Shown: one piece after another, positions 1 to 39,450 of the stretch
How the letters are laid out: every line of letters begins with the position of its first letter
How positions within the stretch are numbered: position 1 is the first letter of the stretch
Source: a virus
Reading direction: 5' to 3' (one strand)
IMG/VR virus record: IMGVR_UViG_3300027749_000236
Coordinates: 1-39,450 of that record
DNA: 39,450 nucleotides
Notes under the pieces: generated by a model
Databases searched by the model: none
Told to the model about the DNA's origin: nothing
Seen by the model: only the letters and a program-made list of their open reading frames with translations
Position numbers and translations under genes: made by a program

Positions 1-144
1 CTGGCGCTGATGATTTCCGCGCCTTTCGCTGCCGCCTCCTGCTCACACGCGGCGTAGATTTCCTTGCCATCCTTGGTCCGCCGGTCAACGCCTTCAGGCA
101 TCACGACGTATCGGTCACGGTATGTGTCGGGTTCAAGCACTGCC
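1..144. repeat. Terminal direct repeat (contig overlap), left copy
   Basis: Bases 1-144 repeat bases 39307-39450 in the same orientation with a single difference: C at 18 and A at 39324. The repeat lies inside the exonuclease gene, and the difference is silent (Ala codons GCG and GCT). This is best explained as the overlap of a circular or circularly permuted assembly. A real terminal repeat in the middle of a gene would be unexpected for a phage with a lambda-type terminase. Confidence 0.93.
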
Positions 145-326
145 GTATGGATCGCGGTTCCCAGCTTCATTGCCGGTGTTGCCTGACGCGGCTCACGGTC
201 TGGGTCGAGATATGCGGCCCAATAGTGCAGCGGGCTACGGTTTACCAAGTCCAAGCCGGACTTCGAGATGCCGACACCACCGTGGTAAGCCTCATTACTA
301 ATCCCTGAATAAATTCCGTTCTTCAT
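1..326 (-). CDS. RecE-like PD-(D/E)XK exonuclease, N-terminal part (gene split by contig ends)
   Basis: This is the 5' part of the gene whose 3' part lies at 38778-39450. Joining the ends across the 144-base overlap gives one open frame of 284 residues. It starts at the ATG at 326 (reverse strand), which has a good GGGAGG ribosome site seven bases upstream. The N-terminus begins MKNGIYSGISNEAYH, followed by a GVGISKSGLD segment and GTAIHTAVLEP. This pattern is typical of the RecE/exonuclease VIII-like PDDEXK family (DUF3799 type). By family knowledge the enzyme resects double-stranded DNA 5' to 3' and hands single strands to an annealing protein, here the adjacent Sak4-like protein. It is the first gene of the leftward operon and diverges from the helicase operon. 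The split is an assembly effect, not a biological truncation. Confidence 0.88.
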   Translation of the reverse strand, partial: MKNGIYSGISNEAYHGGVGISKSGLDLVNRSPLHYWAAYLDPDREPRQATPAMKLGTAIHTAVLEPDTYRDRYVVMPEGVDRRTKDGKEIYAACEQEAAAKGAEIISA

Positions 327-519
327 CGAATAACCTCCCTGACTAGCCCACCAGATAACGGGGCATCCCGCGATGTACCGATAAATCATCTATTCGGCAA
401 CCCCTTGAGAAGATAATATTATGGGATCAGGTTGACATTCTATGGAAATCGCGGGAAATCGCGGGAATGTTAGTTGGGGAGCGGGCCGACATGGGGATTT
501 ATACAACAAGCGAGGGTTT
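327..519. promoter_or_regulatory. Divergent promoter/operator region with three ATCGCGGGA sites
   Basis: This 193-base gap separates the leftward exonuclease operon from the rightward helicase operon. ATCGCGGGA occurs twice directly on the + strand (448-456 and 458-466, ten bases apart, so on one helical face) and once inverted at 366-374. An AT-rich stretch at 411-422 includes TATTAT (417-422), with TCGGCA (394-399) 17 bases upstream as a possible rightward promoter. A TTGACA at 432-437 has no good -10 at the usual distance. The layout resembles a phage early operator, but the binding protein is not identified. Confidence 0.5.
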
Positions 520-1899
520 ATGACCTTTACGCTACGGAATTATCAGACCGACCTGATTGAACAGGCCAGAACCCAAATCAGGCAAGGGAAACGCACTACC
601 CTGATGGTTGCGCCGACCGGAGCCGGTAAGACGGCTCTCGCGGCTTATATGCTTGGCACCGCCGCCGCGAGGGGTCGTCGTGCATGGTTTGTCGTCCACC
701 GCCGCGAACTGATCACCCAGTCGAGCAGGACGTTCGAAAAGGTCGGGATCGCGCACGGGATCATTGGTGCGGGGTTTGCGGAAAACCGGCACGAACTGGT
801 CCAGATTACCGGCGTCCAGACGCTGCGAAACCGACTGGACACCCTGCCGCCGCCAGACATGATCATCTGGGATGAGTGCCACCACATCGCATCGCAGTCG
901 TGGTCTGACATTTTCAGCAAGTTCCCAGACGTGGTACACATCGGTCTGACAGCTACGCCCTGCCGCCTTGACGGTCGCGGGCTGAAGGACTGGTTCGAAG
1001 TGATGGTCGAGGGTCCAACGACCGCTTGGCTGATCGAACAGGGGTTCCTGTCGCCTTACAAACTGTTCGCACCGTCCACGCCCGATCTGGAAGGGCTGAA
1101 ATCGCGGGGTGGTGATTACGTCACTGCCGATCTGGCGCACCGGATGGACAAGCCGTCGATCACCGGGGACGTGATCAGCCATTACCGAAAACTTTGCGAC
1201 GGGCAGCGGGCCATCGTGTTCGCGGCCAACATCCAGCACAGCCTGAACGTGGTCGAGCAGTTCAGATCGGCTGGGTACACAGCCGCGCATCTGGACGGTA
1301 AGACCGACCGGCTGGTTCGGGATCGCACCCTAAAAGATTTCGAGGCTGGCAGGGTTCAGATCGTCAGCAACGTAGACCTCTTCGGTGAGGGCTTTGATGC
1401 CCCGTCCATATCCGCCGTGATCCTGCTGCGGCCTACGCAATCCACCGGCCTATATCTTCAACAGGTCGGGCGGGCGCTGCGGACCAGTGACGGTAAAACC
1501 CATGCTGTCATTTTGGACCATGCCGGGAATGCCTTACGCCACGGCCTACCCGACGAAATCCGCGAGTGGAACCTAGACGCCAAGCCCAAGACCAAGCGGC
1601 AACGGGAAACCGACGCCCCATTAATCAAACAATGTCTGACCTGTTACGCGGTCCACACCCCGGCTCCGGTGTGTCCAGTCTGCGGAAACGTCTACGAAGT
1701 AAAAACCCGAACTGTTGAACAAGTCGACGGGGAATTGATTGAACTATCCGCCGAAATGGTGATAAAGGCTAAGAAGAGGGAGCAAGCCACAGCAAGTACG
1801 CTACAGGATTTAATTACGCTCGCGACGGCGCGGAAGTACAAAAACCCCGTCGCGTGGGCAAGGCACGTTCAAAAAGCAAGGATAAGCAAACATGGCTAA
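520..1899 (+). CDS. Superfamily 2 DEAD/DEAH-type helicase with C-terminal zinc finger
   Basis: This 459-residue protein has clear SF2 helicase motifs: Walker A APTGAGKT (residues 31-38), the DECH box at 118-121, motif III LTATP, and a motif VI region QQVGRALRT. Two CxxC pairs near residue 390 (CLTC and CPVC) look like a zinc ribbon. By family it is an ATP-driven DNA translocase/helicase for replication or recombination, of the kind that phages carry beside SSB genes. I chose the ATG at 520 because GAGG lies at the right distance and the helicase homology starts immediately after it. An in-frame ATG at 442 would add 26 unconvincing residues. It is the first gene of the rightward early operon and overlaps the ssb gene by 8 bases. 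The helicase class is secure; the exact role is inferred. Confidence 0.88.
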   Translation: MTFTLRNYQTDLIEQARTQIRQGKRTTLMVAPTGAGKTALAAYMLGTAAARGRRAWFVVHRRELITQSSRTFEKVGIAHGIIGAGFAENRHELVQITGVQTLRNRLDTLPPPDMIIWDECHHIASQSWSDIFSKFPDVVHIGLTATPCRLDGRGLKDWFEVMVEGPTTAWLIEQGFLSPYKLFAPSTPDLEGLKSRGGDYVTADLAHRMDKPSITGDVISHYRKLCDGQRAIVFAANIQHSLNVVEQFRSAGYTAAHLDGKTDRLVRDRTLKDFEAGRVQIVSNVDLFGEGFDAPSISAVILLRPTQSTGLYLQQVGRALRTSDGKTHAVILDHAGNALRHGLPDEIREWNLDAKPKTKRQRETDAPLIKQCLTCYAVHTPAPVCPVCGNVYEVKTRTVEQVDGELIELSAEMVIKAKKREQATASTLQDLITLATARKYKNPVAWARHVQKARISKHG

Positions 1900-2164
1900 A
1901 AAACTATATGACGTGTCGGTCAAGACCGGCAGCTACACGAACAATCAGGGTGAAACCAAGAACCGCTATGAGAATATCGGTGTGATGATGGAAGGCGACA
2001 ACGGCCCATATCTCATGCTGAAGCGGACGTTTAACCCTGCTGGCGTTCCCGGCAATGCTGATCGGGACAACATTATTGTTTCGTTGTTCAAGCCTCAAGA
2101 TGGAAATACTGGTGGTGGTGGGGCCAAACAGTCCGCACTTCCTGATGACGATATTCCGTTTTGA
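1892..2164 (+). CDS. ssb: Single-stranded DNA-binding protein, short form
   Basis: This small protein (90 residues) ends in a glycine-rich linker and the acidic tip DDDIPF, the hallmark C-terminus by which bacterial SSBs dock partner proteins. The preceding 70 residues could form a compact OB fold (MAKKLYDVSVKTGSYTNNQG and onward), shorter than the roughly 110-residue OB domain of typical SSBs. It overlaps the helicase stop and precedes a DUF6378-like gene. In Sak4-encoding phages a cognate SSB is known to stimulate Sak4 annealing, and this genome carries a Sak4-like protein in the divergent operon, so the two probably work together. The tail motif is seen directly; the fold and partnership are inferred. 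Confidence 0.82.
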   Translation: MAKKLYDVSVKTGSYTNNQGETKNRYENIGVMMEGDNGPYLMLKRTFNPAGVPGNADRDNIIVSLFKPQDGNTGGGGAKQSALPDDDIPF

Positions 2165-2172
2165 GGTGACGC

Positions 2173-2439
2173 ATGATTGACCGAAACGAAATCTTGGCGA
2201 CCGCAGGAGCGTTGGTTAACGGCCAGCGAAATCAGGACTACGGCACTGCCGCAGTTAACTTTTCACGCATAGCGCAAGGCTGGTCAGTCATTTTTGGTCG
2301 AACGGTTGAGGCCCATGAAGTCGCTTTGGCGATGGATTGGGTCAAGACCTGTCGGCTGATCACCAGCCCAGATCATCTAGATAGCTGGGTTGATAAGGCG
2401 GGCTACACGGCGCTGGGCGGCGAGATTGCCTGTGAGTGA
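2173..2439 (+). CDS. DUF6378-like phage protein
   Basis: This 88-residue soluble protein resembles a small phage family (DUF6378 type) with the pattern NGQRNQDYG, then NFSRIAQGW, a HEVALAMDWVKTCRL helix and a DSWVDKAGYTALG end. No enzymatic role is established for the family as far as I know. It is usually found among phage replication and nucleotide genes, as here between SSB and a VRR-NUC nuclease. AGGTG lies seven bases before the ATG. Its stop overlaps the GTG start of the next gene, so the two are probably translationally coupled. Confidence 0.72.
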   Translation: MIDRNEILATAGALVNGQRNQDYGTAAVNFSRIAQGWSVIFGRTVEAHEVALAMDWVKTCRLITSPDHLDSWVDKAGYTALGGEIACE

Positions 2440-2818
2440 ACACAAGGCACAGAACGAGATCAGGCTTGCTCTGGGCAGGGACGTAACCCTGTTTCGTAAC
2501 AACGTCGGCACCGCATGGACCGGCGACGTTAGCAAGCTGCCTGATGGTTCTGTGCTTATTCGTAACCCTCGCATTCTACACGCGGGTCTATGTGTCGGAT
2601 CGTCAGACCTAATAGGCTGGCGATCCGTTACAATTACCCCTGAAATGCTCGGCAATAAGTTCGCTGTGTTCTGTGCGGTCGAAGTCAAAGGCCCGAAAGG
2701 CCGCGCCACACCGGCTCAAATACACTTCATCAAACAGCTAATTAAGGCTGGTGGTCTGGGTGTGATCGCGAAAAATGTGATCGATGCAAAAAAAGGGCTT
2801 GGCTTGATCGTAAAATGA
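2432..2818 (+). CDS. VRR-NUC domain nuclease (Holliday-junction-resolvase-like)
   Basis: This 128-residue protein looks like a standalone VRR-NUC domain. It has an N-terminal helix SEHKAQNEIRLAL, a substrate loop with SDLIGW, the catalytic strand CAVEVKGPKGR (E-V-K core), and a C-terminal helix QIHFIKQLIKAGGLGVIA. Standalone VRR-NUC proteins of phages are PD-(D/E)XK-type structure-specific nucleases; resolution of branched replication intermediates is a plausible role. The GTG at 2432 is preferred because homology begins right after it. A longer in-frame ATG at 2390 lies deep in the previous gene. It fits a DNA-metabolism operon with helicase and SSB. Confidence 0.83.
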   Translation: MSEHKAQNEIRLALGRDVTLFRNNVGTAWTGDVSKLPDGSVLIRNPRILHAGLCVGSSDLIGWRSVTITPEMLGNKFAVFCAVEVKGPKGRATPAQIHFIKQLIKAGGLGVIAKNVIDAKKGLGLIVK

Positions 2819-2869
2819 CTTTACCAAAATAATCACACACAGGGAGTGTGAAACTTTGGGGACGATCAA

Positions 2870-3046
2870 GTGACCACGCAGCAAATTAAAAAACAAATCG
2901 AACGGCGGGACATACTCGCTGACCAGCTAAAGCAAGCCGACGCTGCCCTTCTGGGTCTGGCTAAGGAATACGCAACCGAACACGGGATGAAATGTTTCTT
3001 TGTCGAGCATCTACGTCGCGCTGTTCAGTACGGAACAGTGGCATGA
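2870..3046 (+). CDS. Small helical protein, unknown function
   Basis: A 58-residue reading frame starts at GTG 2870 with GGGGA eight bases upstream. It runs into the ATGA overlap with the next gene. The protein is mostly helical and charged (TTQQIKKQIERRDILADQL) and may form a short coiled coil. I do not recognise a family. Support comes from the fit in the operon and the coupled stop/start. The start codon and the existence of the product are moderately certain. Confidence 0.5.
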   Translation: MTTQQIKKQIERRDILADQLKQADAALLGLAKEYATEHGMKCFFVEHLRRAVQYGTVA

Positions 3047-3666
3047 CTTTTGGCAAAGCACCTATTCGCGCCTGTCCTGAAGATTTTGTTCATCAGTCCA
3101 AAACCCTAAGCCGCAGTGCTTTACAAAAGCATTACAGTGCTGGTTGGACAACGGTAAGCCGCTGGCTGGTTGAAACTGGTCAGGAAGAACTCTGTATGCT
3201 TACACCAGAAGAACGTCTTCTACGGGTCAAGGTCAACCGGCTACCTGATGACTGGGCAGACATCGCACCGACCATGTACCGGCACGAACTGTCCGCCCAC
3301 TACCGGATCAATCGGCGGGTTATCCGGTTTTGGATTGCCCAAACCGGCGTCGTCACCAAGAAGCGTAAGCCCGTTGTCGCTAAATCCACCAAGCGGTGGT
3401 CGCCAGATCGGCAGTGGTATCCCGCTGAAAACAAAGTGATTGACTGGTCCGTAGCTGGTCAAGCCGCTGATTATCTACGCCGACACTTAGCCAATGTTTT
3501 TAAGGCTGACCTGAAGATGCGCGACGGCAGCAACGAAACATGGGGCGACCGGCAAAAGCCACCTGTGCCTAACAACGGCAAGGGGTTCTGGCAAGTAGAT
3601 GGGATTGGCGTTCTGTCTGCCGAAGAAATTGTGGAACATGCAGTTAAAAGAGGTTTTGCAGGATGA
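3043..3666 (+). CDS. Putative DNA-binding protein with two homeodomain-like HTH segments
   Basis: This 207-residue protein starts at the ATG overlapping the previous stop (ATGA). Two similar segments look like repeated helix-turn-helix units: SALQKHYSAGWTTVSRWLVETG near residues 25-50 and ELSAHYRINRRVIRFWIAQTG near residues 85-105. The C-terminal third contains a tyrosine/tryptophan-rich region and ends KRGFAG. I do not recognise a named family. A regulator or replication accessory factor is possible because it sits between nuclease and small early genes and is coupled to both neighbours. Confidence 0.6.
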   Translation: MTFGKAPIRACPEDFVHQSKTLSRSALQKHYSAGWTTVSRWLVETGQEELCMLTPEERLLRVKVNRLPDDWADIAPTMYRHELSAHYRINRRVIRFWIAQTGVVTKKRKPVVAKSTKRWSPDRQWYPAENKVIDWSVAGQAADYLRRHLANVFKADLKMRDGSNETWGDRQKPPVPNNGKGFWQVDGIGVLSAEEIVEHAVKRGFAG

Positions 3667-4130
3667 AAAACGAACAACTAGACCAAGCAGCAGGAGAAAT
3701 AAAAATGACCCCAGAACAACTAGCTCGAGCGCGAGTTGATGAGGCTTGGGAACAAGCGAAAAAATATGTAGAAGCCGCCGCCCGCCTAGCCCGCGAGGGA
3801 GGGACGCCGCCCGTTGCGGTTGATCCTGACTTGGCGGAGGCTGAGTGTTTGGCGAATGAATACGGCAACGGATCTTGTCATCCGTTTTTAGATAATTGGT
3901 TTCTTAAGGCCGTAAAACGAGGCCGCGAACTGGAGCGTCAAGAGGCCAAGCCGGGGATGGTTTGGGTTAAGCATGATGGGTCGGGTGTGTCTCCAGTTGC
4001 GGCGGGCGCGGAAGTTTTAATCTTACGACTTGGACTCGTTATGTTTATGCGGGAGGTTAAAGGCCCAAATAGTATTTGGCTAAACGTCACCCACTACGCC
4101 ATCATCACCGAGCCGGAGAACGTAGCATGA
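3663..4130 (+). CDS. Hypothetical early protein
   Basis: This 155-residue protein overlaps the previous gene by four bases. Its first 50 residues are strongly helical and alanine/glutamate-rich. A middle segment (ECLANEYGNGSCHPFLDNWFLKAVKRG) and a beta-rich C-terminus follow. There is no signal peptide or membrane segment. I do not recognise a family. A second in-frame ATG lies 14 codons in (MTPEQLARARVDEAW) with AGGAG before it, so a shorter form starting there is possible. It overlaps the next gene by ATGA. Confidence 0.6.
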   Translation: MKNEQLDQAAGEIKMTPEQLARARVDEAWEQAKKYVEAAARLAREGGTPPVAVDPDLAEAECLANEYGNGSCHPFLDNWFLKAVKRGRELERQEAKPGMVWVKHDGSGVSPVAAGAEVLILRLGLVMFMREVKGPNSIWLNVTHYAIITEPENVA

Positions 4131-4342
4131 GCGAGCGTACCGACAAAGATTATGCCATCGAGCACTTTGGTTATTTAGCCGACGCCGTTGACAACGTGAT
4201 TTTCGCTTACGGCACACCATCAGGACCCGACGCCCGCACCGATGCATTTCGGGGCTTAGAGAGTGCTCTTTACGAATTTAGAAAAGGCGCCAAACGTGCG
4301 GGGCTTCCCACGACCGCCCTACAGCCCGAGGAGGGGGAGTAA
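4127..4342 (+). CDS. Small hypothetical early protein
   Basis: This 71-residue acidic protein starts at the ATG in the ATGA overlap with the previous stop, with GGAG nine bases upstream. An upstream in-frame start at 4076 would be entirely inside the previous gene and is not used. The protein (EHFGYLADAVDNVIFAYG) looks mostly helical. No family is recognised. Its position inside a tightly overlapping early operon supports expression. Confidence 0.6.
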   Translation: MSERTDKDYAIEHFGYLADAVDNVIFAYGTPSGPDARTDAFRGLESALYEFRKGAKRAGLPTTALQPEEGE

Positions 4343-4656
4343 TGGAAGAGAAGTATCCATGCCGCCGCTGCAAGAAAACCTATTCGTCGTCAAGTCCAAC
4401 GACCTACATTCAATATGTTGATGGGATGGCACAGAATATCTGTTGGCGCTGCTATCATGCCATTGGGATCAAGCGCGTGGTTCGGGCAATTGGCATTAGG
4501 TGGCTAAATTTATTGTTGGCTTGCATCTACCCATTTTTAATTTTGATTTACTGGAGTCATGGATCAAGATCAGAGGTCATTATTTTCGCCACGCTCTTTT
4601 TAATTTGGCTCTTTGGTTTCCCCTCGCTGCTTTACCGGAAGAAGGAGAATAAGTGA
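4342..4656 (+). CDS. Small membrane protein with N-terminal zinc-ribbon-like CxxC pairs
   Basis: This 104-residue protein has CRRC near the N-terminus and CWRC near residue 35, spaced like a zinc ribbon. Two hydrophobic segments follow (LLLACIYPFLILIYW and VIIFATLFLIWLFGF), so it probably sits in the inner membrane with the ribbon in the cytoplasm. It is preceded by a very strong GAGGGGGAG ribosome site. The function is unknown. Small early-expressed membrane proteins of phages often act in superinfection exclusion or host takeover, but nothing here proves that. It is followed immediately by a second membrane protein. Confidence 0.66.
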   Translation: MEEKYPCRRCKKTYSSSSPTTYIQYVDGMAQNICWRCYHAIGIKRVVRAIGIRWLNLLLACIYPFLILIYWSHGSRSEVIIFATLFLIWLFGFPSLLYRKKENK

Positions 4657-4859
4657 TGAATAAAGCCCTAAAAAGAATGTTGATCTGTACCGCCATTTAC
4701 ATTGTCGGAGTACTAGCTATCCCCACGTTTTTAAATTGGCAGTGGGTGCCGCCCAGTGAATGGTCAGTTGTAGGGCGAGGGCTTTTTTTATTTGGGCTAT
4801 TTTGGGTGGGATTTGGTGCTTTTGTGTTTCCAGTTTTTGATGAAGGGAATGATCAATGA
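4656..4859 (+). CDS. Small two-helix membrane protein
   Basis: This 67-residue protein has two hydrophobic segments (LICTAIYIVGVLAIPTFL and GLFLFGLFWVGFGAFVFPVF) joined by a short loop. AGGAG lies eight bases before the ATG at 4656; a GTG at 4653 is an alternative start. It directly follows the zinc-ribbon membrane protein with overlapping stop and start, so the two may work as a pair. It is far from the lysis cassette, which argues against a holin role. No family is recognised. Confidence 0.6.
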   Translation: MNKALKRMLICTAIYIVGVLAIPTFLNWQWVPPSEWSVVGRGLFLFGLFWVGFGAFVFPVFDEGNDQ

Positions 4860-5059
4860 CCGATCAACAAGATTGGGATACTGCCGCCGCAGAGGCCGGG
4901 TATCTGCCCACATCTGAGTATGTCAAACGCTGGGCAGCAGCCCGCACCGCTTTTGAGGCGGCACAGGAAGCAAATCGACAAACCCTAGAGGCCTTAGAGG
5001 AAGCCACCATTGCTTATCACGATGCGGTTAACCGTTGGCTGAAGCGGGTGTGGGGATGA
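4856..5059 (+). CDS. Small helical protein, unknown function
   Basis: This 67-residue protein is predicted almost entirely helical, rich in alanine and glutamate, with a heptad-like stretch (EAAQEANRQTLEALEEA) that could form a coiled coil. Both ends overlap neighbours by ATGA. No family is recognised. It is probably a small early accessory protein expressed with the following HTH protein. Confidence 0.55.
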   Translation: MTDQQDWDTAAAEAGYLPTSEYVKRWAAARTAFEAAQEANRQTLEALEEATIAYHDAVNRWLKRVWG

Positions 5060-5229
5060 CCGGACTTGAGATTAAACAAATTCGTCTGGACGCCCACCAG
5101 ACCGTTTCGGCGTTTGCTGAGACGGTCGGTGTAACCCGCCAGACCATCCACAACTGGGAGGCTGGCCGAACGCAGCCGACCGGCCCCGCATGGCGGCTGC
5201 TGATCCACATCAGGAACAACGGAAAATGA
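5056..5229 (+). CDS. Cro/XRE-type helix-turn-helix protein
   Basis: This 57-residue protein is almost entirely one XRE-type HTH domain. It has an N-terminal helix MTGLEIKQIRLDA, then SAFAETVGVTRQTIHNWEAG, where QTIHNWE matches the recognition-helix pattern, and a TQPTGPAWRLL closing helix. I chose the ATG in the ATGA overlap; an upstream frame extension lies in the previous gene. By family it binds DNA as a small repressor or antirepressor of the Cro kind. It is the best visible candidate for a binder of the ATCGCGGGA sites upstream, although nothing in the sequence links them directly. Confidence 0.75.
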   Translation: MTGLEIKQIRLDAHQTVSAFAETVGVTRQTIHNWEAGRTQPTGPAWRLLIHIRNNGK

Positions 5230-7622
5230 ACGCGGAACAGATAGCGCGGGGTCTTGGTAAACATTCCAAGACGACGGGGGGCTATTCGGCCATCTGTCCA
5301 GCACACGACGATAAATCGCCGTCAATGTCGGTCAGTGATGCCGACAACGGTAAAATTCTGGTCCATTGCCACGCTGGGTGCGATCCCGTTGCGGTGATTG
5401 ACGCCCTTAAACGCCGCAATTTGTGGCCGGAACATGTTAACGAAAAGCCGCTTCCGCTAACACGTCAAACCGAACGTGTTAAAAAAACCATTGTTGCCAC
5501 CTATGATTATGTCAATCCAGACACGGGCGAGGTAAAACTACAGGTCGTCCGGTATGAACCCAAAGACTTTCGGCAACGTCGCCCAGATGGTAGCGGTGGC
5601 TGGTCTTGGTCTGTACCGGCATCAGAGCGTATACTATTTAATCTGCCAGCCGTGGCAGCATCTGATAAACTGGTGGTTATTGTCGAGGGTGAGAAAGATG
5701 TTGAAGCATTATCTAAAATTGGTGTCGTCGCGACCTGTAACCCCGGTGGTGCAGGAAAGTGGCAGGACAACTACACCGCCGCTCTCGCCGGTCGAGACAT
5801 TCTCATCCTGCCAGACAACGATGAAGCCGGAGAAAATCACGCCAATGTCGTCGCCACTTCACTCTATGGCAAGGCACGTCAAATCCGTGTTCTTCGCCTT
5901 CCTGACCTTCCTAATAAGGGTGACGTGTTTGATTGGATCAACAATGGTGGCACTCAGCGTGATCTTGGTCGGCTGTATATCGCTTGCCCTGATTGGGTGC
6001 CTGTTCTTAAGCATAACGAGCCTGTACGCCCTGATGAGCCTACAGAGGTCCCTGACACGCCGTTTAAGCCTCTAGGTTTTAACGGCAGCACTTATTACTA
6101 CCTGTCGGTCGGCACCCAACAGGTCGTGCCACTGACACCGGCCCAGCACTCTAAGAACAATCTCTGGTCAATCGCGCCGCGCATGTACTGGGACCGTGAA
6201 TATCCCGGTCGCAACGGTGCGGAGTATGACAACGCCGCTGAACACATGATGCGGATGTGTCACGCCAAGGGTATCTTTAGCCCCGACATGCTAAGGGGAC
6301 GTGGGGCTTGGTACGATGCCGGTCGCCTGATCGTCCACTTAGGGGACATCGTTTATGTGGACCGCCAGCCCTGTAAACCCGTGGCTGTCAGATCGACCTA
6401 CATTTACGAGCAGGGTCTGCCCATGAGGGCGGACATCGACAACAGTCTGCCGCTGCATCAGGCCAGCCGGTTCCTTGATCTGGTCCAGATGCTACCTTGG
6501 CAGCGTGACATCGACGCGCTGCTGGTCGCTGGCTGGTGCGTTACGGCACATATCGGGGGTGTCTTAGGCTGGCGTCCGCACATCTGGGTGGTCGGCTCTA
6601 AGGGGTCCGGTAAGACCCACGTTATGTCTAAGGTGATCCGGCCTGTGCTGGGTGACAATTGCCTGTTCGTCGTCGGTGAGACCACCGAAGCCGGTGTGCG
6701 CCAGTCGCTTAAGCACGACGCCCTGCCAGTCCTGTTCGATGAGGCAGAGGGCGAGGACACGAGGGCCAGTGACCGCCTCCAGCGTATTCTGGCATTGGTA
6801 CGCCAATCATCGTCCGAAGCCGGTGGGCGGATCGCCAAGGGGTCTGTGAGCGGCCACGCGATGTCGTTTCAGGTTCGGTCGTGTTTCGCCTTCAGTTCAA
6901 TCAACGCCAGTTTGGTTCAGCAGTCCGACCGTTCACGGGTTTCGGTGGTCGAACTGAGCGCCGACCGCAAACATCATGAGTTCGAAGAAATTCTCGCGGC
7001 AGAGGCCAGCCTACTGACCGAAGAGTTCATCCAACGGTTCTACGCCCGTGCGATCAATCACGCTGTGTCGATCCGCCATAACGCTGACGTGTTCGCCAAG
7101 GCAGCGGCTGCGGTTCTGGGCGAGCAACGGGCGGGCGACCAGATTGGGGCGCTGCTGGCCGGTGCGTGGTCACTGATCAACGACAACGGGGTGACGTTCG
7201 AACAGGCTAAGGATTGGCTGAAGCTGTACGACAAGGACATGGATGAACAGCGCGAGGAGGTCCAAGGCCAGTCGGATGAGCAGATGCTGTTAGACTTCCT
7301 GATGCAGCAAATAACCGACGTTCCTACCGACCGCGGTTCCAGTCGCAAGGCCGTGGGGGAGTTGGTCGAGGTGTGTCGCGGGCAGGAATACGACACCCAC
7401 GAGTACGCGAAACAGGCACTGGGGAGGCTGGGGATCAAGGTCGAACGGACCGGCATTTATGTCTCAAACACCGCTGATGGCCTGAAGCGGCTCTTACGCG
7501 GGACGCCTTGGAGCGTGAACTGGGGGAAGATTTTGCGGCGTCTGCCAAACTCAAGCGCGGCGGGCGTGATCTACTTTGGATACACCGGATCGGAGGCGAG
7601 GTCCGTTTTTGTCCAAATCTAA
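5226..7622 (+). CDS. Bifunctional DNA primase-helicase (CHC2 zinc finger, TOPRIM, DUF927-like ATPase)
   Basis: This 798-residue protein is the main replication enzyme. The N-terminus carries a CHC2-like zinc finger (C24, H27, C48, C52, with CHAGC). A TOPRIM domain follows, with VIVEGEKDVEAL and the metal-binding ILPDNDEAG near residue 200. The C-terminal half resembles DUF927-type helicases: Walker A WVVGSKGSGKTH, then Walker B-like PVLFDEAEG and an arginine-rich sensor region. By family it makes RNA primers and unwinds the fork. The ATG at 5226 overlaps the HTH stop. The gene ends directly at the iteron-rich segment 7623-7919, which fits an initiator/helicase placed next to its origin. Confidence 0.9.
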   Translation: MNAEQIARGLGKHSKTTGGYSAICPAHDDKSPSMSVSDADNGKILVHCHAGCDPVAVIDALKRRNLWPEHVNEKPLPLTRQTERVKKTIVATYDYVNPDTGEVKLQVVRYEPKDFRQRRPDGSGGWSWSVPASERILFNLPAVAASDKLVVIVEGEKDVEALSKIGVVATCNPGGAGKWQDNYTAALAGRDILILPDNDEAGENHANVVATSLYGKARQIRVLRLPDLPNKGDVFDWINNGGTQRDLGRLYIACPDWVPVLKHNEPVRPDEPTEVPDTPFKPLGFNGSTYYYLSVGTQQVVPLTPAQHSKNNLWSIAPRMYWDREYPGRNGAEYDNAAEHMMRMCHAKGIFSPDMLRGRGAWYDAGRLIVHLGDIVYVDRQPCKPVAVRSTYIYEQGLPMRADIDNSLPLHQASRFLDLVQMLPWQRDIDALLVAGWCVTAHIGGVLGWRPHIWVVGSKGSGKTHVMSKVIRPVLGDNCLFVVGETTEAGVRQSLKHDALPVLFDEAEGEDTRASDRLQRILALVRQSSSEAGGRIAKGSVSGHAMSFQVRSCFAFSSINASLVQQSDRSRVSVVELSADRKHHEFEEILAAEASLLTEEFIQRFYARAINHAVSIRHNADVFAKAAAAVLGEQRAGDQIGALLAGAWSLINDNGVTFEQAKDWLKLYDKDMDEQREEVQGQSDEQMLLDFLMQQITDVPTDRGSSRKAVGELVEVCRGQEYDTHEYAKQALGRLGIKVERTGIYVSNTADGLKRLLRGTPWSVNWGKILRRLPNSSAAGVIYFGYTGSEARSVFVQI

Positions 7623-7919
7623 CGGTTTAACCGTAAGTTGGCGTGGGCTACCGTAAGTGACAACCTACTGAAAACACTAACAAAAAGAGTTCAACTTACG
7701 GTTCTTATGGTTCTAACGCTACATGATAGTATATTAGAGAAAAACTTTTACACTTTATGAACCTGATGGAGTGTAAAAGATTTCTCTTCTATTCTATTTC
7801 TAAAACCGTAAGTAAGTGTAAGTACCGTTAGTAGATTGATTATAAAGGGTTATTCGTTAACGGTTTGACTTACGGTCGGTTTTTAGACCGTTAGGTCTAT
7901 GAAATCATTGAGGTTTTTC
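7623..7919. other. Candidate replication origin: AT-rich iteron cluster
   Basis: No gene is seen in this 297-base, clearly AT-rich segment. It contains five exact copies of ACCGTAAGT: 7630-7638, 7650-7658 and 7805-7813 on the + strand, and 7694-7702 and 7868-7876 on the - strand. Near copies lie at 7824-7832 (ACCGTTAGT) and 7887-7895. AACGGTTT flanks the cluster at 7621-7628 and 7859-7866. A long inverted repeat lies at the centre. Iterons, AT-richness and a hairpin directly after the primase-helicase gene are the usual make-up of a phage origin. The function is inferred. Confidence 0.6.
7736..7787. repeat. Long inverted repeat inside the iteron cluster
   Basis: CTTTTACACT (7745-7754) pairs perfectly with AGTGTAAAAG (7770-7779) around a 15-base loop. 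The pairing extends outward through AGAGAAA (7736-7742) and TTTCTCT (7781-7787) with a small internal mismatch. That gives a stem of about 17 pairs. It could be a hairpin for initiation, a binding site for a dimeric protein, or a weak terminator, as pyrimidine-rich sequence follows. Confidence 0.7.
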
Positions 7920-8063
7920 ATGAAACGTAACTGGACGTACCGAAAACACGGTCGGTGGGGTGATTTTGAGATTTTGGACACACAGGGCTGGGTGGTCTGT
8001 GTGGTAGGCAATGAAGGAACAGCCAAGCTGATCTGTGACGCAATCAATGGGATGACGCCATGA
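7920..8063 (+). CDS. Small hypothetical protein
   Basis: A 47-residue frame starts at ATG 7920 just after the candidate origin and ends in an ATGA overlap with the next gene. It has basic, aromatic-rich residues at the start (MKRNWTYRKHGRWGDFEI), then a WVVCVVGNEGTAKLICDAIN segment that could be a small beta-beta-alpha unit. No family is recognised. The overlap and position support it. Confidence 0.5.
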   Translation: MKRNWTYRKHGRWGDFEILDTQGWVVCVVGNEGTAKLICDAINGMTP

Positions 8064-8224
8064 ACATCGAAAAGATCGAACACGAACTCACACAGGCTCA
8101 GTTTGCGTTGAAGCGGGCGCATGAGCGTTACGCCTACGTCCAAGGGGAGTATTTCGCGGCTAGGGAGGCCGTCGAAAAATTATCTTCGCAATTAGTCGAA
8201 GAATTACGGGAGAATTACAAATAG
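8060..8224 (+). CDS. Small coiled-coil protein
   Basis: This 54-residue protein starts in the ATGA overlap and is almost wholly helical (NIEKIEHELTQAQFALKRAHE onward), with heptad-like leucine and alanine spacing. No family is recognised. It ends before a short intergenic region with a possible promoter. Confidence 0.5.
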   Translation: MNIEKIEHELTQAQFALKRAHERYAYVQGEYFAAREAVEKLSSQLVEELRENYK

Positions 8225-8233
8225 GGTGTTGCG

Positions 8234-8239
8234 TATAAT
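8234..8239 (+). promoter_or_regulatory. Possible -10 element TATAAT
   Basis: An exact TATAAT lies in the 69-base gap before the 8294 gene, with TGCG just upstream that could act as a near-extended -10. No convincing -35 is seen 16-18 bases upstream. It may drive the last group of early genes. Confidence 0.3.
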
Positions 8240-8279
8240 GATTTTACATGTTTATTGTGTGGAATAGACAGTCACACGA

Positions 8280-8297
8280 ACGGAGAGACCCACATGA
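8280..8297 (+). repeat. 18-bp translation-start repeat, copy 1
   Basis: ACGGAGAGACCCACATGA covers the ribosome site (GGAGAG) and ATG of the 8294 gene. It is repeated exactly at 8500-8517 over the start of the next gene. A shared origin or a recombined leader is likely. Confidence 0.8.
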
Positions 8298-8485
8298 AAG
8301 ACCTATTTTTCGCACGCATCGACGCCGACACAGACCTTACGGCTCACTTCAGAACCATGCCTAATGGCGATAGTGATTTTGATTTCATCGCCATCAGTAC
8401 CGGTGAGAATTCTATTGCCATCACGCCAACCCAATTGCGTGATTTGGTTGCCGCAATGGATCGCAAATATGGTGACGTGAAATAA
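8294..8485 (+). CDS. Small acidic hypothetical protein
   Basis: This 63-residue protein starts at ATG 8294, seven bases after GGAGAG. The upstream in-frame start at 8255 lacks a ribosome site. The protein is acidic in the middle (ADTDLTAHFRTMPNGDSDFDF) and ends with a helix QLRDLVAAMDRKYGD. No family is recognised. Its leader is duplicated in front of the following gene, which suggests the two were organised by the same event. Confidence 0.58.
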   Translation: MKDLFFARIDADTDLTAHFRTMPNGDSDFDFIAISTGENSIAITPTQLRDLVAAMDRKYGDVK

Positions 8486-8499
8486 TCCCCACTAACCCC

Positions 8500-8517
8500 A
8501 CGGAGAGACCCACATGA
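8500..8517 (+). repeat. 18-bp translation-start repeat, copy 2
   Basis: Exact second copy of the 18-base leader found at 8280-8297, here over the ribosome site and ATG of the 8514 gene. The coding sequences downstream are not similar, so only the leader is shared. Confidence 0.8.
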
Positions 8518-8708
8518 CCACCGCAGATCAGATCACCATAAAGTTCCTTCCGGATCGCAATTTTGTTCGCGGCTATCCTAAGAACCCCGCCACTCGTGTG
8601 GCCTACTCCGATGACGGTCGTTACTGGGAGGCGTTCGCGGACGAGCACAAGTTCGATGAAGACTTCATTAATGACGCGGTTGTATTTTTCAATCGCACCA
8701 CTGTTTGA
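8514..8708 (+). CDS. Small hypothetical protein
   Basis: This 64-residue protein (TADQITIKFLPDRNFVRGYP onward) looks like a mostly beta fold ending in an acidic helix and FFNRTTV. Its ribosome site is the duplicated leader. There are no membrane segments or recognised motifs. A short GC hairpin lies just downstream. Confidence 0.58.
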   Translation: MTTADQITIKFLPDRNFVRGYPKNPATRVAYSDDGRYWEAFADEHKFDEDFINDAVVFFNRTTV

Positions 8709-8718
8709 TTTTAACGGA

Positions 8719-8732
8719 GGGGCTTCGGCCCC
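8719..8732 (+). terminator. Short GC hairpin with TTCG loop
   Basis: GGGGC, TTCG loop, GCCCC forms a very stable small hairpin between two genes. No run of T follows, so it is a weak terminator at best. It may instead protect mRNA or moderate transcription into the 8754 gene. Confidence 0.4.
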
Positions 8733-8753
8733 CACCAACATCAAAGGGACTAC

Positions 8754-9035
8754 ATGACCAAACTAACCATTCTACAAATTCGCGAACGGCTCTTTGAACT
8801 GGCTTTGGTTCACAGTGACCCAGAACTGGCCGATCTGGCACGGGCCACTTATCGCCGCACCTACACTCGCGCTCCGACAACCCGTAAGGGATTGGACAGC
8901 GAGACTAAAACCAACATCCGTAATTTTGTGATGAGAAACCCTAATATGGCTTTTCAGGACGTTGCAAATAAATTTGGTGTTAACCCCGGTCGTGTTAGCG
9001 AAGCGGTTCATGGATATAGGGGAGACGACCAATGA
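8754..9035 (+). CDS. Small HTH-like phage protein
   Basis: This 93-residue protein starts with AAAGGGA upstream of its ATG. Residues 60-90 (IRNFVMRNPNMAFQDVANKF, then GVNPGRVSEAVHG) look like a helix-turn-helix of the kind seen in small phage regulators: a helix, a turn around GVNPGRV, then the recognition helix. The N-terminal half contains LADLARATYRRTYTRAP. It may act in late gene control, because it lies just before the switch to late genes. It overlaps the next gene by ATGA. Confidence 0.6.
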   Translation: MTKLTILQIRERLFELALVHSDPELADLARATYRRTYTRAPTTRKGLDSETKTNIRNFVMRNPNMAFQDVANKFGVNPGRVSEAVHGYRGDDQ

Positions 9036-9166
9036 ACGATCACCAAGAAATTTGTTTCACCGATTTGCTTAAAAGCGTTACTATTGGCTCAGTGGTTCGT
9101 ATGGCTGTAGAAGCCATTGTTGTATTCGGGTTCTTCTGGACCCTTTTTAGGCTAATTGGCGTTTGA
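9032..9166 (+). CDS. Small single-span membrane protein
   Basis: This 44-residue frame starts in the ATGA overlap with GGGGAG upstream. Its second half is a single hydrophobic helix (MAVEAIVVFGFFWTLFRLIGV). No family is recognised. The stop overlaps the upstream region of the gpZ-like gene, so it may couple translation. It is too far from the lysis genes to call it a holin with confidence. Confidence 0.5.
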   Translation: MNDHQEICFTDLLKSVTIGSVVRMAVEAIVVFGFFWTLFRLIGV

Positions 9167-9173
9167 GGGTTCA

Positions 9174-9920
9174 ATGCTGACGTTTCGTGTTACCGACGAT
9201 GTGATTAGGGTCACGAAATCATTAAGCGCCCTTGGATCGCGCCACATCCCGCGATCCACCTATATCGCGCTCACCAAGTCAGCAAAGCAGGGCAAGGACG
9301 ATGTGGTTGCGTCCATGCCCAAGGTGTTCGACCGACCCACGCGCTACACCCTAAACAGCTTGTTTGTCAGGGCAGCGACCAAGGAAACCAAGGCCGCTGA
9401 AGTGATGATTAAGGACTTCGCGTCCAAGGGCACACCAGCAATCAAGTTCCTAGCGCCTGAGATATACGGCGGTGAACGTCGCCTGAAGCGGTATGAGCGG
9501 GCACTACAGGCCGCTGGTGTCCTGCCTCATGGGATGTATGCCATACCAACAAAGGCGGCACCCACGGACGCCTATGGCAACGTACCTGCTCGCATCTTCA
9601 CGCAAATCCTATCAGCGTTGAGATCGTCAAGTGATCCATACCAGAACCGCACAGCAGCCAGCGCAAAGCGAGCGCGAGGGCGTCAGGCCCAGTGGTTCGC
9701 TGTTACTAAGCGGGAAGGTGGACTGAAGCCGGGGATATATCAACGTTTCGGGTTCGCGCATGGCAGCGCGGTCAAGCCCATATTCATATTCACGCACAAG
9801 GTGCCCACCTATCGCCAGCGCCTACCGTTTTTCAAAACCGTCGAGGCCACGGTGTCGCGCACCTTCGCTGCCTACTTCGATCAGGCATTGAGCGAGGCTC
9901 TGGCTAAGTGGGGCGAGTGA
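9174..9920 (+). CDS. Putative minor tail protein Z-like (tail completion) protein
   Basis: This 248-residue basic protein has the general shape of lambda gpZ-type proteins: an N-terminal helical ALTKSAKQGKDDVVASMP stretch, a central lysine/arginine-rich region, and a C-terminal helix with TFAAYFDQALSEALAKWGE. ATG 9174 with GAGGG upstream is preferred over TTG 9156. No gpZ equivalent is seen at the lambda position between FII and U, so this could be Z moved upstream of the terminase genes. The similarity is weak and the call is an inference. It is followed by the cos/late control region. Confidence 0.45.
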   Translation: MLTFRVTDDVIRVTKSLSALGSRHIPRSTYIALTKSAKQGKDDVVASMPKVFDRPTRYTLNSLFVRAATKETKAAEVMIKDFASKGTPAIKFLAPEIYGGERRLKRYERALQAAGVLPHGMYAIPTKAAPTDAYGNVPARIFTQILSALRSSSDPYQNRTAASAKRARGRQAQWFAVTKREGGLKPGIYQRFGFAHGSAVKPIFIFTHKVPTYRQRLPFFKTVEATVSRTFAAYFDQALSEALAKWGE

Positions 9921-9932
9921 CATATATGTCAC
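9917..9932. repeat. Perfect 16-bp palindrome
   Basis: GTGACATATATGTCAC reads the same on both strands and overlaps the stop of the preceding gene. It has the symmetry of an operator for a dimeric protein. It could serve late control or DNA packaging. Confidence 0.8.
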
Positions 9933-10106
9933 AGTCCTGCCCACCCCCACCCCCTTTAGGTACCTTTTGGGCCACCCCCCGTCGCGGGTAATTCGAACCC
10001 CGGTGACGCGCTAGTGCTAGACTATCGGGTTGCTTGGTGTATAGATTTTAATCGCATAAATAGCGGTCAATAAAGACCAAAGAAATGACAGTTCTACAGG
10101 GACAAT
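9921..10106. promoter_or_regulatory. Noncoding region before terminase; likely cos and/or late promoter
   Basis: The 186 bases directly before terS hold no gene. They contain closely spaced C-tracts (9950-9986), a GGTACC, an imperfect dyad (CGTCGCGGG at 9980-9988 facing CCCCGGTGACG at 9998-10008), and AT-rich sequence from about 10035. Lambda-type terminases recognise a cos site placed just upstream of terS, so cos is expected here. The exact nicking site cannot be read off. Confidence 0.5.
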
Positions 10107-10661
10107 ATGACGGAAAAGAATGTAAGTAGGCCCGCATACGCAAGGCTTAGAAACTTATCTACTCAAGCTGTTGACCTTGCTGTTAAGTCTGGCCGAATTG
10201 CCGGTGCCGTAGACGAAAATGGTAAGCTAAATATTGCCTTGGCCGACGAACTATGGGCCAAAAATACACATCCCGGTCGTGGTGAAAACGCACATTCTGC
10301 CAACCGCAAAAAGCCACGCCCAGCGGATGCCGACGAAAAGATATTGGTAGCTGCGGCCAAGATCGGTTTAACGGCTGATGAAATTCCTTCATTAATGGAA
10401 AGCAAAACGCTGGAAGCCGCATACAAGGCGAAGCTGGCGAAGATCGAATATGAAGAAAAATCAAAAATTCTGGTCGAAGCGGAAGCCGTCAAAAAAGAGG
10501 CGTTTAGAGTTGCCCGAATTACGCGGGACGCCATGCTTGCGATCCCTGATCGGCTCGCTGCTGAACTAGCCGGTATGACTGAACCGTTTGTAATCCACGC
10601 GAAGATGATGGCGGAAATTCGAACTGCCATTGCAGAGGTGGTCAAGGGTATTGGCGAATGA
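10107..10661 (+). CDS. terS: Terminase small subunit (lambda Nu1-like)
   Basis: This 184-residue protein has an N-terminal segment resembling a winged HTH (PAYARLRNLSTQAVDLAVKSGRI), a basic linker, and a helical half. The helical half contains the typical KIEYEEKSKILVEAEAVKKE and AIPDRLAAELAG patterns of Nu1-like small terminases. It would bind cos just upstream and recruit the large subunit. AGGGA precedes the ATG. It overlaps terL by four bases. Confidence 0.86.
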   Translation: MTEKNVSRPAYARLRNLSTQAVDLAVKSGRIAGAVDENGKLNIALADELWAKNTHPGRGENAHSANRKKPRPADADEKILVAAAKIGLTADEIPSLMESKTLEAAYKAKLAKIEYEEKSKILVEAEAVKKEAFRVARITRDAMLAIPDRLAAELAGMTEPFVIHAKMMAEIRTAIAEVVKGIGE

Positions 10662-12535
10662 CTGCCGTTTACAGCCGCGCCTTTGTCTCTGGTATCACGC
10701 CTGACCCTGACCTCACCGTCAGCCAGTGGGCGGATGAATACCGGATGCTGTCACAAAAGGCATCTGCCGAACCGGGGCGCTGGCGGACTGATCGGACACC
10801 ATACCTTCGGGATATCCTAGACGAACTGTCACCGTCCAGCCCAACCCAGCGTGTCGTGTTCATGGCTGGCGCACAGGTCGGCAAGACCGAAACCGGGAAT
10901 AACTGGCTGGGCTATATCATCCACATGGCCCCCGGCCCCGTGATGCTGGTTCAGCCGACCGTGGACACCGCCAAGCGCCTATCTAAACAGCGCATCGCAC
11001 CCATGATTGACGAAACCCCGGTCTTGCGCGAGCGGATCGCGGACAGCCGCGCCCGTGACAGTTCGAACACCATGATGGTGAAAGAGTTCAGCGGCGGTGT
11101 GATGATCATCACGGGTGCCAACAGCGCCGTGGGTCTGCGGTCGATGCCTGTGCGGTATTTGTTCCTAGACGAAATCGACGGCTACCCGTCCGACATTGAA
11201 GGCGAAGGTGATCCGGTGTCGCTGGCCGAACGACGGACCACGACATTTGCCCGCCGCAAGGTGTTCATGTGTTCGACGCCTACCGTTAAGGAAACCAGCC
11301 GGATCGAACGCGAATATCTGGCGTCCGACCAGCGGCGGTTCTTCGTGCCGTGCCCGCATTGCGATGAACCGCAGTGGCTGAAATGGAAACAGATCAGGTG
11401 GGATGAGGGAGATGCCAGCACGACCCATTACGTCTGCGAACACAACGGCTGTGTGATCTTTGAACACCAGAAAACCGAAATGATGGCTAAGGGCCGGTGG
11501 CAACCCACGGCCACGGGCGACGGGCGGACGGCGGGGTTCCACCTGTCGTCGCTGTACAGCCCGCTGGGCTGGAAATCATGGTCTGAGATCGTGGACGAAT
11601 TTATGAAGGCGAAGGGCGATCCGCCTTTGCTGAAAACGTGGGTTAACACGATCCTTGGGGAGACGTGGGAAGACGAAGCCGCTGCAAAGATCGGCGCGGG
11701 TGAACTGATCGACCGTGTGGAGTTCTACACGGGCGGTGTAGCGCCTGATGGTGTTCTGGCGATCACTGCCGGGATTGACACACAGGACGACCGCCTAGAG
11801 GTCACGCTGATTGGCTGGGGCCGCGACGAAGAAAGCTGGGTGATTGATCATCAGGCGATCTATGGCGACCCAGCCCGCCCCGAAATCTGGTCGCAGTTGG
11901 CCGACGTGCTGAAGCGTCCCGTCGAACATGAGATTTACGAACCGTTGCCGATTAGCGCCGCCTGTATCGACAGCGGTGGTCACTTTACCCATGAGGTTTA
12001 CGCCTTCGCTCGCGAACATCGCGCCTTGAACGTGATGGCGGTCAAAGGCCAGTCCCAGAAAAACAAGCCGATCATTGGACGACCGACCAAGGTGGACCTG
12101 AACCTGAAGCGCCAGACCCTGAAGAACGGCGCGGAAGTTTGGCCTATTGGCACAGATACGGCTAAGTCTACGATCTACAGCCGGTTGAAACTGATGGAGG
12201 CCGGGGCGGGGTTTATTCACTTCCACGCCAATTTACCGCCCAATTATTTCGACCAGTTGACGGCTGAACGATTGGTCACGCGATATTCAAAGGGTTTCCC
12301 TACGCGGACGTGGGAAAAGAAAACTGGCGCACGAAATGAGGCACTGGATACGTTCGTGTATGGTCTAGCGGCCATGCAGTCGCTGTACATGCGATTTAAC
12401 CGGCGGTCGATCTGGGAACAATTTGAACGGCGCTCGACCCCGCGCAAGAAAAACCACGAAGAAACCGAAGTATTGCAAAAACCGGCCCGTCAGGGTAGGG
12501 TGCGTAGGCCGTCTTCATTTGTGACGAATTGGTAG
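10658..12535 (+). CDS. terL: Terminase large subunit, lambda gpA family
   Basis: This 625-residue protein is a clear gpA-type large terminase. The N-terminal ATPase has a Walker A-like GAQVGKTE near residue 70 and Walker B FLDEIDGYP near residue 170. CPHC and a later cysteine pair resemble the gpA zinc-binding stretch. The C-terminal nuclease region holds ITAGIDTQDDRLE and CIDSGGHFTHEVY, acidic motifs of the RNase H-like fold. By family it cuts concatemers at cos and pumps DNA into the prohead through the portal. It is coupled to terS by an ATGA overlap. Confidence 0.95.
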   Translation: MTAVYSRAFVSGITPDPDLTVSQWADEYRMLSQKASAEPGRWRTDRTPYLRDILDELSPSSPTQRVVFMAGAQVGKTETGNNWLGYIIHMAPGPVMLVQPTVDTAKRLSKQRIAPMIDETPVLRERIADSRARDSSNTMMVKEFSGGVMIITGANSAVGLRSMPVRYLFLDEIDGYPSDIEGEGDPVSLAERRTTTFARRKVFMCSTPTVKETSRIEREYLASDQRRFFVPCPHCDEPQWLKWKQIRWDEGDASTTHYVCEHNGCVIFEHQKTEMMAKGRWQPTATGDGRTAGFHLSSLYSPLGWKSWSEIVDEFMKAKGDPPLLKTWVNTILGETWEDEAAAKIGAGELIDRVEFYTGGVAPDGVLAITAGIDTQDDRLEVTLIGWGRDEESWVIDHQAIYGDPARPEIWSQLADVLKRPVEHEIYEPLPISAACIDSGGHFTHEVYAFAREHRALNVMAVKGQSQKNKPIIGRPTKVDLNLKRQTLKNGAEVWPIGTDTAKSTIYSRLKLMEAGAGFIHFHANLPPNYFDQLTAERLVTRYSKGFPTRTWEKKTGARNEALDTFVYGLAAMQSLYMRFNRRSIWEQFERRSTPRKKNHEETEVLQKPARQGRVRRPSSFVTNW

Positions 12536-12541
12536 CGCAAC

Positions 12542-13120
12542 TTGAAAATTCCATCAGTTATAATTCAGGGCGACAGCGTTACTTGGCGGGATGTTGCGGG
12601 ACGCGACAACCTTGGCAATATGATTTCGTCAGATGGCTGGGCGCTGAATTGGTATTTCAGCGGTCCAACGATCTTGACCGTTGCCAGCACCGCATATCAG
12701 ACGGGGTGGGAAACATCCTTAACGTCTGCTCAGACGGCAGGGTTTACTGCCGTATCCAGCGGCACCAATACCCCTAATTATTACTGGCAAGCTACGGCTA
12801 CCAAGGGTTCTGAAAAGGTCACGCTGGGCACCGGCCAGATCACGATCAGTCGGAACTTGGCGACAGCTTCCGCCGGTTTTGATGGCCGAACCCAAGCCGA
12901 AATTGACCTTGCAGCCGTTCAGGCCGCGATCCGGTCACGGATTTCTGGCGGCGTTGTTGCTGAATATTCCATCGGAACCCGAAGGCTGCGTAATGAGCCG
13001 GTGACTGAACTGCTGGCGCTGGAAAGCCGCCTGAAACTGATTATCGCAAAAGAACGGCAAGCCCAATCTATCGCCAATGGCCTTGGCGATCCCAGAAACA
13101 CGTTCGTAAGGTTTTCCTGA
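12542..13120 (+). CDS. gpW-like head-tail joining protein with N-terminal beta domain
   Basis: This 192-residue protein starts at TTG six bases after the terL stop. Residues 1-110 look like a beta-rich Ig-like domain (GDSVTWRD, then YYWQATATKGSEKVTLGTG). Residues 120-192 resemble gpW: helix AEIDLAAVQAAIRSRISGG, strands VAEYSIGTRRLRNEPV, helix ELLALESRLKLIIAKERQAQ, and the tail GLGDPRNTFVRF. gpW closes the head after packaging and sits next to the portal, matching its place before the portal gene. Similar two-part proteins occur at this position in other phages. The TTG start is uncertain because the ribosome site is weak. Confidence 0.68.
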   Translation: MKIPSVIIQGDSVTWRDVAGRDNLGNMISSDGWALNWYFSGPTILTVASTAYQTGWETSLTSAQTAGFTAVSSGTNTPNYYWQATATKGSEKVTLGTGQITISRNLATASAGFDGRTQAEIDLAAVQAAIRSRISGGVVAEYSIGTRRLRNEPVTELLALESRLKLIIAKERQAQSIANGLGDPRNTFVRFS

Positions 13121-14661
13121 TGTGGCCGTTCCCAAGTAAGCCTAAACCGGCCCCGGCAAAGCGCCAATATACCGGCGCACAGGGCGGAAGGCTCTTGTCC
13201 GACTGGGTGGCTTCTTCCACGTCACAGGATGCCGAAACCCGCATGGCTTTGCGGCCACTTCGGAACCGCGCCCGCGATCTTGGCCGAAATAATGATTACG
13301 TCGTTAACGCGCTGCGGACGATCCAGAACAATGTGGTCGGGCAGGGCGTAAAGCTGCAAGCGCAAGTTACGCGCCCGCGTGGTCCCGGTGCCGGTAAAAT
13401 GGATGCCGTCGCCAATTCCGCGATTGAAACGGCTTGGCGTAAATGGTCCCGTGCCGATAGCTGTCACACTGCCGGTGTGATGTGTTTTTCGGAAATTGAG
13501 CGGGTTTTGATCCGTTCGGTTGCGGAAAGCGGCGAAGTTTTCGTTCGCATGGTTCGTCAATCGTTTGGCCGGTCGCCCGTGCCGTTAGCACTGGAAGTGA
13601 TCGAAGCCGACTATCTGGACGAAAATTATAACGGCACCCACGACAACGGAAACCAAATCCGTATGGGCGTCGAAGTCGATAAGTGGTATCGGCCCGTGGC
13701 GTATTGGTTTTTTCAGAACCATCCCGGCGATTATCAATACAATCAGGCTGGCGGCATCCGCCCACGCACTCGCGTTCCTGCGTCTGAAATCATCCACCTG
13801 TTCCGATCTGACCGCCCCGGCCAGACACGCGGCTTGCCTTGGTTCTCATCCGCCATGACGCGGTTGCGGCACATGACGGGCTACGAAGAGGCCGAAGTGA
13901 TCGCGGCCCGTGCGTCTGCGTGTCAGATGGGTTTCATCACTACGCCAGACCCTGAGTTTGAGGGAGAAGGTGTCGTTGATAATGAGCGGGTTTCAGCGTT
14001 TGAGCCGGGAAAAATCAGCACTCTAGCCCCCGGCGAAAGTTTCACGTCGTTTAATCCAAGCCGCCCGTCCGGTCTGCTTGATCCGTTCATGCGGTACATG
14101 CTGCGGGGCGTGGCCGCTGGCGTTGGCGTGTCCTATGAGGCGCTGTCGCGGGATTATTCGCAGTCGAACTATTCATCGTCACGCCTAGCTCTGCTGGACG
14201 ACCGCGACACATGGCGGGCGTTGCAAAGCTGGATGATCGACAGTTTCCATCAGCGGGTGATGGAGGCGTTCTTAGAAATGGCGTCCCTGTCAAACACGCT
14301 GAACCTTCCCGGCTATGAGATGGACCGCGACCGTTACGAAAACGTCCGGTGGATACCTCGCGGCTGGGCATGGATCGACCCTGCCAAGGAAATCGCGGCC
14401 TACAAGACCGCTGTTCGCAGCGGTTTCATGACGCTGACCGACGTGGTGGCTCAGAACGGTGGTGACTTCGAAGAACTGGCCTACGCCCGCGCCCGTGAAA
14501 ACGATCTGTGCGATCAGCTTGACCTAGTGTTCGACACCGACCCTGAACTGGTAACGGAGCAGGGCCAAGCCCAGCCCGCGCCGGTTGAGGAAGACCCAGA
14601 GATGCCTGAAGACACCACATCTAGTGGGTCGGCTAATACAGAGGCACAAGATGTTGCGTAA
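13120..14661 (+). CDS. Portal protein, lambda gpB family
   Basis: This 513-residue protein matches lambda-type portals. It has the N-terminal RPLRNRARDLGRNNDYVVNAL helix, then NNVVGQGVKLQAQ, the EVIEADYLDENYNG segment, the HLFRSDRPGQTRGLPWFSSA loop, and a helical C-terminus. By family it forms the dodecameric ring at one capsid vertex and is the channel for DNA entry and exit. Its acidic, proline-rich tail is likely disordered. It begins in a one-base overlap (TGATG) with the W-like gene. Confidence 0.94.
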   Translation: MWPFPSKPKPAPAKRQYTGAQGGRLLSDWVASSTSQDAETRMALRPLRNRARDLGRNNDYVVNALRTIQNNVVGQGVKLQAQVTRPRGPGAGKMDAVANSAIETAWRKWSRADSCHTAGVMCFSEIERVLIRSVAESGEVFVRMVRQSFGRSPVPLALEVIEADYLDENYNGTHDNGNQIRMGVEVDKWYRPVAYWFFQNHPGDYQYNQAGGIRPRTRVPASEIIHLFRSDRPGQTRGLPWFSSAMTRLRHMTGYEEAEVIAARASACQMGFITTPDPEFEGEGVVDNERVSAFEPGKISTLAPGESFTSFNPSRPSGLLDPFMRYMLRGVAAGVGVSYEALSRDYSQSNYSSSRLALLDDRDTWRALQSWMIDSFHQRVMEAFLEMASLSNTLNLPGYEMDRDRYENVRWIPRGWAWIDPAKEIAAYKTAVRSGFMTLTDVVAQNGGDFEELAYARARENDLCDQLDLVFDTDPELVTEQGQAQPAPVEEDPEMPEDTTSSGSANTEAQDVA

Positions 14662-14713
14662 TTCACGCAATCTGGCATAATGCGTCCATCGGTTTTTAAT
14701 AGGTGTCTATTTA

Positions 14714-16606
14714 GTGACCCAGAATGTTGAATTGAGGAAGTTGACGCTGCCCGCACTTACTCGCGGGCAGCAGTCGTCCCTTTCGTTGGATGGTGAAGCG
14801 CGGTCGCTTGAATTTGCGTTTTCATCGGAGATGCCTGTTGAGCGGTGGTTCGGTGATGAAGTTCTTTCGCACGATCCCGGCACGGCAGACCTTACGCGCC
14901 TGAACGATGCTGCCCCGCTGCTTTGGAACCATGACCCTAACCAGATGATCGGCGTTGTTGAAAGCGCCCGTATCGGCAGCGACAAGCGTGGTTACGCCAC
15001 CGTTCGTTTTGGCACATCGCCAATGGCCGAACAGGTTATGAACGACGTTCGTGCGGGCATCATCCGCAACGTGTCGTTTGGATATCGGATCAATGAAATG
15101 GTCGAGGCTATCCGCGACGGAAAGTCCACCTATACGGCAACCTCTTGGTCGCCTCTTGAAGTTTCTCTGGTTTCAATTCCCGCTGACCAATCGGTCGGTA
15201 TCGGGCGCTCTGAAACAGAGGATGGCCGCGACGTTGTTGTTCGCGGTTTAGCCCCACTAGAACACAAGGAAGTTGAAGCTATGACTGAAGCCGCTGCGGC
15301 CCCCGTGGTCGATATGTCTGCGGTACGCGCCGAAGCGGCTCACGCCGAACGCGCCCGTATCGAAACCATCCGCTCGCTTGGCGAGCGGTTTGAAAAGGCC
15401 GATCTGGCCCGCCAGTTGATCGAAGGTGGCCGTTCCATCGACGAAGCCAAATCGGCGTTCCTCGAAATCGCTGGCGTTCGTCACCAGCCCGTTGTTGAAG
15501 GCGCTGCCGATCTGAGCCTGACCGACAAGGAAAAGCGGGATTACTCGCTGGTTAACGCGATCCGCGCCCAAGTCACCGGCAACTGGAAAGATGCTGGCTT
15601 TGAGCGTGAGTGTTCCGAAGCCATTGCCAAGCGCACCGGCAAGGACACCCCCGGTTTCTTCATGCCTATGAACATCACGCTTGACCGTGCGGCTTACGCT
15701 GTCGGCACGGCTGGTTCGGGCACGACCGGCGGCACCTTGGTTGCCACGAACCTGTTGGCTGGTTCGTTCATCGAACTGCTGCGTAACAAGGCCCGCGTCG
15801 TTCAGCTTGGCGCTCAGATGCTGTCTGGCCTGACCGGCAACGTGGACATTCCGCGCCAGACCGCAGCCACCAGCACCTATTGGGTTGCTGAAGCTAGCGA
15901 CGTGACGGAAGCCGAAGGCACTTTTGATAAGATCAGCCTGTCTCCGAAGACGCTGGGCGCTCGCTCGCAGATGTCGCGTATGATGATGATGCAGTCCACC
16001 CCTGACATCGAAGTGCTGGTTCGCAACGACCTTGCTGCCCAGATTGCTCTCGGTATCGACCTTGCTGCACTCTCCGGTACGGGTTCGTCCAACCAGCCAC
16101 GCGGTATCCTGAATACCTCTGGCATCGGTTCGGTCGTCGGCGGCACCAACGGTGCGGCTATCACGATTGATCATTTGATTGATTTGGAAACCCAAGTGAC
16201 CGCCGCAAACGGCCCAGATAGCAACCTTGCCTATCTGACCAACGCCAAGGCCATCGGTGCGCTCAAGAAGCTGAAGTCCACCACCGGCCAGTACCTCTGG
16301 ACTGGCTCGATGGTTGGCGCTCAGTCTGGCACCCCCGGCGAGATCAACGGTTACGCCGTTGCCCGCTCTAACCAAGTGTCGTCTACCGGCACCAAGGGCA
16401 CCGCATCGGGCGTTTGCTCCACCGTCGTCTTCGGCGCTTGGAACGAACTGATCATCGGTGAGTTCGGCGTTCTTGAAGTTCTCGCCAATCCTTACGGCGC
16501 TGGCTTCAATGCTGGTTCGATTGATATTCGCGCTTTGCAGTCGGTTGACATTGGGGTCCGCCACGCGGCGTCCTTCAGCGCCATGACTGACGCCCTGACC
16601 GCCTAA
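14714..16606 (+). CDS. Prohead protease fused to HK97-fold major capsid protein
   Basis: This 630-residue protein joins two proteins that are separate in many phages. Residues 1-160 look like an HK97-type prohead serine protease, with the histidine motif LLWNHDPNQMIG and the serine motif RNVSFGYRI. A helical delta-like segment follows (VRAEAAHAERARIETIRSLG). From about residue 310 an HK97-fold capsid begins (GFFMPMNITL onward, with NKARVVQLGAQ, STYWVAEASD, DLAALSGTGSSNQPRGIL). By family the protease frees itself and trims the scaffold before DNA enters. GTG 14714 with AGGTG eight bases upstream is the start. There is no separate scaffold gene. Confidence 0.92.
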   Translation: MTQNVELRKLTLPALTRGQQSSLSLDGEARSLEFAFSSEMPVERWFGDEVLSHDPGTADLTRLNDAAPLLWNHDPNQMIGVVESARIGSDKRGYATVRFGTSPMAEQVMNDVRAGIIRNVSFGYRINEMVEAIRDGKSTYTATSWSPLEVSLVSIPADQSVGIGRSETEDGRDVVVRGLAPLEHKEVEAMTEAAAAPVVDMSAVRAEAAHAERARIETIRSLGERFEKADLARQLIEGGRSIDEAKSAFLEIAGVRHQPVVEGAADLSLTDKEKRDYSLVNAIRAQVTGNWKDAGFERECSEAIAKRTGKDTPGFFMPMNITLDRAAYAVGTAGSGTTGGTLVATNLLAGSFIELLRNKARVVQLGAQMLSGLTGNVDIPRQTAATSTYWVAEASDVTEAEGTFDKISLSPKTLGARSQMSRMMMMQSTPDIEVLVRNDLAAQIALGIDLAALSGTGSSNQPRGILNTSGIGSVVGGTNGAAITIDHLIDLETQVTAANGPDSNLAYLTNAKAIGALKKLKSTTGQYLWTGSMVGAQSGTPGEINGYAVARSNQVSSTGTKGTASGVCSTVVFGAWNELIIGEFGVLEVLANPYGAGFNAGSIDIRALQSVDIGVRHAASFSAMTDALTA

Positions 16607-16620
16607 TTGGTCTGAAATTG

Positions 16621-16646
16621 AGGGGGTGGCTGAAAAGTCACCCTCT
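16621..16646 (+). terminator. GNRA-loop hairpin after the capsid gene
   Basis: GGGTGGCT and AGTCACCC pair around a GAAA loop (one G-T pair); the stem extends to 11 pairs. There is no T-run, so read-through is expected. It may lower downstream expression relative to capsid, or stabilise the capsid mRNA. Confidence 0.55.
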
Positions 16647-16662
16647 ATATTCTGGGTGATCC

Positions 16663-16824
16663 ATGCAGTATAAAATTCGCGATAATTTTTACATTTATGG
16701 CCTACGCCCAGACCCCTACAAGCCGGGGGATATTGTGGAACTAACTCCCGCGCAAGCTAAGGCGCACGGCCACAAAATCGAGGCTGTTCAGCCCACGCCA
16801 AAGGTTCGTTCCGGTGATCGGTGA
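16663..16824 (+). CDS. Small head protein, unknown function
   Basis: This 53-residue frame encodes MQYKIRDNFYIYGLRPDPYK followed by GDIVELTPAQAKAHGHKIEAV. This resembles short proteins often found after phage capsid genes, with the pattern vel-t-aqAkah-hkiE. The role is unknown; a small head-assembly factor is plausible. It overlaps the next gene by 11 bases. The ribosome site is weak (GGGTG). Confidence 0.58.
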   Translation: MQYKIRDNFYIYGLRPDPYKPGDIVELTPAQAKAHGHKIEAVQPTPKVRSGDR

Positions 16825-17089
16825 TGATCTAACAGTCTTTTTTGGTGATTTTGCCCATACTGTTGTTTGGTCAACTGTTACAGGTAAGGGCATCCTTGAC
16901 GCGCCAACTAATGTGATGGGCGGTGGCATGGTTTTGTCTAACGAATACCTATTGACCGTGAAAACATCAGAATTTGGCGGTGCTGGATATGGTGACAACA
17001 TCACGGTTAACAGTGTTTTGTATCAAGTCAGAGAGGCCCGACAGGTAGACGACGGTGCTTTAACAGAAATTCTACTGTCCAAGGTTTAA
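16814..17089 (+). CDS. FII-like head-tail connector
   Basis: This 91-residue beta-rich protein begins at GTG 16814. It has the pattern of lambda gpFII-type connectors: YLLTVKTSEF, then YGDNITVNSVLYQVREARQVDDGALTEILL. By family it closes the neck below the W-like protein and provides the tail-binding surface. Its place between capsid and the tail terminator agrees. Sequence similarity is low, so the call rests on pattern and position. Confidence 0.68.
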   Translation: MIGDDLTVFFGDFAHTVVWSTVTGKGILDAPTNVMGGGMVLSNEYLLTVKTSEFGGAGYGDNITVNSVLYQVREARQVDDGALTEILLSKV

Positions 17090-17091
17090 CA

Positions 17092-17505
17092 ATGATTATT
17101 CGCGAACAAATATTAAGCGCGATAGTCACGCTCCTACAGACTAATACACACGCTCCTGTTTACAGAAGCAGGGTAACGCCAATTGCACGAAATGAGGCTC
17201 CGGCTATTGTCGTTGAGCCGGTAACAGATCGGCAGAACCAAAACACGCTATCTCAGTTGCGCGATGAATTGACGGTTCGAGTTTCCGTAATCGTACGGGG
17301 ATTAGTGCCTGATAGTGTCGCGGACCCTATAGTCAAAGAACTTCATTCTAAGATAATGGCTGATACGTCGCTTGGCGGCTTGTGTTATGAACTATTACCG
17401 TCTGGAACGGGGTTTGAACTCCTTGAGACTGATAGTAATTCTGGTATAGTGTCGCTTGACTTTATCATTCAATATCGAACCGACCTTCAAAATTTAGCAA
17501 CCTAG
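17092..17505 (+). CDS. Tail terminator, gpU-like (standalone copy)
   Basis: This 137-residue protein is of the gpU/tail-completion type: an N-terminal helix IREQILSAIVTLLQ, the conserved VYRSRVTPIARNEAPAIVVEP, DELTVRVSVIVRG, the helix VADPIVKELHSKIMADTSLG, and DFIIQYRT near the end. By family a hexamer caps the tail tube and joins it to the head connector. It is clearly paralogous to the last 139 residues of the 19975 gene product, with roughly half the positions identical by eye, including VYRSR, VEP, HSKIM-DT-LGGL and YRT. It sits at the lambda U position. Confidence 0.82.
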   Translation: MIIREQILSAIVTLLQTNTHAPVYRSRVTPIARNEAPAIVVEPVTDRQNQNTLSQLRDELTVRVSVIVRGLVPDSVADPIVKELHSKIMADTSLGGLCYELLPSGTGFELLETDSNSGIVSLDFIIQYRTDLQNLAT

Positions 17506-17515
17506 CGAGGCTCCA

Positions 17516-17917
17516 ATGGCCCTTCAGTTCTCTGTTACCGCTCGAAATGCACGTCTTGACGCAGTGGAAGTTACTACTGGCACGTCCGCCCAGCTTCGCC
17601 TTTACAGCGGCACTCAGCCAGCGGATTGCGCCACGGCGGCATCTGGAACGCTGCTTGCCACGCTGACCTTGCCTAGTGACTGGATGGCGGCGGCATCGTC
17701 TGGGTCAAAGGCTCTTTCTGGAACGTGGTCTGGTACTGCTTCTGGCGCTGGTACTGCGGGATATTTCCGCATTCTGGACAGCACCGGCACTACTTGCCAT
17801 GCACAGGGTTCCGTGGGCACCACCGGCACGGATATGATCCTGTCGCCTAGCGCCGCGCTGACCAGTTCGCAGCCGATTTCGATCACCTCATTCACGCTGA
17901 CTGACGCGAACGCTTAA
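17516..17917 (+). CDS. Putative virion protein, beta-rich
   Basis: This 133-residue protein begins MALQFSVTARNARLDAVEVT and continues with TSAQLRLYSGTQPADCATAASG and GYFRILDSTGTTCHAQGSVG. I have seen this pattern repeatedly in phage structural regions without a known function. It looks like a beta-sandwich with many Thr/Ser/Gly residues. It sits inside the cassette between the two terminator paralogues and could be a neck or head decoration. Confidence 0.62.
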   Translation: MALQFSVTARNARLDAVEVTTGTSAQLRLYSGTQPADCATAASGTLLATLTLPSDWMAAASSGSKALSGTWSGTASGAGTAGYFRILDSTGTTCHAQGSVGTTGTDMILSPSAALTSSQPISITSFTLTDANA

Positions 17918-17919
17918 TC

Positions 17920-18360
17920 ATGGCTGATAACACCACGCTCAACCCCGGTAGCGGCGGCGACGTAATTGCGTCTGATGATATTGCTGGCGTAAAACACCAG
18001 CGGATCAAAAACGGTTTTGGCGTCGATGGTGCATATGTTGATGTGTCCGTGACCGACCCTCTTCCTGTGGCAGTTTACGGTGAGTTAATTGAAGCTATTG
18101 AACAGCTTCGAATTATGATCGGTGCGCTGACTAACACAATCGGCAAGGTCTTGCCGGATGCGGCTGGCCGTCAGCGGGTCGTTGTAGACGCCATTACGGG
18201 TGCGCTGACGCTAGCCACCGTGACTACGGTCGGTACAGTTACCACTGTCGGCACGGTAACGAACCAGACCAACATCGGGGGTCTGGCTGCCGTCGATAAA
18301 ATTCCCGCCCTAATGCACATGAGCGCAGACAATCTGCGCCGCAACATCACGGTGACGTAA
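17920..18360 (+). CDS. Putative virion protein
   Basis: This 146-residue protein begins MADNTTLNPGSGGDVIASDD and IAGVKHQRIKNGFGVDGAYVDVS, a start pattern common among phage structural proteins. A TVTTVGTVTTVGTVTNQTNI stretch (residues 107-126) is a short beta repeat. The end (MHMSADNLRRNITVT) is also typical. The function is unknown. It is next to the propeller-like protein and may help attach it. Confidence 0.62.
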   Translation: MADNTTLNPGSGGDVIASDDIAGVKHQRIKNGFGVDGAYVDVSVTDPLPVAVYGELIEAIEQLRIMIGALTNTIGKVLPDAAGRQRVVVDAITGALTLATVTTVGTVTTVGTVTNQTNIGGLAAVDKIPALMHMSADNLRRNITVT

Positions 18361-19800
18361 ATGACCACAACCGTTGTCAATCGCAAACTGCTCGACCTAA
18401 AGCGTTGGGAAATGGTGACGCCCGCTCCGGCGGCATCTGCCTCTGGTTCCGTAATCGCCCCTTCCCGCATGGTGCAGCAGCAGCAGTTATTTGTTCAAAG
18501 CGCCACGGTGGCATATCTTTATAACCCATTCGAAGACGGCTGGGTTCAGGTTCCATCCCCGGCTCTAGCGGGCACCTTTGGTACAGGCGCCTGTGCGACC
18601 GCGACTTGCGTCGGCCCTACGGGTACGGCAACGGGTGGTACCACAACCACCATTAATACGGGCTTATCACTTGCTCGCGGTTTGGCTGGTTATCAGGTTC
18701 TGATCACCGCTGGCCCCGGTGCTGGCGACGTTCGCACGATCCAGCAAGCCACGGTCGGCGCAAACAGTATTATCACCGTCACTTCAGCCTTCAGCACTGC
18801 TATTACATCAGCGTCGGTCTTCCGCCTGATGACTCCTCGCTGGTACGTCCTGAACGCCATCGGCTCTCTGGGTACCACCACGGCTGGTGTGTTTCGTTAT
18901 TATGATTTCGCGCTAAACACTTGGACTTCGCTGTCAGCCAACGCCCCCGCGCTGGTTATCAGTACAGATAGTGTTCTAACGGCCACGCCGTCCTATGTGG
19001 ACAACGGATTTGTATCGTTCGCGACGGGTACGGCAACCTCGGCTACGAACACCACCAACGCCACAATTACGGTAACGGGTAAGACGTGGACGACTAACCA
19101 GTGGTCCAACTACCAGCTACGGGTCACGGCGGGTACGGGTGTAGGCCAGATCAAGTCGATCACGTCTAACACTGGTACTGTCTTGACGCTGAACGGCGTG
19201 TTCACTACTGCCTTAGATGCGACATCGGTCTATGCCATCGAAGCAAACGATGATTACATCTACTACACGGGATCGAACGCTGTTACGCTCTACCGTTACG
19301 GCATCACCGCTGGTACTTGGACCACCCTTACCCCCGGCACAGCCCGTGCTGCGGCTCCCGGTAACGGCATGAGTGCTAACTGGGTATGGGCCGTATCTGA
19401 CGCATCGTGGACCAATGAAAGCGCCATCAAAAATGGTCGCTTCATCTACTCTGCTCGCGGAACTACTGGCGCTATCATCGACACCTACGATATTGCCCTT
19501 AACACTTGGGCGAACGCCATCGCATATGCGCCAGCCACCGAAACTTTTGCAGCCGGTACAAAGTACGCTTATTTCGGCAACTACATCTACATTCAAAAAG
19601 ATGCAACGGGCCGCTGGTTCCAGTTCGACGTGCTGAATAACTCAATGGAGGGTTGGTCCACTACCCTTTATACGCAGGGCGCTGCACTCATGGGAAACAC
19701 TGCGTTTGTAGCGCCATATACAGATGGCGCTACAGTAATTCCTTACGTTAATTTTATTCTTAACACATCAACCGTAATGCTTCGTCAGATGGTGATCTAG
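18361..19800 (+). CDS. Kelch-like beta-propeller virion protein
   Basis: This 479-residue protein has at least five blade-like motifs of the form Y-x-aromatic, then NxW: LYNPFEDGWVQVP, RYYDFALNTWTSLS, YRYGITAGTWTTL, TYDIALNTWANA and FQFDVLNNSMEGW. Two copies of a roughly 70-residue module are inserted (residues about 88-158 and 222-293), each with YQ-x-ITAG/VTAG-x-G, a following I, and a TSAF/NGVF-TA end. A Kelch-type propeller would suit carbohydrate or receptor binding. There is no signal peptide, so it is likely a virion part. It abuts the previous gene (TAA then ATG). Confidence 0.66.
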   Translation: MTTTVVNRKLLDLKRWEMVTPAPAASASGSVIAPSRMVQQQQLFVQSATVAYLYNPFEDGWVQVPSPALAGTFGTGACATATCVGPTGTATGGTTTTINTGLSLARGLAGYQVLITAGPGAGDVRTIQQATVGANSIITVTSAFSTAITSASVFRLMTPRWYVLNAIGSLGTTTAGVFRYYDFALNTWTSLSANAPALVISTDSVLTATPSYVDNGFVSFATGTATSATNTTNATITVTGKTWTTNQWSNYQLRVTAGTGVGQIKSITSNTGTVLTLNGVFTTALDATSVYAIEANDDYIYYTGSNAVTLYRYGITAGTWTTLTPGTARAAAPGNGMSANWVWAVSDASWTNESAIKNGRFIYSARGTTGAIIDTYDIALNTWANAIAYAPATETFAAGTKYAYFGNYIYIQKDATGRWFQFDVLNNSMEGWSTTLYTQGAALMGNTAFVAPYTDGATVIPYVNFILNTSTVMLRQMVI

Positions 19801-19802
19801 AT

Positions 19803-19970
19803 ATGTCCAGCATTGAAGAACTAATTGAACAACACAAAAAGCGGTTAGTTTATCTGAGCGCCTTGCTATCTAGTGCTTTGGCTCTTGGTGATACCGCACA
19901 GGTCAGCGATGTGCAGAACCAAATCAGTGACGTTCAGATCACCCTGAATAAACTTCAATTACTGATCTAA
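19803..19970 (+). CDS. Small coiled-coil protein
   Basis: This 55-residue frame (SSIEELIEQHKKRLVYLSALL onward) is wholly helical with heptad-like spacing and ends in ITLNKLQLLI. It lies between the propeller protein and the repeat/terminator fusion. It may be an oligomerising or attachment peptide of the same structure. No family is recognised. Confidence 0.55.
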   Translation: MSSIEELIEQHKKRLVYLSALLSSALALGDTAQVSDVQNQISDVQITLNKLQLLI

Positions 19971-19974
19971 ACTA

Positions 19975-21606
19975 ATGTTGCTACTACTCCTTGCTCCAAA
20001 CCAGCTAGGGGCGGTCACTGGCAATTTGTCAGTGACCTTGGGAGCGGCTGGTGTTTCGGCATCCGGCGTTGGAACGGCGATAGGCACAGCCGCGATTACG
20101 CTCGACACCGCCACGGTATCCGCTGCTGGCATTCCCGGCCCTTACGGTACAGCGTCGATTACTACTGGCGGTGCCACTGTTTCAGCATCCGGTTTTGGAA
20201 CGGCTCTCGGTACGGCGTCAATTACGCTGAACGATGCTACGGTGTCGGCTGCTGGATCGGTTAGCCCAGCCACTACATTCGGCACTCTGTCAATCACGCT
20301 TGACGCGGCTACGGCGTCTGCTGCTGGCATCTTTGGCCCTTACGGCACAGCCGCGATTACGCTGGGTGCCGCCACGGTTTCGGCGTCTGGTGTTGGAGCC
20401 GCCCTAGGCGCACTTTCCGCTACATTGGGGACCGCTACTCTTTCATCTGACGGTCAAATTACGCCGGTCGCTGTCGGCACAGCCGCGATCACGCTGAGTG
20501 CTGCCAATGTGTCGTCTAATGGCATTTCTGGGCCATATGGCACTCTGTCCAAAACGCTAGACACCGCCACTGTTTCATCGGCTGGCGCTTTGAACGCTAC
20601 AGGCGCACTTTCTGTCACGCTGGGGGCGGCTACCCTTTCGTCTGCCGGTGCTATTACACCAGTCGTAACCGGCACCGCAGCGATCACCCTAGGCGCTGCC
20701 GCCGTGTCGTCCAGTGGTGTCTCTGGTCCATACGGTACTCTGTCCAAAACGCTTGATGCGGCCACTCTGTCGGCGTCTGGCATGGGAACCGCTTTGGGGT
20801 CGCTCTCAGCGGTCACTGGCGGCGCTACCGTCTCTGCCGCTGGTCAGATCACGCCGGTTGCAGTTGGTACCGTAGCAGTCACGCTAGGCGCTGCATCTGT
20901 TGCGTCTCAGGGCTGGCAAGTCGAAGTCGGTACGCTTTCTAAAACACTCAATGCGGCCACACTGTCAGCGGCTGGCGTTCAAACCGCTCTAGGATCACTC
21001 GCGGCGGCCACGGGCGCGGCTACAGTATCTGCTGCCGGTCAGATTACGCCAATCGCCATCGGCGCTCTGTCAGTCACACTTGGGTCGGCATCTGTTGCGT
21101 CTCAGGGCTGGCAAGTCGAGGTCGGCACGCTATCCATACCGCTAGGTGCGGCGACTGTCGCGGCAACGGGTGCGGTCGATTTTGCGACTAAGCGCGAGCG
21201 TGTTCTGGTGTCGCTCCTTGAAAAACTGTCAACGGTTCCCGGCGTTTCAGGGCGGGTATACCGCAGCCGACAAGCGCCGCTATCCAGAGATGAAATGCCC
21301 GCGATTATTGTCGAGCCGATTTCTGACGATGCAGTCGTTTCTAACTCATGGATGCTAGACTGGACCCTATCGGTTCGTATCTCTGTCGTCGTGAGATCAG
21401 ATGTTCCAGATCAAGCTGCTGATACATTGGTTGAAAGCATACACAGTAAGATAATGCTTGATACGGGATTAGGCGGGCTTTCTATGGATGTTCAGCCGCA
21501 ATCAACAAGCTGGGAATTGCTCGACGCGGATTTGCCCGCTGGTGTCATTTCGTGCGATTATGCGGTTCTTTACCGTACTTCACTATCGGATTTAACCGTG
21601 GTATAG
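19975..21606 (+). CDS. 18-repeat fibre-like protein fused to a second tail-terminator domain
   Basis: This 543-residue protein has two parts. Residues about 16-404 are about 18 consecutive repeats of 21 (sometimes 23-24) residues with the pattern G-T/A-L/A-S/A-x-T-L-G/D-A-A-T-V/L-S-A/S-A/S-G. They are rich in Ala, Ser, Thr and Gly and look like a beta-solenoid or a stacked fibre. Residues about 405-543 are a gpU-like tail-terminator domain, clearly paralogous to the 17092 product (VYRSRQAPLSRDEMPAIIVEP, HSKIMLDTGLGGL, YRT). A short hydrophobic start (MLLLLLAP) is unlikely to be a signal peptide in this operon. The fusion would anchor fibres at the neck; that is inference. Confidence 0.85.
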   Translation: MLLLLLAPNQLGAVTGNLSVTLGAAGVSASGVGTAIGTAAITLDTATVSAAGIPGPYGTASITTGGATVSASGFGTALGTASITLNDATVSAAGSVSPATTFGTLSITLDAATASAAGIFGPYGTAAITLGAATVSASGVGAALGALSATLGTATLSSDGQITPVAVGTAAITLSAANVSSNGISGPYGTLSKTLDTATVSSAGALNATGALSVTLGAATLSSAGAITPVVTGTAAITLGAAAVSSSGVSGPYGTLSKTLDAATLSASGMGTALGSLSAVTGGATVSAAGQITPVAVGTVAVTLGAASVASQGWQVEVGTLSKTLNAATLSAAGVQTALGSLAAATGAATVSAAGQITPIAIGALSVTLGSASVASQGWQVEVGTLSIPLGAATVAATGAVDFATKRERVLVSLLEKLSTVPGVSGRVYRSRQAPLSRDEMPAIIVEPISDDAVVSNSWMLDWTLSVRISVVVRSDVPDQAADTLVESIHSKIMLDTGLGGLSMDVQPQSTSWELLDADLPAGVISCDYAVLYRTSLSDLTVV

Positions 21607-21613
21607 GTGAGAT

Positions 21614-21748
21614 ATGGACGAACACCAAGGTCAAGGCGGTACATATATTCTCAACCCAAAGACGGGTAAGCGAGAGTTAGTGCAGCGAACATTAGAACTG
21701 GCAGAGCAGCCGGTTGCTCCTGCTAATCAACCGAAAAAGGCGGAGTAA
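21614..21748 (+). CDS. Small hypothetical tail-region protein
   Basis: This 44-residue hydrophilic frame (MDEHQGQGGTYILNPKTGKR onward) lies between the terminator fusion and the major tail protein, with AGGTGAG three bases before the ATG. It ends in a lysine/proline-rich tail. No family is recognised; short peptides at this position are common in tail operons. Confidence 0.55.
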   Translation: MDEHQGQGGTYILNPKTGKRELVQRTLELAEQPVAPANQPKKAE

Positions 21749-21754
21749 TTTATA

Positions 21755-22708
21755 ATGGCCCTACTTTCTCGCAAGCGAGTAATTCTTGCCAAGACCGAAA
21801 GCGTGTATGGCACTGACCCAACGCCTACCGGCGCGGCCAACGCCATTCTGGTTCGCAACCTTGATGTCACGCCACTGGACGCTGAAATTGTCAGTCGTGG
21901 TTTGGTGCGTCCGTATTTTGGTTCTTACGATCAGATCATTGCGGCTCAGAAAGTCGGCATTTCGTTTGAAGTTGAACTTCAGGGCGCTGGTGCGGCTGGA
22001 ACGGCCCCGGCCTATGGTCCATTGCTCAAGGCTTGCGGCCTTGCTGAAACCATTAGCGCGGGCGTCAGCGTTGCTTACGCGCCGGTGTCTGCATCGTTCA
22101 GCAGCGTAACGCTATACGTTCAGGTTCAGGACAACGGCGGCGGTTCGTCTCCATTGCATAAAGTCACCGGCTGTCGTGGAAACGTCGAGATCACTCTTAA
22201 CGCCAAGGCTCTGCCGGTTATGAAATTCACATTCACGGGCGTTTATAACGCTGTTGTGGATGCTGCCCAGTTGACCGCAACCTACACCGCGTTCAAGACG
22301 CCAACGGCTGTAAACAAGGCAAACACGCCCACGTTCAGTTTCTTCGGCTATTCCGGCATTATGTCGGACTTCGGCATGAACATGAATAACGAGGTCGTTT
22401 ACCGGAACCTGCTGAACAGCGAAAGCGTGATCCTTACCGACCGTAAGGCCGGTGGAACGGTTCAGTTTGAAGCGCCAACGATCACGGCCAAGGACTTCTT
22501 TGCTGCCGCTCTGGCTACTACGCTGGGCAGTATGCAGATTGTCCACGGCACGGTTGCCGGTTCTATCGTGGACATTTCCGCGACCAGCACGGTTGACGTT
22601 GTGAACCCGTCTTATAACGACATGGACGGGATCGTTATGCTGTCGGTTCCTTATGTGCTGACGCCAACGACTGCTGGTAACGACGAATTTACGCTGACAA
22701 TCAAATAA
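21755..22708 (+). CDS. Major tail tube protein (lambda V-like)
   Basis: This 317-residue protein has the typical start of phage tail-tube proteins: SRKRVILAKTESVYGTDPTPTGAANAI, then VSFEVEL-like beta strands and a plug loop with YGPLLKACGLAETIS. The second half (SFFGYSGIMSDFGMNMNNEV onward) is a further beta domain. By family, hexameric rings stack into the tail tube. Its place just before the tail chaperone and tape measure agrees. It is longer than lambda gpV (246 residues), which could mean extra surface domains. Confidence 0.88.
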   Translation: MALLSRKRVILAKTESVYGTDPTPTGAANAILVRNLDVTPLDAEIVSRGLVRPYFGSYDQIIAAQKVGISFEVELQGAGAAGTAPAYGPLLKACGLAETISAGVSVAYAPVSASFSSVTLYVQVQDNGGGSSPLHKVTGCRGNVEITLNAKALPVMKFTFTGVYNAVVDAAQLTATYTAFKTPTAVNKANTPTFSFFGYSGIMSDFGMNMNNEVVYRNLLNSESVILTDRKAGGTVQFEAPTITAKDFFAAALATTLGSMQIVHGTVAGSIVDISATSTVDVVNPSYNDMDGIVMLSVPYVLTPTTAGNDEFTLTIK

Positions 22709-22717
22709 GGGGGATTT

Positions 22718-23059
22718 GTGGCTTTTATCTTAAAGCAGACTGCCAGTTACTTTTGGCCGGTAACTATCGAACTGCCTACCAGCGGCGGGCGGTTCGAAAA
22801 ACAGACTTTCGACGCTGAGTTTAAGCGGACTTCTCAAGAACGTATCAACGCCATTATGGCTGATGCTCGCGATCTGACGACCAACGATATCGCGGTGTGT
22901 CGTGAAATGATGGTGGGCTGGCGTGGTGTCAGCGACGACAGCGGCGAAATTCCGTTTTCAGAAGAGGCGCTGTCAATGTTGTTGGACATTCCAACGGTCG
23001 CCAATTCGGCTGTCACCGCTTGGATGGAAAGCCTAGCTGGCGCTAAGAGAAAAAACTAG
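22718..23059 (+). CDS. Tail assembly chaperone, short form (G-like)
   Basis: This 113-residue protein starts at GTG 22718 after GGGGGA. It binds the tape measure during tail assembly by analogy with lambda gpG. It is not in the final virion in lambda. The last codons AGA AAA AAC are followed by TAG, and the final AAAAAAC is a frameshift site leading into the longer form. The central DDSGEIPFSEEALSMLLDIP helix pattern is typical of such chaperones. Confidence 0.86.
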   Translation: MAFILKQTASYFWPVTIELPTSGGRFEKQTFDAEFKRTSQERINAIMADARDLTTNDIAVCREMMVGWRGVSDDSGEIPFSEEALSMLLDIPTVANSAVTAWMESLAGAKRKN

Positions 23060-23400
23060 AAGCCGCCGCGCAATACTGGGTGCGCGGCGGCACTTCCTAC
23101 GAAGACGCGATTGCTGATCTAAAGGGGTTTGGTGCGCCTGAAGACGTTATCGCTCAGTTAGAGGAAATACAGCAAGGTGAAGACTTTGATGTGTTTCCTG
23201 AGAACTGGGAAACTATGGAAGTATTTTTGCGCCTTCAAACTCAATGGCGCGTTTCACAAGGCGCGTTTATTGGGTTAGACTACAATGCAGCAAAATTCAT
23301 TTTTGATGTTTGCAAAATCGAAGATCAAAAAGAAACTCTTGATGGTCTTCAGATAATTGAATTTGCAGCGTTGAAGGCATTGAACGAACGGGCGAAATAA
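22718..23400 (+). CDS. Tail assembly chaperone, frameshifted long form (GT-like)
   Basis: A -1 slip at AAAAAAC (23050-23056) joins the short form to the downstream frame, giving 227 residues. After the slip the frame reads LEAAAQYWVRGGTSYEDAIADL, a good helix that runs straight into the DUF1799-like domain. The internal GTG at 23080 has no need to act as a start. In lambda the T part recruits the tail protein while G coats the tape measure; the ratio is set by the frameshift. The downstream frame ends where the tape-measure ATG begins (TAATG). Confidence 0.86.
23050..23091 (+). promoter_or_regulatory. -1 programmed ribosomal frameshift site with stem-loop
   Basis: The slippery heptamer A AAA AAC lies at 23050-23056 in the frame of the short chaperone. 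A five-base spacer (23057-23061) follows. The stem is GCCGCCGCGC (23062-23071) pairing with GCGCGGCGGC (23082-23091), ten perfect G-C pairs with a ten-base loop. This is the canonical arrangement for -1 frameshifting. Confidence 0.9.
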
Positions 23401-25685
23401 TGGCGATGAATATCACCGAAGCCAAGGTTAGGATCACCGCGCAAACTGTCGGTGAGCAGAACATTGACGCCCTAAAAAGACAGATTGAAGGTCTTCACAA
23501 AAGCGTCGGCGGTATCAGTAAGGGCTTTGAACGGTTTGGCGCTCTTGCCAAGGGGTTCATTGGCGCTGAACTGGTCAAGGGCTTTGGCAATTTCATTTAT
23601 AAGTCCATCGAACTTGGCGATCACCTGAACGACCTGTCGCAAAAATTCGGCGTGTCTGTCGAAGCAATTTCGACGTTTTCTGATGCCGGTGCTACTGCTG
23701 GCGCTGACCTTGAAACGGTCGCGAAATCCTTCGCCAAATTGTCCAAGGCGGAAGTCGAGGCAGCAACCGGAAACAAGGCGGCGGCGGGTGCTTTTAAGGT
23801 TCTGGGTTTGTCTGTCAAAGACGCTAACGGCAACCTAAAAGATGCCGGTGTGATGGCGCTGGATATTGCCGACAAATTTAAGACGATGAAGGACGGCCCA
23901 GAAAAGGCCGCTTTGTCCATGAAGCTGTTCGGCAAGGCTGGGGCCGATATGATCCCAACGCTGAACATGGGCAGCGCCGCGATTGAGCAGTTTGGAAGCA
24001 AGATGTCTGGCGATTTCGCCCGAATGGCTGACGCCTTCAACGACAAGATCGAAGGCATAAAAATTAAGTTCCGTAACCTATCTATCGTGGGCGCTACGGA
24101 ATTGCTGCCAACCTTGAACGACATCATTGATGCGTTCAGCGGTTTGGAAAGCCAAGGCCCAGATGCGGTGACGTTCTTCGACGGCGTGGGCGAACTGGCC
24201 CGTCTGGCGGCGTTTGCTCTGGGCGAAGTTTACTTTGCGGTTATGGATGTCGGCGGCGCTCTCGCCACGGCGGCGCAACAGGCTTGGGCTATTGCTCACG
24301 GAAACTGGGAAAAAGTTAAGCAGCTTCAGAAGGAACGGGACGCTGACCAAACGGCTCGCAATCTTTCTGAAAAAGCGTTCATGGATAAGATGCTTAAAAA
24401 CTCGCTGGTCTTTGGCAGCGGGAGCATCGCGCAGATCAAGGCGCGTCAACAGGCATCGGTTAAGCCAGCCGCGCCACGGCTAGGTCAAGGCGGTTTGCCT
24501 GATCTTTCCGCACTGGACACCACGGCGGCTGACGAAGGCAAAAAGAAACTTGAAGAATACGAAGCTGCGCTTGGTGGCCTAAAGGGTAAGGCCGCGCAAC
24601 TCAATTTCGAAATTGCCAACTTTGCGAAGTATGGCGACAAGGTGACGAGCGCACAGGGTGCGCTGATGCGGTTTGAGACCACACAGGGTAAGTTTAAAGA
24701 CGATACGACCGCGCAAAAAACAGCATTGATAGAAGCCGCTGATGCGGTTGATAAGTTGACCGAAGCGCGGGTTCTGCAAAATAAGGTTGATGCTGAAGGC
24801 AAAGACATTGCCAAATCAAAAATCGGCTGGGAAGCCGACACGCAAGCCATTCTAGATCAGGGCAAGGCTCTGACTATGACTGCGTTTGATTATGATCAAA
24901 TGATCGCCCGTAAAAAGAAGATTGCTGAAATTGATCAGCATATTGTCGATTGGGAAACCACGACAGCAAAAGCCTATAGAGATGGCGCGTTGGCTGCGTT
25001 TGATCACGGCCAAGAATTAGAGCGGCTGGCGAAGCAAAAAGAAAATACGTTTGGCGGCGGGGCTAGTGCGGCCATAACATCATATGGCAAGGACATTGCA
25101 AACGTCGGGCAACATGCTTTTGACGCTTGGACAAACGCGCTTAAAGGCACCGAAGACGCCCTAGTGAATTTTGCCATGACCGGAAAGCTGTCGTTCAAAA
25201 ATTTAGCTAACAGCATTATTGCGGACCTAATTCGAATTGCTATTCAGCAAGCGATTATGAAACCGCTAATGATGTTTCTTGGCTTACCTATGGCAAACGG
25301 CGGCGCTTTCAGTGGCGGCAGTCAGGTTAGCATAAATGCTAACGGCAACGCCTTTGGTTCGCAGGGCGTAATGGCGTTCGCCAGCGGCGGTGTTGTTAAT
25401 CAGCCCACGATGTTTCGTCACGGCGGCGGGCTAGGTGTGATGGGCGAGGCTGGTCCTGAGGCGATTATGCCGCTACGGAGGCTCTCAAGTGGTCGGCTGG
25501 GCGTCGAGAGTGCCGGTGGTGGCGGCGGCACCCAGAACGTCGTTGTGAACGTAAGCGTCGAGGGTGGTGGCTCACAAGCCAGTGGCGATCCCGGCAAGGC
25601 TAATGAACTGGGCAAATTGGTGGCGAACGCTGTTCGGGTCGAACTGGTTCAGCAAAAACGCCCCGGCGGATTGTTGGCGGCATAA
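23400..25685 (+). CDS. Tail tape measure protein (lambda H-like)
   Basis: This 761-residue protein has a tape-measure layout. There is an N-terminal helical region with KGFIGAELVKGFGNFIYKS, a long helical and alanine/lysine-rich middle, and a hydrophobic segment near residues 600-625 (SIIADLIRIAIQQAIMKPLM). It ends in the conserved C-terminal GGAFSGGSQV and GVVNQPTMFRHGGGLG, then EAGPEAIMPLRRLSSGRLGV. The C-terminal pattern is shared with lambda gpH, where the end is cleaved. By the usual rule of about 0.15 nm per residue the tail would be near 115 nm; that is an estimate. Confidence 0.92.
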   Translation: MAMNITEAKVRITAQTVGEQNIDALKRQIEGLHKSVGGISKGFERFGALAKGFIGAELVKGFGNFIYKSIELGDHLNDLSQKFGVSVEAISTFSDAGATAGADLETVAKSFAKLSKAEVEAATGNKAAAGAFKVLGLSVKDANGNLKDAGVMALDIADKFKTMKDGPEKAALSMKLFGKAGADMIPTLNMGSAAIEQFGSKMSGDFARMADAFNDKIEGIKIKFRNLSIVGATELLPTLNDIIDAFSGLESQGPDAVTFFDGVGELARLAAFALGEVYFAVMDVGGALATAAQQAWAIAHGNWEKVKQLQKERDADQTARNLSEKAFMDKMLKNSLVFGSGSIAQIKARQQASVKPAAPRLGQGGLPDLSALDTTAADEGKKKLEEYEAALGGLKGKAAQLNFEIANFAKYGDKVTSAQGALMRFETTQGKFKDDTTAQKTALIEAADAVDKLTEARVLQNKVDAEGKDIAKSKIGWEADTQAILDQGKALTMTAFDYDQMIARKKKIAEIDQHIVDWETTTAKAYRDGALAAFDHGQELERLAKQKENTFGGGASAAITSYGKDIANVGQHAFDAWTNALKGTEDALVNFAMTGKLSFKNLANSIIADLIRIAIQQAIMKPLMMFLGLPMANGGAFSGGSQVSINANGNAFGSQGVMAFASGGVVNQPTMFRHGGGLGVMGEAGPEAIMPLRRLSSGRLGVESAGGGGGTQNVVVNVSVEGGGSQASGDPGKANELGKLVANAVRVELVQQKRPGGLLAA

Positions 25686-26021
25686 ATGGCGACGTTCACA
25701 TACACAGCAGATTTCGGCGCATCGTTCACGGTCAAGCCCAGCGTCCGCGTGTCGAAGTTCGGTGACGGTTACGAGCAGCGTCAGGCCAATGGTCTGAACA
25801 CGCAGCCTAAGACGTGGAACCTAAAGTTCTCGCTGCGGACAGACGCAGAGGCGAACGCAATCACGACATTCCTTGAAACTGCGGCTGCTGTATCCAGTTT
25901 TGACTGGACCGATATAAACGGCACTGCCGGTAAATATGTTTGCCGGTCTTGGGACAGGTCTAAGGATCGGTATAATCTAAACACTGTGTCCGCACAGTTT
26001 GAACAGGTATATGAGCCATGA
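25686..26021 (+). CDS. Minor tail protein M-like (distal tail)
   Basis: This 111-residue protein has the hallmark of lambda gpM-type proteins: KPSVRVSKFGDGYEQRQANG, then TWNLKFSLRT and a C-terminal TVSAQFEQVYEP. By family it forms part of the tail-tip complex that starts tube assembly. It directly follows the tape measure (TAAATG) and precedes the small fibre and L, in lambda order. Confidence 0.88.
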   Translation: MATFTYTADFGASFTVKPSVRVSKFGDGYEQRQANGLNTQPKTWNLKFSLRTDAEANAITTFLETAAAVSSFDWTDINGTAGKYVCRSWDRSKDRYNLNTVSAQFEQVYEP

Positions 26022-26512
26022 GTACTATTGTAACTCGCGCTGGTAAGGGTTCCGCTCTGACGTTTGTCGAGGTGGACGCAAACTTTACGAACCTGAACAC
26101 TGGTAAAATCGAAAAGACTGGTGACACCATGACGGGTGCCTTAGTGGCAACCGGCCTGACCTCAAACGCCAACGGTGTCGGCTACGCCACGGGTGCCGGG
26201 GGAGCCGTCACGCAGTTAACCAGTAAGGCGACGGGTGCCACGTTAAGCAAGCCGTCCGGTGCCATCACCATGAACGCCGCAGCCCTAGCAGCGGCCACCA
26301 CCGTTTCATTCGTCCTGACCAATACGTTCATCGCCGCAACTGACGTTGTAATTGTGAACATTAAATCCGGAGGCACGGTTGGGGCATATACGGTGACAGT
26401 ATCGGCAATCGCAGCAGGGTCTTGCACAATTAGCATTCGCAATGAAAGCGCCGGTTCATTATCAGAAGCCGTTGTTCTTAATTTCTCGGTTATTAAAGCC
26501 GTCGCAGCGTAA
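26018..26512 (+). CDS. Small fibre-like tail protein
   Basis: This 164-residue protein starts STIVTRAGKGSALTFVEVDA and NFTNLNTGKIEKTGDTMTGAL, the typical N-terminal pattern of phage tail-fibre proteins. It then has Gly/Ala/Thr-rich beta repeats and a compact C-terminus. In lambda no gene lies between M and L, so this is an insertion. It could be a tip-attached adhesin or decoration. It overlaps the M stop by four bases. Confidence 0.65.
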   Translation: MSTIVTRAGKGSALTFVEVDANFTNLNTGKIEKTGDTMTGALVATGLTSNANGVGYATGAGGAVTQLTSKATGATLSKPSGAITMNAAALAAATTVSFVLTNTFIAATDVVIVNIKSGGTVGAYTVTVSAIAAGSCTISIRNESAGSLSEAVVLNFSVIKAVAA

Positions 26513-26521
26513 GGGCATTTC

Positions 26522-27283
26522 GTGGCCGCAGACGTTCTAAATTATGTCGTACCCGGTTATTGGGTTGACGGATATACAGTTTCATTTTCGTCTGTCGCGG
26601 CGGAAATTCAAAAACTTGCGCCATCCGCAATAATCGAAATGTTCGAAATTGACGCTTCCGTGGTCGGGGGTGGGACGTATCGGTTTCATGCGGGTAAGAA
26701 CAATCTGGTCGGTGATCTGGTCTGGAATAGCCAGACCTATAGCGCCTATCCGATTGAGGTGACGGGTTTTGAGTGGTCGGGCAAGGGGCAGCTTCCACGT
26801 CCGACCATGACCGTATCCAACGCCCTTGGGACTATCACGGCGCTGGTCGTTCTGTACGACGATCTGGCGGGATGCAAGGTCACGCGGATCAGAACGCTGG
26901 CGAAATTTCTGGACGCGGCGAACTTTTCGGGCGGAAACGCTTCGGCTGATCCGACTGCTGAATTTACCCGCGATGTTTATTACATCGACCGAAAGGCGAC
27001 CGAGAACCGCGAGATCGTGCAGTTTGAACTGGCGGCGGCGCTCGACCTAGCCGGGGTGGGGCTTCCGCGCCGACAGGTGATCCAGAACTATTGCCCTTGG
27101 ACTTATCGCGGCGCTGAGTGTGGTTATACCGGCACCTCATACTTTGACACCAGCGACGTGTCGGTGGGGACGTTGGGGCAGGATGTTTGCGGCAAACGCT
27201 TATCATCGTGCCGCGCACGGTTTGGACAATATGCCGAACTGCCCTATGGCGGTTTTCCAGCGGCGGGGCTTTTAAAATTATGA
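26522..27283 (+). CDS. Minor tail protein L-like (tail tip, Fe-S type)
   Basis: This 253-residue protein matches lambda gpL: a beta-rich first half, DVYYIDRKATENREIVQFEL, and a C-terminal NYCPWTYRGAECGY with further cysteines in DVCGKRLSSC. These four cysteines correspond to the cluster ligands reported for lambda gpL, which binds an iron-sulfur cluster. It starts at GTG 26522. Its stop overlaps the K-like start (ATGA). Confidence 0.9.
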   Translation: MAADVLNYVVPGYWVDGYTVSFSSVAAEIQKLAPSAIIEMFEIDASVVGGGTYRFHAGKNNLVGDLVWNSQTYSAYPIEVTGFEWSGKGQLPRPTMTVSNALGTITALVVLYDDLAGCKVTRIRTLAKFLDAANFSGGNASADPTAEFTRDVYYIDRKATENREIVQFELAAALDLAGVGLPRRQVIQNYCPWTYRGAECGYTGTSYFDTSDVSVGTLGQDVCGKRLSSCRARFGQYAELPYGGFPAAGLLKL

Positions 27284-27999
27284 CACCGGAAACACGCGCA
27301 GCGGCGCTTGAACATGCCAAGGTTGAATTTCCCAAAGAGGCTTGCGGCGTCGTTGTTATCGTCAAGGGCCGTGAACGGTTTTGGCCGTGCAAAAATATCA
27401 ACCCCAATGGTCACGACCAGTTTTCGATTTGCCCAGAGGATTACGCAGAGGCCGAAGAGGCCGGGGAGATCACAGCGATATTTCACAGCCATGTGAACCT
27501 ACCGCCCGATCCCAGCGAGGCCGATAAGGTCTCCTGTGAGGCCACAGGGCTGCGTTGGCACATTGTCTGCATACCAACTGAGCAGTGGGCAGAGTTCGAG
27601 CCGTGCGGCTACGAGGCACCGCTGGTTGGTCGTCCGTTCTCATTTGGAACGCTCGACTGTTGGGCGCTGGTGCGGGACTGGTACAAGCGCGAGCGAGACG
27701 TTGATTTGATCAACCTAAATCGTCAGAACAATTTTTGGGAGCGCGGCGAAAATCTGCTGGGTGATAATTACAAGAAGGCCGGTTTTAGAGACTTATTCGA
27801 AGATGAGGAACTAGAAACGGGCGATGTGATTATGATGCAGACGGGAAATTCTCGGTTTCCAAATCATGTGGCATTATATCTGGGTGATGATATTATTATG
27901 CACCACGTCGAGAATAGACTTTCTAGCCGCGACGTTTATGGTGGGTACTTCAAAAAGCATACTGTGAAGGTGGTGCGTCTTGCGAACGGTCAGGCTTAA
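27280..27999 (+). CDS. Tail assembly protein K-like (JAB metalloprotease plus NlpC/P60)
   Basis: This 239-residue protein starts at ATG 27280 in the ATGA overlap; a longer frame from 27187 is not used. Residues 1-110 form a JAB/JAMM-like domain with KEACGVVV and FHSHVNLPPDPSEAD (HxH...SxxD zinc ligands). Residues 125-239 form an NlpC/P60 domain with FGTLDCWALVRDWY (catalytic Cys) and PNHVALYLGDDIIMHH (His). By family it processes tail-tip parts or cuts peptidoglycan during entry. It overlaps the I-like gene by 20 bases. Confidence 0.9.
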   Translation: MTPETRAAALEHAKVEFPKEACGVVVIVKGRERFWPCKNINPNGHDQFSICPEDYAEAEEAGEITAIFHSHVNLPPDPSEADKVSCEATGLRWHIVCIPTEQWAEFEPCGYEAPLVGRPFSFGTLDCWALVRDWYKRERDVDLINLNRQNNFWERGENLLGDNYKKAGFRDLFEDEELETGDVIMMQTGNSRFPNHVALYLGDDIIMHHVENRLSSRDVYGGYFKKHTVKVVRLANGQA

Positions 28000-28669
28000 T
28001 GGTGCGCTGGGCAAGAAGTACGGGCGCATACACAAACTAGCAGTAAAAACACCGGCTGAAGCTGTTCGCGCTCTGTGCGCTAACTATCCCGAATTTTACA
28101 ATGATCTAGCCAAATCCCACGAAAAGGGAGTGGCCTATAAGTGCATCTTGGACAAAGAACGTGTTGGCGAGGATGCGCTGGCATATCCAATTTCGCGGTC
28201 GTTTTCAATTACGCCGGTCGTGGCTGGTGCGGGTAAGGTTGGAACTATCATTCTAGGCATTGCGCTGATTGCCACAGCGTTTTTGACGTTCGGTGCGTCT
28301 CTTGCGGTTCCGGCAATGGCGGGATTTGGCGCAATGACGACCACAGGGATCGGGTTTTTGGGGCTGACCTACGCCAACATCGCGTGGTTGGGTGTGGCTA
28401 TAACCCTATCCGGTGTCTCTCAGCTATTGTCTCCATCTGTTAAACAAACACAGCAGAGCGGCCAGCAGGAACAAAACAATTATTTCAACGGTCCAGTAAA
28501 CGCGACGGCTCAAGGCATCGCCGTTCCGGTTGGATACGGTCGGATGATTGTAGGAAGCGCGGTAATCAGTGCGGCGATTACTGTTGAAGACAAGCCTATT
28601 GGATATGACGGCAGCGGAAATATTATTAACCCTTACGACCTACCCCTAACGGGCTTTGCGGTATTCTAG
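27980..28669 (+). CDS. Tail assembly protein I-like
   Basis: This 229-residue protein resembles lambda gpI. The start TVRLNGALGKKYGRIHKLAV with KTPAEAVRALCANYPEF aligns by eye to the gpI start. A long hydrophobic Gly/Ala segment follows (TIILGIALIATAFLTFGASL). The C-terminal NYFNGPVNATAQGIAVPVGYGRMIVGS is also conserved. TTG 27980 is kept as the start because homology begins there. In lambda gpI is needed for tail-tip assembly. The gene overlaps the K-like frame. Confidence 0.86.
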   Translation: MRTVRLNGALGKKYGRIHKLAVKTPAEAVRALCANYPEFYNDLAKSHEKGVAYKCILDKERVGEDALAYPISRSFSITPVVAGAGKVGTIILGIALIATAFLTFGASLAVPAMAGFGAMTTTGIGFLGLTYANIAWLGVAITLSGVSQLLSPSVKQTQQSGQQEQNNYFNGPVNATAQGIAVPVGYGRMIVGSAVISAAITVEDKPIGYDGSGNIINPYDLPLTGFAVF

Positions 28670-28670
28670 G

Positions 28671-31600
28671 ATGACGAAACCAATCATTTCAGGTGCTGGC
28701 GGTAAGGGCGGTGGATCGGGCGGTGGTCTAAGCGAAACCGCAGACACCCTAAAATCCACTAGTTATGCACAAGTTCTAGATTTGATTTCCGAAGGCGAGA
28801 TCGGCGGTCTGGTTGATGGCTTAAAGTCGATCTATCTGGACGACACACCGATCCAAAACGCTGACGGAACAAATAATTTTACCGGCGTTCAGTACGTCAC
28901 GGTAAACGGCACCCAGACCCAATCGACCATTTCCGGTTACGACCAAGTGCGTAACGAAGTTATTGTCAGCGTCGAGGCTAAAATCTCTGGCGGACCCGTC
29001 GTTAGGTCAATCACCAACACAAACATCACGTCAGTCGGTGTCACGGTGCAGCTTCCGGCCCTGTCCTACATGGACAGCACGGGTGCGCTGGGAGGCTCAT
29101 CCGTTAACTACGCCATCGACCTTCAGAATAACGGCGGCGGATACGTCGAGAAAATTAACGACACGGTTAACGGTAAGTCGTCTGGTTCCTACGAGCGTCA
29201 GTACCGGATCAACCTTCCAGCACCGGGGCCGTGGGATATCCGGCTGCGGCGTATCACCGCTGACAGCACGTCTGGAAACCTGAATAATAAGACCTATTGG
29301 AAATCTTACACCGAGATCATTGACGCCAAAATGCGCTATCCGAACAGCGCACTGGTTGCCATGAAAGTCGATGCCAGTCAGTTTCGTGCAATCCCTAAGC
29401 GAGGGTACGATATGAAACTGCTCAAAATTCAAATCCCGACCAACGCCACGGTTAGGGCTGACGGCTCTTTGTCATACAGCGGCACATGGGACGGTACATT
29501 TCAGATCGCATGGTCGGCCAATCCTGCTTGGTGCTTCTATGACCTGATGAACACAGATCGGTATGGTCTGGGTAAATATATTGACACCACCCAGATCGAC
29601 AAATGGTCCCTGTATGAAATTGGTAAGTATTGCGACGAATTGATCAGCGATGGGTTTGGTGGTACTGAACCAAGGTTTACTTGCAACCTATTAATTAATA
29701 CCAGACAAGATGCCTATAAAGTCATTAATGACTTTGCATCTATGTTTCGTGGCATGGTCTATTGGTCAAGCGGATCGCTTACTGCTGTTCAAGACGCACC
29801 CAAAGACCCCGTTTATCTGTTCACGACCGCTAACGTCATGGATGGCGTGTTTTCGTATCAGGGCAGCAGCGCCAAGGCACGACACACGGTCGCTCTCGTG
29901 ACGTGGAACGACCCCAGCGATATGTACCGGCAGAAGGTCGAGTACGTCGAAGACACGACCGGCATCGCTCGATACGGCGTGATCGAAACAGACGTTTTGG
30001 CGTTTGGTTGCACTAGCCGGGGACAGGCGCACCGTGTCGGTCGCTGGATACTTTACAGCGAGCGTTACGAAACTGAAGTTGTCGGGTTCAAGACCGGCAC
30101 CGAAGGCGCACCATGCCGCCCCGGCGATATTATTTTGGTCGCTGACAGTTACCGCGCCGGTCAGCGGATTGGCGGGCGAATTAGCAGCGCCACAACCACT
30201 CAGGTCACGGTCGATAGTCTGACAGTCGCGCCATCGGGAACGGCTACACTGTACGTTGTGGACCCAGACGGTCGCGCATATTCCGCGCCGGTTTCGTCAG
30301 TCGTCGGCAACGTAATTACGGTTTCCACTGCGTTCCCGGTTGCGCCAAACGCCCAGTCGCAGTGGCTGTTATCCACCACATCAGTTGCGGCCCAAAAATT
30401 CCGCGTCCTGTCAGTGGTTGAAAACGATAACCACGAACACGAAATCACCGCGCTGGAACACTACTCAGACAAATATAATCTGATCGAAAACGGGATCGCC
30501 CTACAGGCTCGAAATTTTACGTCCCTGTCGCCTACGCCATCGACTGTTTCCAGCGTCACGTTAAGCGAGAGCCTGTACAAATATCAATCAGACGTGCGGG
30601 CGAAGGTCACGGCGAACTGGACCGCTACAACCGGCGCGTCAGCCTATCGGATCGACTGGCGTCAGTCGGATGGAAACTTTAACACCGACACGACATCGGC
30701 GCTCGATTACGACATCCTGAACACGACCGCTCAAAAGTACGAAGTTCGTGTTACTGCGGTCGGCCCGTTCGGAAACGTCGCCAAGACCTACGCCGTTGCA
30801 ACCCTAAACGCACTAGGCAAAACTGCCCCACCGGCAGATGTTGCCGGGTTCAACGCCAGCATTGACAGCACTATCGGTGTCACCCTGTCGTGGTCGTCGG
30901 TGGCCGATCTTGACCTTGACCAGTACGAGATTAGGCAGGGCGCAAGCTGGGCGGCTGGGACGATCATTACGCGGGTAAAGGCGAACACTTACAAGATCGG
31001 CACCATAAATGGTACCAGTCAGACCTATTGGATCAAGGCGGTCGATACCACCGGCAACTACAGCACCAACGCAACCAGCGTAGTAACGTCAATATCAGCG
31101 CCCACATCCGTAACGATCACGGCACAGGTGATTGACAATAACGTCCTGCTGAAGTGGACCAGCGCAACCAGCACACTGAACGTCGATTATTACGAAATCC
31201 GGCGCGGCTCGACATGGGCTGGCGGAACGGTCGTCGGGCGTGTCGCAAATGCCACATTCACCACGCTGTTCGAAACTGCCGCTGGGTCGTACACATACTG
31301 GATTGCTGGCGTCGATATCGGCGGGAACTACGGCGGCACCGGCAGCGTCACCGCAACGGTCAACCAGCCGCCTGATTACGTCCTGTTCCTGAATTATCCA
31401 TCCACCTTCAGTGGGACGAAATCAAATGCCGTCGCTTCTGACGGTGGCCTTTATATGGCGCTGGATACATCGGAAACATGGACAACTCACTTCACGTTGC
31501 GAGGGTGGACTACGCCTCAAGATCAAATCACGGCTGGCTATTCGTATTTTTCGCAGCCGACTGCTACAGTTGGATATTATGAAGAGGTTGTAGATTATGG

Positions 31601-32090
31601 CGCAACTATTGGATCATCTAAGGTTTCGGTAGTCAGCACATACAATACAGCGTTCGGTTCAGCGACTATTACACCAACAATTAGTGTTTCAAACACATCG
31701 GCCACCGGCCCGTGGACCAACTATGCTGGCGTTACCGAAGTATATGCAACCACGTTTAGGTATATTAAAATCAGATATGATGTAACGTCGGCTGGCGGTG
31801 ACGATCTGGTTCAGTTCACGTCTATTAACGTAAAACTAGACGCTAAACAGAAAACAGACTTTGGCACCGTGTCCGCTGTATCGACAGATGTTGGTGGAAC
31901 AACAGTAACATTTAACAGTGCGTTTACATCTGTAACGACGATTAATCTAACGCCGCTTGGAACAGCGGCACGATACGCGATCTATGATTTTGCCGGTGGT
32001 GCAAATCCAACAACATTTAAGGTACTATTGTACGACAGTGCGGGCGCGAGACTGTCTGGCACAGTGTCTTGGACAGCGAGAGGTTACTAA
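28671..32090 (+). CDS. Tail tip attachment / host-specificity protein (J-like)
   Basis: This 1139-residue protein is of the lambda gpJ type. It has a flexible Gly-rich start, ETADTLKSTSYAQVLDLISEGE and GLVDGLKSIYLDDTPIQNADG, the hub domains, and three fibronectin-III-like units around residues 620-900 (for example YEIRQGASWAAGTIITRV and YEIRRGSTWAGGTVVGRV). It ends in a C-terminal domain from about residue 905. The last part probably contacts the receptor; its DNA is more AT-rich. ATG 28671 is preferred over an in-frame TTG at 28656 because it begins the homology. By family it forms the tip trimer that fixes host range. Confidence 0.92.
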   Translation: MTKPIISGAGGKGGGSGGGLSETADTLKSTSYAQVLDLISEGEIGGLVDGLKSIYLDDTPIQNADGTNNFTGVQYVTVNGTQTQSTISGYDQVRNEVIVSVEAKISGGPVVRSITNTNITSVGVTVQLPALSYMDSTGALGGSSVNYAIDLQNNGGGYVEKINDTVNGKSSGSYERQYRINLPAPGPWDIRLRRITADSTSGNLNNKTYWKSYTEIIDAKMRYPNSALVAMKVDASQFRAIPKRGYDMKLLKIQIPTNATVRADGSLSYSGTWDGTFQIAWSANPAWCFYDLMNTDRYGLGKYIDTTQIDKWSLYEIGKYCDELISDGFGGTEPRFTCNLLINTRQDAYKVINDFASMFRGMVYWSSGSLTAVQDAPKDPVYLFTTANVMDGVFSYQGSSAKARHTVALVTWNDPSDMYRQKVEYVEDTTGIARYGVIETDVLAFGCTSRGQAHRVGRWILYSERYETEVVGFKTGTEGAPCRPGDIILVADSYRAGQRIGGRISSATTTQVTVDSLTVAPSGTATLYVVDPDGRAYSAPVSSVVGNVITVSTAFPVAPNAQSQWLLSTTSVAAQKFRVLSVVENDNHEHEITALEHYSDKYNLIENGIALQARNFTSLSPTPSTVSSVTLSESLYKYQSDVRAKVTANWTATTGASAYRIDWRQSDGNFNTDTTSALDYDILNTTAQKYEVRVTAVGPFGNVAKTYAVATLNALGKTAPPADVAGFNASIDSTIGVTLSWSSVADLDLDQYEIRQGASWAAGTIITRVKANTYKIGTINGTSQTYWIKAVDTTGNYSTNATSVVTSISAPTSVTITAQVIDNNVLLKWTSATSTLNVDYYEIRRGSTWAGGTVVGRVANATFTTLFETAAGSYTYWIAGVDIGGNYGGTGSVTATVNQPPDYVLFLNYPSTFSGTKSNAVASDGGLYMALDTSETWTTHFTLRGWTTPQDQITAGYSYFSQPTATVGYYEEVVDYGATIGSSKVSVVSTYNTAFGSATITPTISVSNTSATGPWTNYAGVTEVYATTFRYIKIRYDVTSAGGDDLVQFTSINVKLDAKQKTDFGTVSAVSTDVGGTTVTFNSAFTSVTTINLTPLGTAARYAIYDFAGGANPTTFKVLLYDSAGARLSGTVSWTARGY

Positions 32091-33131
32091 ATGGCTAACT
32101 GGTCACTACCCACACTAACGTCCACCTATACGAACTTTCTTTCGGAGGTGACTGGCCGCGACTATGACGCAGCTACACAGTTTTCTATTGCTATTCCTTC
32201 GAACCAGCCGACCGGCGCGATCAAATGGGACACGTCTCTGAGCCGTTGGCAGAAGTGGTCTGGCACAGCTTGGGGCGAACTAGCGACCACATACGCCCTA
32301 ACCGGCTTAACTGTGACCAGCTTCAGCAACACTGGCAACACTACGCTGGGCGACAGCAGCGCCGACACTGTTACCATCAATGCGAACACCGTTAACTATA
32401 CGAACGCCACAACCATTACCGGGGCGCTGACCTACGCCAGTGCGATCACATACGCCGGTAACGTCACGTTCGGGGATGCTGCTGGTGACACGGTTACGTT
32501 TGTCGCCAACACCATCGCTGTACCGGCGGGGGGTCTGACGTTCAGCACCGGAACGGTTAATTTTGGCGTCGGTCTTCAGGTCGGCGGATCGGCGGTTTTG
32601 AGTGCGGCCAGCACGGCAACGCTGACCAACAAGACGTTCGACACGGCTGGCACGGGTAACGTGTTCAAGGTCAACGGTAACACGGTCACAGCCGCTGCCG
32701 GTACGGCCACTATCACGCTGCCAGCCGCCACGGACACGCTGGTGGGTACGGCAACTGCCGACACACTGACCAATAAAACGGTTGGTGATACAGGCACGAT
32801 TGGCACAAACGCTCTTGGCTTCCGTGGCATCCCGCAGAACGCTCAGAGTTCGGCATACACGCTCGCGCTTACCGATAACGGTAAGCACATTTCAAATACG
32901 ACCGGCGGCTGGGTCGTTCCGGCTAACAGTTCTGTGGCGTTTCCAATCGGCGCTTCGGTCGTTCTGTTTAACAACAGCGGCGCGTCCCAAACGATTTCGA
33001 TCACAACAGATACGCTGCGTCTTGCCGGTACAGCCACCGTGGGTTCGCGGACCTTGGCTCAATATGGTCTGGCGACGGTGGTCAAGGTTTCAGCGACGGT
33101 CTGGGTAATTAGCGGCGCGGGGCTGACATAA
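32091..33131 (+). CDS. Tail fibre protein
   Basis: This 346-residue protein is a repeat-rich fibre. The start DYDAATQFSIAIPSNQPTGA and KWDTSLSRWQKWSGTAWGEL is typical of fibres. Many Thr/Asn beta repeats follow, including two LTNKTF/LTNKTV units, and the C-terminus (LAQYGLATVVKVSATVWVISGAGLT) is a common knob. It is likely attached to the J-like tip and directly follows it (TAAATG). Confidence 0.82.
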   Translation: MANWSLPTLTSTYTNFLSEVTGRDYDAATQFSIAIPSNQPTGAIKWDTSLSRWQKWSGTAWGELATTYALTGLTVTSFSNTGNTTLGDSSADTVTINANTVNYTNATTITGALTYASAITYAGNVTFGDAAGDTVTFVANTIAVPAGGLTFSTGTVNFGVGLQVGGSAVLSAASTATLTNKTFDTAGTGNVFKVNGNTVTAAAGTATITLPAATDTLVGTATADTLTNKTVGDTGTIGTNALGFRGIPQNAQSSAYTLALTDNGKHISNTTGGWVVPANSSVAFPIGASVVLFNNSGASQTISITTDTLRLAGTATVGSRTLAQYGLATVVKVSATVWVISGAGLT

Positions 33132-33574
33132 TGGCTGGTGTTCTTTGCGCCCTTGCGGGCATGGGCGGTGGTTCTGTGATAATGACGGTCGGCAGCACCT
33201 TTGTAACGCCGATTAAGACCACCTATTACGTTGACGGATACGTCGGAGCGGCATCAAAGGCAGCGCAAGTAGATTTCTTTTTTGTATCTGATTTGGGTGC
33301 GCTTGCTCCTGCTGGATTTTCCGGCGCAACAGTCGTTTCATTGTACTGGGCCAGCACAAGTGGACATGCCACAAACGGATATGTGGCAATCGAATTTACC
33401 GGCAACAGAGCGGCGGGCTTTATAAATTCAGTAACCGTTAATGGAGTAAGTTTGGGAACGCCCGGATTACCAACGTATTATTCAACCCAGAACACAACAG
33501 AATTTGGTCTTGGATTTGGAACTCAAAACAACCCGTTTGGAACAAGCGGCACAAAAACCATTGTAATAACGTAG
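33131..33574 (+). CDS. Putative tail-associated protein
   Basis: This 147-residue protein begins in the TAATG overlap with the fibre gene. It is beta-rich and Gly/Ser/Thr-rich (YYVDGYVGAASKAAQVDFFF), with an FGLGFGTQNNPFG loop near the end. No family is recognised. Position suggests a fibre accessory or tip component. Confidence 0.55.
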   Translation: MAGVLCALAGMGGGSVIMTVGSTFVTPIKTTYYVDGYVGAASKAAQVDFFFVSDLGALAPAGFSGATVVSLYWASTSGHATNGYVAIEFTGNRAAGFINSVTVNGVSLGTPGLPTYYSTQNTTEFGLGFGTQNNPFGTSGTKTIVIT

Positions 33575-33580
33575 GGTAAA

Positions 33581-33682
33581 ATGGAAAATCAGAACGAGCC
33601 AGAACCAGTTATCATCGAGTTGAAAAACGAATATGGCATTGTGTTCTACAGCGAACACCACGCAGAGCCGGATGAATTGTAA
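33581..33682 (+). CDS. Very small hypothetical protein
   Basis: A 33-residue acidic frame starts at ATG 33581 with AGGG six bases upstream and ends in a TAATG overlap with the next gene. It encodes NQNEPEPVIIELKNEYGIVF and a short tail. Support comes only from ribosome site and coupling. Confidence 0.4.
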   Translation: MENQNEPEPVIIELKNEYGIVFYSEHHAEPDEL

Positions 33683-34164
33683 TGAAGGTTATTTCGTACA
33701 GCTTCAGTGCTTGTGGTGCTGCGTTCGTAACGCTTGAACCCAATGAGGAATACCGCTTTGCTGACATCGCGGCATCGCGCAGCATCGGTCTATTCATGCT
33801 TTCCGGCGAAACTGAGATCATCGAAGGGCCGGTGCAGGGCCAGACATTCACCCAGTCTCAAGGGCTGGTTCTGAATGACGCTGTTTCAGGCTGGTCTAAT
33901 CCTACGGTCGGTCAGGGCGACATGCTCATAAAGGCGGGTCCAAATGGGGCGCATTGGCTCTGCCTAAGCGAAGACGGAACTAATCGGGAAATAGAACACC
34001 ATGCCGTCGATGGTCAAATGACGCTTCCGGCGGGCTGGGGGTTTGTTGTTGCTAACGGATCAGTTGAAGCAGAAAATTTAATAGCTACTACTGGTAAATA
34101 TTTCCGTCCGAGGGTACAAGATATAGTGATTTCGGGAACCTCTGACCTTCTGCTTGTGAGATGA
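33682..34164 (+). CDS. Hypothetical protein, beta-rich
   Basis: This 160-residue protein may have a cupin-like beta fold, judging from segments such as GLFMLSGETEIIEGPVQGQT and HAVDGQMTLPAGWGFVVANG. The metal-ligand pattern is not clear. Phages often have such small proteins between fibre and lysis genes. No firm family or role can be given. Confidence 0.55.
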   Translation: MKVISYSFSACGAAFVTLEPNEEYRFADIAASRSIGLFMLSGETEIIEGPVQGQTFTQSQGLVLNDAVSGWSNPTVGQGDMLIKAGPNGAHWLCLSEDGTNREIEHHAVDGQMTLPAGWGFVVANGSVEAENLIATTGKYFRPRVQDIVISGTSDLLLVR

Positions 34165-34165
34165 C

Positions 34166-34399
34166 ATGGACACTCAGACGATTGTTAACATCGGGTTTAT
34201 AGTCGTTTCAGGGTGCCTTGGATGGTTTGCCCGCGAAATGTGGGCGGCGGTAAAAGAACTGAAGGCAGACCTCGCCAAATTGCGCGAGGAACTACCGACA
34301 AAATATGTGATAAAGGACGATTACCGCCAAGACACTCAGCGTGTTTTGGACATGCTCGATAAGATATGGGCAAAGCTAGACAGCAAGGCTGACCGCTAG
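34166..34399 (+). CDS. Membrane-anchored coiled-coil protein, possible lysis accessory
   Basis: This 77-residue protein has one N-terminal transmembrane segment (TIVNIGFIVVSGCLGWFAREM) and then a charged helix (AAVKELKADLAKLREELPTK), ending KIWAKLDSKADR. Similar proteins lie upstream of endolysins in many phages and are sometimes annotated as holin-like or XhlA-like. The true holin here is more likely the 35242 gene, so this may be an accessory. Confidence 0.6.
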   Translation: MDTQTIVNIGFIVVSGCLGWFAREMWAAVKELKADLAKLREELPTKYVIKDDYRQDTQRVLDMLDKIWAKLDSKADR

Positions 34400-34421
34400 G
34401 TCGTTTCATGGTTATTGTCTT

Positions 34422-34844
34422 GTGCAGCTTTCAGCAAACGCTAAAGGTCGAATGGGTGAATTATTAACAGCCGTTGTAATCGAAAGTTTAGGATGGAACG
34501 CCATCATTACGCCAATGGATTACATCGACATTTTAGCGACGAAAGACAATGAATTTATTCGAGTTCAAGTGAAAGCTGCAATGCTTCGAGAAAACCGAAA
34601 TAAATATATATATAATAGTAGTTCAAATGGAGGAAATAAACTAAACCCAAAATATGTAGACATTTTGGCAACGGTAGCATTGGACACAAGAAGGGTAATC
34701 TTTCATAATATAGGCCGGATAGAAAACAGCCTAAGCATTCATTCTCAAGATTTTGACGTTCCAGAAATTGAAAAAATATCTTGGAATGCTTCTGTAAAAA
34801 ATGTGCAAGGTGAACTTAGATGGCCGATAACGCAAAACTCATAA
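34422..34844 (+). CDS. Putative PD-(D/E)XK-like nuclease, AT-rich moron
   Basis: This 140-residue protein starts at GTG 34422 (or ATG 34452). It has KGRMGELLTAVVIESLGWNA, then DYIDILATKDNEFIRVQVKAA: a helix with E, then a D and a QVK strand, the order of PD-(D/E)XK folds such as group-I-intron-type or Hjc-like enzymes. The gene is more AT-rich than its neighbours (AT run 34606-34619), suggesting recent acquisition. It overlaps the endolysin start by 25 bases. It could be an anti-host, defence or homing-type nuclease. The family assignment is tentative. Confidence 0.55.
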   Translation: MQLSANAKGRMGELLTAVVIESLGWNAIITPMDYIDILATKDNEFIRVQVKAAMLRENRNKYIYNSSSNGGNKLNPKYVDILATVALDTRRVIFHNIGRIENSLSIHSQDFDVPEIEKISWNASVKNVQGELRWPITQNS

Positions 34845-35245
34845 TTGATCTGGTGCGGGATGAGGGTCTTAAACTCATGCCCTATCATTGCACTGCTGGC
34901 AAACTGACCATTGGCGTTGGTCGAAATCTTGATGATGTCGGTATTTCGAAGGATGAAGCAATGAACCTGCTTGCGTCTGACTTGGCCCGAACCGTAAAAG
35001 AATGTGAAAAGCAAAGCTGGTGGCTGGCCGTCGCTGACGATGAGGTTCGAAGCCGCGCAATGTTGAACATGTGCTTTAACCTTGGCATTCGCCGTTTGTC
35101 GGGCTTTAAGAACACGCTCGACGCCATCCATGACAAACGCTGGAAGGATGCTGCCGCTGGTATGCGGGCAAGTCTTTGGGCCAAACAGGTTGGCGCTCGC
35201 GCTGAACGTCTGGCGAAAATGGTTGAGACGGGGAAAGACGCATGA
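34820..35245 (+). CDS. Endolysin, GH24 T4/P22-type lysozyme
   Basis: This 141-residue protein has the GH24 catalytic triad pattern E-8aa-(D/C)-5aa-T. E15, C24 and T30 lie in DEGLKLMPYHCTAGKLTIGVG. The Cys replaces the usual Asp, a variant known in this family. It lacks a signal-anchor-release helix, so it should depend on a holin to cross the membrane. It degrades peptidoglycan at lysis. AAGGTG precedes the ATG. Its stop overlaps the holin start (ATGA). Confidence 0.9.
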   Translation: MADNAKLIIDLVRDEGLKLMPYHCTAGKLTIGVGRNLDDVGISKDEAMNLLASDLARTVKECEKQSWWLAVADDEVRSRAMLNMCFNLGIRRLSGFKNTLDAIHDKRWKDAAAGMRASLWAKQVGARAERLAKMVETGKDA

Positions 35246-35403
35246 TCAATTACGTTCGCGACCGGCTCAACGAGCGGTCCACCTACATGCTGATTGCGGC
35301 TGGCATTGCTGGCGCATCGGCCCTTGCCGCGCCGTGGTCTTACGTTTCGTTTGCAGTCTCTCTGGTGGCTGCGTTCGTCCCAGACGGTTCGGTGTCCAAA
35401 TGA
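35242..35403 (+). CDS. Holin, two transmembrane segments
   Basis: This 53-residue protein begins in the ATGA overlap with endolysin. It has a charged N-terminus (INYVRDRLNERST) and two hydrophobic segments (YMLIAAGIAGASALAA and YVSFAVSLVAAFV). Size, topology and its place between endolysin and spanins fit a small holin, which opens the inner membrane for the endolysin. Also coupled to the i-spanin by ATGA. Confidence 0.78.
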   Translation: MINYVRDRLNERSTYMLIAAGIAGASALAAPWSYVSFAVSLVAAFVPDGSVSK

Positions 35404-35771
35404 CAATCGCGCTGGCGATCCTACGCCGGTATTGGATGCAGATCGGGCTTGGTCTGACCATCGTGGCCCTGTGCGTTCAAGTGACGTACAGGGGACACCG
35501 GATCGACAAGCTGACCGAAGACCTCGCGACAGCCAATGCAGCGGTCAGAGCATGGAAGGACGCCACGGCGCTTCAGAACGCCGCCATCGACGCAGTGAGT
35601 GCAGCCGCCAAGGAACGCGAACGGGTCGTTGCACACGCCCTCACGGTGGCCCGCAGCGGGCGACAGGCGCATGAAGCAGCATCGCAGCGCATTCTATCCG
35701 CCAAGCCCGTCAGCAACGACGCCTGTGCGTCTGCCGAAGCATTGATTGATCAGTACAGGGCCACGAAATGA
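35400..35771 (+). CDS. i-spanin (Rz-like)
   Basis: This 123-residue protein has one N-terminal membrane anchor (YWMQIGLGLTIVALCVQVTY) and a long periplasmic helix (LTEDLATANAAVRAWKDATA onward). That is the Rz layout. With the o-spanin it fuses inner and outer membranes in the last step of lysis. ATG 35400 is the start; a longer frame from 35082 runs through the lysozyme gene in another phase and is an artefact. Confidence 0.82.
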   Translation: MTIALAILRRYWMQIGLGLTIVALCVQVTYRGHRIDKLTEDLATANAAVRAWKDATALQNAAIDAVSAAAKERERVVAHALTVARSGRQAHEAASQRILSAKPVSNDACASAEALIDQYRATK

Positions 35772-36004
35772 AACGTGAGATAATTGCCTGTCTATTTCTA
35801 ACAGGGTGCGCCACTAATAACGCACCGAACATCGTAAAAGTGCCGGTGCCGGTGCCATGTATTTCACCTGAAATTATCGAGCCGGTTTATTTCACGGGCG
35901 GTGGTGATATCTATGAAGAGGTCCGATCCCTGCTCGCTGAAATTGAATTGCGTAAAGGCTACGAAATTGAATTGCGGGCGGCGATAGAAGCCTGTAAGCA
36001 ATAA
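35768..36004 (+). CDS. o-spanin (Rz1-like lipoprotein)
   Basis: This 78-residue protein begins with a lipoprotein signal peptide and lipobox (MKREIIACLFLTGC, Cys14), then a PVPVPC stretch and a short helix with EEVRSLLAEIELRKGYEIEL. The size, lipobox and overlap (ATGA) with the Rz-like gene identify an outer-membrane spanin partner. Here it follows the i-spanin rather than lying inside it. Confidence 0.82.
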   Translation: MKREIIACLFLTGCATNNAPNIVKVPVPVPCISPEIIEPVYFTGGGDIYEEVRSLLAEIELRKGYEIELRAAIEACKQ

Positions 36005-36131
36005 CCATCTGCCCGCTCTCCTTTCACCCCGGCCCGCGTAATTGGGGGGTATAAACCGGACTAGATGCGAAAGTTAAGTGGTCGCGGGCGAATGGTGATT
36101 AGAGGCCACAATCTAGACCAATACGCAGATT

Positions 36132-36165
36132 AACCCCGCCGTTGCGATCACGGCGGGGTTTTTCA
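36132..36165 (+). terminator. Strong intrinsic terminator of the late operon
   Basis: AACCCCGCCGT (36132-36142) pairs perfectly with ACGGCGGGGTT (36150-36160) around a 7-base loop, and T residues follow. It ends the rightward late/lysis transcript just before the convergent integrase gene. The 127 bases between the o-spanin and this hairpin (36005-36131) hold nothing I can name. Confidence 0.88.
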
Positions 36166-36167
36166 TT

Positions 36168-37307
36168 TCATCGTTTAGCCAGCATTAGTTCAATGGCGCT
36201 GGCCTGTGCGGATTTCATACCGTTATCCATCAGACCAAGATACCGCGCCGTCATAGCGATGTTCGCGTGGCCTAGCTGGTGCTGCACGTCACGGATCGAC
36301 GCGCCGTTCGCCAGCGAGTATGTCGCGAACGTATGCCGCAGATCGTGCAGCCGCACACTGTCTAGACCCATGTGACGCCTAAAGGTACACCAAGATTTGT
36401 AAGCCCACGTCAGCGGCCCCGTGCCATCCCGGTTTGGGAATATCCATTTCTTGTGAGCGCGAGGGTGCTGACAAACATCGCTAAGAACATCGCTAACACT
36501 CGATCCAACGTGAACGGTACGACCGCCGGTCTTGCTGTCTGGGATATCTAACGTCTGGTTATCGGCGTCATACCATACCCATTCAGCCATTGACCATTCG
36601 GTGAGCCGCAGACCCGAGAACAGCAACGCCTTAAACAGGTAGGGTGCCGACCATGCGTCGAACGACATTGTGTCGAGGCTGTGCAGGACATCCTTGATCT
36701 GGGCGGGCTTTAGGATCGTCTGCCGCCTGACCTGTTTATATCCCTTCACCTTCGCCACGGGCGTCTGGTCGATCCACTGGTGCGCAACTGCCCAGTTAAA
36801 AGCGGTCGCCAAGGTTTGCAGGACCATGTTCGCCCGTGCCTTCCGCTCGCCCAAATCACGCATGATCTTCTCGGCGTGGTCGGCGGTGAAATCCCGCAGT
36901 TTCATGTTCCCGTTTTTAGGCAAGATGTGGTTACGCCATGCCGCCTCATAGGACAGATAACTGGCCGGTTTCCAGTACGGCTTACGGGCCTCCAAAAACG
37001 CCTTCGACAGATCGGCCAGAGATTTCGAGTGCCGGTTCGTGACCTTATCTGACTGGGGGTCTTTACCGTCGCGGGCGTCAATCACTAGCTTACGCGCCCT
37101 GTCGCGGGCTTCATCCGGCGACATAACGTCGGCGCTGCCAATGGTGTATTTTCTCTGGGTTCCGCTGGTGGTGCGGTATCGTAAAACGTAGGTCGCTGTG
37201 CCGCTGGGTCGGACGCGAACACCAAAGCCGGGAACCGTGCTGTCCCAAGCCCACTGATCGACCGGCGAGGGGGTTATGGATTTGATCGTCTGTCTGGTTA
37301 TTTTCAT
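36168..37307 (-). CDS. int: Tyrosine-type site-specific integrase
   Basis: This 379-residue protein has the tyrosine recombinase catalytic set: Arg in GLRLTEW, His and Arg in LHDLRHTFAT, His in LGHANIAM and the nucleophile Tyr in ARYLG. The N-terminus (VRVRPSGTATYVLRYRTTSG) is an arm-binding domain as in P4/HK022-type integrases. ATG at 37307 with GGTGGA upstream is preferred over TTG at 37322. It inserts the phage genome at attB and excises it with the Xis-like protein. The arm-type repeats begin a few bases upstream of its start. Confidence 0.93.
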   Translation of the reverse strand: MKITRQTIKSITPSPVDQWAWDSTVPGFGVRVRPSGTATYVLRYRTTSGTQRKYTIGSADVMSPDEARDRARKLVIDARDGKDPQSDKVTNRHSKSLADLSKAFLEARKPYWKPASYLSYEAAWRNHILPKNGNMKLRDFTADHAEKIMRDLGERKARANMVLQTLATAFNWAVAHQWIDQTPVAKVKGYKQVRRQTILKPAQIKDVLHSLDTMSFDAWSAPYLFKALLFSGLRLTEWSMAEWVWYDADNQTLDIPDSKTGGRTVHVGSSVSDVLSDVCQHPRAHKKWIFPNRDGTGPLTWAYKSWCTFRRHMGLDSVRLHDLRHTFATYSLANGASIRDVQHQLGHANIAMTARYLGLMDNGMKSAQASAIELMLAKR

Positions 37308-37313
37308 TCCACC

Positions 37314-37335
37314 GGGGCGCAAATGGGGCGCAAAT
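37314..37335. repeat. Tandem GGGGCGCAAAT, candidate integrase arm sites (left pair)
   Basis: Two exact 11-bp copies in tandem directly upstream of the integrase start. The core GGGGCGCA recurs as a second pair at 37565-37583 with the same 11-base spacing. Confidence 0.75.
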
Positions 37336-37498
37336 TGTTGGGACTAAACGCGATCCTAAAGGATGCCACGGGAATGTGGAACGAAAAAAACCAAGGGAAA
37401 CTAGGGGTTTCGGGAACACCGCAACACAGGCGGGATCGGCAAGGATGCCTATTCGTAGATGGACTATATCAACGGCCGGTACAGCAATGACTAACAAA

Positions 37499-37530
37499 AA
37501 GCCCCGCAAATCCAAAGACTTGCGGGGCTT
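37499..37530 (-). terminator. Intrinsic terminator of the leftward recombination operon
   Basis: AAGCCCCGCAA (37499-37509) pairs with TTGCGGGGCTT (37520-37530). On the minus strand the hairpin is followed by a T-run (AAAAA at 37496-37500 on +). It would stop exo/Sak4/xis transcripts before integrase, so integrase needs its own promoter or antitermination. Confidence 0.82.
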
Positions 37531-37564
37531 GGCCTAACTGGCAGGGAGGGACCAATTAGAGCCG

Positions 37565-37583
37565 GGGGCGCACACGGGGCGCA
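37565..37583. repeat. GGGGCGCA pair, candidate integrase arm sites (right pair)
   Basis: GGGGCGCA occurs at 37565-37572 and 37576-37583, 11 bases apart, in the same orientation as the pair near the integrase start. Pairing and spacing suggest arm-type sites. Confidence 0.65.
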
Positions 37584-37608
37584 GCCACCGACTGTGTATC
37601 AGAAGTGA

Positions 37609-37818
37609 CTATTTTTGTACATCCCGCCCAGTAATTCTAGACGCCTCCCAAGCGTAAATTTCAGCAGCAGGGTAGAACACCCGCGCCCCAACCTTCATAA
37701 AGTTTGGACCACGGCCAGTACTTCGCCAGTTGGCGAAAGTCTTAATAGAAATCTGGCCTTGATACCTCTGTGCCAGTTCAGCCGGTGTAAACAGATGGTC
37801 AGTCATTTCCTTCCCCAT
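37609..37818 (-). CDS. Excisionase-like HTH protein
   Basis: This 69-residue protein has a MerR/AlpA-like winged HTH pattern: LFTPAELAQRYQGQISIKTF, then NWRSTGRGPNFMKVGARVFY and PAAEIYAWE. Such proteins act as excisionases or small regulators beside integrases. The position next to attP and the integrase favours Xis. The start may be 37818 or 37806. It immediately follows the Sak4-like gene in the leftward operon. Confidence 0.76.
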   Translation of the reverse strand: MGKEMTDHLFTPAELAQRYQGQISIKTFANWRSTGRGPNFMKVGARVFYPAAEIYAWEASRITGRDVQK

Positions 37819-37820
37819 TG

Positions 37821-38777
37821 TTAGAACACGTCTGCGATATCATTGGCATCGTCTGGTTCGTCTTCATCCATAGCATTTAGCCGGTCCACGGAAGCCGGGG
37901 CCGCTTGTCTGCCAATCGTCTCAAACGATTGAGCCGCAGCCTTCAGCATTTCGAGGAAATCGGGACCAAGCGCCTTACGCACTTTTGGCGGGGTATCGGT
38001 CCACGCGACCTTCAAGGCGACTAATCCCTGCTCTGTCACGCTCTGAAGACTGTTACGGAATTTCTCGACAGTCGGATCAAGAACCTGTGCGCCGTTAATC
38101 CACTGACTGAGAGCCGCGCCGTCGTCTTCCGTGATATACCCGCTGGTACGCCCAAGGATCGGCAACAGATCAGACGGGCACTTCAATACCTCCTGCTCGC
38201 GGCCCCCGTCCCGCATCATCAGCGAGGCTGTCATTTCAAACATGAAGCCTTTTTCGCAAACCGGCTGAATACCAAGTGGCCTTGGGTTCTTCGGGTCGGT
38301 GAAGTCGATCTTATCCCGCGCACGGATACACGCGATAATGTGCATGTTCGATTGCAGCAACAGGTTCATGAACCGCTTGTGCTGGGATTTCGCGTTGGCC
38401 CAGCCGATCACCTTATTAGTCGATGCAGAGGCAATATCTTCACAGCCGCCAGTACCTTCCCATTCATGGGAAACGCTGTCGATCACCAGAACCTCGACGC
38501 CAGCGGCCTGAAACTCACGGATCGCTTCGACGTAACGGGCAGGGCTAAACGGCGCGAATAGATCGCCAATCAGAAACGGGCTTTTAACGATGTCCGCGTA
38601 CAGCGATCCACGTCTGTTTTCGGTGTCCAGAAACCCGACCTTATTGCCATCGCCACCGGCTAGCCCATAGGCCAGCTTGATCGCTGTGTAGGTCTTGCCC
38701 GATCCGCTAACCCCGGCGATCCCGATCACTACCCTAGCGCCTTCGCGCTGGGCCTTCCGAATTTGAATTACGCTCAT
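37821..38777 (-). CDS. Sak4-like RecA-fold ATPase (single-strand annealing recombinase)
   Basis: This 318-residue protein has Walker A GVSGSGKT (residues 22-29), followed by TAIKLAYGLAGGDGNKVGFLDTE, Walker B EVLVIDSVSHEW and an ATPase core ending in DRLNAMDEDEPDD. It matches the AAA/RecA-like phage family that includes Sak4, whose HK620-type member anneals single strands with its SSB. It is directly coupled to the RecE-like exonuclease (TAAATG), forming an exonuclease-annealing pair like lambda Red. The C-terminus is acidic. Confidence 0.85.
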   Translation of the reverse strand: MSVIQIRKAQREGARVVIGIAGVSGSGKTYTAIKLAYGLAGGDGNKVGFLDTENRRGSLYADIVKSPFLIGDLFAPFSPARYVEAIREFQAAGVEVLVIDSVSHEWEGTGGCEDIASASTNKVIGWANAKSQHKRFMNLLLQSNMHIIACIRARDKIDFTDPKNPRPLGIQPVCEKGFMFEMTASLMMRDGGREQEVLKCPSDLLPILGRTSGYITEDDGAALSQWINGAQVLDPTVEKFRNSLQSVTEQGLVALKVAWTDTPPKVRKALGPDFLEMLKAAAQSFETIGRQAAPASVDRLNAMDEDEPDDANDIADVF

Positions 38778-39450
38778 TTATATTTTTCCCTGTTCCACGT
38801 CCAACTGGACATTGGCCCACCGTGGCAACCCCAATGGCTGCAAACGTGGTTCGTATCCCGGCCACTTGTCCGAAGACAGGCAGTCGGCGTAAATCCGCAA
38901 AGCCCGCCGATATTCAGCGCGGCCAGCGGTCAACATATCGTCGTCGGCGTAGTAGTAGGCCGCAGCAAACGGGGCGGTCTTCTCAACGGCGAGGAACATG
39001 AACGCATCAGGCTTAACGCCCATTGCCTGTTCAACGCCGTCGAGATACCAAGCCGCCGCAACGTGATATCGCCAGCTAAACGCGCTCCTGATGAACTCAT
39101 CAGGGCTGGCATTTTCCGTGGACTTCAAGTCAAGGATCGCAGGGTTCTCACCGCCCAGCAGCCAGTCTGGGCGGCACTTACACAGCACCCCGGTTTCTGC
39201 GTCGGTCCAGTATGCCGACACTTCCGCTTCGCCCGTCTCAAACACCTTTTTGGTAAGTGGGTGATCGCGGCATGATTTGTAAATTTTCATGACCTTTTCG
39301 TGGTCGCTGGCGCTGATGATTTCAGCGCCTTTCGCTGCCGCCTCCTGCTCACACGCGGCGTAGATTTCCTTGCCATCCTTGGTCCGCCGGTCAACGCCTT
39401 CAGGCATCACGACGTATCGGTCACGGTATGTGTCGGGTTCAAGCACTGCC
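38778..39450 (-). CDS. RecE-like PD-(D/E)XK exonuclease, C-terminal part
   Basis: This is the 3' part of the gene that begins at 326 on the other contig end. It contains the catalytic stretch CRPDWLLGGENPAILDLKST (D, then D-x-K), matching PD-(D/E)XK exonucleases of the RecE/DUF3799 type, and an aromatic helix SAFSWRYHVAAAWYLDGVEQ. The frame joins exactly to the N-terminal part across the 144-base overlap. The next gene, Sak4-like, starts directly after its stop. Confidence 0.88.
   Translation of the reverse strand, partial: AVLEPDTYRDRYVVMPEGVDRRTKDGKEIYAACEQEAAAKGAEIISASDHEKVMKIYKSCRDHPLTKKVFETGEAEVSAYWTDAETGVLCKCRPDWLLGGENPAILDLKSTENASPDEFIRSAFSWRYHVAAAWYLDGVEQAMGVKPDAFMFLAVEKTAPFAAAYYYADDDMLTAGRAEYRRALRIYADCLSSDKWPGYEPRLQPLGLPRWANVQLDVEQGKI
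39307..39450. repeat. Terminal direct repeat (contig overlap), right copy
   Basis: Same as 1-144 apart from A at 39324 in place of C at 18. The circular genome length without the duplicate is 39306 bases. Confidence 0.93.

Follow-up and report, generated by a model that had tools for sequence, protein, structure and literature searches.

We find that a 543-residue protein of an uncultured virus joins an array of short repeats, in frame, to a tail terminator domain. Its gene lies in a window of 39,450 nucleotides (the whole stretch of DNA that was analyzed), which holds two terminator copies only: C1, a standalone protein, and C2, the C-terminal domain of the fusion, here called REP-C2. The fusion is real, and the sequence evidence for it is sound. 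Few virion proteins are as uniform as tail terminators, which are small, encoded by single-copy genes, and present as six subunits per virion. REP-C2 as a whole is neither standalone nor single-copy, and we do not class it as an ordinary terminator because it is a 543-residue fusion and a second copy is present. The features discussed below are as follows.

16814-17089, plus strand: head-tail connector, lambda gpFII-like (Phage_attach, PF05354, E 9.5e-9), directly upstream of C1
17092-17505, plus strand: C1, standalone tail terminator paralogue of 137 residues (phrog_4204)
17516-17917, plus strand: p3758, "virion structural protein" (phrog_3758, E 1.3e-33), the first cassette gene
17920-18360, plus strand: g17920, a gene that precedes the kelch-like gene in dozens of contigs
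18361-19800, plus strand: kelch-like protein of 479 residues, with a weak Kelch match and 101 relatives in IMG/VR
19803-19970, plus strand: small gene of 55 codons between the kelch-like and repeat genes, also found in L096, L101, L104, and L166
19975-21606, plus strand: REP-C2 fusion, 543 residues, N-terminus MLLLLL
20020-21177, plus strand: 18 repeats of the type G-T-L-S-x-T-L-G-A-A-T-V-S-A-A-G (residues 16-401)
21187-21603, plus strand: C2 tail terminator domain (residues 405-543), joined in frame behind the repeats
21614-21748, plus strand: small gene of 44 codons between C2 and the tube gene, 84% identical in L255 at equal spacing
21755-22708, plus strand: candidate major tail (tube) protein (phrog_290, E 7e-27), with relatives annotated as tail tube protein

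Reading frame, fold, and translation of REP-C2

The REP-C2 frame is uninterrupted at exactly 19975-21606, with no internal stops over 543 codons. Residues 16-401 contain 17 units that fit a strict pattern (consensus G-[TA]-[LA]-[SA]-x-T-L-[GD]-A-A-T-V-S-A-x-G) and one further unit inside a 44-residue interval, giving 18. The units are spaced by 21, 21, and 23-24 residues, and a higher-order period of about 66 residues is visible in DNA self-matches that are 68% identical at an offset of 198 nt. The boundary with the terminator domain falls at about residue 405. A preliminary description had placed about 18 repeats directly in front of a terminator domain, and the open frame, the 18 units, and the in-frame junction bear this out. 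IMG/VR contig 3300010885_008152 (L003) is 100% identical to the window from position 19984 on and spans the repeat-C2 junction; the window record is itself an IMG/VR virus contig, and the two may share reads.

The phrog_4204 "tail terminator" profile matches C2 at E 2e-33 when the domain is excised and at 8e-33 within the full 543-residue protein, and it matches C1 at E 4e-30. The Pfam family Phage_tail_U is sub-threshold on both copies (16.3 and 14.8 bits, with 25 needed). Across 134 residues, C2 and C1 share 44% identity (E 3e-39), in agreement with the paralogy proposed earlier between the last 139 residues of the fusion and the protein at 17092.

AlphaFold2 predicts the same order of elements for both copies, helix-two long strands-helix-two long strands, with a mean pLDDT of 82 for C1 and blocks mostly at 68-92 for C2. 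The C2 model (residues 404-535) aligns with lambda gpU (3fz2_A) at a VIA-align Z of 16.0 and an rmsd of 2.4 over 127 residues. C1 matches lambda gpU 3fzb with a Foldseek E of 6.6e-10 and TM scores of 0.79/0.83 to 3fzb_F, and the next-ranking structural matches are other solved terminators (T5 p142, Chi, R4C, and GTA). The gpU fold ascribed to residues 405-543 in the preliminary description is thus predicted (Z 16.0 for C2), and the contrary outcome, a C-terminal domain lacking that fold, was not seen. The repeat part is modeled as beta-strands at low confidence (pLDDT ~34-68). Matches of this part to tailspike beta-helices (6e1r and 8opz, Z ~15) were set aside because the model has such low pLDDT there; an arm or fiber is a candidate shape that the repeats may adopt.

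At the position of its canonical start Met, C2 reads DFATKRER, where relatives begin M-T-x-K/R-R-E. No in-frame ATG, GTG, or TTG occurs from 20797 to 21207, and the nearest in-frame starts, ATG 20782 and TTG 20794 within the repeats and GTG 21208 within helix 1, all lack a clear ribosome site. Separate translation of C2 was considered and rejected: no start lies near the canonical site, and GTG 21208 would cut helix 1. Lacking a start codon of its own, C2 can be properly produced only as part of the fusion. The REP-C2 ATG has no Shine-Dalgarno motif and lies 4 nt after the stop of the 55-codon gene, a spacing that makes coupled translation from this preceding gene likely. C1 has its own start, with AAGG upstream.

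Gene order and the inserted cassette

The head and tail module of the window is lambda-like, with a gpA-type terminase, a portal, a protease-capsid fusion, a connector, terminator, tube, chaperones, a tape measure of the lambda type, and gpM/L/K/I/J-like genes; an integrase is also encoded. At 14714-16606, one ORF of 630 residues combines the prohead protease (Peptidase_S78) with the major capsid protein (Phage_capsid). A gpZ-like tail completion/minor tail protein (9156-9920; phrog_1924, E 1e-68, with a weak Minor_tail_Z match) maps upstream of the terminase genes, well away from the tail module, whereas the lambda gene lies between FII and U.

The sibling contig L255 has, in order, a connector, a single terminator, a 44-codon gene, and the tube gene. 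C1 begins two bases after the connector stop, like the L255 terminator, and C2 lies at the canonical junction of terminator, small gene, and tube and keeps the L255 spacing. Both copies are thus found in the usual terminator location between connector and tube gene, C1 after the connector and C2 before the small gene and tube, and the 3.7 kb between them is the cassette. Identity to L255 is 83.5% for the connector, 84% for the 44-codon gene, 88.6% for the tube protein, and 92% for the gpM-like protein, compared with 52% for C1 and 58% for C2 against the sibling terminator (neighbor genes, 84-92%). The chaperone genes are 62-64% identical to those of the sibling and the tape measure differs too, so the region is mosaic. 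The tape measure (23400-25685) has conserved ends and 761 codons, compared with ~1000 in L255 and L256, a difference that implies different tail lengths in otherwise close phages. In L256, a gpL-like protein (6157-7488) has an insertion of ~190 residues relative to the window copy, with flanks 85-86% identical.

The order g17920, kelch-like gene, small gene, and M-L-L-x-L-L protein recurs in many IMG/VR contigs, often with p3758, which adjoins repeat proteins in >20 contigs. Repeats resembling G-x-L-S-x-T-L-G-A occur in ~30 other phage proteins, mostly next to p3758. REP-C2 has the MLLxLL N-terminus, the repeats, and the place after the kelch-like and small genes that characterize these cassette proteins, and its repeat part is the last cassette gene. 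In many other phages, among them L096, L192, L199, and L148, the cassette occurs without a terminator. In L096, whose kelch-like protein is 90% identical to that of the window, the kelch-like and small genes are followed by a 359-residue repeat protein that has a Trp-containing end and no terminator. The M-L-L-x-L-L proteins of these four contigs share the N-terminus, gene order, and alternating strand-rich repeats of REP-C2; they end, however, in sequences such as the Trp-rich GTWKNATPFVKVSGVWK or TPNWQDVNDSQTGNWVQ, whereas REP-C2 ends in the terminator domain. The cassette-type C-terminal end, which is variable and Trp-rich in several proteins, is absent from REP-C2, and C2 stands there instead. 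These comparisons suggest that the C-terminal end of the repeat protein was most likely replaced by a terminator domain.

The cassette repeats of L148 (9605-11230) flank a Laminin_G_3 lectin domain (E 2e-18), and the C-terminal Trp-rich tail of that protein matches the minor tail protein family phrog_6977. In L168 (1873-3993), a 707-residue cassette protein with a MLLTLL-type N-terminus follows the kelch-like gene and has an unrecognized C-terminal domain; it found no match in PHROG and may be another protein whose C-terminal end was swapped.

The queries used to look for recurrence of the fusion were the two terminator copies, the full fusion, and two alignments; the best 80 matches per scan were taken, many on fragmentary contigs. 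The matches listed gave 400 loci, of which 243 have a terminator domain, with 150 distinct domain sequences. Four records of the same phage (L001, L003, L254, and L329) were left out of the uniqueness count. Apart from this phage's records, none of the 400 loci listed has two terminators, and no other of the 150 distinct sequences listed has an N-terminal extension of >45 residues. With the whole fusion as query, the matches listed held no other fusion than that of the identical contig. A tblastn search of isolate phages with the terminator found S-CBS1, S-LBS1, and S-CBS3 only; with the repeats it found no match, a negative that the low-complexity filter weakens. Among bacterial genomes, one contig of a planctomycete bin (L083) has an ordinary terminator, and a literature phrase search for two or duplicated tail terminators found no description in those words. 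By these sequence searches, the fusion is unique to one lineage. The preliminary description had held that finding further repeat-gpU fusions beside this cassette would favor a system; the cassette is widespread, the fusion is confined to that lineage, and no recurring system was found.

The slot between connector and terminator is a variable one. Among 123 loci with connector, terminator, and tube, the gap between connector and terminator is 0.6 kb in many and 1.9-3.6 kb in some, and none has a large insert between terminator and tube. Fiber- or adhesin-like genes fill the connector-terminator slot in L004, L089, L091, L069, and L064. Among siphophage relatives, L004 has a kelch-like gene for a 946-residue protein in this slot (4295-7802), and L089 and L091 have lectin- or fiber-like genes there. 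In the isolate Synechococcus phage S-CBS1, mtd and a tail-fiber gene lie just before the terminator, and the tail-fiber gene overlaps the terminator by one base. In such an arrangement, the loss of one stop codon would do much to create a fusion, and the origin of REP-C2 is therefore easy to account for.

Descent and possible roles of the two terminators

In phylogenetic trees, C2 groups with the sibling's terminator (support 99/98), and the branch leading to C1 is very long. With the farthest rows removed from the tree, the sibling terminator and both window copies cluster together (94/84); C1 as the closest sister of C2 has no support, yet it is not rejected (p-AU 0.37). By segment, C2 is closest to the sibling in its last 20 codons (78% of bases) and least similar at the fused 5' end (43%), and the 5' end of C1 is among its closest stretches to the sibling. 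Duplication with fast divergence and import of one copy by recombination are equally possible on these sequence comparisons. Of the duplication and fusion proposed earlier, the extra terminator copy and the fusion stand; a simple tandem duplication is unproven, as C2 groups with the sibling and C1 has the long branch.

Conservation was scored at 34 columns that are invariant in 45 near relatives. C2 keeps 33 of them, its single change being the conservative V40I, and C1 keeps 29 (changes D57R, W58D, D100E, P116N, and A117S). C2 thereby retains an LDW motif that C1 has lost (D57R and W58D). One of the loops of lambda gpU contacts the tube (PMC10721106), and by analogy we infer that LDW ends the tube-contacting loop in this family. 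Between C2 and the sibling terminator, dN is 0.36 and dS 1.9, the latter near saturation; dN is likewise well below dS for C1. The low dN relative to dS in both copies leaves undated the time at which selection acted, and the faster divergence of both copies than of their neighbors would also fit relaxed constraint.

The most likely reading of these observations, although a tentative one, combines cassette insertion, fusion of C2, and a mixed ring of C1 and REP-C2 with repeat arms at the neck. An adhesin- or decoration-type cassette would have entered the interval from the head-tail connector to the tail terminator, a slot occupied by such genes in many relatives, and the terminator gene came to be present twice, on either flank. 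The downstream copy would then have lost its start codon and become the C-terminal domain of the last protein that the cassette encodes, a repeat protein, in place of its usual end. Through its gpU fold, C2 would dock beside plain C1 subunits in the hexameric terminator ring, and the repeats would project outward from the peripheral N-terminal helix as up to six neck arms, which may touch host surface glycans. We infer the expression, mixed ring, neck position, and role of REP-C2.

Published structures bear on this arrangement in two ways. Terminators assemble into a single hexameric ring, which closes off the tube and contacts the stopper (PMC10721106, PMC11784142). In the ring, the helices are peripheral (PMC10276861) and the lumen is lined by the sheet (PMC11784142), so that an arm fused at the N-terminus can face outward. 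The N-terminal helix of the R4C terminator, however, contributes to subunit contacts (PMC10276861), and T5 p142 with an N-terminal His6 forms monomers (PMC11784142), so a 400-residue N-terminal arm could block entry into the ring. We favor a mixed ring because a minority of armed copies would avoid crowding and because the weak start of the fusion would fit a minor share. The further proposal that a hetero-hexameric (C1 plus REP-C2) or doubled ring bears armed subunits as neck whiskers, with a duplicated terminator anchoring a repeat adhesin, is more doubtful.

Alternatively, C1 could be the working terminator and REP-C2 a by-product of cassette insertion, in which a stop was lost, C2 is passive, and the repeats do not act at the neck. 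The normal start of C1 with its AAGG, its position next to the connector, the single occurrence of the fusion among the loci listed, the accelerated divergence of both copies, and the missing Shine-Dalgarno motif of REP-C2 are all consistent with this alternative. We nevertheless consider it rather unlikely, because a copy released from function should decay first, and C2 is instead nearer the family consensus (one change, compared with five in C1, at the 34 invariant columns), with a complete fold, 139 open codons, and dN well below dS against the sibling.

It is improbable that C2 is the main terminator, with arms on all six subunits, and that C1 is decaying or has changed role (for example, to a second ring between the connector and the C2 ring). 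The closeness of C2 to the tube gene, its grouping with the sibling terminator, and the LDW that it keeps and C1 has lost, at the end of the loop whose lambda counterpart contacts the tube, point that way, and the order connector-C1-C2-tube would match the physical stack. Closure of the ring may, however, be impeded by six 400-residue arms at contact-making N-termini (PMC11784142, PMC10276861), the translation start of C1 is the better one, and we found no siphophage with two terminator rings in the literature on terminators. An assembly chimera or sequencing error at the repeat array, as might be suspected in an uncultured contig whose same-virus counterparts break near the repeat gene (L084 ends at ~19903 and L003 starts at 19984), is very improbable, as L003 shows 100% identity through all repeats, across the boundary with C2, and into the tube gene, the kelch-small-repeat order upstream of the junction matches L096 and others, and the frame is intact for 543 codons.

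If the mixed ring with neck arms is correct, the neck ring would be divisible into plain and armed subunits, and adhesin cassettes could attach to the virion by using a borrowed core structural domain as anchor. This would also help to explain why these phages carry adhesin-like genes immediately ahead of the terminator gene. The neck-whisker reading may apply to REP-C2 and is a testable idea. As a mere leftover, REP-C2 would still be a clear snapshot of cassette insertion breaking and fusing core genes.

Comparison with known systems

C1 and C2 resemble lambda gpU and the PHROG 4204 terminators in profile, in the helix-strand-strand-helix-strand-strand fold, and in their place before the tail-tube gene; gp11 of S-CBS1, a PHROG 4204 terminator, is 52% identical to C2. 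The known members are single, standalone proteins of ~130-165 residues, whereas here there are two copies, one of them behind ~400 repeat residues.

The proposed arrangement, in which elongated accessory proteins ring the neck, is similar to the neck passage structure (collar/whisker) of TP901-1 and the 936 group (PMC6669499, PMC10747895). The lactococcal structures are built from stand-alone proteins that combine a BppU-like N-terminal ring domain, a coiled coil, and a CBM, and attachment to the portal or adaptor has been proposed. In REP-C2, the anchor would instead be the C-terminal terminator domain. Pfam gave no match to a BppU-like ring domain, a coiled coil, or a CBM in REP-C2, whose repeat part is modeled at low confidence only.

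The TpeX/Ig-like major tail proteins of the 936 group offer a second parallel, in that a core protein of the tail-tube module carries an optional display extension beside a plain version (PMC6669499). In those proteins, the extension is C-terminal or made by frameshift, and belongs to the tube protein and the same gene, whereas that of REP-C2 is N-terminal and is carried by a duplicated terminator gene.
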